Below are positions 1 to 64,000 of a stretch of 64,000 nt of DNA, one piece after another; position 1 is the first letter of the stretch, and every line of letters begins with the position of its first letter. Made by a program: the position numbers and the translations under genes. Under the pieces are notes generated by a model that saw nothing but the letters and a program-made list of their open reading frames with translations, was not told the DNA's origin and ran no database searches. This DNA is from Candidatus Merdivicinus faecavium (GTDB taxonomy: Bacteria; Bacillota; Clostridia; Oscillospirales; Ruminococcaceae). Location: positions 56,230 to 120,229 of the forward strand of contig DVKD01000015.1 of NCBI GenBank assembly GCA_018716285.1, given 5' to 3'.

Positions 1-2
1 AC

Positions 3-845
3 GGCTATATTGACAGCGGCGAGATCCTCTTCGAGGGCCAGGACCTGGCCAAGGCCACCAACGAGGAGATGTATAAGATCCGCGGCAACAAGATCTCGGT
101 TATCTTCCAGGAACCGATGACCTCGTTAAACCCCGTATTTACCGTTGAGCGGCAGCTCAACGAGGTTTTCCTCACGCACCAGAAGGTGAATAAGAAGGAA
201 GCTTCCAAGCGCTCGCTCCAAATGCTTCAGGCGGTCAAGATCCCCAATCCCGCCAACGTCCTGAAGCAGTACCCCCATCAGCTTTCGGGCGGAATGCGCC
301 AGCGCGTCATGATCGCGATGGCGCTCGGCTGCCAGCCGAAGGTGCTCATCGCCGACGAGCCGACTACCGCCCTCGACGTCACCATCCAGGCCCAGATCCT
401 CAAGCTGATGAACGATCTGAAGGAGCAGAACGGCACCTCCATCCTCTTCATCACCCACGACCTCGGCGTCATCAACGAGATGGCCGACGACGTCGCCGTC
501 ATGTACTGCGGCCAGGTGGTCGAGATGGCCCCTGTGGAGACGATTTTCGGCGAAAATCCCTACTCCCACCCCTACACCGAAGGGCTGATGAACTCCATCC
601 CGCGGCTCAATACCCCCACCGGCGTGCGGCTGGACGCCATTCCCGGCGCAGTGCCGCATCCGCTTGACCTGCCCAAGGGCTGCAAATTTGCGCCGCGCTG
701 CAAGTACGCGACCAGCCGCTGCATGGAGCAGGAACCGGAGCTCTATCAGATCGAAGGCAACCACCAGGTCCGGTGCTTCTACCCCTGCAAGGGCGACCGC
801 ACCAAGGAGATCGAACAGCTGAAGGAGGCGCAACATGCAAACTAA
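3..845 (+). CDS. oppD: Oligopeptide/dipeptide ABC transporter ATP-binding protein (OppD-like), 5' end outside window
   Basis: Frame is open to the window edge; signature [15 protein letters not shown], Walker [14 protein letters not shown]-terminal [10 protein letters not shown] oligopeptide-binding motif. Confidence 0.93.
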
Positions 846-2406
846 CCAGACTGAAAAGAAGGTGCTGCTGCGCATTTCCCACCTCAAGCAGTGGTTCCCG
901 GTCAAAAAGACCACCATCGGCGGCGAACAGCTCTATGTCCGCGCCAACGACGATATTTCGCTCGACATCTATGAGGGCGAGACCCTCGGCCTTGTCGGCG
1001 AGAGCGGCTGCGGCAAGTCCACCCTCGGGCGGGTTCTGCTCCAGCTTTACCACCAGACCGAAGGCAAGACCATGTATTACGGCCGCACCATCGACTCCCT
1101 TGCCCCCGCTTATGTGGAAAAGACCTTAAAACACCTCGAGAGCGGCCGCGCCAAACTCCGCGAGCTGGAAGCGAAGCGCGACAAGCTCGTCCGGGAGTAC
1201 GAATCCCTCGACGAGACCTCCCGCCGCGCCAAAAAGGCGGAGAAGGACAAGGCCGTCAAGGAGGCGCACAGCCTCTTCCTCGATATGGCGCAGCTGGTCG
1301 GCGGCTTCCTCGCCCTCGACGATTTGAAGCCGGTTTCCGAGCTGTTTTTGCAGGAATACCGCTCCGCGGCAGCCCTCCACAAAATGCGGGAGGCGCGCGA
1401 CCTCGTCCAGATCGACCGCAACGCCGTCGAAGGGCGCCGCGATGCCGCCAAGCAGAAGGGCAAAAACGCCGCTTCCCTCGAAGCAAAACTGCGCAAGCTG
1501 GATGCGGACCTCAAAGCCCGCGATGAAAAGATCGCCGCCGGGGAGGCAGAGCTTGCGAAGATCCGCACCGAGATTGAGTCGCTGCGGATTCAGAATGCCG
1601 GCAAGGGCAAGTTCGACGAGTACGAGCGTTACCGCGACGACGGCATCGACCTCGCGAAGCTGGGCTATAAGGAAATGCGGCAGCTCCGCAAGGATCTCCA
1701 GCTGATCTTCCAGGACCCCTATTCTTCGCTGAACCCCCGCATGACGGTCGGGCAGATCATCGGCGAGGGTCTGCTTGCCCACAACTTTTTCCAGAAAAAC
1801 GACGACCGGATGATGGATTACGTCATGCAGGTCATGGAGAACTGCGGACTTTCCTCCTATATGATCCACCGCTACCCGCACCAGTTCTCGGGCGGCCAGC
1901 GGCAGCGCATCGGCATCGCCCGTTCGCTGGCGGTCAAGCCGAAGTTTGTGGTCTGCGACGAGGCGGTCTCGGCCCTCGACGTTTCCATCCAGTCCCAGGT
2001 CATCAACCTGCTCCAGGACCTCAAGGAGCAGGAGCACCTGACCTACCTCTTCATCACCCATGACCTGAGCGTCGTCAAGTATATCAGCGACCGGATCGCG
2101 GTCATGTACCTGGGCAACGTCGTCGAGCTGGCGCGGTCGGAGGACCTCTTTGCCCATCCCCTCCACCCCTATACCGAGGCGCTGCTGCTCGCCATCCCGA
2201 CCACCGACCTCGACCACCGCAAGCAGATCGTGCCGCTGGAGGGCGACATCCCCAGCCCCATCAAGCCGCCCAAGGGCTGCAAGTTCCACACCCGCTGCAA
2301 GTACGCGACCGACCTCTGCCGGGAGGTCGTCCCCGATTTTGTTGAGGCGGAACCCGGCCATTTTGTCGCCTGCCACCACATCCTCGACCACAAGGTCATC
2401 GAGTAA
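835..2406 (+). CDS. oppF: Oligopeptide ABC transporter ATP-binding protein (OppF-like) with long coiled-coil insertion
   Basis: Walker A GESGCGKST, IFQDPYSSLNPRMTVG, FSGGQRQRIGIARSL, CDEAVSALD, CKFHTRCKYAT; extra charged helical block between Walker A and Q-loop. Confidence 0.93.
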   Translation: MQTNQTEKKVLLRISHLKQWFPVKKTTIGGEQLYVRANDDISLDIYEGETLGLVGESGCGKSTLGRVLLQLYHQTEGKTMYYGRTIDSLAPAYVEKTLKHLESGRAKLRELEAKRDKLVREYESLDETSRRAKKAEKDKAVKEAHSLFLDMAQLVGGFLALDDLKPVSELFLQEYRSAAALHKMREARDLVQIDRNAVEGRRDAAKQKGKNAASLEAKLRKLDADLKARDEKIAAGEAELAKIRTEIESLRIQNAGKGKFDEYERYRDDGIDLAKLGYKEMRQLRKDLQLIFQDPYSSLNPRMTVGQIIGEGLLAHNFFQKNDDRMMDYVMQVMENCGLSSYMIHRYPHQFSGGQRQRIGIARSLAVKPKFVVCDEAVSALDVSIQSQVINLLQDLKEQEHLTYLFITHDLSVVKYISDRIAVMYLGNVVELARSEDLFAHPLHPYTEALLLAIPTTDLDHRKQIVPLEGDIPSPIKPPKGCKFHTRCKYATDLCREVVPDFVEAEPGHFVACHHILDHKVIE

Positions 2407-2418
2407 GGCGGGGACGCG

Positions 2419-2628
2419 ATGTTCAATCTCTTCCGAAACCGCAGGCTGGAGCGCAACCTCCGTGTCGAAGAAAGCGAGGAGCGCTTTCGCAAGCAGCTTG
2501 ACGAGACGCCGCTTGAAAAGAAGGACATCCCCGCGATGATCATTGCGGCCTTTCTCGTCCTGCTGCCGGCCGTACTCGTGACCTTCGGCCTGATTGTGCT
2601 GCTGATGTATCTTTTTTTCTTCCATTAA
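2419..2628 (+). CDS. Small membrane protein, 69 aa, function unknown
   Basis: Short ORF directly after oppF in the same orientation; hydrophobic C-terminal helix IIAAFLVLLPAVLVTFGLIVLLMYLFFFH. Confidence 0.6.
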   Translation: MFNLFRNRRLERNLRVEESEERFRKQLDETPLEKKDIPAMIIAAFLVLLPAVLVTFGLIVLLMYLFFFH

Positions 2629-2647
2629 CTGCCGTTTTTCGGCGCAA

Positions 2648-2683
2648 AAATCCCCGCGCAGGTGCTGCCCGCGCGGGGATTTC
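2648..2683. terminator. Rho-independent-type hairpin between oppF operon and convergent anti-sigma-like gene
   Basis: AAATCCCCGCGC-loop-GCGCGGGGATTT. Confidence 0.75.
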
Positions 2684-2700
2684 ACTTTTGCCGATACAGT

Positions 2701-3570
2701 TTACAGGGCTGCCGCCAGGAGATCCGCGAGCTCCCCGTCCGCAGGGTAGGCGATCTCCCCAAGGAGGAGAAGCCCATCGTCGGGGTACCAGACGAGCCGG
2801 AAGGAGAGCCCGTTCGGGAGGACGGCGGACAGTTCCGCGGCCGCCGTTCCCTCGGGTATTGTGCCGGAGGGGATGAGGGCCGCCAGCAGCGGGCCCGCAG
2901 AGTCCGGGAGGGCGCTGCCCGCCAATTCGGCGGAGATTCCTTCCCCGTCAAAGCCGTAAAGCGCGCCCAGGGTCATCCCTTCCGCCCCGCCGCTGCAAAG
3001 GAGGAAGGAGAGCTCCTCCTCACTTTGGAGCAGCCGGACGGCCGGCACCTCCGCAAGCGGGAGGTAGGCGTAGACCATCCCGGCCGCTGTTTCTCCCAGA
3101 AGGTCGCCGCGGTCAGCCTCCGCAGGGGATTCCGGCAGGCCGGTTTCCGCTAAGAGGGCCGGGTCCGAAACGACCGTGTAGCGGATGCCGTCCAGCTCGC
3201 AGCCGGTATCCAGTATGGCCGTTTCCAGCCCCACGCCCAGCTTGTTTTCCCGCGCGCTGTCTGACGCGTCTTCCGCACTGCCCATCTGGGCTTCGGCAGC
3301 CGCGGCGGAAGATTCCGCGGCGGAGGACGCCTCCGGCGCTGTCGAATAGGCGGCAGAGCTGCTTGTGCTGCCCGAAGTGTTGGTCTCGACCCCGTTCAGG
3401 CGGACATATATCAGGCCGCCCGCAGCGATGACCATCAGGCAGGCGGCAGCAGAGAGCCAGCGCAGGGCAGTCCGGGCAGGACGCGCCTTTGCGGGGGTAT
3501 AGTCCTCCGCCTCGGTGAGGAAGCGGTCGTCGATCTCTCCGATCGCTTCGAACAGCTTTAAGGATTTCAC
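2701..3570 (-). CDS. Membrane-anchored anti-sigma-factor-like protein
   Basis: Single TM helix after short cytosolic N-terminus; overlaps 3' end of ECF sigma gene. Confidence 0.55.
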   Translation of the reverse strand: MKSLKLFEAIGEIDDRFLTEAEDYTPAKARPARTALRWLSAAACLMVIAAGGLIYVRLNGVETNTSGSTSSSAAYSTAPEASSAAESSAAAAEAQMGSAEDASDSARENKLGVGLETAILDTGCELDGIRYTVVSDPALLAETGLPESPAEADRGDLLGETAAGMVYAYLPLAEVPAVRLLQSEEELSFLLCSGGAEGMTLGALYGFDGEGISAELAGSALPDSAGPLLAALIPSGTIPEGTAAAELSAVLPNGLSFRLVWYPDDGLLLLGEIAYPADGELADLLAAAL

Positions 3571-4127
3571 AGGGAAATTCCCTCCTTTGTCAGATAATCG
3601 CGGAGCTTTTTCCGCAGGCGGAAGAGCATCGAGGCCGCCTTGCTGGTGCTCATCCCGGTGCGGGCGGCGACCTCCTCGATGGAGTCGGCGAACCAGTAGC
3701 GCCGGACAAAAACCGTCCGCTGCTCCCGCGTGAGGGTGTCGAGAAAAGCGCTCAGCAGGCCGCCGAGGGCGCGGGCGTCAACCGTCTCCTCAAGGGTGCC
3801 GCCAGCCGGGAGGCAGTCCTCGAGCTCCGAGAGGAGGACGCCGGTCTCGCCGCCGCCCCGCTTGGCCGCGTGGCGCTTCTGCCAGCAGTGGAGCGAGATG
3901 TTGCGGGTGATTTTTCCCAAAAAGGCGGAAAAAATGGATGGGCGCTGGGGCGGGATGGCGTTCCAGACGCCGAGGTAGGCGTCGCTGACGCACTCCTCAG
4001 CGTCCTGCGGATCGTGCAGAATATTCATGGAGATACGGCGGCAGTAGCTGCCGTATTTTTGATCGGTCTGGGCAATGGCCTCCTCTGAACGGTTCCAGTA
4101 GAGATCGATGATCTGAGAGTCGTCCAT
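3567..4127 (-). CDS. ECF-type RNA polymerase sigma factor
   Basis: Region 2 DAEECVSDAYLGVWNAIPP and region 4 LTREQRTVFVRRYWFADSIEEVAARTGMSTSKAASMLFRLRKKLRDYL. Confidence 0.9.
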   Translation of the reverse strand: MDDSQIIDLYWNRSEEAIAQTDQKYGSYCRRISMNILHDPQDAEECVSDAYLGVWNAIPPQRPSIFSAFLGKITRNISLHCWQKRHAAKRGGGETGVLLSELEDCLPAGGTLEETVDARALGGLLSAFLDTLTREQRTVFVRRYWFADSIEEVAARTGMSTSKAASMLFRLRKKLRDYLTKEGISL

Positions 4128-4241
4128 CAGGCAGCCTCCTTCCTATTATAATAGACCCGTTTTCGGGCGTTTGATTGCATTGCCGGGCAAATTTCCCGCA
4201 TAACGGCCCGACCGCTGCCCATACTCTGCGGGAAAGGGTGT

Positions 4242-5153
4242 GTGATTATGGGCGCGGAGCGCAACCGGGAGAAAAAGGAACGGTCTTCCTTCGGAATTTT
4301 TATGATATCCTTCAGCATCAGCCTGACGGTGCTGCTGGCAGTCGTGCTGGCGGTGATGTCGGCGGTATTCGGGCCTCTCGGCAGCAGCCGGACCGGCCAG
4401 GAATCCGCTCCCGAAGCCGCCGAAGCGGGGCTTTCCTACCGCCCGGACGCAGCGGCCGGCTTGAACCTTCTGGTGGTAAGCGTGCGGGAGCGGAGCGACG
4501 CGCCCCACGCCTTCACCCTCTGCCGGTTCGACCCTGCCAACGACCGGATCCTCCTCGTCCCCATTCCGCCCGAGACAGTGACGACGGTCCAGGCCCGCAC
4601 CGACACCTTTGCCGGGCATTACGGCTACGCCGGCTCGGCAAACGCGCGGCTGGCGGCCGAAAACCTGCTGGGCTGCACAGTCGGCCGCTATGTGCGGCTG
4701 AGCAGGGGAGGGGCTGTCAACCTGATCGACGCGCTGGGCGGCCTCACCTATCATTTTGACGAGGGCTACGAGACGGACACGGTCTCCGTCCCGGCTGGCA
4801 CCCATCTCTTAAACGGCGAGCTGCTCTACGAGGTGGCGAACGCCGCCCCCGCGGATGTGCAGGCGGAAAACTGGCGGCTCACCCTGGCCGGGGAGCTGCT
4901 CGTGCAGCAGCTTGACGCCGAAGCCGACGACCGGCTGGATTACCTGATGGAGGTTTTCTGGAACAACACCGACACCGACCTGTCCCAGTTTGATTATACC
5001 ACAAGACGCAAGGCTTTGACATACTTTTTGGAAAATGAAGAAAAACGGGTGGAGATTTTCCCGCTTTCCGGCAGCTGGAACCCGGAACACACCGAGTTTG
5101 TCCCCAGCGAGCAGGTGCTGAGCGAGCTGCGGGGGATGTTCGAAGGGGAATAG
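4242..5153 (+). CDS. LytR-CpsA-Psr (LCP)-like protein, divergent
   Basis: N-terminal TM, LVVSVR...PIPPETV...LIDALGGLTY pattern of LCP domains with altered IPRDT motif. Confidence 0.6.
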   Translation: MIMGAERNREKKERSSFGIFMISFSISLTVLLAVVLAVMSAVFGPLGSSRTGQESAPEAAEAGLSYRPDAAAGLNLLVVSVRERSDAPHAFTLCRFDPANDRILLVPIPPETVTTVQARTDTFAGHYGYAGSANARLAAENLLGCTVGRYVRLSRGGAVNLIDALGGLTYHFDEGYETDTVSVPAGTHLLNGELLYEVANAAPADVQAENWRLTLAGELLVQQLDAEADDRLDYLMEVFWNNTDTDLSQFDYTTRRKALTYFLENEEKRVEIFPLSGSWNPEHTEFVPSEQVLSELRGMFEGE

Positions 5154-5234
5154 CTTGACAGCCGGGGGGAAATGTGCTATCATTGGGAAAACATTTTTCC
5201 AAAAGAATGGACGGCAGGAAAGAAGGACACCGGC

Positions 5235-6086
5235 ATGAAGGAAAGCAGGGAACAGGTGCGCGCCTTTTACGAGGGCGCGGCGCAGGCGGAGTGGAAGCGG
5301 CTCGACGGCTATGCGCCGGAATTTGAGATCAATCTACGGATGATGGAGCGGTATCTCCGCCCCGGCGACCGGGTGCTCGACATCGGCGGCGGGCCGGGGC
5401 GGTACGCCTTGGCGCTTGCCCGGAGAGGGTGCGCGGTCACCCTTGTCGACCTCTCCTCCGCCAATGCGGAGCTGGCCGCGGCAAAGGCGGCCGAAGCGGG
5501 GCTTCCGATCACCGCGATGCAGGGGGACGCGCTGGAGCTGGACGCCCTCCATCTGGGAAAATTTGACCATGTGCTGCTGATGGGGCCGCTCTACCACCTC
5601 CTCGAAGAAGAGGAGCGGAAAGAGGCGGTGCGGCAGGCGCTTTCCCGCCTGAAACCCGGCGGGACGCTCTTTGCCGCCTTCATTTCCCAGTCTGCCAACC
5701 TCATCGACCTGCTGCGGGGGTATCCGGCAGAGATCCTGCGCGGCGCCCCGGAGGAGGAAGCCTGGCTGCAGAACCTGCTGGAGGGCAGGGCTTACGCGGG
5801 CGGGGGCTTCACCCAGGTCTACTTCGAGCAGGTCAGCGGCATTCTGCCCTTTTTCGCCCAATTCCCGCTGGAAACGCTGCATTTCCTCTCCAGCGAGGGA
5901 ATACTGGCTCCCTTCCGCCATTCTCTGCAAAGCCAGCCGCAGGAGGTGCGGGAACGGTGGCTGGACATCGCCTTCCGGCTCTGCGAGCGGGAGGAATTTC
6001 TCGCCTACGGCGAGCACCTGCTTTATATCGGGCGGCTCACCGCCCCTTTTCCGGCCGGGGAGACCCCGGGAGGAGCTGCCTGCTGA
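5235..6086 (+). CDS. Class I SAM-dependent methyltransferase
   Basis: VLDIGGGPGRYALALARRG motif I; MGPLYHLLEEEERKEAVRQALSRLKPGG. Confidence 0.88.
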   Translation: MKESREQVRAFYEGAAQAEWKRLDGYAPEFEINLRMMERYLRPGDRVLDIGGGPGRYALALARRGCAVTLVDLSSANAELAAAKAAEAGLPITAMQGDALELDALHLGKFDHVLLMGPLYHLLEEEERKEAVRQALSRLKPGGTLFAAFISQSANLIDLLRGYPAEILRGAPEEEAWLQNLLEGRAYAGGGFTQVYFEQVSGILPFFAQFPLETLHFLSSEGILAPFRHSLQSQPQEVRERWLDIAFRLCEREEFLAYGEHLLYIGRLTAPFPAGETPGGAAC

Positions 6087-7407
6087 CCCTGCGGTAGTAG
6101 AGGAGCCCCGCCGCGTCGGCCAGAAACCAGCCGATGGGGATGGCCCACCAGATCCCGGGCAGGCCGATTGCGGGGATCGGGGCGAGAAGGTAGGCGAGCG
6201 CCACCCTTGTCCCCAATGAAATGACGGTCAGCACGACCGAAATGCCCGGCCGGCCCAGCCCACGGTACAGGCCGTAGAGCAGGAACAGGCAGCCGATGCC
6301 GCAGTAGCAGGCCCCCTCAATCTGCAGGTAGCGCACCCCTTCGGCGATGATGGCCGTTTCGGACGGGTCGACAAAGATGCACATGAGCTGCGGCGCAAAG
6401 ACAAACACCCCCACCGAAATGACCACGCAGAAGAGGAAGGCCGTCAAAATCGCGGCCCGCAGCCCGCGCCGGATCCGCTCGCCCTCCCGCGCCCCGGTAT
6501 TCTGGGCGATGAAGGTAGAGAAGGCGTTGCCGAAGTCCTGCACCGGCATATAGGCAAAGGAGTCGATCTTGACCGCCGCCGCAAAAGCCGCGATGACGGT
6601 CACGCCGAAGCTGTTGACCAGCCCCTGGATCATCAGGATGCCGAAATTCATGACCGACTGCTGGACGCAGGTCAGGAGGGAGTAGCTCGCGATCTGCCGC
6701 AGGATCCTCCGGTCAAACCGCAGGTGCCGCCGCGAAAACCGGAAGAGCGGCGCCCGCAGCAGGGTGTAGAGGGCGAGCCCGAAGGCCGACACCGCCTGCG
6801 CGATGATGGTCGCCCAGGCCGCGCCTGCAACCCCCATATTGCCCTGGATGATGAAAACAAGATCCAGGACGACGTTTAAGACAGCCGCCACTGCCAGCAG
6901 GACGAGCGGCATCGCCGAGTTGCCGATGGCCCGCAGCCAGGCGGCGAAGTAGTTGTAGAGGAAGGTGAAGACGATGCCGATGAAAATGACCTGCAAATAG
7001 TCGCGGGTCATGCCGTAGATCTCGGCCGGGATCTGCATCAGCCGGAGGATGGGGTCGAGCAGCAGCAGGGCCGCCCCTTCGATGAGGACGGTCAGCAGGG
7101 CGATAAGGCCGAAGGAGAGGACGCTCGCCGTCTTGAGGGCGTCTTCCTCCCCTGCGCCGAAGAGCATCGAGAGCAGGACGCCGCTCCCCATGCAGAGCCC
7201 CAGCAGGATGGAGGTTACAAAGGTCATGAGGGTGTAGGACGCGCCGACCGCCGCCAGCGCGTCCGGGCCGAGCACCCGGCCGACGATGAGGGTGTCGGCG
7301 ACGTTGTAAAACTGCTGTAAGAGGTTCCCGGCGATCATCGGGAGGGCAAAGAGGAGCATCGAGCGGGCCACAGGGCCCCGGGTCAGATTGCGGTTCAAGG
7401 GAAGCAT
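6037..7407 (-). CDS. MATE family efflux transporter
   Basis: LFALPMIAGNLLQQFYNVADTLIVGRVLG and 12-TM pattern. Confidence 0.94.
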   Translation of the reverse strand: MLPLNRNLTRGPVARSMLLFALPMIAGNLLQQFYNVADTLIVGRVLGPDALAAVGASYTLMTFVTSILLGLCMGSGVLLSMLFGAGEEDALKTASVLSFGLIALLTVLIEGAALLLLDPILRLMQIPAEIYGMTRDYLQVIFIGIVFTFLYNYFAAWLRAIGNSAMPLVLLAVAAVLNVVLDLVFIIQGNMGVAGAAWATIIAQAVSAFGLALYTLLRAPLFRFSRRHLRFDRRILRQIASYSLLTCVQQSVMNFGILMIQGLVNSFGVTVIAAFAAAVKIDSFAYMPVQDFGNAFSTFIAQNTGAREGERIRRGLRAAILTAFLFCVVISVGVFVFAPQLMCIFVDPSETAIIAEGVRYLQIEGACYCGIGCLFLLYGLYRGLGRPGISVVLTVISLGTRVALAYLLAPIPAIGLPGIWWAIPIGWFLADAAGLLYYRRVSRQLLPGSPRPEKGR

Positions 7408-7553
7408 CCTTTCTTCTGTCGTTATCTTCCATCATAACAGGAAAAGGGCCGTCCGTCAATGCTCGGGGCGGCGCATCCGCTGCAAAAATCAAAAACCGTC
7501 TCATTGCATCCGGGGCCGCGGTATGCTATCATAGAGCCAGGAGGTGGAACCAA

Positions 7554-8045
7554 ATGGCAAACGAGGACCAAAAGGATTTCAACGCGATGCTCCGAGACAA
7601 TGCGGGGATGCCCCGGATCCAGATCGTCACCGATGCGGAAACGATCCGCAGATACGGCGGGGAGCGGATGTTTTTCGCGCCGCCCGCCGCCTATGACGCG
7701 ATCATGAAGGCCGTCCCTCGCGGGAAGCTGCTGACCGTCGGCGCGATTCGGGAGTACCTGGCCGCCCAGAACGGCGCGGACTTTACCGACCCGATCACCG
7801 CGGGAATCTTCGTCTCCATCGCGGCCTGGGCGAGCTTCCAGCGCGCTGCGGATGAGACGCCCTACTGGCGCACCCTCAAGGCCGGCGGAGAATTAAACCC
7901 CAAATACCCGGGCGGGGTCGAGGCGCAGAGGGAACGGCTCGAGGCGGAAGGGCACGCGGTCATCCGCAGGGGGAGGACCCGCATCCGGTATTATGTCCGG
8001 GATTATGAGAAAGCCCTCTTTGACCTGCGGGAGCTGCGGGGATAA
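7554..8045 (+). CDS. MGMT-family / alkyltransferase-like protein lacking active-site Cys
   Basis: VPRGKLLTVGAIREYLAAQNGADFTDPITAGIFVSIAAW...TPYWRTLKAGGELNPKYPGGVEAQRERLEAEG. Confidence 0.7.
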   Translation: MANEDQKDFNAMLRDNAGMPRIQIVTDAETIRRYGGERMFFAPPAAYDAIMKAVPRGKLLTVGAIREYLAAQNGADFTDPITAGIFVSIAAWASFQRAADETPYWRTLKAGGELNPKYPGGVEAQRERLEAEGHAVIRRGRTRIRYYVRDYEKALFDLRELRG

Positions 8046-8079
8046 AGAGGTGGCGGCAGCCGTCAGGCTGCCGCCCTTT

Positions 8080-8793
8080 TTACTGTGATTCCGATCTCCT
8101 GCGGCTTCTGCTGCGGCAGCACTCTGTGACCACGCCCGCCGCGATGGAGAGGAGGAAGCTCCCGCCCCAGACCGCCCAGCCGTAGTCCCCATGCCCGTAC
8201 GCCGCCCCTTCGGGGTTGGGACCGAAGGCGATGCCCAGCAGCAGCCCCAGGACAAACCCGGCAAAGGCCGCGCAGGAAAACCCCCGCTTCCCAAACAGCG
8301 CGGGGATGACCGTTATCGCCATTGCCCACCAGAAAAGGCCGCTGCTCAGAAGCCAGCCGTACAGGTAGCTGTGTTCCCCGGAGGGTTTGGCGGAGAAGAG
8401 CCAGCCGGTTATGCTGGCTTCCGGGCCGCTGCACCAGATGATGCGTCCGGCCAGGTAGACGGCCAGGTATCCGGCGGCAGCCAGCGCGGCGGCCAGGGTA
8501 TTTTCCTTCAAACGCCGGCGCTTGGCGGCCCGCTGCTTCTCCTCCTCCTCTTTTTGGAGGCGGAAAAGCTCTGCCGCGACAGACGGCCGCTCCTCGTCCT
8601 CCGGCGCAAGCAGCAGGCCGGCCGTCGTCCCGAAGATCCCGGCCAGCTTCAGCAGGTTTTCGGTGCTGGGGGCAGACTGTCCCGCCTCCCATTTGGTCAC
8701 AGCCTGGCGGCTGACCCCTGCAAGCTCGGCGAGCTTTTCCTGCGATAGGCCCGCCTTCTGCCTGCACGATTTGATCCGTTCACCCAGCGTCAT
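8080..8793 (-). CDS. Helix-turn-helix (XRE) regulator with C-terminal membrane domain
   Basis: LGERIKSCRQKAGLSQEKLAELAGVSRQAVTKWEAGQSAPS followed by TM helices. Confidence 0.88.
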   Translation of the reverse strand: MTLGERIKSCRQKAGLSQEKLAELAGVSRQAVTKWEAGQSAPSTENLLKLAGIFGTTAGLLLAPEDEERPSVAAELFRLQKEEEEKQRAAKRRRLKENTLAAALAAAGYLAVYLAGRIIWCSGPEASITGWLFSAKPSGEHSYLYGWLLSSGLFWWAMAITVIPALFGKRGFSCAAFAGFVLGLLLGIAFGPNPEGAAYGHGDYGWAVWGGSFLLSIAAGVVTECCRSRSRRRSESQ

Positions 8794-8947
8794 GATTTGT
8801 CAGCTCCTTTCTCACACCTGTATTATACCGGAAATCCCCGCTTTCTGCTACCAACTATCCGGCAACTATCGGTTGCCGCCCCCGTTTGCCATGCAAAAAG
8901 GCCGCCATCCGGGCACGGATGACAGCCCTGTTTCCTGTCAGGTTTTC

Positions 8948-9691
8948 TCAAAACCGCCCGTCCAGCAGGATGAGCAGGCGGGTCATCCCGAAGCAGGCCG
9001 CGACCGGCAGCAGCAGGGTGATCCAGCCGCAGATGCCGATGAGCAGGACGGTGCCCAGGAAGATGCCGAGCGAGATGAGGACCAGCAGCGGAATGACGAC
9101 ATAATAATTCATGGTCGCCCCCAGGTCCCGGTAAAGGCGGACGAGCAGGGTCAGGACGCTGCCGTCGGCGGCCTCCTTGATGACCGCGACCTTGAGGTTC
9201 ACAAGCATCTCCAGAATGGAACGGAAGGCGCCGTTTCCGACCCCATCCGCGATGAGTCTCTGCGAGGTGCCGCCCAGGTAAAGGTCGACCGGCCCGATCC
9301 AGAAGGCACCCAGCCCGAACCGCGCGAAGGCGATGCCGAACACGCCTAAGAAAAGCAGCGGCATCCCGACCCATTTGAGCATGATGGCAAAGGGGCGGCC
9401 CACCTTTTTCCCCAATACAAAAGAGACGGCCAGGACGACCAGCCCGAGCACAAGAAAGAGGATGTCAAGCCCCCGGATGAAGTCCAGCACGGCCTGCGCG
9501 TAAAAGGAAAAGAGGACCGAGAGCAGCCCGAACACAATGGCGAAGAGGCAGACCCGCGCCACCGGCGAGCTCGGCCCGAATTCCAGTATTTCCAGGACGG
9601 TCATCGGGGTGTCGTACTCGATCCGGTAAAGGCCGGAGCGGCTGCGCTCCCCGCGCCAGTCGCGTCTTTTTTCTGTCGTTTTCCGTTCCAA
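8948..9691 (-). CDS. Multi-pass membrane protein of unknown function (start uncertain)
   Basis: Several hydrophobic segments; TTG start with a Shine-Dalgarno-like GGAGG just upstream. Confidence 0.6.
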   Translation of the reverse strand: MERKTTEKRRDWRGERSRSGLYRIEYDTPMTVLEILEFGPSSPVARVCLFAIVFGLLSVLFSFYAQAVLDFIRGLDILFLVLGLVVLAVSFVLGKKVGRPFAIMLKWVGMPLLFLGVFGIAFARFGLGAFWIGPVDLYLGGTSQRLIADGVGNGAFRSILEMLVNLKVAVIKEAADGSVLTLLVRLYRDLGATMNYYVVIPLLVLISLGIFLGTVLLIGICGWITLLLPVAACFGMTRLLILLDGRF

Positions 9692-9710
9692 TGGAAAACC
9701 TCCTTTGCAG

Positions 9711-10466
9711 TCAGTTGAGTTTTCTCGCCAGCACAAAGAACCGGTGTTCCCGGCAGAGAAGGCTGCCCTCTTCTTCGAGGGACTGCGCGAGCTGCCAGAG
9801 CGCCTCCTCCCGGTTTTCGGCGGTGAAGGAGGATGGCTGCCACCCTGCGGCGTGGATCCAGTAGACCAGCGCCCCGACGTCCCGGAAGCGGATGGCGGGG
9901 TAGGCTTCTTCCCCTTTCAGAACCTGCATCCCCGCGTCTTCCAGCTGGGCGATGAGGGCGCTCAGGTCCTGCGCGCCGGCATCCTTTTCCCAGCCCGGGA
10001 AGGGGATGCCGTTAAAAACGCCGTCCACCCCTGCGGACTGCTGGGCGAGAAAGACCCCGCCCTTTTTGAGGACCCGCGCGGCCTCCCGGGGGCAGAAATC
10101 GCCGTACCGGGTGTAGACGGCGTCAAACCGGCTGTCGCTGAAGGGGAGGTCCTCCCCGTCGACGACCCGCCGCACCTCGACCCCATGGGGGGCAAAACGC
10201 TGGCGGAGGATGGCGGCCGCCTGCTCGTCCGGCTCGGCGTAGAAAGCCTGTCCCGGCTTGGGGTTCAAGGACAGCAGGAACCCGTATCCGCCGCTTGCGA
10301 GGTCGAGGAAACTGCTTTCCCCATCCAGCCAGGCGGCGATCTCTTCCCGGAAATCCCAGGGGACCGTTTCTTCCTCCCAGCGTCCGCCCAGATGGGTAAA
10401 ATTCCACCCGTTGTAATAGGCGCGCTCCTCGGCTGTGCAGAGCGTCCGGCATTCTTCCCGCGTCAT
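9711..10466 (-). CDS. SAM-dependent methyltransferase
   Basis: FLDLASGGYGFLLSLNPKPG...VDGEDLPFSDSRFDAVYTRYGDFCPREAARVLKKGGVFLAQQ. Confidence 0.82.
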   Translation of the reverse strand: MTREECRTLCTAEERAYYNGWNFTHLGGRWEEETVPWDFREEIAAWLDGESSFLDLASGGYGFLLSLNPKPGQAFYAEPDEQAAAILRQRFAPHGVEVRRVVDGEDLPFSDSRFDAVYTRYGDFCPREAARVLKKGGVFLAQQSAGVDGVFNGIPFPGWEKDAGAQDLSALIAQLEDAGMQVLKGEEAYPAIRFRDVGALVYWIHAAGWQPSSFTAENREEALWQLAQSLEEEGSLLCREHRFFVLARKLN

Positions 10467-10753
10467 CGGCAGGTCCCCCTTTCACGATTCTGTACTTTAG
10501 TACTATTCTACCAATTTTTTGACAGAAAAGCAAGGGAAATCCTCAAAAATGTGATTTTCACACAGCCTGCCTGATTTTTTTAGGCATTTCGGCGGAAGGG
10601 CAGGGGCGTCCCGGGATCCCCCGGACTCACCGGCGGGATCAATGGATTTCCTTTGCAATGCGCGGGGGAATGTGGTACAATAGCAGTAAGGTTTCCTGTA
10701 TGACGCGGGAAGCGTGCGATGGAACGAATCATTTTGCAAAGGAGCGTACTGAC

Positions 10754-11281
10754 ATGGCAAAAAAGTCCCCCTCCCTGGCTGGCCTGCTGCCGGCCGCCTA
10801 CATTATCCTCGGCCTCATCCTCATCCTCTGGCCGACGATGAGCAGCAGCATTTTCTGCTGGATCGTCGGCATCGGGTCGCTCGTCTACGGCCTCTTCCAC
10901 CTGTTAAACTTCTGGCGCGCCGCGCAAAGCGGCGGGGGCGGACGGGGGGAGCTCGCGGTGGGCGTCATTCTGGCGGCGCTCGGTATCTTCTGCCTCGCCT
11001 CGCCGCGCACCATCCTGTCGATCCTGCCGTTTTTCCTGGGGGCGATGCTGCTTTTGGACGGGGCGTCCAAGATCCCGCGCGCCCTTGAGATGCGCAGCTT
11101 CGGTTTTTCCCGCTGGTGGGTCGAGATGCTCTTTGCGGTCGTGACCGCTGTCCTTGGCCTGGTCCTGGTTTTCAACCCCTTCAGCCTGGTGCGGCTGTCG
11201 GTCATCTTCTTTGGGGTGAGCCTGCTCATTTCCGGGATTTCCGACCTGGTCATGGCGGTATGGGCCGGGCGGTACCGCTGA
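10754..11281 (+). CDS. HdeD/DUF308-like membrane protein
   Basis: Repeated two-helix pattern (LILWPTMSSSIFCWIVGIGSLVYGLFHLL; GLVLVFNPFSLVRLSVIFFGVSLLISGISDLV). Confidence 0.72.
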   Translation: MAKKSPSLAGLLPAAYIILGLILILWPTMSSSIFCWIVGIGSLVYGLFHLLNFWRAAQSGGGGRGELAVGVILAALGIFCLASPRTILSILPFFLGAMLLLDGASKIPRALEMRSFGFSRWWVEMLFAVVTAVLGLVLVFNPFSLVRLSVIFFGVSLLISGISDLVMAVWAGRYR

Positions 11282-12231
11282 TGGCCCGGAATCCCTTTCC
11301 CTACGCGCTGGCGAACAAGCGCTACCGCACCTGGGACTATCATCTGAAGCAGAAATTCGGGGGCAAGGTTTTCAAGGTCTCGATCGACGGCGGGTTTTCC
11401 TGCCCAAACATTGACGGGAGCTGCGGGAGGGGCGGCTGCACCTACTGCGCCTACGCCTTCCGGCGGCAGACGCCCGGCTCTATCCTCAGCCAGTTTGAGG
11501 AGGGGAAGGCGCTGCTCCACCGCAAGTGGCCGGACGCGGCGCGCTACATCCCCTATTTTCAGGCCAACACCAACACCTACGCCCCGCTGCCCGAGCTCAA
11601 AGAGAAGTACGAGACCCTCCTCGCCCAGCCGGGGGTGGCAGGGCTGGCGGTCGCGACCCGGGCGGATGCCCTGCCGGAGGAGGTCTGCGATTACCTGGCC
11701 GAGATCTCCCGCCGCACCTACCTGATTGTCGAGCTGGGGCTCCAGACCGCTTTCGACGAGACGGCGCAGCGGATCAACCGCGGGCACGACTTTGCGGCCT
11801 TCCTCGAGGGGTACAGGCGGCTTGCCGGCCGCGGCATCCCTGTCTGCATCCACCTCATTAACGGGCTGCCCGGCGAGACGCCGGAGATGATGCGGGAGAC
11901 GGCCCGCCGGGTCGCCGCGCTGCGGCCCCACTGCGTCAAGATCCACCTGCTCCACATCCTCAAAGGCACCCGGATGGCGGAGGAGTACGCCGCCTGCCCG
12001 GAGGACTTCGGGATGATGGAGCTGCCCGCCTACGTCTCGGTCGTCTGCGACCAGCTCGAACTGCTCCCGCCCGAGACGGTCATCCAGCGGGTGACCGGCG
12101 ACGGGATGAAGGAGGACCTCATCGCGCCGCTCTGGAGTCTCAAAAAATTTGTGGTCATGAACGAGATCGACAAGGAAATGGCGCGGCGGGACAGCTGGCA
12201 GGGACGGCTGTCTGCTTCCGACAAAAACTGA
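11281..12231 (+). CDS. TIGR01212-type (YhcC-like) radical SAM protein
   Basis: KVSIDGGFSCPNIDGSCGRGGCTYCAYAF cysteine motif; YFQANTNTYAP; LQTAFDETAQRINRGHD; ATG overlaps previous stop. Confidence 0.9.
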   Translation: MARNPFPYALANKRYRTWDYHLKQKFGGKVFKVSIDGGFSCPNIDGSCGRGGCTYCAYAFRRQTPGSILSQFEEGKALLHRKWPDAARYIPYFQANTNTYAPLPELKEKYETLLAQPGVAGLAVATRADALPEEVCDYLAEISRRTYLIVELGLQTAFDETAQRINRGHDFAAFLEGYRRLAGRGIPVCIHLINGLPGETPEMMRETARRVAALRPHCVKIHLLHILKGTRMAEEYAACPEDFGMMELPAYVSVVCDQLELLPPETVIQRVTGDGMKEDLIAPLWSLKKFVVMNEIDKEMARRDSWQGRLSASDKN

Positions 12232-12284
12232 CAGGAAATTGTAAGATTTTCCCCACGGGAAATGTAAGAAATCCCTGCTATACT
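12231..12284 (+). promoter_or_regulatory. Candidate response-regulator promoter with direct repeats
   Basis: ACAGGAAATTGTAAGA and ACGGGAAATGTAAGA about 23-24 bp apart, then TATACT at 12279-12284. Confidence 0.45.
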
Positions 12285-12313
12285 CAAAATGGGCAGAACA
12301 GGGGGTGCTGCGG

Positions 12314-13024
12314 ATGAAGGAAACCATTCTTGTCGTGGACGACGACCGCGAGATCGTCAGGGCGATCGCCATCCTGCTGGAAAAGGAAGGCTATGCCGTC
12401 CTGCGGGCCTACGACGGCCTGGAGGCGCTTCAAATCGTCTCGGAGCAGGATGTCCGGCTCATCATCATCGACGTGATGATGCCAAAGCTGGACGGCCTCT
12501 CGGCGGTCATGCGGATCCGGGAGCGGAAAAATCTCCCCATCATCGTCCTGAGCGCCAGGAGCGAGGACACCGACAAGATCCTCGGCCTTTCAATCGGCGC
12601 CGACGACTATGTGACCAAGCCCTTCAACCCGCAGGAGCTGGCGGCGCGGGTGCGCTCCCACCTGCGGCGTTATCTGTCGCTTGGCGGCATCCACGCACGG
12701 CGTCCCGACGGGCTGATCGTCAACGGGCGGCTCGCCTACGATCCGGAGGAGCGGGTCCTTCGGGCCGACGGGGAGCCGGTGCGGCTGACCGCGACCGAGA
12801 CGAAGATCGTCGACCTGCTCATGCGCAACCTCGGCAGGGTCTTCCCCGCCGAGGAGATTTACCGGCGGGTGTGGGAGGAGGAAGCCTTTGCCCCGGAAAA
12901 TACGGTGATGGTCCACATCCGCCGGATCCGGGAGAAGATCGAGCTCAATCCCCGCGCGCCGGAATACCTGAAGGTGGTGTGGGGAATTGGATACAAAATC
13001 GAAAAGATGGAAGGCAATCCTTAG
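12314..13024 (+). CDS. OmpR-family response regulator
   Basis: ILVVDDDREIV...IIIDVMMPKLDGL...PIIVLSARSEDTDKILGLSIGADDYVTKPFNPQEL; winged-helix C-terminus. Confidence 0.95.
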   Translation: MKETILVVDDDREIVRAIAILLEKEGYAVLRAYDGLEALQIVSEQDVRLIIIDVMMPKLDGLSAVMRIRERKNLPIIVLSARSEDTDKILGLSIGADDYVTKPFNPQELAARVRSHLRRYLSLGGIHARRPDGLIVNGRLAYDPEERVLRADGEPVRLTATETKIVDLLMRNLGRVFPAEEIYRRVWEEEAFAPENTVMVHIRRIREKIELNPRAPEYLKVVWGIGYKIEKMEGNP

Positions 13025-15098
13025 CGCAATAGCTTTTTTCCTAGGCTTAAGCCTCATGCTGGGCGGGCTTGTGCCGCTTGCGTCCCATTTGAAAAGCTGC
13101 GCGGAAAAAGGAACCTCGCCGGCGGAGGCGTTCCAGCCGGACTATCAGGAGACGGAGGAATTCCGCGAGGCGGTGCGCGTCTATTTCCAGGCGATTACCG
13201 AGATGGTAAACGACAGCGCGGAGGATGCGGAGAGTTTCCTGACCGCGCATTATGCGCTGCTGCGGGCATCGCAGACCTACGAGGGGACCTTTGCGGATTT
13301 TGAAGGGGAGGTTTTCCAGTACCTCTGGCGGGACAGCAACCTCCTCTATGACGCATACCTGAACGGGCGCCGCCGCTATTACAACACCGAGCTGCAGCTG
13401 GACAAGACGGGGGAAAGCCCGCCGGAGGGCTATTGCTTCCTTTTGTACTTTGACGGGGAACAGATCCATTTTTACCGGGACAACGGGGAATGGGCACTCC
13501 GCGGCAGCAGCGCCTACCGCGGCGGAGATTGGGACAGCGGGAACAGCCTGGAAGGCGTCGAGGTCGTGCTGGCGGCCCGCGAGACGCCGGAGCCGGTCTG
13601 GGAGTATACGGCGGCATCCGGCAGCGTCCAGACGAGCGTGCTGTTCGCCCTGTATGACGCCCACCGCGCCCGTTTCTTTGCGCTCCGGCTGGGGATCGGG
13701 CTGTTTGCCGCGGGGATTGTGCTTCTTGCCCTCTCCCTCTGGATGCGGGCCTCCCGCCGGGCGGCAAAGGAAGCGGTGCGGGGGCTGCTTGCCCGCTTCT
13801 GGTGGGAGGGGAAAATCCTCTTCCTGGCGGCGGGGGGATTGCTTACCGTCCTGCTGTTTGGCTGGGCTGCCGCCCGCGCCGGAACGGGGGATGCGCCTAC
13901 CCAGGCGGCCGCGCTTTGGGACTGGCCGGGGGAGGTGCGGCTGTACGACCTCCTTCCGGCGGTGCTCGCCGCCTTCTGGCTCTGCTTTTTCGCGGCATTT
14001 GACCTGTGCGGGCGGCCCTGGCGGAATTCCTTCGCCGGGTGGTTTGCGGGGCGGCTCTCCGGCGGGCCGTTTGAGAAGCGGATGCGCCGCATTTCCGCCG
14101 CCTTCCTTGCCGGGGTGCTGCTGACCGCTGTGCTCTGCGTTGTACTTTGGGAGGCGGAGGCCTTAAGTCCAGCCATCCGGCTGATTACCGGCGCGCTGCT
14201 GGGAGTGGGGCTTGTAAACATCCTGTACATCTATATCCGCTGCTGCCGCAAGCTTTCCCGGGAGGTGAGCGCGCTGACCGGCAAGATCGCGGCCATCCGC
14301 GCCGGGGATTTTGCCGGGGAAGAGGCCCTTCCGCCCGGCGCGGCGCTCGCGGGGGCCTCCCAGGACCTGCAGGAGATCCAGCAGGGCTTCGACGCCGCGC
14401 TGGACGAGCGGATGAAGAGCGAGCGGATGAAAATCGCCCTCATCGCCAACGTCTCCCATGACCTCAAGACGCCGCTGACCTCCATCCTCAGCTACGCCGA
14501 CCTGCTCTGCGGGGAGGAGCTGCCCGAGCCGGCCGGCGATTACGCCCGGATCCTGCGCAGCAAGGCGCTGCGCCTCAAGGACATGGTGCAGGATGTCTTT
14601 GAGGTGAGCAAGGCGGCATCCGGGCAGCTCCCGGTCACGCTGGAACGGATCGACTACGGCAAGCTCATCCGCCAGACCCTCGCGGACATGGCTGAGGCCA
14701 TTGAGGAAAGCCCGGTTTTGATCCGGGAGCAGCTCCCGGACGCGCCGGTCCTCATCCGGGCAGACGGACAGCGGCTCTACCGGGTCTTCCAGAACCTCAT
14801 CCAGAACGCGCTGCAATACTCCCTGCCCGGGTCTCGAGTCTATATCCGGCTGGAAATGGAGGAGGGAAAGGCGGCCGCCAGCGTCAAAAACACCTCCCAG
14901 GCTGAGCTGAAGCCCGGGACCGATTACACCGAGCGCTTTGTCCGCGGGGATGAGAGCCGCACCGACGGCGGCAGCGGGCTGGGGCTGTCCATCGCGCGGA
15001 GCTTCACTGAAGCCTGCGGCGGGACCCTCTCGATCGAGACGGACGGGGACCGCTTCACAGCGATTGTGGAGTTCCCGCTGGATGGGACGGCATCTTAA
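12987..15098 (+). CDS. Two-component sensor histidine kinase
   Basis: IANVSHDLKTPLTSILSYADLL H-box; RVFQNLIQNALQYS N-box; GGSGLGLSIARSF G-box. Confidence 0.95.
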   Translation: MDTKSKRWKAILSAIAFFLGLSLMLGGLVPLASHLKSCAEKGTSPAEAFQPDYQETEEFREAVRVYFQAITEMVNDSAEDAESFLTAHYALLRASQTYEGTFADFEGEVFQYLWRDSNLLYDAYLNGRRRYYNTELQLDKTGESPPEGYCFLLYFDGEQIHFYRDNGEWALRGSSAYRGGDWDSGNSLEGVEVVLAARETPEPVWEYTAASGSVQTSVLFALYDAHRARFFALRLGIGLFAAGIVLLALSLWMRASRRAAKEAVRGLLARFWWEGKILFLAAGGLLTVLLFGWAAARAGTGDAPTQAAALWDWPGEVRLYDLLPAVLAAFWLCFFAAFDLCGRPWRNSFAGWFAGRLSGGPFEKRMRRISAAFLAGVLLTAVLCVVLWEAEALSPAIRLITGALLGVGLVNILYIYIRCCRKLSREVSALTGKIAAIRAGDFAGEEALPPGAALAGASQDLQEIQQGFDAALDERMKSERMKIALIANVSHDLKTPLTSILSYADLLCGEELPEPAGDYARILRSKALRLKDMVQDVFEVSKAASGQLPVTLERIDYGKLIRQTLADMAEAIEESPVLIREQLPDAPVLIRADGQRLYRVFQNLIQNALQYSLPGSRVYIRLEMEEGKAAASVKNTSQAELKPGTDYTERFVRGDESRTDGGSGLGLSIARSFTEACGGTLSIETDGDRFTAIVEFPLDGTAS

Positions 15099-15225
15099 CA
15101 AAAATCAGACGGCGGCTGCCTTATGACAGGCGGCCGCCGTTTTGCGGTTTGGGGGAGATGCACAAGAGGAACGGTATCTGTCGTTCGGCGCCATATTTTA
15201 CCGTTATCGCGGACGCAGGCGAAAC

Positions 15226-15256
15226 AAAAAAGCGGCTCGCAAGCCGCCTTTTTTAA
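15226..15256. terminator. Bidirectional terminator hairpin
   Basis: AAAAAAGCGGCT-CGC-AAGCCGCCTTTTTT. Confidence 0.75.
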
Positions 15257-15348
15257 TTTTTTTCCTTTTTGTCCCAAACTGCCAGGATGAAGCCGATGAT
15301 GCCGAGCAGGATGCACAGATGGCGCCATTTGAAGCTGAAATCAAACAC
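15253..15348 (-). CDS. Candidate 31-aa small membrane peptide (GTG start)
   Basis: MFDFSFKWRHLCILLGIIGFILAVWDKKEKN; one TM helix, charged tail, followed directly by terminator; not in supplied ORF list. Confidence 0.35.
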   Translation of the reverse strand: MFDFSFKWRHLCILLGIIGFILAVWDKKEKN

Positions 15349-15385
15349 ATTGCGTCAGCCAAGGGCGGATTCCCTGCAAAAGCGT

Positions 15386-15976
15386 TTACAGCCGGATTGT
15401 CTCGCCGGGCTGTACGATCAACGCGCCGGGCACGGTCAATTTCCTCGCGCGGTCCGGGTCAAACAGCTTCCCGGGCGTCATATGGACGGGGATCGTATGC
15501 TGCGCGCCGATCAGCTCAGCACAGCGGATGGTCTCGGGGATGTCCATCGTGTAGGTGGAATCCATCGGCAGGACGGCGTAGTCGAGGCCCCGCCCCGCCA
15601 TCCGCGCCATCTCCGCTGTTTCCCCGGTGTCCCCGGCAAAATAGACCGAAACGCCGTCCACCGTGAGGATATAGCCCACGCATTCCGCCTTTTTGTGGTG
15701 ATGGTTGTATGCTTCCACGGCCTCGGCGGCCGCGAAATCCAGCCGCAGGGTCTGATACTGCCCGTCCTTCAGGGCGTCCGTGTTTTGCCAGACGACGCAG
15801 CCGGGGTTTTTCGCGGGCAGGCCGATGCAGTTGTGATCGTGGTGCTGATGGGTGACTAAGATCAGATCGGCCGGGGCGTCGTAGCCCTCGCCCGCAAAGG
15901 GATCGACGTAAATCACTTTGCCGCCGTCTGTGGTCACGCGAAGGCTGCCATGCCCCTGATAAAGCAGCGTTGCCAT
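15386..15976 (-). CDS. MBL-fold metal-dependent hydrolase
   Basis: GHGSLRV...LILVTHQHHDHNCIG, YFAGDTGETAEM, HTIPVHMTPG. Confidence 0.88.
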   Translation of the reverse strand: MATLLYQGHGSLRVTTDGGKVIYVDPFAGEGYDAPADLILVTHQHHDHNCIGLPAKNPGCVVWQNTDALKDGQYQTLRLDFAAAEAVEAYNHHHKKAECVGYILTVDGVSVYFAGDTGETAEMARMAGRGLDYAVLPMDSTYTMDIPETIRCAELIGAQHTIPVHMTPGKLFDPDRARKLTVPGALIVQPGETIRL

Positions 15977-16040
15977 ATGAAAACCTCCTGTCGCTTGTTC
16001 ATAAAAGACCGGTTTTCCCGTATTTTCAGGTAAGGCGGCG

Positions 16041-17822
16041 TTATTCCTCCCCGCCGGTCAGCGCGATGCCGAGCTCGGCAAGCTGCTTCGCATCGATGGG
16101 GGAGGGGCAGCCGCTCATCAGCTCGCTCGCGTTCTGCACCTTCGGGAAGGCGGTGACGTCGCGGATGTTGTCGGCGCCGCAGAGGAGCATCGCCAGCCGG
16201 TCGAGCCCAAGCCCCAGGCCGCCGTGGGGCGGCGCGCCGTAGCGGTAGGCTTCGACCAGGAAGCCGAATTTCGCCTCGATTTCCTCGTCGGTGAGGCCCA
16301 GAAGCTCAAACATCTTCTGCTGGAGCTCGTAGTCGGTGATGCGGATGGAACCGCTGCACAGCTCGATGCCGTTTAAGACGAGGTCGTAGGCCTTGGCGCG
16401 GACCGAGCCGGGGTCGGACTCCAGGGAATCCAGGCACTCGTCCATCGGCATGGTGAAGGGGTGGTGCATGGCGACCCAGGTCCCCGATTCCTCGTCCCAT
16501 TCAAAGAAGGGGAATTCGGTGATCCAGAGGAAGGCGTAGCCCTCGGGTATGATGTCCATCCGCCTGGCGCAGATCTGCCGCAGCGCGCCCAGGACGGGCA
16601 GGGTCACCCGGTCCTTGTCGGCGACGATGAGGGCGACGTCCCCCTTCTCGCAGCCCATCCGGGCCAGGATGGCGGCAAGCTCTTCCTCGCTTAAGAACTT
16701 CGCGAAGGAGCAGGCGGGCTTTTCGTCCACCCAGCGCACCCATGCGAGGCCCTTGGCCCCGATGCCCTTGGCGTGCTCGGTCAGCTTGTCGATCTCCTTG
16801 CGGGTATAGGTGGCTGCGCCGTTTTTGACGACGATGCCCCGGACGCTGCCGCCGTTTTCCACAGCGGAGGAAAAGACCGAGAAGCCGCAGCCCTTGACCA
16901 GGTCGGAGAGGTCTGTGATCTCCATGCCGTAGCGGATGTCCGGCTTGTCCGAGCCGTAGCGCTCCATCGCGTCGCGGTAGGTCATGCGGGGCAGAGGCTC
17001 GGTGATCTCGATGCCCTTGAGGCGCTTCATGATATAGCGGACAAAGCCCTCGCCCATGTCGAGGACGTCTTCGGTGTCGACAAAGGACATCTCCATATCG
17101 ATCTGGGTAAATTCCGGCTGGCGGTCGGCGCGGAGGTCCTCGTCCCGGAAGCAGCGGGCGAGCTGGATGTACCGGTCAAAGCCGGAGACCATCAGCAGCT
17201 GCTTGTAGATCTGGGGGGACTGGGGCAGGGCGTAGAAGGCGCCGTTGTGGACGCGGGAGGGGACGACGTAGTCGCGGGCGCCCTCGGGGGTGGATTTGAT
17301 CATCATGGGCGTCTCGATCTCGATGAAGCCGTTTTCCGCGAAATAGTCGCGGGCGGCGCGGGCGAGCTCGGCGCGGAAGATGATGTTCTTCTGGAGGGAG
17401 GGCCGGCGCAGGTCGAGGTAGCGGTAGCGCAGCCGCAGCTCCTCATTCGTCTCGTCGTTGTCCGAGATGTGGAAGGGCGGGGTCTGGGCCTTGGAGAGGA
17501 TGCGCAGCTCGGTGACGAAAATCTCCACCTCGCCGGTCGGGATGTCGGGGTTTACGCTCTCGCGGCGGCGGACGACGCCTTTGGCCATGAGGACGTACTC
17601 CGAGCGGACCTCCTTGGCCTTTGCGATGACGGCGCGGTCGGATTTCTCGTCAAAAATCAGCTGGACAATGCCGGTCCGGTCGCGCAGGTCGATGAAGACC
17701 AGTTCGCCCTTGTCGCGCTGCTTCTGGGTAAAGCCGCCGACCACAATCTCTTTTCCGATATCAGCCGCCGAAACCTCGCCGCAGTAGCAGCTCCGTTTCA
17801 GGCCGCGCATAGATTCTGCCAT
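16041..17822 (-). CDS. aspS: Aspartyl-tRNA synthetase
   Basis: LRYRYLDLRRPSLQKNIIFRAEL, FIEIETPMMIKSTPEGARDYVVPSR, RCFRDEDLRADRQPEFTQIDMEMSF, GLGLGLDRLAMLL. Confidence 0.97.
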   Translation of the reverse strand: MAESMRGLKRSCYCGEVSAADIGKEIVVGGFTQKQRDKGELVFIDLRDRTGIVQLIFDEKSDRAVIAKAKEVRSEYVLMAKGVVRRRESVNPDIPTGEVEIFVTELRILSKAQTPPFHISDNDETNEELRLRYRYLDLRRPSLQKNIIFRAELARAARDYFAENGFIEIETPMMIKSTPEGARDYVVPSRVHNGAFYALPQSPQIYKQLLMVSGFDRYIQLARCFRDEDLRADRQPEFTQIDMEMSFVDTEDVLDMGEGFVRYIMKRLKGIEITEPLPRMTYRDAMERYGSDKPDIRYGMEITDLSDLVKGCGFSVFSSAVENGGSVRGIVVKNGAATYTRKEIDKLTEHAKGIGAKGLAWVRWVDEKPACSFAKFLSEEELAAILARMGCEKGDVALIVADKDRVTLPVLGALRQICARRMDIIPEGYAFLWITEFPFFEWDEESGTWVAMHHPFTMPMDECLDSLESDPGSVRAKAYDLVLNGIELCSGSIRITDYELQQKMFELLGLTDEEIEAKFGFLVEAYRYGAPPHGGLGLGLDRLAMLLCGADNIRDVTAFPKVQNASELMSGCPSPIDAKQLAELGIALTGGEE

Positions 17823-17879
17823 AATGATTCACCATTCCTTTATTTTAATCAACATAAAATCGCAGGGGCAGTTCCCCGC

Positions 17880-18782
17880 TCACTCTCCGAGCTCCGGGCC
17901 GAGGGGCAGCCCTTCCAGCGCGCCGGTCAGCTCGAGGATCTGCCGGTCGTAGAAGAAGCGGGAGAGCGCCTCGCCGAAGGCGGTTTCAAATGTCTCGCCG
18001 GTCGCCGTGTCCCGGATCTCCGCCCGCCCCGCGGCCAGGCAGTCCGGGTCGAGCGCCATCGTAAAACGCGCGCCGAGCCGCTCCGCGCAGGCGAGCTGCT
18101 CTGAGACGGGAAGCCCCATCAGCCCGCTTTCGGCCGCGAATCCCTCGCCCCGCAGGTCGGCCGCCATCGCCATCGCGGCGATCTCGGCCTCTTCGCCATC
18201 GGCGGCGATGTAGAGGGCGCAGGGCTCCGGCCCGGGGAGGGCGATTCCCCGCGCCGCCAGTGCGGCAAGCAGCTTCTCCCCGTCCACCGCAAATCCGGCG
18301 CCGGCCCATTGTCCCTCCCGCCGTCCGCCGGCGCAGAGGGTTTCCCCGCCGCAGAGCAGGGAAAACGAATCCGGCGGCAGGGCGGGGTTCTCCTGCCAGG
18401 CGAGGTTCATCGCTTCCAGCCGGGCTGTAAGTCCGTCCGATTCCCCGCCGGGCGCAAGCTCCAGCTGGATATCCGGCAGGTTCAGCAGGGCCAGGAAATC
18501 CCCGGCAAGGGAGATGAGCTCGGCCGCGGCGGCGGGATAGGGCGGTCCGATGAGCTCTGCGCAGAAAAGCCGTCCTTCCGGCGCGTCAATCAGGCCGCAC
18601 AGCTTGAGAGGCAGGCCGGCGTCCGGGAGAGCGGCCTGTTCGGCCGCCCTTCGGAGCGCATCCGGCCCCGCGGAGGATGGGGCGCGCAGCTCGCGAAAGC
18701 CGCAGAGGCCCGCCGCGTTTAAGAATGCGCTTTCCGCGGCGCGCCAGCAGCCGTCTTTATCAAGCAGAATGTCGTGAGGCAT
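17880..18782 (-). CDS. Degenerate histidyl-tRNA synthetase-like / HisZ-like paralog
   Basis: N-term HDILLDKDGCWRAAESAFLNAAGLCGFRELRAP and C-term ARFTMALDPDCLAAGRAEIRDTATGE resemble HisRS; upstream of aspS in the usual hisS position; catalytic motifs absent. Confidence 0.6.
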   Translation of the reverse strand: MPHDILLDKDGCWRAAESAFLNAAGLCGFRELRAPSSAGPDALRRAAEQAALPDAGLPLKLCGLIDAPEGRLFCAELIGPPYPAAAAELISLAGDFLALLNLPDIQLELAPGGESDGLTARLEAMNLAWQENPALPPDSFSLLCGGETLCAGGRREGQWAGAGFAVDGEKLLAALAARGIALPGPEPCALYIAADGEEAEIAAMAMAADLRGEGFAAESGLMGLPVSEQLACAERLGARFTMALDPDCLAAGRAEIRDTATGETFETAFGEALSRFFYDRQILELTGALEGLPLGPELGE

Positions 18783-18893
18783 GGGGTTCCCCGCTTTCCA
18801 ATAATTTTTGACAGCAAAAGCAAGGGATGCTGCCGCCCGTTTGCAAACGCACAGGCAAAATCCCCGCTTGACAGGATGTAGTTTTCAACTTGC

Positions 18894-19298
18894 TTACCGG
18901 CGCGGATTGGCGATGTTGCGCCAGTCGAGGTCGCCGCGCTCCAGACCGTGGATCAGAATCTCGCCGGTGGCCATATTGGTCGCGACCGGGATGTTGTGGA
19001 CATCGCAGAGACGGAGCAGGTCCATTTCACGGTTCTCATGGGTCTTGGTTGTGAGGGGGTCACGGAAAAAGAGAAGCATGTCGATTTCATTGCAGGCAAT
19101 GAGCGAAGATATCTGCTGGACGCCGCCCTGGGAACTGCTCAGATAGCGCTTGATCTCGAGGCCGGTCGCTTCGGAGATCAGCTTGCCGGTCGTGCCGGTC
19201 GAGCAGAGTTTATGCCGGTTCATAATTCCGCAATAGGCGATACAGAACTGGATCATCAGTTCCTTCTTGGTGTCATCGGCAATCAATGCGATGTTCAT
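18894..19298 (-). CDS. mgsA: Methylglyoxal synthase
   Basis: MNIALIADDTKK...STGTTGKLI...LSSSQGGVQQISSLIACNEIDMLLFFRDPL...CDVHNIPVATNMATGEIL. Confidence 0.95.
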   Translation of the reverse strand: MNIALIADDTKKELMIQFCIAYCGIMNRHKLCSTGTTGKLISEATGLEIKRYLSSSQGGVQQISSLIACNEIDMLLFFRDPLTTKTHENREMDLLRLCDVHNIPVATNMATGEILIHGLERGDLDWRNIANPRR

Positions 19299-19385
19299 TC
19301 ACAGGTCCTCCTTCGATTTAAAACATGTTTGGTGGTTGGATGAAGTGCTGGGTCGGTAAACATATGTAAGGACGAAAACCTTTCG

Positions 19386-20152
19386 TCAGGAGAAAATTAA
19401 GGGAATATACGCCCCGTCAATCCGCTGGGAAAGGGCCCGGCAGATGCGGGTGACGCGGTGGCTCTCGCGCAGGGCGATGCCTCGGGTGAGCTTGAGCTGG
19501 ATATCGGGATCATCCGGCATCACACCGATGAGCTGCGATCCGACTCCGTCGATGACAGCGTCCAGATCGGTAATGACATCCCGGCGGATCAGCCGTTCAT
19601 CGACCTGATTGATAAAGAGGCGGTGGGCGTCAAAGCCGTTCTTTTGCAGGGCTGCCGCCATCTGCCGCCCATCCCGGACACAGATCCAGTCCGGGGTGGT
19701 GATGATGAGGGCGAGGTCGGCAACAGCGGCGGTGGCCTTGACCGAAAAGCCCAGACCGGCCGGCATATCCAGAATGAGTCTGTCAAAATGCGGGCGAAGC
19801 CCCTCGACAAGCAGCTTGATGTCCGCAAGATCCATCGGGGCTTCCATGTTAACCGGGGCAACGATCGCGTTGAGGTTTTCGTTTAAGGGGGATTCGGCGA
19901 TCGCCTTGCTGATGGTGCATCTTCCCTCCAGAAGGTCGCCCAGGTCGTACACGACCTTTTCCGAAATCCCGAGCATCAGGTCGAGCCCGCGCAGGCCGGC
20001 GTCAAATTCAATGAGCAGAACCCGCTTGCCCTGCATCGCGTCTCCGAGCCCCAGGCCGACGCAGATCGTCGATTTGCCGACGCCGCCCTTGCCGGAGGTC
20101 AGTGCGATGACCTGATTGCGTATTTTTACTGTTTTGTTCACTTCTGCGTTCA
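19386..20152 (-). CDS. minD: MinD-like septum-site ATPase (start uncertain)
   Basis: VIALTSGKGGVGKSTICVGLG deviant Walker A; GLRGLDLMLGIS; LDMPAGLGFS. Confidence 0.85.
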
Positions 20153-20327
20153 CCAGCGCCCTCCGTCCTTTCTTCAGGATGCCTGCAAAAGCAGGGGAAC
20201 ACTCCGGCATACGCACCCAGAATAACACATTATTTATTATATCATAAAATTTCGGCTCATGCTAGTATTTTCTGTAAAATTCTGCTGTTCTTCTAAAAAA
20301 AACAGGCGGAATCTATGCACGTTTTCT

Positions 20328-22457
20328 TTACTCTGCGGATTCTTCAGAAGACACCGGTTCTTCCTCCGCAGGCGCTTCCCCTTTGATGATCTCGGCATAG
20401 GCCTCCAGGATGGGGCGGACAATGTTGCGGGCGTTGGCGCCGCGCTCGAGGAGGATGCCGATGGCGATTTCAGCGCCGTCCGCCGGCGCAAAAGCGATGG
20501 CCGAGGAGCTGAAGGTGGTGTTTGTGACCTGCGGGGTGCCGGTTTTGAGGGCGACATCGTAGCCGAGGTCGGAGAGGCTGGTCTTCCAGCCCAGCGTCGA
20601 CTCCAGTTCAGGCACAGACTGGGCCGCGCCGATCATACCGGAGCAGATGGCGGCGTAGGTTTCGTCCGACATGGAAAACTGCGACATGATTTCCGGTTCG
20701 GTGGTCGTGAGGACCTCCGAATCGTCGTAGCTGCGCACCTCCTTGATGAGGTGGGTGCGGTAGCGGGTGCCGCGGTTGGCGAGGGTCATGGCCTGGGTGG
20801 CGAGCTGGAGGGGGGTGACGGCGGTATCCATCTGGCCGATGGAGGTCTGGCAGACGTTGCCGGGCTGCCAGGTCGTGCCCAGCAGCTCAGAGCGGTCCGG
20901 GCCGGAGATGCCGCCGGTCGCGGTGCTGAGCTCGAGGCCGGTATCGGTGCCGAGGCCGAAGAAATGGGCGTATTCCTGGATCTTGTCGATGCCGAGCCTG
21001 CGCCCGACGTCATAAAAGAAGATGTTGCAGGAGACGGTGAGGGCACGCACGACGCTGATATCCCCGTGGTAGCCGAGGCAGGTGGGGCGGAAGGTGTTGC
21101 CGGGAATGTAGTCGTAGTAGGTGTAGACGCGGCGGCAGGTGACGGTGTCGGACGGGGAGATGATCCCCTCTGTCAGCGCCCCGGCGGCGACCACCGTTTT
21201 AAAGGTGGAGCCGGGCCGGTAGAGTCCGTCAAAAGCGCGGTTGAGCATGGGCAGGTCTTCCTGGGCGGCCAGCTCGTTGTAGTCGGTGAAATAGTTGTTC
21301 AGGTCATAGGTGGGGGCGGTCACGGCGGCCAGGACAGCGCCGGTGTTGACATCCAGGACAACCACCGCCCCGCCGACCACCTGGTTGCCGTTGTCGTCCC
21401 CGTCGGGATCGTCCGGGAGGGAACGGAGGTAGCTGATATAGTCGGCCAGAATCTCCTGCACCCTGGCCTGAAATTTCGCGTCGATAGTCAGTCCGACATT
21501 GCTGCCCGATTCGGGCTGCTGGGTGATGGTCTCGGAGAGGATGGTGCCGTCCTGGTTCTGCTCGACCGTCATGACGCCGTCGACGCCGTGGAGGGTCTCC
21601 TCCATGTACTGTTCAATTCCGAAGCGGCCGATCAGGGCGTTCATGGGATAGCCCTTGTCGCGGTAGCCCTCGATCCCGTTGTCCGGGTCGCCGTAATACT
21701 GTTCGGCGTACATCTGGCCGACAACCCCGACGATATGGGGGGCGAGGTCGCCGTCCGGGTAGATGCGGATGTCCTCGTCAACGATATCCACCCCGGGGAA
21801 CTGGTAGGAGAGCTCCTTGACCTTGAGCACCGTCTCGGTCGAGACGTCCTCGGCGAAGGTGTACTGGTTGTTGTTGACCGAAAAGTCGGCCAGCACCATC
21901 CCGTACCGCACGCCGGCGATCTTGCGGGCGGTGAGGTCGTCGTACTCCTCGCCGATGTCAAAAAATTCGGAGGAGCGGAGGTTGTACATGCAGTCGGCCG
22001 CTGTCGCATAGACGTTGACCCCGAGCTTTTCCTTCAGGAGGGCGACGTCGTCTTCGCGGCCGCTGATGAACTCCGGCTCGCCCTCGAGGCTGATGGGCAG
22101 GGGATCGTGCCAGTCTTCCCCGGTCTCCTCGAGCATCTCAATGAGCTCCGCGATAATGCGGTTGCGTTCCTCCCCGCTGGGCAGGAAGGAGTAGTAAAAG
22201 ACAATGTTGTAGCCGACCTTGTTCTGAGCGAGCGGCTCGCCGTTGGTGTCGGTAATCTCGCCGCGGCCCGCCTTGACGGCAATGGTGCTGACCGTCATCT
22301 GCTGGGTTTTGGCGAGAAATTCCTCCCCGCGGACGATCTGGAAGTTCATCAGCTGCAGGATATAGACGCCGCAGACCAGGGCGGCGAGGAAACTCAAGAT
22401 AATCAGGCGGCCGCGTTCCTTCGGCTTCTGCGGCTTTTGCGGCTTGGGGGCGAACAT
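20328..22457 (-). CDS. mrdA: Penicillin-binding protein 2 (cell elongation)
   Basis: Transpeptidase SxxK YRPGSTFKTVVAAGAL, SCNIFFYDVG, ALKTGTPQ; adjacent to mreD. Confidence 0.93.
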   Translation of the reverse strand: MFAPKPQKPQKPKERGRLIILSFLAALVCGVYILQLMNFQIVRGEEFLAKTQQMTVSTIAVKAGRGEITDTNGEPLAQNKVGYNIVFYYSFLPSGEERNRIIAELIEMLEETGEDWHDPLPISLEGEPEFISGREDDVALLKEKLGVNVYATAADCMYNLRSSEFFDIGEEYDDLTARKIAGVRYGMVLADFSVNNNQYTFAEDVSTETVLKVKELSYQFPGVDIVDEDIRIYPDGDLAPHIVGVVGQMYAEQYYGDPDNGIEGYRDKGYPMNALIGRFGIEQYMEETLHGVDGVMTVEQNQDGTILSETITQQPESGSNVGLTIDAKFQARVQEILADYISYLRSLPDDPDGDDNGNQVVGGAVVVLDVNTGAVLAAVTAPTYDLNNYFTDYNELAAQEDLPMLNRAFDGLYRPGSTFKTVVAAGALTEGIISPSDTVTCRRVYTYYDYIPGNTFRPTCLGYHGDISVVRALTVSCNIFFYDVGRRLGIDKIQEYAHFFGLGTDTGLELSTATGGISGPDRSELLGTTWQPGNVCQTSIGQMDTAVTPLQLATQAMTLANRGTRYRTHLIKEVRSYDDSEVLTTTEPEIMSQFSMSDETYAAICSGMIGAAQSVPELESTLGWKTSLSDLGYDVALKTGTPQVTNTTFSSSAIAFAPADGAEIAIGILLERGANARNIVRPILEAYAEIIKGEAPAEEEPVSSEESAE

Positions 22458-22547
22458 GGGATCCCTCCTTTGGGAAAACAGGTCCTGCCGAAACGGCGAA
22501 AATCCCGGCGGCAGGCGGAGCGGCTGAACGGAAGGCCGTCAGAGCGC

Positions 22548-23069
22548 CTATGCCCGCACGACGGGATTAAACCGGGTAGAGATGAGCCGCGTGAGATAGT
22601 AGACCGGCGCTGTCGCGGCAACAGTGTAAAGTAGCACCAGCAGGAGCCGGAGCAGGCACTGGCCGACCCCCTCGTAGCCCCAGATCAGGTAGTAAAACAC
22701 AAAATTCCACAGGGTGCAGATAAACCCTGACGCTGCCGTCATCAGCAGCGAGTTGGTGACGTTGACCTTGACAAAATACATGGAGAGCAGCGAGACGCAG
22801 ACGCAGCAGATCATCAGCACCATCCCGTAAAAGCCGAACAGCTTGCCGGCCGAGAGATCCCACAAAAGCCCTGCGGCCAGTCCGAACCCGCCGCTCCCGG
22901 CCTCGTTTTCAAACAGCGCCACCGAGATGGCGGCGGGGATGATGAGGACCGGCTTGATATCCCCGATCCGCAGCAGCGCCGGAGAGGACTGGAGGCCGAA
23001 GCAGAGCAGGAGCAGCAGGGAATAGCAGACCCATTTGAGGGCCGCGCGGGCGTTTTTTCCGATCGTCAT
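22548..23069 (-). CDS. mreD: Rod shape-determining protein MreD
   Basis: Multi-TM protein between mreC and PBP2 genes. Confidence 0.85.
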   Translation of the reverse strand: MTIGKNARAALKWVCYSLLLLLCFGLQSSPALLRIGDIKPVLIIPAAISVALFENEAGSGGFGLAAGLLWDLSAGKLFGFYGMVLMICCVCVSLLSMYFVKVNVTNSLLMTAASGFICTLWNFVFYYLIWGYEGVGQCLLRLLLVLLYTVAATAPVYYLTRLISTRFNPVVRA

Positions 23070-23935
23070 TCGCTCGCCCCGCTTTCCTCCTGGAGGTTTG
23101 CCTTACCCAAGAAGTCTGTCAGGACAAAGACATTTTTGACCTCGCTGATCTCGGTGACAGGACGGATGACCGCGTAGCGGGTGATGCCCGATTGCTCAAG
23201 GGCGACCTCCTCGACCGTACCGACCACCAGGTTCTGGGGAAAAAGGCCGCTCGTGCCGGCAGTGACGACGATATCGCCTTCCAGGACCTCGGTTTCCCTG
23301 GGCAGCAGCTCAAATTTGGTGAGCCCCTCGGCCGCGTACTCGACGGTGCCGGTGATATTGCCGGTGTCCTTGGTGCGGATCTCCATCGCGCCGACGTTGC
23401 AGTCCGGGCTCAGGATGGTGGTGACCTGGGCGTAAGTCGGCCCGACCTTGCTCACATAGCCGATGAGGCCCGCGCCGGTCACGACCGGGTCGCGCACCGA
23501 GATGCCGTGCAGCGTCCCGATGTCAATGGTAAAGGAACCGAAGCGGTCGTCCGGGTCGCGCGCGATTACCCCGGCGGGCTGGAACTCGAAGTCCTCGTTT
23601 AATTCTTTTAAGCCGGTGATCTCCTTGAGGCGCTCGTTTTCGGTCTTGGTATCCTCATAGTCGACCAGCATTTTGCGGTATTCGGCGATCTGCTCCTTGA
23701 GCGCGATATTTTCCTCATAATTGGCCCGCGCGTCCAGAAAGACCGACAAAAACTCCGAGATCCCATCCGACACCGACGCCGCGGCCCGCTGGATGGGGTA
23801 GACGACATAGGACAAAAGCTGTTCCGGGATGGTCGCCAGGCCGCCCGTCGAGGCGGCGTAGAGCATACCGCCCAGGATGACGGCCACCACCGCAAGAATG
23901 ATCTTAAAGCGCAGGCTTTTGAAAAATTCCCGCAA
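23066..23935 (-). CDS. mreC: Rod shape-determining protein MreC
   Basis: TM + coiled coil + AGVIARDPDDRFGSFTIDIGTLHGISVRDPVVTGAGLIGYVSKVG. Confidence 0.95.
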   Translation of the reverse strand: MREFFKSLRFKIILAVVAVILGGMLYAASTGGLATIPEQLLSYVVYPIQRAAASVSDGISEFLSVFLDARANYEENIALKEQIAEYRKMLVDYEDTKTENERLKEITGLKELNEDFEFQPAGVIARDPDDRFGSFTIDIGTLHGISVRDPVVTGAGLIGYVSKVGPTYAQVTTILSPDCNVGAMEIRTKDTGNITGTVEYAAEGLTKFELLPRETEVLEGDIVVTAGTSGLFPQNLVVGTVEEVALEQSGITRYAVIRPVTEISEVKNVFVLTDFLGKANLQEESGASE

Positions 23936-23970
23936 GCCCTGGCCCTCCTTTCCGCATGGCCGCCCGGCGC

Positions 23971-24990
23971 TTAATAGCGGTTTTCTTCCTCACTCAGCAC
24001 ATCGGTCAGCTTATCGATGTTGTCGAGCACCATGCCGGCCCCCGTTGCGACGCAATCGAGCGGGTTTTCGGCGATCTTGACCGGCATGCCGGTCTCGTTG
24101 TGGATGAGCTTGTCGATGCCCCGCAGCAGCGCGCCGCCGCCGGTCAGGGTGATGCCCTGGTCGATGATGTCGGCCGAAAGCTCGGGGGGAGTGCGTTCGA
24201 GGGTGATGCGGATGGCCTCGAGGACGGTGGTAAGCGGATCCTCGAGGGCGCTGCGGATCTGGTCGGAGGTAATGACGATGTTTTCGGGCAGGCCGTTTAA
24301 GAGGTTGCGGCCCTTGATTTCCATCGAAAGTTCCCCTTCTTCAAGCGGGCAGGCCGAACCGATCTCGATTTTGATGTTTTCTGCCGTCCGTTCTCCGATG
24401 AGGAGGTTATATTTTTTCTTGATGAAGTTGATGATGGAGGAGTCGAACTCGTCGCCGCCGACCCGGACCGATTTGGAGGCGACGATGCCGCCTAAGGAGA
24501 TGACGGCGACTTCGCTCGTGCCGCCTCCGATGTCGACGACCATCGAGCCCTGGGGATCCGCGACCGGCAGCCCGGCCCCGATGGCGGCCGCCATCGGCTC
24601 CTCGATGATGGAAACCCGCTTGGCGCCGGCCTGCTCGGCGGCGTCCCGGACGGCGCGCCGCTCGACGGCGGTGACGCCGGAGGGGATGCAGATGACCACC
24701 CGCGGCCGGACAAAGAAGCCCTTGCCGATCGCCTTGTGGATGAATTCGGTCAGCATGCTGGTGGTGACGTCAAAGTCGGCGATGACGCCGTCCTTGAGCG
24801 GCCGGACGGTGACGATGGAGCCCGGCGTGCGCCCGATGACGTCCTTCGCCTCCTGGCCGACGCATTTGACCTTATCGGTTTTGGTGTCGACCGCGACGAC
24901 GCTCGGCTCCCGGATGATGATGCCTTTGCCTTTCATGTAGACCAGGGTGTTTGCTGTACCCAGGTCGATCCCGATATCCTTTGAAAACAT
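23971..24990 (-). CDS. mreB: Rod shape-determining protein MreB
   Basis: [51 protein letters not shown]. Confidence 0.97.
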
Positions 24991-25133
24991 AACCTTCCTA
25001 CCCCTCTGTTTATTTTATGGCGCGCCGCACGGCGGCCTTCTTGCTCGTGTTTTTTCCGTCTGTTTGAGGAAACGGGCAAAGTGTGCTGCGCCCTTCATCC
25101 CTGCGGCGGCGGCCCGCAGATATAGCTGCCTTT

Positions 25134-25162
25134 ATTATACCCCTTTTTGGGGATTTGCACAA
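25134..25162 (-). promoter_or_regulatory. Candidate mreB-operon promoter
   Basis: TTGTGC-17 bp-TATAAT on minus strand; spacer is itself CCCCAAAAAGGGG. Confidence 0.55.
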
Positions 25163-25212
25163 GATACATTTTATGTTTTGGCTAAATCTTCAAATGTTTT
25201 TGCGATGGTTTC

Positions 25213-25827
25213 CTATTTTTGGCAGAATTTCCGCAAATTTCGACTCAGTTCTGCCGCCGGCAGGCCGACGACGTTGTCATAGCTGCCGCGGATCCCCCGG
25301 ACCAGCAGCCCGCCGTACCCCTGGATCCCGTAACCGCCCGCCTTGTCAAACGGCTCGCCGGTGTCGAGATAGGCGGCGATCTCCGCCTCCGAGAGCGGGT
25401 AGAATTCCACATCGGTCGAGACGGCGAAAGAGAAGGCGCTGCCGTCCCCGCAGATGGTCATCCCGGTCACGACCCGGTGGCTCCGCCCCGAGAGGGCCCG
25501 CAGCATCCGGGCGGCGTCTTCCCGGTCCCGCGGGATGCCGAAAATTTCCCCGTCCGGGGAGACGACCACCGTGTCCCCGCCAATCACAAGGGCGTCCGGG
25601 CATTCCGCCAGCACCGCCTGCGCCTTGCCGGCCGAGAGGGCCTTGACCAGCTCCTCGGGGGAAAGGCTCCCCGCCTTTGCCATCAGCGGCCTCTCGTCAA
25701 AATGGGAGACCCGGACGGTAAAGTCCTCGGTGATGAGGCGGAGCAGCTCCTGCCGCCGCGGGGAACGGGAGGCCAGGACGACGGTTTTCCCCTCCAGAAA
25801 AGAGGGGGTGCGCGGATGGTGATTCAT
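25213..25827 (-). CDS. maf: Maf family nucleoside triphosphate pyrophosphatase
   Basis: VVLASRSPRRQELLRLI; VIGGDTVVVSPDGEIFGIPRDREDAARMLRALSGRSHRVVTG. Confidence 0.95.
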   Translation of the reverse strand: MNHHPRTPSFLEGKTVVLASRSPRRQELLRLITEDFTVRVSHFDERPLMAKAGSLSPEELVKALSAGKAQAVLAECPDALVIGGDTVVVSPDGEIFGIPRDREDAARMLRALSGRSHRVVTGMTICGDGSAFSFAVSTDVEFYPLSEAEIAAYLDTGEPFDKAGGYGIQGYGGLLVRGIRGSYDNVVGLPAAELSRNLRKFCQK

Positions 25828-25842
25828 TGTCAGAAGTTCTCC

Positions 25843-26100
25843 TTAGTGTATTTTTCCGGATGTTTTTACGTAGAGGATAACTGCCGCGATGATGCAGAGC
25901 AGCAGCGCGATGTTCATCGAGATGTGGACGCCGATGTCGAACTGGATGACCGCCAGGTCGACCGAAAAGCTGTCGATCCCGACCGACTCCCCCCAGCAGA
26001 GCCAGGAAAGCCAGGAAACCTTTTTGGCCACCTCGGTGAGCAGGGTGCCCAGCAGCAGCCCGCCAAAGAGGTAGAGGATGAGCAGCAGGGTCCGTTTCAT
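25843..26100 (-). CDS. DUF4321-like small membrane protein
   Basis: Two TM helices; position next to maf typical for this family. Confidence 0.7.
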   Translation of the reverse strand: MKRTLLLILYLFGGLLLGTLLTEVAKKVSWLSWLCWGESVGIDSFSVDLAVIQFDIGVHISMNIALLLCIIAAVILYVKTSGKIH

Positions 26101-26555
26101 GCCTGCACGCCCCCTTCCGCGCCGAAGCCGGTCGAGCCGAAGCCGCCTGCGCCGCGCGCCGTCTCATCGAGCTCCTCCGCCCAGACCGCTTCGGGCAGGA
26201 GGATGGGGGTGACGACAAGCTGGGCGACCCGGTCGCCGGGACGGATGGTGTAGGGCTGCCGGGAGTGGTTGGTCATGGCGATGAGCAGCTCGCCGCGGTA
26301 GTCGCTGTCGATGACCCCGACGCAGTTTGAGAGGGTGACGCCGAATTTCGAGGCGAGCCCGCTGCGGGGGTAGACGAACCCCACCGTCCCGGGTTCGAGG
26401 GCGATGGCGAGGCCGGTCGGGACCTTCACGAGCGCAAACGGCTCGATGGTGAGCGGCCCGTCGAGGCAGGCGCAGAGGTCGAGCCCGGCGCTTTCGGGCG
26501 TCGCGCGGCGGGGGAGGACAGCCTGCGGGTGCAGGCGCTTGATTTTCAGCTGCAT
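26097..26555 (-). CDS. dut: dUTP diphosphatase
   Basis: PESAGLDLCACLD; PRSGLASKFGVTLSNCVGVIDSDYRGEL; RPGDRVAQLV; GAGGFGSTGF. Confidence 0.95.
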   Translation of the reverse strand: MQLKIKRLHPQAVLPRRATPESAGLDLCACLDGPLTIEPFALVKVPTGLAIALEPGTVGFVYPRSGLASKFGVTLSNCVGVIDSDYRGELLIAMTNHSRQPYTIRPGDRVAQLVVTPILLPEAVWAEELDETARGAGGFGSTGFGAEGGVQA

Positions 26556-26590
26556 GGCGGTTTCTCCTTCTATTTTTCTCTTGAAAATCA

Positions 26591-28666
26591 TCATTCAATT
26601 CCGCGGTAGTAAAGCCCCCGGGTGATCTCCCCGGAGGGTTTTGCGCCCGCTTTGTACTGCCGGAGGACGTCCCGCACCTCGCCGCTGCTCTCCGTTGTAA
26701 AGGAGAGGAGGCGGAAGTCCAGAAAGCGGAAGTCGTCCAGCCGGTCGGAGAGGACGAGGGGCACGGCGTTGTAGACAAAGCTCACCGACTTGTCCATATC
26801 GCAGCGGACCGGGAAGGAAACGCCCTTCCGGTCGGTGAGGAAGCCCTGGCGGCGGCATTTCGCGCAGCCGATCTGCGCCTTGACCGGGCAGCTCCGCAGC
26901 GACATGAGCGGCAGCCGGCCATAGACGACCGCCCCCAGCGGGATGCGGCAGCGCAGCGCTTTCGCCTCCTCGAGTTTCAGCTCAATCGAACAGGCGGCGG
27001 CTTTCAGGCCGAGCGACTCCGCCTCCCGCAGGCTGTAGGAGTTGGTCAGGTTGAGCCAGGGGGAGCCGAGTGCCTCCATCCCGCATTCCCGGGCGAGGGC
27101 GATGTGGGCGGCGTTGCTGCAATAGAGGGCGCAGACCCCCTGCTCCCGCAGGCGGGCAAGCCGGGCTGCGGTCTTTGCCTCCCCGTCAAAGAGAAAGCGG
27201 GGCGGGACGGCGGCAATCTTGGCAAGGCTGCCGGCAAACCGGGGCAGATTCCCTTCCAGATCATTTACAGACAGCAGAATTTTGTCGAAATAGTCCTCCC
27301 AGTTGTCGGGAAGCTGGCTGATGCTGTCGAATTTCCCCCATGTTTCACAGGAAGCGGGGGATTTCCGCGGAGAGGGGAGGGGCGGCAGCGGCTTGTCCGC
27401 AAAGGGGACGGCGGCGTCCTCCCGCATCCGGTCGAGGGCCTCGACCGCACTGCGGCGGAGGGCGTTGAAGGCCGAGGCGGGCATGGTCAGCCCCTCCCCG
27501 ATGCGGGCGTCCAGCTGCGCGAGTAGGTAGGGCGTCCCGCCCAGCTTGCCTAAGAATTTGCGGGCGAGCGCCTCATCCGCGGGGGCGGAGAGGGCTGCGC
27601 GGGGGACTTCGCCCTCGGCCGCGGCTTCATGCGTCCCGTCCGAGACGGTGAGCCAGGAGGGCGCGCCCTCCCGCATGTCGAGCCGCATCGCGACAGGGAC
27701 CCGCTGCACGTCCTTGTGGTAAAGGACGGCCAGGTTTTTGAGGACCGGCGCGGCCGCGGCGACGTCCTCCCTGCGGCGGAAGCCGAACATCTCCCGCCCG
27801 ATCGCATTGTCGTAATACGCGGAGGTGAATCCGCTGCGGGAAAATACCGCCTGTAAAGTGTCGAGGTCGGGTTCCTCCCCCGCGAGGGCGGCCCGGCAGG
27901 CGGTGACGGCGGCGGCGACGTACTCGGGGCGCTTCATCCGGCCCTCGATCTTGAAGGAATCGATCCCCATCGCGGCGAGCTCCGGAAGGCGCTTAACCAG
28001 CGACAGGTCCTTGAGGGAGAGGACGTTCTCCCCCGCCTTGGGCAGGGAAGGGCAGCCGGCGGTGAAGGGGAGCCGGCAGGGCTGGGCGCACATCCCGCGG
28101 TTGCCGCTTTTCCCCCCGAAGACGGCGCTCATATAGCACTGCCCCGAGACCGACATGCAGTGCGCGCCGTGGACGAAGACCTCGATTTCGAGGCCTGTCG
28201 CGGCGCGGATGGCGGCGATTTGATCCTTGGAAAGCTCGCGGGCGAGGACGACCCGGGAGAATCCCAGCCGTTTTGCCGTTTCCGCCCCGGCGGGGGAGTG
28301 GATGGCCATCTGGGTCGAAGCATGGAGCGGTATATCGGGGGCAAGTTCCCGCACAATGGCGGCCACTCCCCAGTCCTGGACGATGAGGGCGTCGACCCCG
28401 GCCGCGCAGGCGGTGCGGATGCACTCCCGCAGGGCGGGCAGCTCATGGTCAAAGACGACGGTGTTGAGGGCCTGGTGGATCTTCACCCCGAAGCGGTGGG
28501 CGTAGGCGGCGGCCCTTTCCAGCTCCTCCGGGTCAAAGTTGCGGGAGTTTGCCCGGGCGGAAAAGCTCTTCTGTCCGAGGTAGACGGCGTCTGCGCCGCA
28601 GCGGACTGCGGCCTCGAGCGCCTCCATCGAGCCGGCGGGGGCCAGAATTTCAGGCCGGCTGTTCAT
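26591..28666 (-). CDS. U32 family peptidase
   Basis: EILAPAGSMEALEAAVRCGADAVYLGQKSFSARANSRNF; EVFVHGAHCMSVSGQCYMSAVFGGKSGNRGMCAQPCRLPF. Confidence 0.95.
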   Translation of the reverse strand: MNSRPEILAPAGSMEALEAAVRCGADAVYLGQKSFSARANSRNFDPEELERAAAYAHRFGVKIHQALNTVVFDHELPALRECIRTACAAGVDALIVQDWGVAAIVRELAPDIPLHASTQMAIHSPAGAETAKRLGFSRVVLARELSKDQIAAIRAATGLEIEVFVHGAHCMSVSGQCYMSAVFGGKSGNRGMCAQPCRLPFTAGCPSLPKAGENVLSLKDLSLVKRLPELAAMGIDSFKIEGRMKRPEYVAAAVTACRAALAGEEPDLDTLQAVFSRSGFTSAYYDNAIGREMFGFRRREDVAAAAPVLKNLAVLYHKDVQRVPVAMRLDMREGAPSWLTVSDGTHEAAAEGEVPRAALSAPADEALARKFLGKLGGTPYLLAQLDARIGEGLTMPASAFNALRRSAVEALDRMREDAAVPFADKPLPPLPSPRKSPASCETWGKFDSISQLPDNWEDYFDKILLSVNDLEGNLPRFAGSLAKIAAVPPRFLFDGEAKTAARLARLREQGVCALYCSNAAHIALARECGMEALGSPWLNLTNSYSLREAESLGLKAAACSIELKLEEAKALRCRIPLGAVVYGRLPLMSLRSCPVKAQIGCAKCRRQGFLTDRKGVSFPVRCDMDKSVSFVYNAVPLVLSDRLDDFRFLDFRLLSFTTESSGEVRDVLRQYKAGAKPSGEITRGLYYRGIE

Positions 28667-29025
28667 GCCTTCCCCTCGGAGCGCTTATCCAGCTCCTTTT
28701 TGAGGCCCTCGTTCTCCTTTTTGAGCAGGGTGAGCTCCCGCTGGAGCTGGTCGGCCTCGATCCGGGCGCTGGCGGAGTCCTCGACATAGCCCTTGATCTG
28801 GGCGCGGATGTGGTCGCCGTCGGCGATGGCGCGGGCGGACTCGTCCATCAGCTCGAGCCCCACCATGACGGCGGCGGCCGTCACCGACGCGCTCTCATTG
28901 GCGTCCATGAATTCGTTGATCCGCTTGTCCAGGTCTTTGGCGAGCTTGGTCACGTAGGAGGGCGATTCCTCCGTCTGGATGGTGTAGGTTTTGCCGCAGA
29001 TTACCACTTTCACACGATTGATCAT
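28663..29025 (-). CDS. zapA: Cell division protein ZapA
   Basis: VKVVICGKTYTIQTEESPSYVTKLAKDLDKRINEFM plus coiled coil. Confidence 0.88.
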   Translation of the reverse strand: MINRVKVVICGKTYTIQTEESPSYVTKLAKDLDKRINEFMDANESASVTAAAVMVGLELMDESARAIADGDHIRAQIKGYVEDSASARIEADQLQRELTLLKKENEGLKKELDKRSEGKA

Positions 29026-29133
29026 CTTCAGTACCCCCTGTATTGAAAGGCGCCGGGCGCCGGTGCAGTTTGCGTTACCTCTATTATAAGCGATTTTGCC
29101 CGTCGTGAAAAGCCTTTTTTGAGAAGAATTTGC

Positions 29134-29166
29134 AAAATCCCGCCGGATGGGATCCGGCGGGATTTT
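29134..29166. terminator. Terminator hairpin downstream of VanZ-like gene
   Basis: AAAATCCCGCCGGAT-GGG-ATCCGGCGGGATTTT, 15-bp perfect stem. Confidence 0.8.
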
Positions 29167-29176
29167 ATGCGGCAGG

Positions 29177-29833
29177 TCAGAAGCGGTAGAGGAGCTTTGC
29201 CGCCCCCAGCTCGTCAAAGAGAAGGAAGTGCCCGGCAAAGAGGATGCCGGCGGCGAGCAGGAGGTCCTGCCCCCGCCGTCTTGCGGGCACATACCGCCCT
29301 TCCGCCAGCCGGTAGACAAGGCGGTAGAGCCCGTATCCCGCCAGCGCGCCCACCGTGTTGAGGAGGATGTCGTCAACATCGGCGCTGCGGTTGTTCAAAA
29401 GCTGGCTCAGCTCGATGAGCAGCGAGAGGGAGGCTCCGGCGCAGAGGACGCGCCGCCAATCGTCCGCTTCCCGGCAGAGGAAGGGCAGCGCCGCCCCCAG
29501 AGGGACAAAGAGGAGAAGGTTTAGAAAGTATCCCATCCAGTCGATCTGTCTGGAAAAGGGGAGAAGGTTCACCTGCCCGGGCCGGAGCGAGAAACCGTAC
29601 CGCAGCAGATCAAAGAGAGTCCCGGAGCCGGTATAGTACAGGACGGCGGCAATATAAAGGCCAAAGAGGAGCATCGCCGCCAGCTCGGTCCCCGAAAGGG
29701 GCGCGCCCCTTTTTCGGCTGTGTCGGGCATAGACCCAGAGAAAGACGGAAAAGGGCAGCAGGGCGGACAAAAGCTCATACCCGGTCAAAAGAAGATTCTG
29801 GAACATGGGGCTCCCTCCCGGTTTTTCCTCCAT
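29177..29833 (-). CDS. VanZ family membrane protein
   Basis: VNLLPFSRQ...NLLLFVPLGAALPFL...SLLIELSQLLNNRSADVDDILLNTVGALAGY. Confidence 0.92.
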   Translation of the reverse strand: MEEKPGGSPMFQNLLLTGYELLSALLPFSVFLWVYARHSRKRGAPLSGTELAAMLLFGLYIAAVLYYTGSGTLFDLLRYGFSLRPGQVNLLPFSRQIDWMGYFLNLLLFVPLGAALPFLCREADDWRRVLCAGASLSLLIELSQLLNNRSADVDDILLNTVGALAGYGLYRLVYRLAEGRYVPARRRGQDLLLAAGILFAGHFLLFDELGAAKLLYRF

Positions 29834-29903
29834 TTTACCACATTTTGTGGCGGAATTTCGAAAGAAAAGCTTAAGAAGGGCCTAAGATTGTCATAATTTG
29901 CCG

Positions 29904-30722
29904 CTAATCGGCCAAATCGACCCACTGTCCCGCAGGGACGCGCAGCGTCTCGCCGCCCGCCCGGACCCAGAGGTCGGCGCCGGTCGGATTTATGAGGAAA
30001 TCCTCCCCGATGACGAGGCGTCTGGCGGCTGTGATGTAGGAGGCGACTTCCCCGTTCGTGGCGTACCAGGTATCGGGGCGGCCGGCGGTTTCCGCAAGGA
30101 AGTCCTCCATCACCTGCCAGTTTTTCTGCATGTCAAATTCAAAAGAGTGCCCCCAGACGTAGAAGAGGGCGAGCTCCTCGTCCGTTTCCCGGAAGCGGGC
30201 GGCCAGCTCCATGAGGGCCGGATCCTTGTGGTGGCAGGTAGCGCCCCATGCGAGGAAATCTTCCGGCAGGGCGAAGGTGTGGTGGGAGACGGTGTTGCGG
30301 CAGTAGAGGAAGCCAAGCGCCGCGATCGCCTCCTGCACCGCAGGGCTTGTGCTCCCGAAGGGGAGCGCCATCCCGCTGACCGCGCAGCCGAAGCGCTCCG
30401 TTAAGGCTTCGCGGTCGCGGTAAAGCTCGGCGTAGAGCCGGCGGCGGTCCAGCTCCTCAAGATGGGGATGAGTGCAGGTGTGGACGGCGATCTCGTGCCC
30501 CTTGTAGAGCGGGCGCATCTCCTCCGGGGAGAGGCGGCGGATCCGCGCTCCCTCGCGCTCCCACCAGCTGTCCGAATCGAGCCCGGAATTCAGGTTAAGG
30601 GTTGCCTTGACCCCGTGTTCGTTGAAAAGGCGGACGAGCCTCTCGTCCTGGATGACGCCGTCGTCGTAGCTGAAGGTCAGGGCTTTGGCCTTCCCGCCGG
30701 GATACAGCAGCTTGCAGTTCAT
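29904..30722 (-). CDS. Polysaccharide deacetylase family protein
   Basis: KALTFSYDDGVIQDERLVRLFNEHGVKATLNLNSG; GHEIAVHTCTHPHLEEL. Confidence 0.92.
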   Translation of the reverse strand: MNCKLLYPGGKAKALTFSYDDGVIQDERLVRLFNEHGVKATLNLNSGLDSDSWWEREGARIRRLSPEEMRPLYKGHEIAVHTCTHPHLEELDRRRLYAELYRDREALTERFGCAVSGMALPFGSTSPAVQEAIAALGFLYCRNTVSHHTFALPEDFLAWGATCHHKDPALMELAARFRETDEELALFYVWGHSFEFDMQKNWQVMEDFLAETAGRPDTWYATNGEVASYITAARRLVIGEDFLINPTGADLWVRAGGETLRVPAGQWVDLAD

Positions 30723-30820
30723 AATAATTGCCTCCTTATTCCGCCCGTCGGACGGGCAAATTCCGTGTCTCATCGTGCGGCTCGCCCGCACGTGTGTCCC
30801 GCCCGCAGGGGCGGATGCGG

Positions 30821-31327
30821 TCACTGCCTTTTCAGCAAACGCTGTTTGAAGGCTCTGATTCTTTGCCCATAACGGCTTGTAAAGATAATACCGCATAAAA
30901 TCATTCCGATTGCGGCGCCTTCGGCAAAGTTCGAGACGGCGTTCAAAACCGCGTGCTGATACAGCCCCGTATGGCGAATCAGACTGGCCGCGAACCAGAA
31001 GACGGCCCCTGCCAGCAACAGCAGGCGCACCCGCCTGGTGTACCGTTCTGTGCCCGTGTTCAGGTATTCTGCCGCTTTTCGGACCGTTTCTTTTGTTTCT
31101 TTATCCATCGTCCCGCTCCTCCTTTCTCCGTCAAGGAGCTCGCGGATATCGACCTCATAGAAATCTGCAAGCCCGATGAGAATATCCAAATCCGGCATAT
31201 TGTTGCCGTTTTCCCATCGTGAAACAGTCCGGGAAGAAACATGGAAATGCTCTGCCAGCTGTTCCTGCGTCAGCCCTTTCTCCCTGCGAAGGCATTTCAG
31301 AAAATTCCCTGTTTTTTGCTGGTCCAT
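30821..31327 (-). CDS. Helix-turn-helix regulator with membrane domain
   Basis: FLKCLRREKGLTQEQLAEHFHVSSRTVSRWENGNNMPD; GGGAGG ribosome-binding site upstream of ATG at 31327. Confidence 0.9.
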   Translation of the reverse strand: MDQQKTGNFLKCLRREKGLTQEQLAEHFHVSSRTVSRWENGNNMPDLDILIGLADFYEVDIRELLDGERRSGTMDKETKETVRKAAEYLNTGTERYTRRVRLLLLAGAVFWFAASLIRHTGLYQHAVLNAVSNFAEGAAIGMILCGIIFTSRYGQRIRAFKQRLLKRQ

Positions 31328-31457
31328 CCGCAATCCTCCCTTCGCAAAGATCATAGCAGAGCCTCGTGAAAAATACCACGACACAAAGCGGGAATTGCCG
31401 CAATTTAGGAGCAGACACGTCATGTCTGCTGGATTTGGATTGGCAAAGTCCCCCAGA

Positions 31458-31654
31458 GCTTCCGCCGGGAAGCCTTTGCGGTTATTATACCATGTCCGCA
31501 AATCCGCAGGGATTTGCAGGGCGGGCGCAGCCGCCCGGGTTTTGCGCCAGCAAAACCGGCATGATACAATGTTCTCAAAGGGAATCCGAAAGGATTCCGC
31601 GGGGAACGGAGTTTCCCACGCTTCCGCCAGGAAGCCTTTGAGGTTATTATACCA
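31458..31654. repeat. Multi-hairpin repeat, locus 1 (partial A - B' - A modules)
   Basis: GCTTCCGCCGGGAAGCCTTTGCGGTTATTATACCATG...CATGATACAATGTTCTCAAAGGGAATCCGAAAGGATTCC...GCTTCCGCCAGGAAGC; same family as 60142-60708. Confidence 0.9.
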
Positions 31655-31673
31655 TGTCCGCCGGGAATTGCAA
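31646..31673 (-). promoter_or_regulatory. Candidate promoter at right edge of repeat locus 1
   Basis: Minus strand TTGCAA-16 bp-TATAAT with extended -10 TGG. Confidence 0.5.
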
Positions 31674-31791
31674 CTGTTTTTGGGCAAAGTGTTGTGACAA
31701 AATCCCGCTTTTCGGAATAAGATGGGGTAAGCCGCCGTTGCCGAGCCGCTGTACGGCGGCATATTCCCGCAAAATGCTGTCAGTTGGAGGG

Positions 31792-32910
31792 ATGAAGATC
31801 ATGAGCATGCGATACCCGCTGCACTTTTTTCTGGGGGCGAATTCTCCATCCGGATTCGTCTCTTTTCCCGATGAGCTCACCGCGTTTACCGAAGAGGGCC
31901 GGCTTTTTGTCATCAAAGGCGGGCCCGGGACCGGCAAGTCGACCCTGATGCGCGCCGCCGCCGGGGCCCTTGCGGACCGTGAGCCTGAAATCGAGTACAT
32001 TCACTGTTCGTCCGACCCCGATTCGCTCGACGCGGTGATCTTCCCGCGCTCCGGCATCGCGATGGCCGACGCCACGCCGCCCCACGTCATCGAGCCGCAG
32101 TATCCCGGCGCCTGCGAGACGGTGGTCAACCTCTGCGCCTGCTGGAACGAGGAGCTCCTCCAGCAGAACCGCCGGGAGATCCTTTCGCTCTGCCGGCAGA
32201 ACGCCGCCTGCCACCAGCAGTGCGTCCGCTTCCTCAATGCGGCCCATTCGCTGCTGTCCGACAACGCGAGCATCGCCCTCGCCTGCACCGATACGGCCAA
32301 GATCGCCCGCACCGCGGCCAACATCATCGCCCGCGAGTGCCGCAGGCGGCGGGGGCAGTCGGTCGAAAAGCGCCGCCTGCTGAGCGCCGTCACCCCGAAG
32401 GGCAACATCGGCCTGACCGAAACGCTGGCCGGCTTTTCCCGCATCTACTATATCAAGGACCCCTACGGCGCTGCCTCCAACCTGCTTTTGGCCGCCCTCC
32501 GCGCCCTTTTGCTGGAATGCGGCGTGACCGTCTACAGCTGCTTCTGCCCGTTAAACCCCTGCGGCAAGCTCGATCATATCCTTGTCCCGGAGCTCGGACT
32601 CGCCTTTGTGACCGGCAGCCGCGCCTTCCCGCTGGAGGAGCTGCCCGAGCCCTACCGGGTCATCAGCTTCAGCCGCTTCACCGATATGGAGGCCCTCTCG
32701 CGGCGCAGGCAGCGGCTGCGCTTCAACCGGCGGGCCGCCGACGAGATCCTGGACGCCGCGGTGCGCTCGCTGCGGCGCGCCAAGGGGATCCACGACCTGA
32801 TTGAAGAACATTATAGCGCGGCGGTCGATTTTTCCGCCGTCGAGGAGCTGACCGCGCGCACCATCCGCTCCGCCCGCCTTGCGGCGGAAGGGGAGGGCGG
32901 GGATTTCTGA
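31792..32910 (+). CDS. PRK06851-like P-loop ATPase
   Basis: LFVIKGGPGTGKSTLMRAAAGAL Walker A; second, degenerate internal copy IYYIKDPYGAASNLLLAALRALL. Confidence 0.75.
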   Translation: MKIMSMRYPLHFFLGANSPSGFVSFPDELTAFTEEGRLFVIKGGPGTGKSTLMRAAAGALADREPEIEYIHCSSDPDSLDAVIFPRSGIAMADATPPHVIEPQYPGACETVVNLCACWNEELLQQNRREILSLCRQNAACHQQCVRFLNAAHSLLSDNASIALACTDTAKIARTAANIIARECRRRRGQSVEKRRLLSAVTPKGNIGLTETLAGFSRIYYIKDPYGAASNLLLAALRALLLECGVTVYSCFCPLNPCGKLDHILVPELGLAFVTGSRAFPLEELPEPYRVISFSRFTDMEALSRRRQRLRFNRRAADEILDAAVRSLRRAKGIHDLIEEHYSAAVDFSAVEELTARTIRSARLAAEGEGGDF

Positions 32911-32933
32911 CCCGCTCCGGCTGCAAAAAAATG

Positions 32934-32952
32934 CCGCCCTTCCGGGCGGCTG
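32934..32952 (-). terminator. Hairpin with T-tract on minus strand
   Basis: Minus strand GCCGCCCGGAAGGGCGGC followed by ATTTTTTT. Confidence 0.55.
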
Positions 32953-33098
32953 AGGTCAAGACAGGCAAAACAGTTTCATCAAGAGAGGAAAGCAAAACAA
33001 CGGCAGCCGAACGGCGTGCGTTTTTTTGCGGTGCGGTCCGGGAAGGGTGCGTCTTCCCGGGCCGCGGCGTTACCTGAAGAATCAGGAAGAGAATGGAC

Positions 33099-33569
33099 TT
33101 ACAGCGTCTGCGAGACCGCGCGGCGCAGCGCCGCGCGGGTGCCCGCCGGGACGGTCAGGAGCAGCGACATCGCCGCCTCCCGGGCGTCGTAATCGGACAG
33201 GCCGAGCCGTTCCCGGAAATACCGGGTCAGGAGGCGGTACTCCTCCTGGTAGCGGAAAACCAGCTGTTCCCCCTCGCCGCTCAGCCGGAAGCCGGCTTCC
33301 CGGCTTTGGAGGAGCATCCCCTCCCGGCAGAGGGCCGACAGCATCCGGGAGGCGGTAGGCCGCGCCACCCCCAGCCGGACCGCGACGTCGACGCAGCGGA
33401 TCTTGTGCGGCAGCCCGCTGCGCAGCTCCGAGACGGTCATGAGGTAGCGCAGCTTGGCGGCGGTCAGCACCATCGCCGTCTGGACGGGCCTTCCGGCAAA
33501 AGGAAGACGCTGGTCGAAATGCTGGGAGGAATCATCATAAAACTCCTTTCGGGGGCTGGTTCCGATCAT
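33099..33569 (-). CDS. DtxR/MntR-like or winged-helix transcriptional regulator
   Basis: LTAAKLRYLMTVSELRSGLPHKIRCVDVAVRLGVARPTASRMLSALCREGMLLQSREAGFRLSGEGEQL. Confidence 0.7.
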   Translation of the reverse strand: MIGTSPRKEFYDDSSQHFDQRLPFAGRPVQTAMVLTAAKLRYLMTVSELRSGLPHKIRCVDVAVRLGVARPTASRMLSALCREGMLLQSREAGFRLSGEGEQLVFRYQEEYRLLTRYFRERLGLSDYDAREAAMSLLLTVPAGTRAALRRAVSQTL

Positions 33570-33596
33570 AAAGTTTCCTTAAGCAAACTTTATGAT
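33565..33596. promoter_or_regulatory. Perfect 12-bp-arm palindrome over regulator start codon
   Basis: ATCATAAAGTTT-CCTTAAGC-AAACTTTATGAT. Confidence 0.75.
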
Positions 33597-33839
33597 ACTA
33601 GTGTACAACAAAAGAAATCAAAAGTCAAGTCCCCTGTCAAAAAATTGTTAGCAGCATAAAACATATTTTGCGGCGGGAAGATTTCTTTGACAAGCCGCCG
33701 TGATAACAGCTAAAATTATTGCGTTAATTGTATGGAAATAAGATATTTTACATGATTGCTCTGGTTTTTTCTCCTGAAAGCCGCTATAATATTCCTATAG
33801 ATCATTTCGCCATCATCTCCAACAGAAAGGGGCAACCAT

Positions 33840-36128
33840 ATGACCATTACCCAGAAACTGAACCTTCTTCTGGAAGAAGAGGGGGCCGGCCCGCTCGAAA
33901 AGGCGGACGGGAGGGCTGTTTTCCGCGCCCTGCTGCGGCTGACCGGCGCGATGCTGGCCGAGCGCCCGCAGCTGAGCGGGGAGAAAAAGCTCTACTATAT
34001 CTCGGCGGAGTTCCTCATCGGCAAGCTGCTCTCCAACAACCTCATCAACCTCGGCATCCGGGAGGAGGTCGCCGAGGCGCTCGAAGCGGCGGGGCATTCC
34101 CTTTCGGAAATCGAGGAGCTGGAGGCCGAGCCCGCCCTCGGCAACGGGGGGCTCGGGCGGCTGGCGGCCTGCTACCTCGATTCGGCGGCGACCCTCGAGC
34201 TGCCCTGCGACGGGGTGGGGCTCTGCTACCACTACGGCCTCTTTCGGCAGAAATTTGAGGAGCTGAAACAGCGGGAATACCCCGATGTCTGGCGGGACCG
34301 GCCCGGCTGGCTCACAAAGACCGGCGTCCGCTTCCCCGTCTCCTTCCCAGGGCTCACGCTGGAGGCGGTGCTCTATGAGCTGCCGGTCTCCGGCTACGGC
34401 GGGGGGCTCAACCGCCTGCGGCTTTTCGACGCGGCGACAGCCGACGGTTCGATCGTCGGGGAGGGCATCGACTTTGACAAGACGGACATCGCCCGCAACC
34501 TCACCCTCTTCCTTTACCCCGATGACAGCGACGAGGCGGGGCGGCTCCTGCGGGTCTACCAGCAGTATTTCATGGTGAGCGCCGCCGCCCAGCTGATTTT
34601 GAAGGAATTAAAGGACGCGGGCCATCCGCCCGCCAGCCTGCCCGCCCACGCCGTCATCCAGATCAACGACACCCACCCCTCCCTCATCATCCCGGAGCTC
34701 ATCCGGCTGCTCATGGCCGAGGGGATGGCCATCGGGGACGCCATCGAGGCGGTCTCCCGCACCTGCGCCTACACCAACCACACCATCCTCGCCGAAGCGC
34801 TCGAAAAATGGCCGGTCGACTACCTCGAGAAGGCCGTCCCCCAGCTCATGCCCATCATCCGGGAGCTGGATGCCCGCGCCCAGGCGGCGGCCCCGGAGCT
34901 CGCCGAAAAGATCGCCATCATCGACGGGAACGACCTCGTCCACATGGCCCGGATGGACATCCACTACGGCTTTTCGGTAAACGGCGTCGCCGCGCTGCAC
35001 ACCAAAATCCTCAAGGAGACCGAGCTTTCCGAGTTCTACGCCCTCTACCCCGAAAAATTCAACAACAAGACAAACGGCATCACCTTCCGCCGGTGGCTGA
35101 TGCAGGCAAACCCCCGGCTCTCGGACTTTGTCACCAGTCTCATCGGGGAGGGATGGAAGCGGGACGGCAATTTTGAGAAGCTCGCGGAGTTTGCGGAGGA
35201 CAGGGCGGTTTTGGAGCGCCTCCTCGCCGTCAAGGCGGAAAACAAGCGGGAGCTCGCCGCCTATCTCGCGGAGAAGGAGGGGGTGGAGATCGACCCGGAT
35301 TCCGTCTTTGACATCCAGATTAAGCGGATGCACCAGTATAAGCGCCAGCAGATGAACGCCCTCTGGGTCATCTGGAAATATCTCGAGATCAAGGCGGGCC
35401 GGCTGCCCAAACGCCCCGTCACCGTCCTCTTTGGCGCGAAGGCCGCCCCGGCCTACACCCTGGCCAAGGACACCATCCACCTCATCCTCTGCCTGCAGGA
35501 GCTCATAAACGGGGACTCCGCCGTCAGTCCCTGGCTCAAGGTCGTGATGGTGGAGAACTATAACGTCACCTGGGCGGAGAAGCTCATCCCGGCCTGCGAT
35601 ATCTCCGAGCAGATCTCGCTCGCTTCCAAGGAGGCGAGCGGCACCGGCAACATGAAGTTCATGTTAAACGGCGCGGTGACGCTGGGCACCCTGGACGGCG
35701 CGAACGTCGAGATCTCCGAGCTGGTCGGGGAGGAAAACATCTTCCTCTTCGGCAAAAAGAGCGGGGAGGTCATCGACCTGTATGCGACGGAGGGCTACCG
35801 CTCCGCCGATTTCTACGACGGCGACCCCGAAATCGAGCGGCTGGTCGATTTTGTCATCAGCAAGCAGCTCATCCGCATCGGCGACCCGGAGAACCTCGCC
35901 CGGGTCTACAAGGATTTCGTCTGCAAGGACTGGTTCATGACCCTGCTCGACCTGCGGGAGTATATCGAGGTCAAGGAGCGGATGCTCGCTTCTTACGAGG
36001 ACCGGCTGCACTGGGCGAAGATGGCGCTAATAAACATCGCGCACGCCGGCTTCTTCTCCTCTGACCGGGCAGTCGCCCAGTATAACGAGGAAATCTGGCG
36101 CTTAAAGCCCGATCGCTCCGGCAGATAG
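33840..36128 (+). CDS. glgP: Glycogen/starch/alpha-glucan phosphorylase
   Basis: YYISAEFLIGKLLSNNLINL; PALGNGGLGRLAACYLDS; KEASGTGNMKFMLNGAVTLGTLDGANVEI (PLP site). Confidence 0.97.
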   Translation: MTITQKLNLLLEEEGAGPLEKADGRAVFRALLRLTGAMLAERPQLSGEKKLYYISAEFLIGKLLSNNLINLGIREEVAEALEAAGHSLSEIEELEAEPALGNGGLGRLAACYLDSAATLELPCDGVGLCYHYGLFRQKFEELKQREYPDVWRDRPGWLTKTGVRFPVSFPGLTLEAVLYELPVSGYGGGLNRLRLFDAATADGSIVGEGIDFDKTDIARNLTLFLYPDDSDEAGRLLRVYQQYFMVSAAAQLILKELKDAGHPPASLPAHAVIQINDTHPSLIIPELIRLLMAEGMAIGDAIEAVSRTCAYTNHTILAEALEKWPVDYLEKAVPQLMPIIRELDARAQAAAPELAEKIAIIDGNDLVHMARMDIHYGFSVNGVAALHTKILKETELSEFYALYPEKFNNKTNGITFRRWLMQANPRLSDFVTSLIGEGWKRDGNFEKLAEFAEDRAVLERLLAVKAENKRELAAYLAEKEGVEIDPDSVFDIQIKRMHQYKRQQMNALWVIWKYLEIKAGRLPKRPVTVLFGAKAAPAYTLAKDTIHLILCLQELINGDSAVSPWLKVVMVENYNVTWAEKLIPACDISEQISLASKEASGTGNMKFMLNGAVTLGTLDGANVEISELVGEENIFLFGKKSGEVIDLYATEGYRSADFYDGDPEIERLVDFVISKQLIRIGDPENLARVYKDFVCKDWFMTLLDLREYIEVKERMLASYEDRLHWAKMALINIAHAGFFSSDRAVAQYNEEIWRLKPDRSGR

Positions 36129-36160
36129 CGCCCCCATTTTGCCTGAAAGGAAGGATTTTC

Positions 36161-37642
36161 ATGACCAACACAAGCCGGAAACAGGCGGGCGTCCTGCTGC
36201 CCATTTCCGCCCTGCCCGGCCCATACGGCGCGGGGGACTTCGGTCCCGCCGCCCGCAAAGCCGCCCGCCTTCTGGCCCAGAGCCTCGCCGGGGTCTGGCA
36301 GATTCTGCCCCTAAACCCGCTGGGGTACGGCAACTCGCCCTACCAGCCCTACTCCTCCTACGCCGGCGACCCGCTGTACATCAGTTTGGAAGATCTCTAT
36401 GAAAAGAAGCTGCTCCGCCGCCTGCCGCCGCCCTTCCGCCGCGGTGCGGGACGGGTCGACTACCCGGCCGTCCGGGAATACAAAGAGCCTTTCCTGCGGG
36501 AGGCGTTTGCGCATTTTGTCCCGGATGAGGAGTATCGCCGCTTTTCTGAACTTGCCTGGGTGAAAAATTACGCCGTCTTCATCACCCTCAAGCAGAAAAA
36601 CGGGATGCGCTGCTGGAACGAGTGGCCGGAGGCGGAGAAAAACTGGCCGCAGGAGCACGGCCTCGACCTTTCCCCCTACGCGGGGGAGATCGCCTATCAG
36701 ACCTTTCTCCAGTACGAGTTCCTCCGCCAGTGGCGGGCGCTCAAGGAGTACGCCAACTCCTTGGGGCTGAAAATCATGGGCGACCTGCCCTTCTACGTCG
36801 GGGTCGACTCGCTCGACGTCTGGGCCGGGCGGGACCAGTTCCTCCTCGACGCGGAGGGCGCGCCCACCTCGGTCGCGGGGGTGCCGCCCGACTATTTCAG
36901 CCCCACCGGCCAGCGCTGGGGCAACCCCATCTACAACTGGGAGAAGATGGAGGCGGACGGCTTTTCCTTCTGGACCGACCGGCTGCAGTACAGCGGCGCC
37001 CTCTTTGACATCGTCCGCATCGACCACTTCCGCGCCTTTGACACCTACTGGAAAATCCCGGCCTCCTGCCCCACCGCCGTCGAGGGAGAGTGGGTGGAGG
37101 GCCCGGCCTACCGCTTCTTTGACGCGGTCCTCCCGCAGCTCGAGGGGGTGGAGATTGTGGTGGAGGATCTGGGCGAGCTGCGCCCGGAGGTTTACGCGCT
37201 GCGGGACCACTACCGCTTCAAGGGGATGAAGATCGTCCAGTTCACCTTCCAGCCCGGCAGGCGGGAGGACCCCTCCGGCGATATGGAAAACCAGATCGTC
37301 TACACCGGCACCCACGACAACCAGACCATGCTCGGCTGGTACCGCGCCCTTTCGCCCGTGAAGCGGCTCGGCGCGCGCAGAAGCCTGCGGATGGCGGGCT
37401 GCCGCAGCGGCAGCATCGCGCAGCGGTTTGTCCGGTACGCCCTCGCGCACAGGGCCGCGCTGGCCATCATCCCGGCGCAGGACATCCTCGGGCTGGGGGA
37501 CGAGGGCCGGATCAATACGCCGGGCACCCTCGGCTCCCCCAACTGGGAGTGGAAGCTGCGGGATTACGGGGCGTTTGAAAACATGCTGCCCGCCTTTGCA
37601 AAGGCGGTCGCCGAGACCGGCCGTGCCCGGGAATCGGACTGA
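36161..37642 (+). CDS. malQ: 4-alpha-glucanotransferase
   Basis: GVLLPISALPGPYGAGDFG; WQILPLNPLGYGNSPYQPYSSYAGDPLYI; DIVRIDHFRAFDTYW. Confidence 0.97.
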   Translation: MTNTSRKQAGVLLPISALPGPYGAGDFGPAARKAARLLAQSLAGVWQILPLNPLGYGNSPYQPYSSYAGDPLYISLEDLYEKKLLRRLPPPFRRGAGRVDYPAVREYKEPFLREAFAHFVPDEEYRRFSELAWVKNYAVFITLKQKNGMRCWNEWPEAEKNWPQEHGLDLSPYAGEIAYQTFLQYEFLRQWRALKEYANSLGLKIMGDLPFYVGVDSLDVWAGRDQFLLDAEGAPTSVAGVPPDYFSPTGQRWGNPIYNWEKMEADGFSFWTDRLQYSGALFDIVRIDHFRAFDTYWKIPASCPTAVEGEWVEGPAYRFFDAVLPQLEGVEIVVEDLGELRPEVYALRDHYRFKGMKIVQFTFQPGRREDPSGDMENQIVYTGTHDNQTMLGWYRALSPVKRLGARRSLRMAGCRSGSIAQRFVRYALAHRAALAIIPAQDILGLGDEGRINTPGTLGSPNWEWKLRDYGAFENMLPAFAKAVAETGRARESD

Positions 37643-37657
37643 TGGGAGGGACTTCGG

Positions 37658-38323
37658 ATGGATCTGATGGAAGCCATGCGGCAGCGCCACAGCGTCCGCC
37701 GGTATACGGACAAACCCATCCCGGAGGACGCCCTCCATGCGCTGCGGGAGGAAATCGCCGCCTGCAGCCGGGAGAGCGGGCTGCGCATCCAGCTTATAAT
37801 CGATGAACCGCGGGCATTCAGCGGCCGGATGGCGCATTACGGCAGCTTCAGCGGCGTGAAAAACTACCTGGCGCTGGTCGGGAGAAAAGGCCCCGACCTG
37901 GAGGAGCGCTGCGGGTATTACGGCGAGCGGCTGGTGCTTTTGGCGCAGCAGCTGGGGCTTTCGAGCTGCTGGGTCGCCCTCACCTACCGCAAGGTGCCGG
38001 ACGCTTTGGAGATCGCCCCCGGCGAAAAGCTGGCGGCCGTCATCGCGCTGGGCTGCGGGGAGACGCAGGGCGTCCCCCACCGCTCGAAACCGGCCGGGGA
38101 GGTGAGCAACCTCGGCGCGGATTCGCCGGAATGGTTCCGGGCGGGCGTCGAGGCGGCGCTGCTCGCTCCCACCGCCATGAACCAGCAGAAATTCACCCTC
38201 ACCCGGGAAGGAAACCGCGTTTCAGCAAAGGCGGGGCTGGGGTTTTACACCAAGATGGACCTCGGCATCGTCAAATACCACTTTGAGCTCGGCGCGGGCC
38301 GGGAAAACTTCAAATGGGCGTAA
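37658..38323 (+). CDS. Nitroreductase family protein
   Basis: MEAMRQRHSVRRYTDKPIP; ERLVLLAQQLGLSSCWVAL; LAPTAMNQQKFT. Confidence 0.88.
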   Translation: MDLMEAMRQRHSVRRYTDKPIPEDALHALREEIAACSRESGLRIQLIIDEPRAFSGRMAHYGSFSGVKNYLALVGRKGPDLEERCGYYGERLVLLAQQLGLSSCWVALTYRKVPDALEIAPGEKLAAVIALGCGETQGVPHRSKPAGEVSNLGADSPEWFRAGVEAALLAPTAMNQQKFTLTREGNRVSAKAGLGFYTKMDLGIVKYHFELGAGRENFKWA

Positions 38324-38327
38324 AAAG

Positions 38328-38364
38328 CACCCCCGCGGGCCGGAAAATGGTCTGCGGGGGTATT
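38328..38364. terminator. Hairpin between convergent genes
   Basis: CACCCCCGCgggccggaaaatggtctGCGGGGGTATTTT. Confidence 0.6.
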
Positions 38365-38371
38365 TTGCGCG

Positions 38372-40549
38372 CTATTTGCTCAGCCGGGAGGTCTGGCGCT
38401 GGGCCATGACGAGGTTGTAGTAAACCGACTTGTTGCGGAGCAGCTCCTGGTGGGTGCCGATCTCGGCGATCCGCCCCTTGTCGAGGACGACCAGCCGGTC
38501 GGCGTGCTGGAGGGTGGAGAGCCGGTGCGCGATGGCGAAGGTGGTGCGGTTTTTGGTCAGGCGGCCGAGTGCCTCCTGGATGAGCTTTTCGGTTTCGGTG
38601 TCGAGGGAGGCGGTCGCCTCGTCGAGGATGAGGATCTTCGGGTCGCGGAGGATGGCCCGCGCGATGGCGATCCGCTGCTTTTCGCCGCCCGAGAGCTTGT
38701 AGCCCTTGTTGCCGATAAACTCCTGGTAGGCGTTTGGCATCTTGCAGATGAAGTTGTGGGCATTGGCGATCTTGGCGGCCTCGACCACCTCCTCCATCGT
38801 CGCGTCGGGCTTCGCGTAGAGGATGTTGTCGAGGACGGTTCCCTCGAAGAGGTAGGTCTCCTGCAAAACGACCCCGATCTGGCTGCGCAGCGACTGCTGG
38901 GCGATGTCCCGCAGGTCGACCCCGTCGATCTTGATCGCCCCCGCGCTCACGTCGTAGAGCCGCATGATGAGGTTGATAAGGGTCGATTTGCCCACCCCGG
39001 AGGGGCCGACGATGCCGATCATCTCGCCGGGCTTTACTTCAAAGCTGATGTTTTTGAGGACCGGCTTGTAGACCTTGTAGCCGAAGCCGACGTTTTCAAA
39101 GGAGACAGCCCCCTTGATGTCCAGATCGATGGGGTCGGGGCGGTCGGAGACGTCCTCCTTCTCGTCGATGATCTCGTAGACGCGGGCGGCGCTGACGCCG
39201 CTTTCGGCGATGTAGCGGGGGAGCTGGATGATCCAGCGCAGCGGCCCGTAGATCATCCCGATGTAGGCCGCAAACTGGATGAGGCTGCCGAGGGTGAGGC
39301 CGCCCGCCAGCACCTGCTGGCCGCCGAAATAGAGGTAGAAGTACTCGCCCATCGTGATGACCAGGCCGATGATGGGGAAGAAGAAGTACCAGAAGCGGTC
39401 GGCCTTGTACATGCTGTCGGCAAAGCGGGCGGAGTATTCGGTGTAGCGGGCGATCTCCCGCTTTTCGCTGCCGTAAGTCTTGACGACGAGGATGCCGCTC
39501 AGGATGTCGTGCAGCCGGGATTCGGACTGGGCGAAGCGGTTCCAGACAAGGGCGTAGCGGCGGTGGATGTACTTGAAAATGACCCGGGTAGCGACGATGG
39601 CGAAGGGCACCGGGATGAGGACAAGCAGGGTGAGCTGCCAGTTTAGGGCGAGCATGACCAGCAGGATGACGATGGTCGACAGGATGCGGACGACCGCCTC
39701 CTTGCCGTGCATCGAGACGAATTCCTGGATTTTTTCGGTGTCGCTCGAGATCCGCTTGATCTGCTCGCCGGCGGGGCGCTTGGTGATGGATTTCATCGAC
39801 TGCTCCTGGATCTTGCGGAACAGAAGCTGCCGCAGGTCCCGCCCGACCGAGAAGGAAAGGAAGGCAGAGCAGCGCTCGTTTACAAATTCGAGCCCCATCA
39901 TCACGAGCGGGAAGAGCAGGAAGCCGAAAAAGAGGAGCAGAAGCCCCCGGTAATCCGCCCGCCTGGGGGTGATGTAATCGTCGATGACGATCCGCTGGAG
40001 GTAGGGGTAGACGATCCAGAGCAGCTGGATGAGGACGGTCGCCGCGATGGAGGCGATGAGCGCCCCCTTATACCGGAGCGAAAGGGCGACGACCCGCCAG
40101 AGGTACTTGCCCTTTTTCTCGCAGTGGAAGCAGACACCGCTCCCTTCCGGGAGGATGCCGCCGCATTTGGGGCAGACGCGCGGGCCGCTCTCCTCGTCCG
40201 GCTCGGGGAAGAGGCCGGTCTCGCGGTGGTAGTCGAGCATCCGCCCGAGCTCCGCGAAGGCGGAGAGCTCCGACTGGGTGCAGATGCACAGCTGCTCGGC
40301 CTTCCCGCCCCGGACGATGCCGAAGGCGCCGCTGCCGACGAGCTGGACGGTGGTGTATTCCTCCACCTCCGCAAGGGGGCAGCGGAAGGACTCTTTTCCG
40401 TTTGTAAAGAGGATGAGCGCCTCCTCGGTGACGGCGCAGACCCCTTTGGCCGGGCGGCCTCTGCCGTCCAGGCTGAAATTCAGGCTGTAGACCGGCTCGC
40501 CGCCCAGCAGGGGCAGGAGCGGCGCTAAGCCTTCTGCGGTAAAATGCAT
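38372..40549 (-). CDS. ABC exporter (TM-NBD fusion) with N-terminal cytosolic domain and zinc ribbon
   Basis: CPKCGGILPEGSGVCFHC; Walker A GPSGVGKST; LSGGEKQRIAIARAIL; ILILDEATASLD. Confidence 0.92.
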   Translation of the reverse strand: MHFTAEGLAPLLPLLGGEPVYSLNFSLDGRGRPAKGVCAVTEEALILFTNGKESFRCPLAEVEEYTTVQLVGSGAFGIVRGGKAEQLCICTQSELSAFAELGRMLDYHRETGLFPEPDEESGPRVCPKCGGILPEGSGVCFHCEKKGKYLWRVVALSLRYKGALIASIAATVLIQLLWIVYPYLQRIVIDDYITPRRADYRGLLLLFFGFLLFPLVMMGLEFVNERCSAFLSFSVGRDLRQLLFRKIQEQSMKSITKRPAGEQIKRISSDTEKIQEFVSMHGKEAVVRILSTIVILLVMLALNWQLTLLVLIPVPFAIVATRVIFKYIHRRYALVWNRFAQSESRLHDILSGILVVKTYGSEKREIARYTEYSARFADSMYKADRFWYFFFPIIGLVITMGEYFYLYFGGQQVLAGGLTLGSLIQFAAYIGMIYGPLRWIIQLPRYIAESGVSAARVYEIIDEKEDVSDRPDPIDLDIKGAVSFENVGFGYKVYKPVLKNISFEVKPGEMIGIVGPSGVGKSTLINLIMRLYDVSAGAIKIDGVDLRDIAQQSLRSQIGVVLQETYLFEGTVLDNILYAKPDATMEEVVEAAKIANAHNFICKMPNAYQEFIGNKGYKLSGGEKQRIAIARAILRDPKILILDEATASLDTETEKLIQEALGRLTKNRTTFAIAHRLSTLQHADRLVVLDKGRIAEIGTHQELLRNKSVYYNLVMAQRQTSRLSK

Positions 40550-40577
40550 GGAAATCCCTCCTTATAACGGGGATTTG

Positions 40578-41075
40578 TCAGAGGTACAGTTCGATCTTCT
40601 GCCGGTTTTCGCGGCTCAGGGCGTCGATATCCTCGACGCAGTAGCGGTTGCCCTGCACGTCGATGATGCTGACCGTCCTGCCGTGTACGAGCCGGAGGTT
40701 TGAGGTGACGTCGGAAATGCAGATGGTCTTGCGGCCCAGCTCGGTGGTGATGTCCATGTAGAGGTAGCCGAGCTTTTCCTCCATCTTGCCGACCTTCTGG
40801 ATGCCCGGGATGAAATATTTGTACCGGAGATAGTCCCGCAGGTGCTCCTGCTGGTCTTTGGGCAGTTCGGAGATTTCCCGCAGGATGCCCAGCTCCTTCG
40901 GGCCGTCCTCCCCCTGCACCGCGACCGAGAGCATCCCGTCCGGGTGCTGGAAGGGAAAGAGGCGGGTGATCTGGACCGGCTCGTAGCGGGTCCCCTCATA
41001 CTCGAGGGAGAGAATGCCGTTTTCGCTCAGGGAAAAGGTGAGCGCTCCGGCGGGAAGGTAGGAAAGGGTACTCAT
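40578..41075 (-). CDS. DUF1854 family protein
   Basis: ITRLFPFQHPDGMLSVAVQGEDGPKELGILREISELPKDQQEHLRDYLRYKYFIPGIQKV; lies between two ABC exporter genes. Confidence 0.8.
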   Translation of the reverse strand: MSTLSYLPAGALTFSLSENGILSLEYEGTRYEPVQITRLFPFQHPDGMLSVAVQGEDGPKELGILREISELPKDQQEHLRDYLRYKYFIPGIQKVGKMEEKLGYLYMDITTELGRKTICISDVTSNLRLVHGRTVSIIDVQGNRYCVEDIDALSRENRQKIELYL

Positions 41076-41088
41076 ATTGCGGCTCCTT

Positions 41089-43362
41089 TCATTCCTGGTT
41101 GATAAACTTCAGCGAATCGAGCTGAATCTTGTGGAGGTTGAAGTAGACCCCGCGGCGTTCGAGCAGCTCCCGGTGGGTGCCGCTCTCGCAGAGCCGGCCG
41201 TCGTCGATGACGGCGAGGAGGTCGGCGTCGCGGAGGGTGGAGAGGCGGTGGGCGATCGAGATGATGGTCTTGCCGGCGCGGAGCTTTTCGATGGCTGCCT
41301 GGATGTTGCGCTCGGTCTGGGTGTCCATCGCGGCGGTCGCCTCGTCGAGGATGAGAATGGCGGGGTCCTGCAGGATGGCGCGCGCTATCGAGAGCCGCTG
41401 CTTCTCGCCGCCCGAGAGCTGGACGCCGCCGTTTCCGACGACGGTGTCATACCCTTCGGGGAAGCGGAGGATGAAGTCGTGGGCGTAGGCTGCTTTGGCT
41501 GCCGCAACGACCTCCTCCATGCTGGCCTCCGGGCGGGCATAGCGGATATTCTCGGTAATGGTGCCCATAAAGAGGTAGGTCTCCTGGGTGACGACGCCGA
41601 TGTTGCGCCGCAGGTCGGCGATGGCGATGTCCCGGATATTGACCCCGTCTATCGTGATCTCCCCCTCGGTCACGTCGTAAAGGCGGGAGATGAGGTTGAT
41701 GATGGTCGATTTGCCGGCGCCGGTCCGCCCCACAAGGCCGATCATCTGGCCGGATTTGACGTCAAAGCTGATCCCCTTGATGACAGGGCGGCCGACCTCG
41801 TACTCGAACCGGATGCCCCGCACCGAGATATCCCCCTTCATCCGATCCATCCGGACCGGGTTTTCCCGTTCCATGACCGACGGCTCGGTGTCGAGGATCT
41901 CGTACATCCGGGAGGCGGCGTCCATTGCCCGCGCGGCGGGGCTGGCGGCCTTGATGAAGTATTCAAAGCAGTTGACCGTCATGTCCGAATAGGCGATGAG
42001 GGCGGTCAGGCCGCCGAGGGTCAGCTCCCCGCGGATGGCGAGGACGGCCCCCAGCCCCATCACGAGGATCTGGAAGAGGCGGTAGACCATCCGGGTCGCC
42101 GGGAAGCGGCTCGCGCCGAAATATTCCACGTTGATGCGGGAGTGGAAGTAGCCCTGGTTTTTGAGCGAGAAGCGGCGGATTTCCTGCTCCTCCCTGGCAA
42201 AGGACTTGACCACTTTCTGCCCGGCGAGGGAGTCGGTGACGGTCGATTTCATCGAGCGGATGGCCCGGTGCTGGCGGCGCTGGAGCTGTTTCAGCCGCTT
42301 TTCCGCCCGGACGACCATCCATCCGACCAGGATGCAGGAGAGGAAGATGAGCAGGGTGAGGGGAACGCTGATGGAGGACATGATGAGCAGCAGCCCGACT
42401 AAAGTCAGCGCGCTCACGATGTACATCGGCACCAGGTCGACAAAGAACCAGTAGAGCCAGTCCGCGTCGTCGTCGATGCGGGTCATGAGGGTGCCGGTCG
42501 CCTTGCTCGCGAAAAAGCTCATCGACAGCCGCTGCATCGAGGAAAAGATCTTGACCCGCAGCTTGTGGATGACCTGGGTGCAGATCCTGCTGACGACGAT
42601 GCCGTAGGCTGAGCTGAACGCAGTGCTCGCGAGCTTGATGGCGAAGATGACCAGCACAATCTGGAGAAGCATCCCGTAAAACCGCCCCGTCCCCTCCGGG
42701 CCGGGCGGGGTGAGGACCTGGTCGTAGAACATCTGGGAGCTGAAGAGCGGGACGACCAGGGTCAGCGCGCTGCTCAAAAAAATCATCACAAAGATGAGGA
42801 CGGCTTCCTTTTTAAAAGACAGGTATTCCTTCAAAAGCCGGAAAAAGGACGCGCGGGCCGAAAGGCAGTTCGGGCAGATGGCGCGCTCCTGGTTGGGGTA
42901 GGGGCGCTTGCACTTCGGGCAGCATTTGTGCTCGTCCTTGAGGCCGCTGTCGTCGATGGGGAGCCCGTCCCGCAGGGCGAGGATGCGCTCCCGGAACTTT
43001 TCAAAAAGCCCCGCCAAAGAAATTGACAGCCTGCACACCAGAATTTCCTCGTCCCCGGTCCTCACCAGGAAGGAAGATGCGGTATACAGCCTGTCGATGA
43101 CAACGTCGGTGATGGAGGAAAGCGGGATCGCCCGGTAGTCCGTGCAGCGGTATTCGATCACGGTTTCCCGTTTCCGCTGCTCGACGAACCGTTCGTGCCC
43201 CCATAGGATGCACAGCTCGCGGTCTGTCAGCGCCAGATAGATTTCCTGGTATGCATTTTCTTTTGAAATATCCGCTTTTGCGGTGTATCGGATCTGGTCG
43301 GCGGTCACGCCGCGCGCGGCGAAAGCCAGCTCGACCGACTCGGGCAGCTGGATAAAGAACAC
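41089..43362 (-). CDS. ABC exporter (TM-NBD fusion) with N-terminal cytosolic domain and zinc ribbon (GTG start proposed)
   Basis: CCPKCKRPYPNQERAICPNC; GRTGAGKST; LSGGEKQRLSIARAIL; ILILDEATAAMD; AGGAGG upstream of GTG. Confidence 0.9.
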   Translation of the reverse strand: MFFIQLPESVELAFAARGVTADQIRYTAKADISKENAYQEIYLALTDRELCILWGHERFVEQRKRETVIEYRCTDYRAIPLSSITDVVIDRLYTASSFLVRTGDEEILVCRLSISLAGLFEKFRERILALRDGLPIDDSGLKDEHKCCPKCKRPYPNQERAICPNCLSARASFFRLLKEYLSFKKEAVLIFVMIFLSSALTLVVPLFSSQMFYDQVLTPPGPEGTGRFYGMLLQIVLVIFAIKLASTAFSSAYGIVVSRICTQVIHKLRVKIFSSMQRLSMSFFASKATGTLMTRIDDDADWLYWFFVDLVPMYIVSALTLVGLLLIMSSISVPLTLLIFLSCILVGWMVVRAEKRLKQLQRRQHRAIRSMKSTVTDSLAGQKVVKSFAREEQEIRRFSLKNQGYFHSRINVEYFGASRFPATRMVYRLFQILVMGLGAVLAIRGELTLGGLTALIAYSDMTVNCFEYFIKAASPAARAMDAASRMYEILDTEPSVMERENPVRMDRMKGDISVRGIRFEYEVGRPVIKGISFDVKSGQMIGLVGRTGAGKSTIINLISRLYDVTEGEITIDGVNIRDIAIADLRRNIGVVTQETYLFMGTITENIRYARPEASMEEVVAAAKAAYAHDFILRFPEGYDTVVGNGGVQLSGGEKQRLSIARAILQDPAILILDEATAAMDTQTERNIQAAIEKLRAGKTIISIAHRLSTLRDADLLAVIDDGRLCESGTHRELLERRGVYFNLHKIQLDSLKFINQE

Positions 43363-43614
43363 ACAGGCACCTCCTTGCAGGAATGTAGTAGTCGGTTGCA
43401 GTGATTCGTATTTTTGAAGATGAAGTCCTCCGTGCCGGGATGAGCCGGCGGTCCGCTGTGTGTTCATGCAGCCGGATGCACACAGTACTTTCATTCTAAC
43501 AAACTTTTTTTCTTTTGTAAAGTTTTTTCGTTTATTTTTCAGTGGGCAGATTCGCAGAATTTGCCGGCTGCGTTTTAGCGAAAAGAGCGGGACGGTTGCG
43601 GAAACACACGCTAT

Positions 43615-43649
43615 ATTCGTTATATACGAATGTATACGATAAATATACA
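43615..43649. promoter_or_regulatory. Two adjacent AT-rich palindromes in divergent intergenic region
   Basis: ATTCGT-TATAT-ACGAAT then TGTATA-CGATAAA-TATACA. Confidence 0.45.
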
Positions 43650-43829
43650 TAAATATTCCAGAATTTTGCATATAAAATCCGCTGAAAAGGGGGAGAAAAA
43701 GCGGCTGTTTGCCGTCAATGTGTATAAACTTTCAAAATAAGCCGTATTTTTTGCAAAAATCCCTTGCTTTTCAAAATCGGATGTGGTAGAGTATGGGTAA
43801 ACAGAATTTGAACAAAGGATGGATGCATC

Positions 43830-44699
43830 ATGAAGCTTACAAAAATCCTCGCAGCCGCTCTGGCGGCTGTCATGGCGCTGTCCCTTGCAGCCTGCGGCGG
43901 CGAGGGCGGCTCTTCGGCCGCGACCGAATCCTCTTCCGAGGCCTCTGCGGAGTCCTCTGCGGCGGTCGGCGGCGCGGAAGATCCGACGACTGTCCTGACT
44001 GATGCGCGCATCGGCGTCCAGCTGGGCACCACCGGCGACCTGTATATCTCGGATGAGATCGATGCGGGCACGCTGGGCGACGCCTCGATCACCCAGTACA
44101 ACAAGGGGATGGAGGCAGTCCTCGCCCTGACCCAGGGCAAGATCGACGCCGTCGTCATCGACAATGAGCCGGCCAAGGTCTTTGTCGAGGAAAACGAGGG
44201 CCTCAAAATCCTCGATACCGCCTATGCGGAGGAGGACTACGCCATCTGCATCGCCAAGGACAACACCGAGCTGAAGGATCAGTTTAACCAGGCGATCGCC
44301 GAGCTCAAGGAGGACGGCACCCTCCAGCAGCTGCTGGACTACTACATCAACGGCGTCGAGGGCGCCGAGCCTTACACCTCTCCCGAAGGCATCACCTATG
44401 ACGGCACCCTGGTCATGGCCACCAACGCCGAGTTCCCGCCCTACGAGTACCACGACAGCTCTTCCGGCCAGGACGAGATCGTCGGCCTCGACGTCGACTT
44501 TGCCCGCGCCATCTGCGACAAGCTCGGCAAGGAGCTCGAGATTCTCGACATCGCCTTTGACTCCATCGTTACGTCGGTTGCCTCCGGCAAGGCCGATTTC
44601 GGCGCGGCCGGCATGACCGTCACCGAGGACCGCCTGGAAAGCATCGACTTTACCGACTCCTACTGCACCGGCGTGCAGGTCGTCATTGTCAAGGAATAA
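43830..44699 (+). CDS. Amino-acid ABC transporter substrate-binding lipoprotein, circularly permuted order
   Basis: Lipobox LSLAACGG; IGVQLGTTGDLYISDE...AIAELKEDGTLQQLLDYYI precedes LVMATNAEFPPYEYHD...GLDVDFARAICDKLGK...DFGAAGMTVTEDRLESIDFTDSY. Confidence 0.92.
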   Translation: MKLTKILAAALAAVMALSLAACGGEGGSSAATESSSEASAESSAAVGGAEDPTTVLTDARIGVQLGTTGDLYISDEIDAGTLGDASITQYNKGMEAVLALTQGKIDAVVIDNEPAKVFVEENEGLKILDTAYAEEDYAICIAKDNTELKDQFNQAIAELKEDGTLQQLLDYYINGVEGAEPYTSPEGITYDGTLVMATNAEFPPYEYHDSSSGQDEIVGLDVDFARAICDKLGKELEILDIAFDSIVTSVASGKADFGAAGMTVTEDRLESIDFTDSYCTGVQVVIVKE

Positions 44700-44788
44700 T
44701 CGGAAAAACCGGATAGCAGCAAGGGGCAGATCGGGCGGCAGCGCCCTCTGTCCCTTGCACTGTCCTTTCTAAAAAAGGGGGAGTTGCC

Positions 44789-45505
44789 TTGCTGGATTTT
44801 CTTGCTGCCCAGTGGCAGACTTTTGCGGATTCCTTTTACCGCAATTTCATTGAAGACAACCGCTGGACCTATCTGACGAGCGGCCTGCTCAACACCCTGC
44901 TCATCACGCTGGGCGCGCTGGTTGTCGGCGTGGCGCTCGGCTTTGCGCTGGCCATGATCCGCACCACCCATGACCGCACCGGCAGGCTGAAGGTGTTAAA
45001 CTGGATTGCCAAGCTCTACCTCACCGTTGTCCGCGGCACCCCGGTGGTCGTCCAGCTGATCCTCATTTATTTCGGGATCTTCGCAGCGGTGAACATCAAC
45101 GCCACCCTGGTGGCCGTCATCGCTTTCGGCTTGAACTCTGCGGCCTATGTGGCCGAGATCTTCCGTTCCGGCATCATGAGCATCGACCCCGGCCAGATGG
45201 AAGCGGGCCGGAGCCTGGGTCTCAACTATACCCAGACCACCTGGAAGATCATCATGCCGCAGGCGATCAAAAACGTCCTCCCCGCCCTGGGCAACGAGAT
45301 GATCACCCTGCTCAAGGAGACCTCGGTCGCCGGCTACGTCGGCATCCGGGACCTGACCAAGGGCGGCGACCTCATCCGCAGCCGCACCTTCGCGCCGTTT
45401 ATGCCGATGCTGGCGGTCGCCGCGATCTATCTGGTGCTGGTCCTGGTGCTGCAGTACGGCGTCGGAAAGCTTGAAAGGAGGCTGCGGCAAAGTGATCGAG
45501 ACTAA
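44789..45505 (+). CDS. Amino-acid ABC transporter permease
   Basis: [60 protein letters not shown]. Confidence 0.96.
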
Positions 45506-46217
45506 AAACCTCACCAAGACCTTCGGCACGCTGGAGGTATTAAAGGGCATCAGCCTCACGGTAAAGAAAGGCGACAAGGTCGTCATCGTCGGCCCCTCCG
45601 GTTCGGGCAAAAGCACCTTCCTGCGGTGCTTAAACCTCCTCGAGACCCCGACCTCGGGCGAGATCTGGTTCGAGGGGGAGCAGGTCAACGCGCCCAAGTG
45701 CGACATCGACCGTCTCCGGCGGAAAATGGGGATGGTCTTCCAGCACTTCAACCTCTTTCCCCATCTGACCATTCTCCAGAACATCACGCTGGCCCCTGTG
45801 ACCCTCAAGCTGAAGACCAAAGCGGAGGCGGAGGCGCGGGCGATGGAGCTGTTAAAGCGCATCGGCCTCGCCGATAAGGCCGGCACCTACCCCGCCATGC
45901 TCTCCGGCGGGCAGAAGCAGCGCATCGCCATTGTGCGGGCGCTCGCCATGAACCCGGACGTCATGCTCTTTGACGAGCCGACCTCCGCCCTCGACCCCGA
46001 GATGGTCGGCGAGGTTTTGCAGCTCATGAAGGAGCTGGCCGACGACGGGATGACGATGGTCTGCGTCACCCACGAAATGGGCTTTGCCCGCGAGGTGGCC
46101 AACCGCGTCCTGTTTATGGACGAAGGGAAGATCATGGAGGATTCCGACAATCCAGCGGAATTCTTCTCAAACCCCCAAAATCCCCGCGCACGGGAGTTTT
46201 TGTCCAAAGTCCTGTAA
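45492..46217 (+). CDS. Amino-acid ABC transporter ATP-binding protein
   Basis: [58 protein letters not shown] start. Confidence 0.97.
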
Positions 46218-46228
46218 ATTTTGTCAAA

Positions 46229-46273
46229 GAAAATCCCCGGTACCGCAGCAAAAGCGGCGCCGGGGGTTTTTTA
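46229..46273 (+). terminator. Terminator after amino-acid ABC operon
   Basis: AAAATCCCCGGtaCCGCagcaaaaGCGGcgCCGGGGGTTTTTT. Confidence 0.8.
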
Positions 46274-46275
46274 TT

Positions 46276-46524
46276 GACGACGCGGCGGCACAGCATCGTT
46301 TCGACCGCTGGAACGGCTCGTCAGGCTCGCCGTCTCGGACGGGGTTCCGCCTCTGACCAACAGTTTTGCGCGATGTCGCAAAAATCTGTAGGGGCGAACT
46401 TCGTTCGCCCCTACACCCCCTCAGAACAGCGCGAAAGAACGGCAGGTAGAGGCGGAACCCTATCCAGAATGCCGCAGCCTGTCGCGGCATTCCAGCAGTT
46501 GGTTAGACGCGTGCTGCCGCGTCG
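46276..46524. repeat. Nested inverted-repeat element (MITE-like)
   Basis: CGACGCGGCGGCAC/GTGCTGCCGCGTCG outer arms; GGGTTCCGCCTCT/AGAGGCGGAACCC inner arms; internal hairpins TGTAGGGGCGAAC-TTC-GTTCGCCCCTACA and GAATGCCGC-AGCCTGTC-GCGGCATTC. Confidence 0.75.
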
Positions 46525-46561
46525 AATTGTCCTCCGCGGTCACGCGGCGGTCACGCGGCGG

Positions 46562-48298
46562 TCACGCGCGGAACTGGTATTGGTACAGGCCGGCGTACAC
46601 GCCGTTTTTGGCGAGCAGCTCCTCATGGGTGCCTCGCTCGAGGATGCCCTCGTCGCTGATGACGATGATCTCGTCGGCATTTTTGATGGTTGAGAGCCGG
46701 TGGGCGACAATGATGGAGGTGCGGCCCTCGGCGAGCTTCTCGAGCGACTGCTGGATGAGCATCTCGGTCGCGTTGTCGAGCGCCGAGGTCGCCTCGTCGA
46801 GGATGAGGATGGACGGGTTTTTCAGGAAGACCCGCGCGATGGAAATGCGCTGCTTCTGCCCGCCGGACAGCTTGACCCCGCGCTCGCCGACGTAGGTGTC
46901 GTAGCCGTCGGGGAGGGTCATGATGTAGTCGTGGATGTTCGCCTTTTTGGCCGCTTCGATGATCTCTTCGTCGCTCGCGTCGAGGTTTCCGTAGGCGATA
47001 TTTTCCTTGATGGTGCCGGTGAAGAGGAAGACGTCCTGGGCGACCATGCCGATATTCCGGCGGAGGGAGTCGCGGGTCAGGGTGGTGATGTCCTGCCCGT
47101 CGATCGAGATTTTGCCGCTTGTCACCTCGTAAAACCGCGGGATGAGGTGGCAGAGGGTGGTCTTGCCGCCGCCCGAGGGGCCGACCAGCGCCACCGTCCG
47201 GCCCGGGTCGATGTGGAGGGAGAGGTCCTGGATGACCATGTGGCCGGGCTCGTCCTCCTTGCCGGTCTCGTACTGGAAGCTCACGTGGTCGAAGTCGATG
47301 GCGCCCTTGACGCCGGTCAGCTCTTTCGCGTTCGGGTCCTCGGCCTCCTCCTGCTGGGCCATCAGCTCCTCAAAGCGCTGGAAGCCGGTCGCGCCGTTTT
47401 GCAGCTGCTCAAAGAAGTTGATGAGCTTGCGCACCGGATTGAGGAACATGTTCACATAGAGCAGGTAGGCGGTGAAGCCGCCCGCGTCGATCTTGCCGTA
47501 GAAAAAGAACAGCCCGCCCGCGACCAGCACAACCAGGTACATAAAGTCGGTGAAAAATCCGGTCGTCGAGAAGAATTTCGCCATCACCCGGTAGGATTCC
47601 CCGCGGGCCGCCTGGAAGCGGTCGTTGTAGTGCTGGAACTTCTTTTCCTCGTGCGCGCCGCTGACATAGGAGCGGGAGACCCGGATGCCGGCGATGGAGT
47701 TTTCAAGGTTTGCGTTGATTTCGGCCATTTCCTGCCGGGTGAGGAGGAAGGCGGCGTTCATCTCCCTGCGGATATAGACCGAAAAGGCGACCATGATGGG
47801 CACGAAGATAAAAATGATGATGGTCAGCGGGACGTTGATGGTGCACAGCAGCACAAAGGCGCCGATGATGGTGATGAGGGAGAGAAAGAGGTCCTCCGGC
47901 CCGTGATGGGCGAGCTCGGAGATATCCATCAGGTCGTTGACCACCCGGGACATGAGGCTGCCGGTCTTGTGCTCGTCAAAAAAGGAGAAGGGCAGCTTCT
48001 GCAGCCGCTTGAAGACGTCCCGGCGCATATCCGCCTGCATCCGCACGCCGACGATGTGGCCGTAATACTGGATGAACCAGTTTAAGCCCGCCTTGAGCAG
48101 ATAGATGACAAGCAGCGCAGCGCCCCAGACGAGCAGGAGGCGGAGGTTGCGGTTGGGGACGTAGTCGTTGATCATGTTTTTGGCGATCATCGGGTAAAAC
48201 AGGTCGCAGACCGCCACGATGAAGGCGCAAATCATATCGGCGCAGAAGAGCCGCCGGTGGGGTTTGTAGTAGCTGATGAATCGGCGCAGCAGTGACAT
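46562..48298 (-). CDS. ABC transporter ATP-binding/permease protein
   Basis: [52 protein letters not shown]. Confidence 0.95.
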   Translation of the reverse strand: MSLLRRFISYYKPHRRLFCADMICAFIVAVCDLFYPMIAKNMINDYVPNRNLRLLLVWGAALLVIYLLKAGLNWFIQYYGHIVGVRMQADMRRDVFKRLQKLPFSFFDEHKTGSLMSRVVNDLMDISELAHHGPEDLFLSLITIIGAFVLLCTINVPLTIIIFIFVPIMVAFSVYIRREMNAAFLLTRQEMAEINANLENSIAGIRVSRSYVSGAHEEKKFQHYNDRFQAARGESYRVMAKFFSTTGFFTDFMYLVVLVAGGLFFFYGKIDAGGFTAYLLYVNMFLNPVRKLINFFEQLQNGATGFQRFEELMAQQEEAEDPNAKELTGVKGAIDFDHVSFQYETGKEDEPGHMVIQDLSLHIDPGRTVALVGPSGGGKTTLCHLIPRFYEVTSGKISIDGQDITTLTRDSLRRNIGMVAQDVFLFTGTIKENIAYGNLDASDEEIIEAAKKANIHDYIMTLPDGYDTYVGERGVKLSGGQKQRISIARVFLKNPSILILDEATSALDNATEMLIQQSLEKLAEGRTSIIVAHRLSTIKNADEIIVISDEGILERGTHEELLAKNGVYAGLYQYQFRA

Positions 48299-48442
48299 GG
48301 ATGATACCTCCGGTATTGATGAAATCGTTACCAGTATAGCACATCCGCCGGGAAAGAAAAAGGGCCGCCCCGCCGAATCGGCAGATTGGCCGACAGAGAG
48401 GCGGGGCGGTTTGTGAATTTTGTAAAAAGAATTGCGTGCGGG

Positions 48443-49447
48443 TTATTTTGCGTAATACTTTGCCGCTTCATCAAAGAAGGCGTCGATGTTGTCCCAGCTC
48501 GAGGCGGGCGGGATGTCGCAGCCGGAGGAGGGGACGAAGTTCGCAAAGGAGACGCAGTCGTCCATGACCGCGCGGGTGGCCGCCCGGATGGAATCGGTGG
48601 TGCCGTTGCAGAACTGGGCCGCGGGGTCGACGTTGCCCATCACGATGGAGTCGGCGGGCAGCTTCTCGAGGGCGAGCTTCATGGGGGTGGCGTTGCCGAT
48701 GTGGTAGATGGAGAGATGGAGCTCCGCCAGATCGTCGAGCTGGCGCGGGACGGCGTCGCCGCAGTTGTGGTAGCCGAAGACGAAGGTGTCGTCCTCCACC
48801 GCGTCGCGGATCTCCTTGACATAGGGGAGGGAGAACTCGGCGTTCATCGCGGGGGGCAGCAGGCCGGCGAGGGGTTCCGCCATAATGACGCCGGAAGCGC
48901 CGACCGCCTTATACGCCTTGATGTAATCGATGAGGAAGGCGGTGCATTTTTTGAGGATGGTGTGGACCATGTCGGGGTCGTCGTAGCAGAAGATCATCGC
49001 GTCCGAAACGCCGATGAGGCGGCCTGCCAGCGAGAAGGGCCCGATGACGCCCGCAAAGACGGGGCGGTCGGTGATGAGTTCGCACGCCTGCCGGATGGCG
49101 TCGACATACAGCCCGGTGCGGCCGGCGCCCACAGCGGGGACGGCGAGGGCGTCCGCCTCTTCCTGGGTCTGGCAGATGTGGCCGACGATGGTGGGGACCT
49201 CATCGTCGGAAATGCGCGCCTCGGCGCCGAAGGCTTCCGCCTCGACCGAAAGGTCCATCATGCTGACTGCCGCGCTGGAATCCACACGGTCGGCGACCAT
49301 CTTCATCCCCTTGGCCTGGAGGGCGCTGTCCATGACCAGCTCCTTGACGGTGATGCCCATCAGCTGGGTGGAGGGGAAAGAGAGGATCGGCATCGGTTTC
49401 TTGACAGAGGAGGACTTGACGTCCTCCAGCCACTGCTTCATGTTCAT
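48443..49447 (-). CDS. Uroporphyrinogen decarboxylase-family (MtaA/CmuA-like) methyltransferase
   Basis: PVFAGVIGPFSLAGRLIGVSDAM; GVIMAEPLAGLLPP; FGYHNCGDAVP. Confidence 0.85.
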   Translation of the reverse strand: MNMKQWLEDVKSSSVKKPMPILSFPSTQLMGITVKELVMDSALQAKGMKMVADRVDSSAAVSMMDLSVEAEAFGAEARISDDEVPTIVGHICQTQEEADALAVPAVGAGRTGLYVDAIRQACELITDRPVFAGVIGPFSLAGRLIGVSDAMIFCYDDPDMVHTILKKCTAFLIDYIKAYKAVGASGVIMAEPLAGLLPPAMNAEFSLPYVKEIRDAVEDDTFVFGYHNCGDAVPRQLDDLAELHLSIYHIGNATPMKLALEKLPADSIVMGNVDPAAQFCNGTTDSIRAATRAVMDDCVSFANFVPSSGCDIPPASSWDNIDAFFDEAAKYYAK

Positions 49448-49602
49448 GAGAATCGCTCCTTTATCATTTGTCTGAAAATCATTATCAAATCCGATCGAGA
49501 TTGACTTCATTATACAGGAAAGCAGTGCAGTTTTCTTGTAAAATTCTTTTGTTTTGGCGTGATTTTTTGTAATTTCATTCGGTTTTGGACCGGCGCGGGC
49601 AA

Positions 49603-52600
49603 TCAGGGGAGGACCCAGCGCCCGTTTTCCCGGACAAAGGCGGCGGTGGAAAACGCCTCGGCGGGCAGCTCCCCTGCCCGGGCCTGCACCTCGCCCAAAG
49701 TCGGCTCGCCGCGCCAGCTCTCCCCGAGCCAGACGTACTCGCCGTCGATTTCCACGCAGGGCCGTTCGCCGCCGCTGTCCCCGCTGGTGAGGAGGGTCGC
49801 ACAGACGACGGTCAGGGTGTCCCCCTCCTCGGTGAAGGAGACGGGGTACCGGCGGGTGATGAAGGAGAAGCCGAAGCCGTCCCCGACCTTGTAAATATCC
49901 GCTTCTTCGTCATAGTTGAGCATATCGCGCGGTTCGGCGAGCGCGATATTGTCCCCGCGGGCGTCCTGCATGGCGGCGCGGACGAGGTCGCCGGGGTAAA
50001 AGAGGGCGAGCGCGTAGTCAAAATCCTCATACAGGTAGACGTCCTCATGCTGCGCGAGGTAGGCGCGGAGGGTTTCCTCCCAGCCCGCCCACTCGTCCGA
50101 GGCGCGGAATTCGGCCAGCAGCTCCTGGAAGCGGTAGTAGGCGCGGAGATTGTAGGTCGGGACGGGATTTCCCGTCTCCGGGTCGGAGAGATTCGCATGG
50201 TTGAGGATCTGCTCGATTCGGAAGGTCGTCTCGTCGCGGTAGAGGCGGGGGTATTTGTCGGCGAGGAGGTTTAGCGCCTCGTCGAGCATCTCCCCGTCGA
50301 TCAGCCCCTGTGCGTGCGCCTCCTCAAGGGGGAGAATGGCGGGGGAATCCCCGGCGGTGAAGACGAAGAGATCTGCGTCTTCCGCCTCGTAGAGGGTGCG
50401 GCCCTCCAGGGTGATGGGGCGCGCGTCCGGCTGGGCGAGCCCGGCCAGGGTTTCGGCCGCGATGTAGTCCCATCCGTCGCGGTGGTTGAATTCAAAGAGC
50501 AGCGTCTCCCCGCGGAGGGAAAGGCCGATTACCTGATAGTAGTCATAGTCGTAGCTGCGCGGCAGCCCGGTTTCCCGGCAGGAGAGGTCGATGATGTCCA
50601 GCCGGTTCCCGGCCAGGAATTCGCTGATCGTCCGGCCCTGGGAGCTCGAGATGTCATACGACGGTTCCGCATATTGCCCGGCCGCCGCGTCGATCTGGTC
50701 CATGACCTCGCCGGGGGCCTGATAGAAGCTGGATTCCCCCGCAAGGTCCTCGGGCAGCAGCTCCATCACCGTCCGGCCGTCCAGGCGGTAGAGGTTGATG
50801 GCCGAGATGCCGGCCAGGTCGTAGGGCCGCTCGTAGGTGTAGTCGGGCAGCGCGCCGCCCAGGTCGGGCGGGTCGATGCGCTCCCAGAGGGACGGGTCGG
50901 AGAAGGCGGTGAGGGATTCGGCCCAGTTGCTCCAGAAGGAGCGGTTGGTCCCCCGCTGGGTCAGATTGAGGGAGTTGTTGGCGATCGCCATTAAGAGCGG
51001 GTCATATCCGTTCGCGTCCGGCAGCGGCTGCTTTTCGGGGGCGGCGGGCAGCATCCGGACGGCGAGGGTCTCCCGCATTTCGGAGAGCGGGTAGGCGGTA
51101 AGTCCGTCCGCGCTTTCGGCGGCAAGCCAGCCTCCGCTCACCGCGACGGGCACGCCCGCGAAGGGGACAGGATCGCTCAGCCGGCCGTCCGCGAGGTCAT
51201 AGAGGTAGAGGCGCTGACCGTTTAAGCGGCTGCCCCGGTCGACGACGGCGATGGTATCCCGGTCGCAGAAGCGGACATCCAGCCGCGGCGAGAGGGCTCC
51301 ATTGCCCGCGGAGGCCTGGCCCTCCAAGGTGAGATAGTCGGCGCAGTACCCCCCGAAATCGACGGTGCGGACGGTTTCCAGGGTGTCCGGGTCGATCAGC
51401 TCGGCGGTCCAGCCGTTGGTGCGGAGGACGCAGCAGACGATGGTCCCGTCTTCGAGCACCCGGTAGAAGGAGTTGAGGAGGGCGCCGTCGTCGGCGAACC
51501 CGGCGATCCAGCGCTGCTGCCACTGCTCCCCGTCCCACGCGGCGAGGAAGAAGCCGTTGCGGGCGGGGTAGCCGGTGGAGCCCAGGTTGGCGGCGACGGT
51601 GTTGCCGCCGTTTGAGAGGGTCAGCTCGCTCATGCCGGCAAAGCTGTCGATAAAGCGGCCCGCTTCGCTGAAGAGCCGGATGGGGACGCGGGAATCGACG
51701 TAGGCGTCGCGTTCCACCCGCATCGGGCTGTCGCTGCGCACGCCCGAAATGACGGTAAAGTTGAGTGACGAGCGCGGATTTTCATAGGGCCTGGTGTAAA
51801 GGGCGGAGTAATCCCCGGCTGCGGTGAGGTCGCGCAGGTCCGCGCGGTCGTAGCTGCCGCTGTAAAAGGTGGTGTAGAACGCGTCGGTCCCGTCGTCGGT
51901 GGGGTTTAAGGACCAGACAAAGGGGCCGTCCGCGGAGGTCCCGGCCGCCTCGATGGCGTAATCCGGCAGGGAGCTGGGGCGGATGGAGAGGAGGGTCAGC
52001 CCCTCCCGTTCGGTGCGGCGGAGCAGTTCCCCTGTCGCGAGGTCGGTGACAGAGAGGGCGCTCCCGTCCCAGCGGACAAGGGTGTCCCCGACGATCCGGT
52101 CGAGCGGGCCGGCGGGATTGTCCGTCCCATAGACGGATTCGGCGGGCTGTTCCTCTGCCGCGGAGAGCAGTTCTTCGTGGGATACCGGCAGCGCGACGGC
52201 CTGCTGCCCGCTGATGAGGATGGTTTCTCCCGCATCCTCAAAAAAGGAGAGCGTGACGTTCCCTTCCGGGAAGGCGAGGACGATGGTAAAGCTGCCGGCC
52301 GGCACCGAATCCGGCAGAGGGACCGCCTGCCCGGGGGTCAGGATGGTTTCAGCGAGGGAGGCGGCGTATTCCGGCGTGACCGCGAAATACCGGTCGGAAT
52401 CGGTGAGCCCGGAGAGATGCCCGGCATTTAAGAAATCGGCGGCCATCGCCTGCTGTTCGGCGGGGAGGGCGGCATATTCCTCCGAGCGCTCGATCAGGGC
52501 GGCGCGCAGCGCCTCCTCGGTGCCCGGCGGGACGGTGTAGGCGGTCTGCGTCTCCCCCTCGGTCAGCAGGACGGCCGGCTCCTGCATCGAAAAGGCGAGG

Positions 52601-53895
52601 GTCTGTTCCTCCGTCTCGACGGTCAGGGAGGCCAGGGGGTCGATTTCGGGGAGCCCGGCAGCTTCCGTCCAGTCGGAGCGGTCAAGCAGGGCGAGGATCT
52701 CCTCATCCGCCGTCACATGGAGGGGGACGCCGGCGGTGCTGACCGTCAGATCCGCCCCGGCAGCCAGTCCCGTCTCCCGAATGGGGTCGGTGAGCAGCAC
52801 GGCCGCGCCCACAGCCAGCAGCAGGACGGCCGCCAGCACGACCCAGAAGCCCGCCTTTTTGTAGGTGAGGGCATTTTTGACCCGGGTGCGGAGGTTTGAC
52901 TCCCCAAACATCAGGAGGGGAACGGGGGCCTGCCGCTGCCGGACCGACAGGCCGAGCAGCGCCGAGGCGTAGGTCCGCTCCATCCCCTCGCCCAGGCGGG
53001 AGAGGGCGGCCTCGTCGCAGGAGAGCTCCATATCCCTGGCCGAGCAGCGGAAGGCGAGCCAGAGCAGGGGGTTGAACCAGTGCAGGCAGAGCAGGAGGAG
53101 GGTGAGCAGCCGCATCAGATGGTCGCCGCGGCGGATATGCACCAGCTCGTGCAGGACCATGCAGAGGGCTTCCCCGTCGGGGATCTCCCCCTCAGGCAGA
53201 ATGATCCTGGGGCGGAAGATTCCGGCGACAAGGGGGCTTTCGGCCGCGGGAGAGCTGTAAAGCCTCGCCGGACGGGAGAGCGGACGCCGGAGCAGGGCGT
53301 TGGCCCGCGCCGCGAGCGACTGATCCGGCAGCAGCCGCGCATAGCGGTACTTGCGCAGGGTGAGCAGGTAGGCCGCCGCCCCGCCGGTGAGCAGCAGGAC
53401 GGATCCGCTCAGCCAGATGAGGGCGAGGATGTTCCAAACGGAAAAGGAGCTCGTTTCCATCGGCGTTCCCGCCGCAGGGGTCTCCGCGGCCGCTCCGGCG
53501 GAGGAGGAGGGAGACTGCTGCGGCGCAGATGCCGGGACAGATTGTGCCGGCTCTCCGATCACTTCTCCCGCAGCGGAGGGCTCTTTCGCCGGTGCAGCAG
53601 AACCTTCCGCGGAAACCTCCGCCGGAAGGGTGGGCGTGGATGCCGTCGGGCGGCGGGTTTCCGCTGCAATGGGCTGCTGCGGGGTGTAGGCGGTGGGGGT
53701 GTAGATGCTGACGGGGCTGGGCAGCGAGAAGGGCAGCACCAGCCGCAGCAGGACGATGGCCCAAAGCGCATAGATTGCCCGCCGCGGCAGCTTTTTAGCG
53801 GCCAGCGGGCGGACAAGCAGGATGATACCGGCCGTGATGCCGGCGGTCAGGCTGATTTTGAAAAGCGACAGGAAAAAGCTGGTCAGAGCCTCCAT
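49603..53895 (-). CDS. Very large M56-family (BlaR1-like) membrane metallopeptidase/sensor
   Basis: N-terminal TM helices and MVLHELVHIRRGDHLMRLLTLLLLCLHWFNPLLWLAFRCSARDMELSCDEA; about 1,000-aa C-terminal region after final TM. Confidence 0.88.
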   Translation of the reverse strand: MEALTSFFLSLFKISLTAGITAGIILLVRPLAAKKLPRRAIYALWAIVLLRLVLPFSLPSPVSIYTPTAYTPQQPIAAETRRPTASTPTLPAEVSAEGSAAPAKEPSAAGEVIGEPAQSVPASAPQQSPSSSAGAAAETPAAGTPMETSSFSVWNILALIWLSGSVLLLTGGAAAYLLTLRKYRYARLLPDQSLAARANALLRRPLSRPARLYSSPAAESPLVAGIFRPRIILPEGEIPDGEALCMVLHELVHIRRGDHLMRLLTLLLLCLHWFNPLLWLAFRCSARDMELSCDEAALSRLGEGMERTYASALLGLSVRQRQAPVPLLMFGESNLRTRVKNALTYKKAGFWVVLAAVLLLAVGAAVLLTDPIRETGLAAGADLTVSTAGVPLHVTADEEILALLDRSDWTEAAGLPEIDPLASLTVETEEQTLAFSMQEPAVLLTEGETQTAYTVPPGTEEALRAALIERSEEYAALPAEQQAMAADFLNAGHLSGLTDSDRYFAVTPEYAASLAETILTPGQAVPLPDSVPAGSFTIVLAFPEGNVTLSFFEDAGETILISGQQAVALPVSHEELLSAAEEQPAESVYGTDNPAGPLDRIVGDTLVRWDGSALSVTDLATGELLRRTEREGLTLLSIRPSSLPDYAIEAAGTSADGPFVWSLNPTDDGTDAFYTTFYSGSYDRADLRDLTAAGDYSALYTRPYENPRSSLNFTVISGVRSDSPMRVERDAYVDSRVPIRLFSEAGRFIDSFAGMSELTLSNGGNTVAANLGSTGYPARNGFFLAAWDGEQWQQRWIAGFADDGALLNSFYRVLEDGTIVCCVLRTNGWTAELIDPDTLETVRTVDFGGYCADYLTLEGQASAGNGALSPRLDVRFCDRDTIAVVDRGSRLNGQRLYLYDLADGRLSDPVPFAGVPVAVSGGWLAAESADGLTAYPLSEMRETLAVRMLPAAPEKQPLPDANGYDPLLMAIANNSLNLTQRGTNRSFWSNWAESLTAFSDPSLWERIDPPDLGGALPDYTYERPYDLAGISAINLYRLDGRTVMELLPEDLAGESSFYQAPGEVMDQIDAAAGQYAEPSYDISSSQGRTISEFLAGNRLDIIDLSCRETGLPRSYDYDYYQVIGLSLRGETLLFEFNHRDGWDYIAAETLAGLAQPDARPITLEGRTLYEAEDADLFVFTAGDSPAILPLEEAHAQGLIDGEMLDEALNLLADKYPRLYRDETTFRIEQILNHANLSDPETGNPVPTYNLRAYYRFQELLAEFRASDEWAGWEETLRAYLAQHEDVYLYEDFDYALALFYPGDLVRAAMQDARGDNIALAEPRDMLNYDEEADIYKVGDGFGFSFITRRYPVSFTEEGDTLTVVCATLLTSGDSGGERPCVEIDGEYVWLGESWRGEPTLGEVQARAGELPAEAFSTAAFVRENGRWVLP

Positions 53896-53944
53896 CGGAA
53901 AGCCTCCTTTGGCAAGAACGTGTTTGAAAACCGTCAAACACGTT

Positions 53945-54307
53945 CTAGGATTTGGTGTGACGGTCGATGAGTTCCTTGAGTTCGGCGGCCTCCTCGGCGG
54001 TGAATTCCTCTTTTGCGAGGAAATTTGTGAGGAACAGGCGGGAGGAGCCGTTAAAGAGGCGGTCGATAAGGCTGCGGCTCTCGGACAGGCGGAGCTGCTC
54101 CCGGGTGACGAGGGGGGTGATGACGGCGTCGGCGCTTTTGAGGACGCCGCGGCTGCAGAGCTTTTTGACGACGGTGAAGACGGTCGATTTTTTCCAGCCG
54201 AGCTGCTCGCCCGCCAGACGGACGAGGGCGGTGGAGCGGATGGGGGCGTTGTCCCAGACAAGCTCCATCAGGCGGAGCTCGGCCTCGTGGATCTCGATTT
54301 TTTCCAT
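53945..54307 (-). CDS. BlaI/MecI-family transcriptional repressor
   Basis: IHEAELRLMELVWDNAPIRSTALVRLAGEQLGWKKSTVFTVVKKLCSRGVL. Confidence 0.92.
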   Translation of the reverse strand: MEKIEIHEAELRLMELVWDNAPIRSTALVRLAGEQLGWKKSTVFTVVKKLCSRGVLKSADAVITPLVTREQLRLSESRSLIDRLFNGSSRLFLTNFLAKEEFTAEEAAELKELIDRHTKS

Positions 54308-54342
54308 ACAGATTCCCTCCTGAAAGCGGGGTGGCAAAGCTT

Positions 54343-54399
54343 GGTCTATCGCGTTAGACCTCATGCCTTCAGAATAGCACACCGGCGTGCCGTTGTCAA
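54343..54399 (-). promoter_or_regulatory. Promoter and candidate BlaI operator
   Basis: Minus strand TTGACA-17 bp-TATTCT, then GGTCTA-ACGCGA-TAGACC. Confidence 0.7.
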
Positions 54400-54416
54400 G
54401 GGGAAAAACAAAAAAA

Positions 54417-54443
54417 TCTCCCCGCAGCATTGCTGCGGGGAGA
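54417..54443 (-). terminator. Terminator of rubrerythrin gene
   Basis: TCTCCCCGCAGCA-T-TGCTGCGGGGAGA followed by T-tract on minus strand. Confidence 0.85.
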
Positions 54444-54459
54444 CCGGGTGCGGAAACAC

Positions 54460-54999
54460 TCAATAATTCTCGGGCTTGACCTGGAAAAAGGCCTGCGGGT
54501 GGTCGCAGACAGGGCAGACGGCAGGGGCTTTCTGGCCGATGACGATGTGCCCGCAGTTGCGGCACTGCCAGATAGCGTCGCCGTCCTTGGAGAAGACGAC
54601 CCCGTCCTCGATGTTTTTCAGGAGCTTCAGATAGCGCTCCTCGTGCTCCTTCTCGATTTTGCCGACCATTTCAAAGAGGGCGGCGATTTTTGTAAAGCCT
54701 TCCTCTCTGGCCTCTTCGGCAAAGGTTTTGTACATGTCGGTCCACTCGTAGTTCTCGCCGGCGGCCGCGTCCTTTAAATTTTCGATGGTGTCGGGGATGG
54801 CGCCGTCATGAAGGAGCTTGAACCAGATCTTAGCGTGCTCCTTTTCATTTTCAGCGGTTTCGGTGAAGATGGCCGCGATCTGCTCGTAGCCGTCTTTCTT
54901 GGCTTTGGATGCGTAGTAGGTGTACTTGTTGCGCGCCTGCGATTCACCTGCAAAAGCGGCGGCGAGGTTTGCTGCGGTTTTGGATCCTTTGAGTTCCAT
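54460..54999 (-). CDS. rbr: Rubrerythrin
   Basis: [33 protein letters not shown]-terminal [27 protein letters not shown]. Confidence 0.97.
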
Positions 55000-55029
55000 G
55001 AAAAGTCCCTCCTAATTTCGTTTTCTCCT

Positions 55030-55458
55030 CTATTTTTGAATAGAATGAGCGCGTGTGTCCTTTCCGATCAGGCTGATATCGACCCGGGAAAGCTCAAGCC
55101 CATCGATCGGGTGCTCGGCCAGGTAGCGGTTGATGAGCTCGACGAGCTGCATGTCCGGGCAATCCCGCACCTGGCGGGTCTCCTGGTCGCAGATATGGAT
55201 GTGTTCGTAGGTGTTGATATCGTAGATGACAGGCTCCCCGGCGGCGCCGACCTTGCAGATGAGCCCCTTCTGCTCAAAGAGGTTGAGCACGTTGTAGACG
55301 GTGGCGACGGTCATGGAGATTCCGCGGCGTTTGAGGACGCCGAGCACCGTCTCGGCCGTAACATGAGTATTGAGCTCTTTGAGAACTTTATACACTTCCA
55401 GGCGCTGCCTTGTGATCTGAATGCCGTTTTCACGCAGGATCTGGCGGATCTGCTCCAT
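55030..55458 (-). CDS. perR: Fur-family regulator, PerR-like
   Basis: LRENGIQITRQRLEVYKVLKEL...TVATVYNVLNLFEQKGLICKV; upstream of rbr in same direction. Confidence 0.85.
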   Translation of the reverse strand: MEQIRQILRENGIQITRQRLEVYKVLKELNTHVTAETVLGVLKRRGISMTVATVYNVLNLFEQKGLICKVGAAGEPVIYDINTYEHIHICDQETRQVRDCPDMQLVELINRYLAEHPIDGLELSRVDISLIGKDTRAHSIQK

Positions 55459-55484
55459 CGCTTCACCATCCTTTCTTACTCATT

Positions 55485-55533
55485 AGTATATCGGATTTTG
55501 GCCCCGTTGTCAAGAGTTTTATATTGATTTTAA
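55485..55533 (-). promoter_or_regulatory. perR-rbr promoter with candidate Per box
   Basis: TTGACA-17 bp-TATACT on minus strand; TTAAAATCAATATAA (13 of 15 to TTATAATNATTATAA) just upstream. Confidence 0.65.
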
Positions 55534-55536
55534 AAG

Positions 55537-56412
55537 TCATTCTTCTTCCCCGGGGCGGAGCGCGAGGTAGGCGCTGGGGGAGCACCCTGCGTACTTTTTA
55601 AAAATAACGGAGAAATAGCTTGGGGTGGCGAAGCCCAGGTCGAGGGCGGTCTCGGTGACGCTCTGTCCGCAGCGCAGCAGCAGTTTTGCCCGTTCGATCT
55701 TGAGGCGGTTGATGTACTCGCGCGGGGTGTCGCCGGTCGCCTCCTTGAAGCGCACCTTGAACCGGGAGAGGGAGAGCCCGCAGCTGGCCGCGGCGTCCTC
55801 GAGGAGGATGGGCTCGGAGAGATGCCTGCGGATGTAGGCGATGGCCGCTTCAATGCTGTCCGGCTGCGGGGAACGGGTGCGGCGGGAGAGGCGCGCCATC
55901 CGGAAGAGGGCGCAGGCGAGCTGCTGCTCCCCGAGGCAGCGCTCAAAATCGTCGGCGCTGCACAGGGCGTAAAAGGCAGAGGTCAGTTCTCTGCGGAGGG
56001 CGGCGTCCCCGGTAAAGAGGCGGGGGAGGCCGGCGAGCGCGTCCCGCAGCATCCCTGCGTGGGATTTATCCAGGCCGAAAAAGGGGAGGCCCGGGTCGAG
56101 GCAGATCTGCATCCAGATGAGGTCGCAGACGCTCTCGGGCGAGCTGCCCGAGCTGTGCGGCTCGTCCGGGTAGGAGACGAAAATGTCCGAGCCGGAGAGG
56201 TTTAACCGGTCCCCGCCCGCCTCGTAGAGCTGGAAGCCCTTGATGAGGAAGACGATTTCGATGCAGCCGCTGTGGATGTGGGTGCGCAGCGGCTGCCCGG
56301 CCCGGGTGTTGGAGCAGATGCCGAAGGTCCGCAGGGCGGCAACGCCCGTCTCGGAGGGGGTGATGACCTTGCGGTGGGTTTCCCAGCAATATTGATCGAC
56401 AACGTCCAGCAT
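55537..56412 (-). CDS. AraC-family transcriptional regulator
   Basis: AAIAYIRRHLSEPILLEDAAASCGLSLSRFKVRFKEATGDTPREYINRLKIERAKLLLRCGQSVTETALDLGFATPSYFSVIFKKYAGCSPSAY. Confidence 0.93.
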   Translation of the reverse strand: MLDVVDQYCWETHRKVITPSETGVAALRTFGICSNTRAGQPLRTHIHSGCIEIVFLIKGFQLYEAGGDRLNLSGSDIFVSYPDEPHSSGSSPESVCDLIWMQICLDPGLPFFGLDKSHAGMLRDALAGLPRLFTGDAALRRELTSAFYALCSADDFERCLGEQQLACALFRMARLSRRTRSPQPDSIEAAIAYIRRHLSEPILLEDAAASCGLSLSRFKVRFKEATGDTPREYINRLKIERAKLLLRCGQSVTETALDLGFATPSYFSVIFKKYAGCSPSAYLALRPGEEE

Positions 56413-56537
56413 AAAACCGCTCCCTTCTGTCCACCTTTGTTTAAAATCGTACTGCATACCGATCCGAATGCAAAACGGATTTGAATTTAGTATACTGGAT
56501 TCAGCCGAAAAAATCAATGCAAACGGAGGAATTTCTC

Positions 56538-57557
56538 ATGACATCCAAAGAACTTGTCCTGCGCACCCTCGAGTTCCGCAACACCGACGGACGCGTCCCC
56601 CGCCAGCTCTGGACCCTGCCCTGGGCCCACGAGCACTGCCCGGAGATGATCAAGAAGCTGGCCGACGATTTCATCTGGGACTTTGACGGCCCCGACACCC
56701 GGTACGCCGTCCAGCCCATCACCAAGGGCGACCCCTACGGCGTCGGCGAATATGTCGACGAGTGGGGCTGCGTCTTCACAAACATCCACAAGGGGATCAT
56801 CGGCGAGGTAAAGCAGCCCCTCGTCACCGAGGACGACTGGAGCGACGCCGGAAAGGTCCACATCCCCGAGGAATTTCTGAGCTTTGACGTTGACCAGGTC
56901 AACGCCTCCTGCGCCGAAAAGAAGGAAAAGTTCCTCATCTCCGGCTGCTGCCCCCGCCCGTTTGAGCAGCTGCAGTTCATCCGCGGCACCGTCAACCTCT
57001 ATATGGACCTGATGGACCCGCCCGCGGGGATGCTCGCCTTTATCGAGAAGATGCACGACTTCTACTGCCGTCTCCTCACCAAATGGGCGCAGACCGACGT
57101 CGACGCCCTCAACATGATGGACGACTGGGGCTCCCAGAACGACCTTCTCATCAGCCCCAAGGTCTGGGATGAGATCTTCCGGCCCATGTACCGCGACTAC
57201 ATCGACATTGCCCACAAGCACGGCAAGAAGATGTTCATGCACTCGGACGGCAACACCCTGCGGATCATCCCGAAGCTCATCGACCTGGGGCTGGACGCTA
57301 TGAACAGCCAGATCTTCTGCATGGGGGTCGAAAACCTCGCACAGTACCGCGGCCATCTGACCTTCTGGGGCGAAATCGACCGCCAGAACCTCATCCCCAA
57401 CGGCACCAAGGCCGACATCGACGCGGCGGTCCGCAAGGTGTACGACACCCTCTGGCTCGACGGCGGCTGCATCGCCCAGTGCGAGTTCGGCCCCGGCGCC
57501 AACCCCGACAACGTCTACCGCATCTACGAGCAGTGGGCGGCCCTTCGCCCTGAATAA
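56538..57557 (+). CDS. Uroporphyrinogen decarboxylase-family protein
   Basis: TDVDALNMMDDWGSQNDLLISPKVWDEIFRPMYRDYIDIAHKHGKKMFMHSDGN; divergent from AraC gene. Confidence 0.85.
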   Translation: MTSKELVLRTLEFRNTDGRVPRQLWTLPWAHEHCPEMIKKLADDFIWDFDGPDTRYAVQPITKGDPYGVGEYVDEWGCVFTNIHKGIIGEVKQPLVTEDDWSDAGKVHIPEEFLSFDVDQVNASCAEKKEKFLISGCCPRPFEQLQFIRGTVNLYMDLMDPPAGMLAFIEKMHDFYCRLLTKWAQTDVDALNMMDDWGSQNDLLISPKVWDEIFRPMYRDYIDIAHKHGKKMFMHSDGNTLRIIPKLIDLGLDAMNSQIFCMGVENLAQYRGHLTFWGEIDRQNLIPNGTKADIDAAVRKVYDTLWLDGGCIAQCEFGPGANPDNVYRIYEQWAALRPE

Positions 57558-57565
57558 AAGCAGCA

Positions 57566-57596
57566 GGCTCCCCCGGACAATCAGTCTGGAGGAGCC
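57566..57596. terminator. Terminator hairpin between convergent genes
   Basis: GGCTCCcCCGGACaatcaGTCTGGaGGAGCC + T-tract. Confidence 0.75.
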
Positions 57597-57604
57597 TTTT
57601 TTTG

Positions 57605-58240
57605 TCAGCGGATGAAGTTTGTGCGGGCGCCCCGCTCGGTTTGGGGCGGGAGGACGCCGGCCTGGCGGCCCAGCTCGATGCACTTGAGGAGCCAGGCGAG
57701 GTTTTTGGCGGCGTTGCGCATGGTCTGGAGCCCTTCGGCGTCCTGGCGGACCTCGTCGGGGGTGTTGCCGTGGACCATGTTCCAGTAGCTCGAGGAGACG
57801 TAGGGCATCTCGTTGATGGTGAAATGCTTGGCGACTACGTCGAGGGAGGCCGTCGTGCCTGCCCGCCGCGCCGAGGCGACGGCGAAGCCCGGCTTGTGGC
57901 GGAAGGCAGCCCCGCCCGCATAGAAGGCGCGGTCGAGGGCGGAGAGGACCCGCCCGCTCGGATGGGCGTAGTAGACCGGCGTGCCGAAGACAAAGCCGTC
58001 GCACTCCGCGGCCTTTTCGATGAGGGCGTTGACGCAGTCGTCGTCAAAGACGCAGCGGCCTTTCCCGAGTTTCGCGCAGCCGCCGCACCCGGTGCAGTCG
58101 CGGATGGGGCCGGCCCCCAGCTGGAAGATCTCGGTCTCGATCCCCTCTTCCTCGAGGACCTTCGCGGCCTCGGAGAGGGCGGTGCAGGTGCAGCCCGCCT
58201 TGCGGGCGCTGCCGTTTACCAGCAATACTTTCATAAACAA
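57605..58240 (-). CDS. NAD(P)H-dependent FMN reductase / iron-sulfur flavoprotein family
   Basis: MKVLLVNGSARKAGCTCTALSEAAKVLEEEGIE; RDCTGCGGCAKLGKGRCVFDDD; FVFGTPVYYAHPSG. Confidence 0.92.
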   Translation of the reverse strand: MFMKVLLVNGSARKAGCTCTALSEAAKVLEEEGIETEIFQLGAGPIRDCTGCGGCAKLGKGRCVFDDDCVNALIEKAAECDGFVFGTPVYYAHPSGRVLSALDRAFYAGGAAFRHKPGFAVASARRAGTTASLDVVAKHFTINEMPYVSSSYWNMVHGNTPDEVRQDAEGLQTMRNAAKNLAWLLKCIELGRQAGVLPPQTERGARTNFIR

Positions 58241-58267
58241 ATTCCTCCTTGGGATTTTGATGGCAGT

Positions 58268-60097
58268 TCAGTCCGCGCCGGCCCCGTATTCCCGGATGCA
58301 GGCGAGGAATTCTTCCCCGTACCGCTCTGCCTTGACCGCGCCGACGCCGGAAACCCGCAGGAATTCCGCCATCGAGCGCGGCTTTTTGGCCGCCATGTCG
58401 GAGAGGGCGGCGTTGGAGAAGATGATGTAGGCCGGGACCCGGGCCTGCTGGGCGAGCCGCGTCCGCAGCGCCTTGAGGGCGGAGAAGAGCCCCGCGTCCG
58501 GCGATGCGGGGAAGGCTAGGGCGGCCGGAGCAGGCTCCCGCTCCTTTTTGACCCGCAAAAAGACCTGCTTCCCCTCAAAAAGGACCTCCCGGGCGGCCGG
58601 GGTCAGCCGCAGGACATGGTATTTCTTCTCGTCGATGAGGAGAAAGCCCTGCTCCGCGAGCGCGCCGATGCACTCGCGGACAAAGCCGCGCCCCTCCTCC
58701 CGCAGCAGGCCGTAGGTCGGCAGCCTGTCGAGCCCGAGCGAGAAAATCCGCTGATCCTTTGAGCCGGACAGGATCCGGCCGTAGAGGGCGGCGCCGACGC
58801 TGTACCCGAGCAGCCGCTCGGTCCGCACGACGCAGGAGAGGATCTTCTGGGCGGGGACGGTGATGTCCAGCAGCTCGTACTCGGAGCGGCAGTTTCCGCA
58901 GTTCCCGCAGGGGGAGTCCTGCTCCTGCCCGAAATAGCGCAGGATGTACTGCCGCAGGCAGCCGGCCGTTTTGCAGTAGCCGGTCATCCGGTCGAGGCGG
59001 GCGAGGTCGCGGCGGAGAAGCTCCTCCCGCTCCTCCGGGCTGAGGCGGTCGTTTTCCCCGGCGTTCCGGATGAGGAAACGGGCGGTCTGGACGTCCCCGG
59101 CCGAATAGAGGAGGATGCAGGAGGCAGGCTCGCCGTCCCGCCCGGCGCGGCCCGCCTCCTGGTAGTAGCTTTCCAGGTCCTTGGGCATGTTGTAGTGGAT
59201 GACGAAGCTCACGTTCGACTTGTCGATGCCCATGCCGAAGGCGTTGGTCGCGGCCATCACCGGCTTGCGGTCGTAGAGGAAATCCTCCTGGTTTGCCTGC
59301 CGCTCCTCGTCCGGCAGGCCGGCGTGGTAGCGGGCGGCGGGGATGCCGTTCTCGTTTAAGAGGGCGCAGACCTTCTCCACATTGGCCCGGGTGGAGCAGT
59401 AGACGATGCCGCTCTGCCCGCGGCGCGCGCGGACAAGGGAGAGGAGGGCGTCGTTTTTGCGCTTGGGGGCGAGCACCTCAAAAAAGAGGTTCGGGCGGTC
59501 GTAGCCGGTGGTGAGGACCGCCGGGTTCTGCAGCGCGAGCAGCCGGATCATATCCTCCCGCACCTGGGCGGTCGCGGTGGCGGTAAAGGCCCCGACCGCC
59601 GGGCGGCGGGGAAGGCTTGCAAGAAAGGGGGCGATCTGCAGGTAGCTCGGCCGGAAGTCCTGCCCCCACTGGGAGACGCAGTGCGCCTCGTCGACGGCGA
59701 CCAGCTGGATGGGCACCCGCCGGCAGAGGGCGGCAAAGCGGCCGGTTTCCAGCCGTTCGGGCGCGACATAGAGGATGCGCAGCTCCCCGCGCTCCGCCCG
59801 GGCGAACACCTCCTGCACCTGAGCGGGCTCGAGGGCGGAGTGGATGCAGGCCGCGGGGACGCCCGCCTCTTTGAGGGCGCTCACTTGGTCCGCCATCAGC
59901 GAGATGAGGGGGGAGATGACGATTGTCATCCCCTTGCGCAGCAGGGCAGGGACCTGGTAGCAGACCGACTTCCCCGCGCCGGTCGGCATGACGCCCAGCG
60001 CGTCCCGCCCGGCGAGAAGGGCGTCGACGAGCTCCTCCTGCCCGGGGCGGAAGGAGCTGTGGCCGAAATATTGCTGCAAGACGGTGTATTTGTCCAA
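58268..60097 (-). CDS. recQ: ATP-dependent DNA helicase RecQ
   Basis: FGHSSFRPGQEELVDALLAGRDALGVMPTGAGKSVCYQVPAL; VDEAHCVSQWGQDFRPSY; zinc domain and HRDC. Confidence 0.96.
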   Translation of the reverse strand: MDKYTVLQQYFGHSSFRPGQEELVDALLAGRDALGVMPTGAGKSVCYQVPALLRKGMTIVISPLISLMADQVSALKEAGVPAACIHSALEPAQVQEVFARAERGELRILYVAPERLETGRFAALCRRVPIQLVAVDEAHCVSQWGQDFRPSYLQIAPFLASLPRRPAVGAFTATATAQVREDMIRLLALQNPAVLTTGYDRPNLFFEVLAPKRKNDALLSLVRARRGQSGIVYCSTRANVEKVCALLNENGIPAARYHAGLPDEERQANQEDFLYDRKPVMAATNAFGMGIDKSNVSFVIHYNMPKDLESYYQEAGRAGRDGEPASCILLYSAGDVQTARFLIRNAGENDRLSPEEREELLRRDLARLDRMTGYCKTAGCLRQYILRYFGQEQDSPCGNCGNCRSEYELLDITVPAQKILSCVVRTERLLGYSVGAALYGRILSGSKDQRIFSLGLDRLPTYGLLREEGRGFVRECIGALAEQGFLLIDEKKYHVLRLTPAAREVLFEGKQVFLRVKKEREPAPAALAFPASPDAGLFSALKALRTRLAQQARVPAYIIFSNAALSDMAAKKPRSMAEFLRVSGVGAVKAERYGEEFLACIREYGAGAD

Positions 60098-60141
60098 GGT
60101 GGCAGCCTCCGTTTCCGGCGGGATCTTCCCTTCCGGTTTTC

Positions 60142-60708
60142 ATGTTCTCAAAGGGAATCCGGAAGGATTCCGAGGGGGCGTTTGCCCCCGCGCTTTCGCC
60201 AGAAAGCCTTTGCGGTTATTATTCTGCGGGCGGAAATCCGGCAGGATTTTCAGGCGCGCGCAGCCGCCTGTGTTTTGCGTGAGCAAAACCGGACGCAGAA
60301 CAATGTTCTCAAAGGGAATCCGAAAGGATTCCGAGGGGGCATTTGCCCCCTGCGCTTTCGCAGAAAGCCTTTGCGGTTATTATTCTGCGGGCGGAAATCC
60401 GGCAGGATTTTCAGGCGCGCGCAGCCGCCTGTGTTTTGCGTGAGCAAAACCGGACGCAGAACAATGTTCTCAAAGGGAATCCGGAAGGATTCCGAGGGGG
60501 CGTTTGCCCCCGCGCTTTCGCCAGAAAGCCTTTGCGGTTATTATACCATGGCCGCAAATCCGCAGGATTTGAAGGCGGGCTTGCCCGCCGCAGTTTTGCG
60601 TCAGCAAAACCGGGCATGATACAATGTTCTCAAAGGGAATCCGGAAGGATTCCGAGGGGGCGTTTGCCCCCGCGCTTTCGCCAGAAAGCCTTTGCGGTTA
60701 TTATACCA
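60142..60708. repeat. Multi-hairpin tandem repeat array (A-B-A-B-A-B'-A; period about 160-161 bp)
   Basis: ATGTTCTCAAAGGGAATCC starts at 60142, 60303, 60464, 60624; several short hairpins per unit. Confidence 0.95.
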
Positions 60709-60767
60709 GATTTTTGAGAAAAAGGGAAGAGCCCCGCCCGGAGGGACGGAGCTCTCGCCCGGCTGCC

Positions 60768-61502
60768 TTACGAAAGGGAAGCTTCTTCCGCGACCCGGAT
60801 CGCCTCCTCACGGGAGAGGTCTCCGATGAGGTAGTACTGACAGCGGCCGTCGTGCCAGAGCAGGATGGTGGAGCCCTCCTCCGCGATGCAGACCGCCTCC
60901 TGCCCGTCCTTCAGGGTGAGGCGCTCGGCCGCCGCGTCCTCGATGCCGGCGTAGCTCACGAAGATGGAATCCGGCTGGGTCACCGCGAGGGAAAAGGTGC
61001 GTTCGCCGTTTCGGAAGCAGTAGGTGCGCGCGGCGTCTGCTTCCTCCCCGGTGCCCTCCGCGCCGAACAGGTGGGAGAAGGCGGCGGGCCCCGTCTCATC
61101 CGGCGCAAACCCGTCCGGCAGCCAGCCGAATTCCACCTCCCCGACCGGCTGGGAGTTGAGACGGAAGGGGTAGTAGATCATGATGCTGCCGGCGCCGTCC
61201 TCCGCTGTAAACAGGCTGAGGTTCCACTGGGCAAGCGACTCGACCGCCCCGGCCTGGAGGGCGGTAAAGCCGGCGGCTGAGAGGGCGAAGAGCACCCAGA
61301 CAGCCGCGCGGGAGAGCCCCCGCCGGAGCGCGGCGGCGCGGCGGGTGCGGAGCAGACGGCGTTCAAGCTGCGGGGGGAGCGGTTCGGCGGGCGTTTCCCC
61401 GGCGATCTCCCGGGTGAGCTCGGCTGCCTCCGCGCGGTCGAGCTCGGCAAAAAAGCGGGAAAGCTCCCGGCTTTCCGGGTCGGGGGCATGGCGCTTGTTC
61501 AT
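60768..61502 (-). CDS. Anti-sigma-factor-like (DUF4367-type) membrane protein
   Basis: Overlaps 3' end of sigma-like ORF; single TM; ectodomain ending in SREEAIRVAEEASLS. Confidence 0.6.
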   Translation of the reverse strand: MNKRHAPDPESRELSRFFAELDRAEAAELTREIAGETPAEPLPPQLERRLLRTRRAAALRRGLSRAAVWVLFALSAAGFTALQAGAVESLAQWNLSLFTAEDGAGSIMIYYPFRLNSQPVGEVEFGWLPDGFAPDETGPAAFSHLFGAEGTGEEADAARTYCFRNGERTFSLAVTQPDSIFVSYAGIEDAAAERLTLKDGQEAVCIAEEGSTILLWHDGRCQYYLIGDLSREEAIRVAEEASLS

Positions 61503-62509
61503 TCGGTTCCCTCCTCGTTCATCAAACGGATGGCGCGCTTTTTGGCGCGGCTGATGTAGGTGCGCAGGCTGGCGGTCCGGATGCCGAGCAGGGCGGCCAG
61601 CTCCTCCGGGGTGCGGTCCTCCCGGTAGAGGTAGTGGAGGATGATCCGGTCGGTTTCGGAGAGCTTGTGGAGGTTTTTCCGCAGCCGCTCGAAGCGCTCC
61701 CGCCGCTCCACTTCCTCCTCCACCGGGGAGAGCGGGACGTCCTCCCCGGCGACCTCGTCCGGCTCCAGATCGGAGAGGGGCAGCAGCCGCCTGCGCCGGT
61801 AGTCGACGACGACGCTGCGCATCACCGAGAGGACATAAATATCATTTGCAAAGAAGCTGGGAAAACGGACACTCTTCACGAGTTGCTCGCGCTCTTCTTT
61901 AGAAGGAGTGTGCAGCATAATATTTTTCACATTAGGATTATCGAGATAGAACCATGCGGGAATATCATTGACCTTATTGGCAACGATTACCACAAGATTC
62001 TTAAGGATTCCGCTTGGTGTCCGAACATCCTTTGCGTCCATGGAAACCTGAAGCAGGACAGTATAGCTGTCAATTTCAGACTGTTCCATATTTGTGGGAG
62101 ATGTGATGTATCTCGAAGCAAAATTCATAACAACGACAGTTGCTCTTGTGTTCTGCGTAATTGCAGTTCGGATAATGGATGCAGCAGTTCCATTACGTCC
62201 TTTGAAATCGGCATGTATATGCTGTTCAGATACCGTAGCATTCACCAGATCGGCAAATGACTGTAGGTACCCTTCTTCACAAGTGTTATAGAATCCGCGA
62301 ATGCCATCAAAAAACACAATGTCTTGATAACCGGCGTCTTTGAAGTAGTAATGAAGATATTGCTCCAATCTCAAGACGCTCCCCTTGGGCACACCTCCAT
62401 CAAGGGGATATTGATAACTGTCCAGCACATTGCCTTCCAGAATGATTATGGGCTTGATCTTATTGAAAATATCAAGCTCACGATGCCATTTCGGCAAATA
62501 ATCGCTCAT
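61499..62509 (-). CDS. Chimeric ORF: AAA/P-loop-like N-terminal domain fused to C-terminal part of ECF sigma factor
   Basis: N-part PIIILEGNVLDSYQYP...NLVVIVANKVNDIPAWFYLDNPNVKNIMLHTPSKEEREQLVK; C-part VMRSVVVDYRRRR...LSETDRIILHYLYREDRTPEELAALLGIRTASLRTYISRAKKRAIRLM; GC content changes at junction. Confidence 0.75.
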   Translation of the reverse strand: MSDYLPKWHRELDIFNKIKPIIILEGNVLDSYQYPLDGGVPKGSVLRLEQYLHYYFKDAGYQDIVFFDGIRGFYNTCEEGYLQSFADLVNATVSEQHIHADFKGRNGTAASIIRTAITQNTRATVVVMNFASRYITSPTNMEQSEIDSYTVLLQVSMDAKDVRTPSGILKNLVVIVANKVNDIPAWFYLDNPNVKNIMLHTPSKEEREQLVKSVRFPSFFANDIYVLSVMRSVVVDYRRRRLLPLSDLEPDEVAGEDVPLSPVEEEVERRERFERLRKNLHKLSETDRIILHYLYREDRTPEELAALLGIRTASLRTYISRAKKRAIRLMNEEGTE

Positions 62510-63111
62510 CTATTTTCCAATCCTTTCCCTCTGAGTAGAGTATCTACTTGGTCTTCATATCCTGGCCGGTGAATACCCACGGATATAACACCGTCAAGTG
62601 CGGTGAAATTTTGAATTTCATTTTGTGCAGTTGCAAGGTAACTATAATATTTATCTGCAAGCTGATCATTAAGGATGATAATTCTCTGGTTATCAGAGCC
62701 GCGGAGAATAACGCCGCTGTTGCGCTCTTGAATATATTTGCCATCAATTAACACGCCGATCTGCGATACAATTTCCGGATATTTGAGAAGGATTTCATCG
62801 TAATCGCAACCAGTGTAAACCAGAATATCATTAGAGAGTTTCGTCAATTCCGGAAGCAGCTGCTGCAAAGCAGCGGCCTGCGCAAAGGGATCACCACCGG
62901 TCAGCGTAAACCCATCAACTGGTTGGTGATTGCAGATGTGTTCAATTAGCCTCATTAGTGTATCCAATGTAGTTTTGTAACGTTCTTGAGGTTCCCACAG
63001 TTCCGGGTTGCTGCAGCCAGGGCAATGGTGGTTACACCCATTGAACCAAATACCTATCCGGTTACCCGGTCCCAGCACATTAACAGGATAGAGAATCCTT
63101 GCTATATACAT
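62506..63111 (-). CDS. NrdG-like radical SAM (4Fe-4S single-cluster) protein
   Basis: GIWFNGCNHHCPGCSNPELW (CxxxCxxC); VDGFTLTGGDPFAQAAALQQLL. Confidence 0.9.
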   Translation of the reverse strand: MYIARILYPVNVLGPGNRIGIWFNGCNHHCPGCSNPELWEPQERYKTTLDTLMRLIEHICNHQPVDGFTLTGGDPFAQAAALQQLLPELTKLSNDILVYTGCDYDEILLKYPEIVSQIGVLIDGKYIQERNSGVILRGSDNQRIIILNDQLADKYYSYLATAQNEIQNFTALDGVISVGIHRPGYEDQVDTLLRGKGLENR

Positions 63112-63473
63112 GATCCAATCCTCACTTGGAAATAAGCAGCTTCAGGCTGACGAGATCCATTTTGTTCATTGCCTCCCAAACCAACCTCATCGCCGTCTTT
63201 CAACTCTACCGAGGTATCTCCGGAAATCATCGTATTGTTCACAAAGGTGTAATTTGTGGCGTTACAATTTTTGATTGTCAGAACAGCTGCAGCAATGTCT
63301 AAATTAAGTTCGGCATGTTTTCTGCTAACATAGGTTTTAGTAGAAAGGTACTCGCGCATTTCATTTTCTCTGCCAATAATGGTAGAGCCTTCTTTTATTT
63401 CGTAACCTCTCCGTCTTTTTTCTTTGCCAAGGAATAATGAAAAGATGGACATACCTAACCGAAAAATGGACAT
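63102..63473 (-). CDS. FHA-domain protein, probably 5'-truncated
   Basis: YEIKEGSTIIGRENEMREYLSTKTYVSRKHAELNLD...NATNYTFVNNTMI. Confidence 0.82.
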   Translation of the reverse strand: MSIFRLGMSIFSLFLGKEKRRRGYEIKEGSTIIGRENEMREYLSTKTYVSRKHAELNLDIAAAVLTIKNCNATNYTFVNNTMISGDTSVELKDGDEVGLGGNEQNGSRQPEAAYFQVRIGSCI

Positions 63474-63475
63474 AC
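63445..63475. repeat. Two ATGGACATAC direct repeats, candidate IS21-like terminus
   Basis: ATGGACATAC at 63445-63454 and 63466-63475 (21-bp spacing). Confidence 0.4.
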
Positions 63476-63605
63476 TTCCGACCTTTCGTGAAAAGGTATT
63501 GAGATATAAATCGCAACAGGCTCCGCAGTGACCATTCCGAAGTCGCTGCAGAGCCTGTTATCGTTAAAATGTACGGAAAAACCCTTGTAAATAGGGGCTT
63601 TTGCA

Positions 63606-63661
63606 AAAAGAAACTGGACACCTACTTCGATACACATTGTATCAAAATTGGTGTCCAGTTA
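63606..63661. repeat. Long hairpin downstream of recombinase
   Basis: AACTGGACACC ... GATAC-ACATT-GTATC ... GGTGTCCAGTT. Confidence 0.7.
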
Positions 63662-64000
63662 TGGTGCCGGTGAGCATTCCAAATCCGAACCAGAAGCATC
63701 CCTTTTAGAGGCTTCCTGTATCTCGCTGAAAGTGATTTTCTTCGTTCCGTCCTTATAGTTGAAGGTGATCAGCATTTTATCATCGTAAAGATAAATCGCA
63801 TTGATAAAGGTGTCTATCAGCATTTTCCGGTGGCTCTGCTTGGTGACATCCAACTTGCGGAAACGGTGGAGCCAGAAGGTCATAAATTCGGCGCTGATCT
63901 TGGGAGGTTTGGACAACTGCTCATTGGCAAGACGGGTTTCCAATTCTTCTTTTGCCGCCTCCAATTCTTCAAGGCTCTCTTTCGTGGATTTGGTCAAAAC
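63659..64000 (-). CDS. Large serine recombinase, C-terminal part (continues beyond window)
   Basis: ORF open to window edge; coiled coil, ISAEFMTFWLHRFRKLD, INAIYLYDDKMLITFNYKDGTKKITF, terminal SGSDLECSPAP. Confidence 0.82.
   Translation of the reverse strand, partial: VLTKSTKESLEELEAAKEELETRLANEQLSKPPKISAEFMTFWLHRFRKLDVTKQSHRKMLIDTFINAIYLYDDKMLITFNYKDGTKKITFSEIQEASKRDASGSDLECSPAP

Follow-up and report, generated by a model that had tools for sequence, protein, structure and literature searches.

A dispersed multi-hairpin repeat of Clostridia that appears to lie directly behind the −10 boxes of native promoters

The repeat array next to recQ of Candidatus Merdivicinus faecavium belongs to a dispersed repeat family, of which it is one copy. 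Judged from sequence, the members of the family are apparently placed in 5′ leaders, directly behind native promoters and in one orientation, at nearly all loci. This arrangement suggests a mobile-looking element homing on promoters. It is probably a non-autonomous mobile repeat, which prefers promoter −10 boxes, moves in the form of folded single-stranded DNA or by way of it, and accumulates at the −10 box kept at its edge. The observations behind this reading concern the structure of the element, its copy number and orientation, the −35 and −10 sequences at its junction, the intact promoters of element-free relatives, and the strand bias of its hairpin loops.

The array occupies positions 60142-60704 of the window, which is the whole 64,000-nucleotide stretch of DNA that was analysed, and consists of four A and three B modules in the order A-B-A-B-A-B′-A (Table 1). 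The same order and A modules starting at 60142, 60303, 60464 and 60624 had been reported in a preliminary description, and both match the sequence exactly. Every module is composed of three hairpins set on one closing stem, the B modules being built to the same three-hairpin design as A. The segments x (TTATTATANCAT) and x′ (ATGATACAATGTTCTCA) of the array are nearly complementary to each other, so that x′ is able to close either neighbour, B by pairing with the x to its left or A by pairing with the x to its right. The x variants TTCTGCG, TTCCGCG, and TTCC are matched by the x′ variants CGCAGAA, CGCGGAA, and GGAA. The type of closing stem found in B′ is the commonest one elsewhere in the genome. 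Open reading frames run through the array by chance, and none of them was recognised as a known protein. The window contains a second copy of the element, and the XRE-type regulator gene downstream of it has the same relative orientation as recQ has to the array.

Table 1 Features of the array next to recQ and of the second element copy in the window.
Feature	Position	Strand	Remark
Module A, copy 1	60142..60222	+	Three hairpins, closing stem CTCAAAG/CTTTGCG, terminal TTATTAT
Module B, copy 1	60222..60300	+	Closing stem TTCTGCG/CGCAGAA
Module A, copy 2	60303..60383	+	Model R1 match at 60297-60390
Module B, copy 2	60383..60461	+	
Module A, copy 3	60464..60544	+	
Module B′	60544..60623	+	Closing stem ACCATG/CATGATAC
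Module A, copy 4	60624..60704	+	Promoter-proximal
Extended −10 box TGGTATAAT	60700..60708	-	Presumed recQ promoter; boundary of unique DNA and array, faces recQ
−35-like hexamer TTCCCT	60723..60728	-	Weak; 17-bp spacing, 3/6 to TTGACA
recQ	58268..60097	-	Downstream of array; TTG start 60097, GGAGG 60106-60110
Second element copy, B + A	31482..31650	+	
Degenerate A	about 31440-31481		Ahead of second copy
−10 box of second copy	31646-31654	-	
XRE-type regulator gene	30821..31327	-	Downstream of second copy

The folding energy of the array is −282 kcal/mol, compared with −206 ± 7 kcal/mol in shuffled sequences (z = −10.6), which confirms the hairpins and closing stems as they had been described. 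Single modules fold with z values of −2.8 to −4.4. A set of 51 elements, arrays or solo copies, drawn from 12 genomes has 3.94 perfect hairpins of at least 6 bp per element, versus 0.28 in dinucleotide shuffles. In a sequence-only alignment, 94.9% of cells are paired, and seven pairs have double-sided changes, compared with 2.8 in shuffles; alignment A3, derived from the covariance model, mixes strands and was excluded. The preliminary description had made its observation depend on stems being conserved across more copies, and the observation withstood this test. The stems show compensatory changes. The constant repeats with unique spacers of CRISPR arrays are absent, as the A and B units in the window both repeat. 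The trait is also absent in the genome G059, the constant-length private segments of which are alike within an array.

Copy counts are based on pattern, BLAST, and covariance-model searches. The DNA search of the 2.66-Mb draft genome identified 15 places, and the genome-wide search with a covariance model of module A, which had been proposed together with the initial observation, found dispersed copies with about 17 good A modules. Several copies sit at contig ends, the places where repeats interrupt assemblies. The element is present in four of the seven genomes of the genus, including three sister species. In named Clostridia MAGs, from rabbit, chicken, and sheep samples among others, a degenerate pattern matched at nine loci. 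Most of the corresponding genomes and a few others were then searched, and many have several copies. Dozens are found in G059, where the shorter motif TATAATAACCTCA alone has 26 exact matches. The spread is patchy, with the exact end motif occurring in 3 of the 396 genomes of the order, in a test so strict that it misses G059. Nine pattern matches in viral contigs had none of the element architecture and were taken as chance.

The architecture of the element is kept between genomes together with its ends, ACAATGTTCTCA on one side of A and TGAGGTTATTATANCA on the other. The bases just inside the ends covary (AAAG/CTTT, AGC/GCT, and GGCC/GGCC). The hairpins have no evident common sequence between genomes (L061, L056, L054, and L137 were compared), and their number ranges from one to four. 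Imperfect 17-bp inverted ends flank A only; one of them consists largely of the target −10, and the B end has no conserved terminus. In G059, B is reduced to one hairpin, with a period of about 90, or replaced by a segment S of constant length (57-60 nt), which forms A-S-A-S arrays (L283-L302, for example L291 at 2529-3200 of the minus strand). The closing stem of S is conserved and covarying, and its interior is private to each locus, with an identity of 0.91 within arrays and a core identity between arrays of 0.47, versus 0.46 when shuffled. A search of that genome found the private interiors only in their own arrays. Solo B modules without A are present at L174 and L176 (G004:C6 and G005:C74). 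In both species, the module lies in the 5′ leader of the same orthologous gene, with a TGTTATAAT box about 40 bp upstream of it. In the mini forms of genome G430 (L127, L128, and L305-L309), the inverse of x comes after x itself (TATAATAACCGC-CTC-GCGGTTATTATACC), and the −10 segment is a near-perfect palindrome.

On the minus strand, the conserved end has the sequence TGnTATAATAACCTCA; it consists of an extended −10 box (TGnTATAAT) with a plausible start behind it, and reads toward the neighbouring gene. Since the edge of the array carries the −10, the −35 must fall in the unique flanking DNA. The best agreement with TTGACA in 45 unique flanks is found at a spacer of 17, where the mean is 3.11 of 6 over a background of about 1.5, and the −35 summary score is 3.64 compared with 2.46 ± 0.14 in shuffled flanks, none of 2000 shuffles reaching it. 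TGn is present in 40 of these 45 flanks. An independent set of 31 new flanks has its peak of 2.74 at the same spacer, again with 0 of 2000 shuffles. The gene faced by the −10 is co-oriented at 39 of the 40 scorable loci of the first set, as counted from longest-ORF calls, with ambiguous cases decided by eye and a few loci being mutual orthologues; genes on the other side of the element are about half and half, without orientation preference. The exceptions are L164/L010, which is clear, in the first set and L294 in the G059 set, whereas L136 is unscorable. The −10 of recQ is perfect and its −35 is weak; a native −10 was seen at the equivalent junction of five other loci. The presumed recQ −35 overlaps the T-tract of a G+C-rich terminator-like hairpin with a T-rich tail (60722-60757), which belongs to the upstream gene (60768-61502, minus strand). 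The placement of the promoters implies that the leader would be transcribed with the downstream gene.

At five loci (L168, L157, L162, L169, and L167), sister species that lack the element have an intact promoter −10. The G006 allele of L168, with nothing inserted, is TATTGTACCACATTTT and reads ...TCCT-TATTGTACCACATTTTG. At L157, three of the species represented by G006, G005, G004, and G003 carry TTATTATA(C/T)CA, and the fourth has a related −10. The element-free L162 of G004 has kept both the −35 (TTGTCA versus TTGCCA) and the −10, and the promoter is also intact at the element-free L162 of G006. L169 and L167 of G006 are element-free with the −10 kept. The presence of the −10 at element-free orthologous sites indicates that the promoter is that of the host gene, with the element placed directly downstream of the −10. 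A second, eroded −10 segment is located on the gene side of the element at L157 and L168, and the distance from the gene-side ATACCAT of L157 to a nearby GATT anchor is the same as in G006. Relative to the element-free G006, an eroded segment of about 10 bp, TATTATANCA, is present on both sides of the element at these loci. It may be a target duplication of about 10 bp, which is seen at these two loci only and is unreadable at L162, L167, and L169. The element-free alleles could be precise deletions instead of never-occupied sites. At L311, L312, and L313 of G432, the promoter is followed by AACCTCAAAG and then by a mere hairpin fragment before the gene; these loci are apparently scars of deleted elements.

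The element might instead be a MITE of an ordinary DDE transposon, with TATAAT within its terminal inverted repeats and a promoter location that results from selection against other insertions. The imperfect inverted ends GATACAATGTTCTCAAA and GGTATAATAACCTCAAA would fit such an origin, and MITEs that carry promoters are known (PMC10969869, PMC4853749). However, the −35 is part of unrelated flanks and is exactly spaced, and relatives free of the element have the −10 as well; the promoter is therefore a property of the target and not of the element. Moreover, the multi-hairpin interior without sequence common to genomes is unlike an internal-deletion derivative of one transposon. A pattern search of the window's genome (G000) detected neither a related autonomous transposon nor an autonomous copy with the same ends, the hosts being draft MAGs. 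We consider the MITE explanation quite unlikely. The near matches to TATAATAACCTCAAA in the genome are all in elements, decayed elements, one apparently native promoter, or chance sites.

For the downstream gene, the plus strand of the array is the template, opposite to the mRNA. The tetraloop motifs d(cGNNAg), d(cGNABg), d(cCNNGg), and d(gCNNGc), which are stable in DNA (Nakano 2002, as cited in PMC8373063), account for 53 of 84 tetraloops, deduplicated per genome, on the plus strand versus 7 of 84 on the minus strand. RNA-stable motifs number 24 on the plus strand and 1 on the minus strand. Each of the 45 GNNA loops is closed by a C-G pair. RNA loops of the GNRA type would need a purine at the third position, and the ratio of purines to pyrimidines of 23:22 reveals no purine preference. 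Half of the GNNA loops also fit GNRA, so that plus-strand RNA could be the folded molecule too. Triloops of the type cGNAg, unusually stable in DNA (Yoshizawa 1997, as cited in PMC7432603), occur 17 times on the plus and 6 times on the minus strand. The plus-strand stems have 15 G-T mismatches versus 5 A-C. As far as loop and stem sequences can tell, the data favour folded plus-strand single-stranded DNA rather than an mRNA structure.

The strand preference bears on the suggestion, raised in the preliminary description, that the array is a structured leader. Such a 5′ leader would act in cis as a riboswitch, attenuator, or mRNA stabiliser, and would have been duplicated because it is useful. 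The suggestion holds with respect to location, as the elements have a 5′ placement and fixed orientation behind real promoters, and their strong, conserved folding and retention at some orthologous loci of both G000 and G006 are compatible with a function in cis. However, the downstream genes are functionally mixed, including recQ, an XRE regulator, M20 peptidase, ruvC, proB, glycerol kinase, and others, with no function in common, and in the mRNA strand no loop or junction sequence was seen to be conserved. The loop preference for the strand opposite to the mRNA, the unrelated genes, and the presence that varies between sister species argue against a riboswitch-type leader, and we regard this explanation as unlikely. 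Rfam gave no credible match at E≤1 around the array and none at the gathering threshold in eight G059 loci.

The alternative first suggested was a REP/BIME-like repeat, which in its explicit form would be mobilised by a RAYT (Y1 HUH) transposase. The element does belong to a dispersed repeat family, and its short folded repeats, loops of the single-stranded DNA type, and clustered arrays are those expected; contig C59, which holds copy L162, also contains one IS200-like gene. However, the RAYT-type transposase domain PF01797, for which a search had been recommended, was not found in the element-bearing genomes G427, G428, G432, G059, G006, and G004, several of which are rich in elements. The copies are located at 5′ rather than 3′ gene ends in a fixed orientation, and neighbouring modules share one orientation instead of forming inverted pairs. 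The module anatomy differs from the REP signature of a 5′ tetranucleotide GTAG and one imperfect hairpin. The explanation is already weakened, and we hold it to be very improbable. The searches made found no mobiliser or transposase for the element. The IS200-like Y1 transposase gene on C59 (G000:C59:17021-17377), near the contig end, is the sole one in the window's genome.

In the mobile-repeat reading that we favour, the unit would be B-x′-A, about 150-160 bp long and non-autonomous, and would spread between gene promoters. Its target would be the extended −10 box, with insertion directly downstream of a native TGnTATAATA. The −35 and −10 of the gene would both be retained, and the 5′ leader would now start with the element. 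Because the promoter-proximal edge keeps a −10, insertions could pile up into arrays. Head-to-tail arrays may arise by further insertion at this edge or by tandem duplication across the repeated x segments. Selection most likely acts on a folded form of the single-stranded DNA opposite to the mRNA, with DNA-stable loops on its hairpins, and the central x′ may hold the fold by pairing with the −10-like x on either side. We infer movement from the dispersed copies, the presence or absence of the element between species, and the apparently decayed scars L312 and L313. Transposition would presumably be the mode of movement, with folded single-stranded DNA as the form that moves; an effect on expression would be equally presumptive.

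A more specific mechanism can be proposed tentatively, although we consider it unlikely. The single-stranded element may insert into the melted −10 of the open complex, guided by pairing of x′ (CATGATACAATG) with the target strand, and arrays may grow at the restored −10 through the action of a structure-reading recombinase. The x′ segment is a near-complement of the target TATTATACCATG. A recombinase that reads structure rather than sequence would let the hairpins drift freely.

If the favoured reading is true, gut Clostridia have a small-repeat family that targets the core of promoters yet leaves the promoters intact. The long folded leaders, placed on many genes at once, would amount to a genome-wide change of 5′ leaders. 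The element would be a clean natural example of a structure that is conserved while its sequence is not. Its loops would obey DNA and not RNA stability rules, and it would allow a test of whether a recombinase acts on folded single-stranded DNA. In the part of the literature that was covered, no description of the element was found, nor any paper on hairpin intergenic repeats of Faecalibacterium or on promoter-targeting MITEs.

Several known systems resemble the element in part. Elements of the IS200/IS605 type (HUH) and integron attC sites are folded single-stranded DNA recognised by structure. A sequence-specific target is used, and IS608 pairs element bases with its target. The structures of attC are conserved without sequence, and cassettes accumulate next to a promoter. 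In contrast, the present element has no correlated Y1 gene and no ORF in its unit, and it appears to target the promoter −10 itself, at many loci. The bcr1 repeat of Bacillus cereus is a structured dispersed repeat of about 155 bp without protein; it has another host and sequence, and is set alongside by description only. REP, BIME, and REPIN sequences with RAYT are likewise hairpin repeats in clustered intergenic arrays, whereas the present element combines 5′ sites and a single orientation with three-hairpin modules and the lack of Y1 in several hosts. The nearest known relative in kind is the Correia-type small repeat upstream of genes. Correia elements (NEMIS) of Neisseria are dispersed non-coding repeats of about 150-200 bp upstream of genes, the ends of which contain a −10-like TATA and the effects of which on transcription have been tested (PMC10969869, PMC4853749), and one copy is located directly downstream of the mtrCDE promoter (PMC10969869). 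The likeness lies in the small dispersed repeat upstream of genes and in the −10-like ends. However, Correia elements share sequence and bring their own promoters, whereas the hairpins of the present element share architecture but not sequence between genomes, and the promoter is native. The element is set apart from the Correia type by the abutted native −10, the sequence-free conservation of multiple hairpins, and the loops of DNA type.
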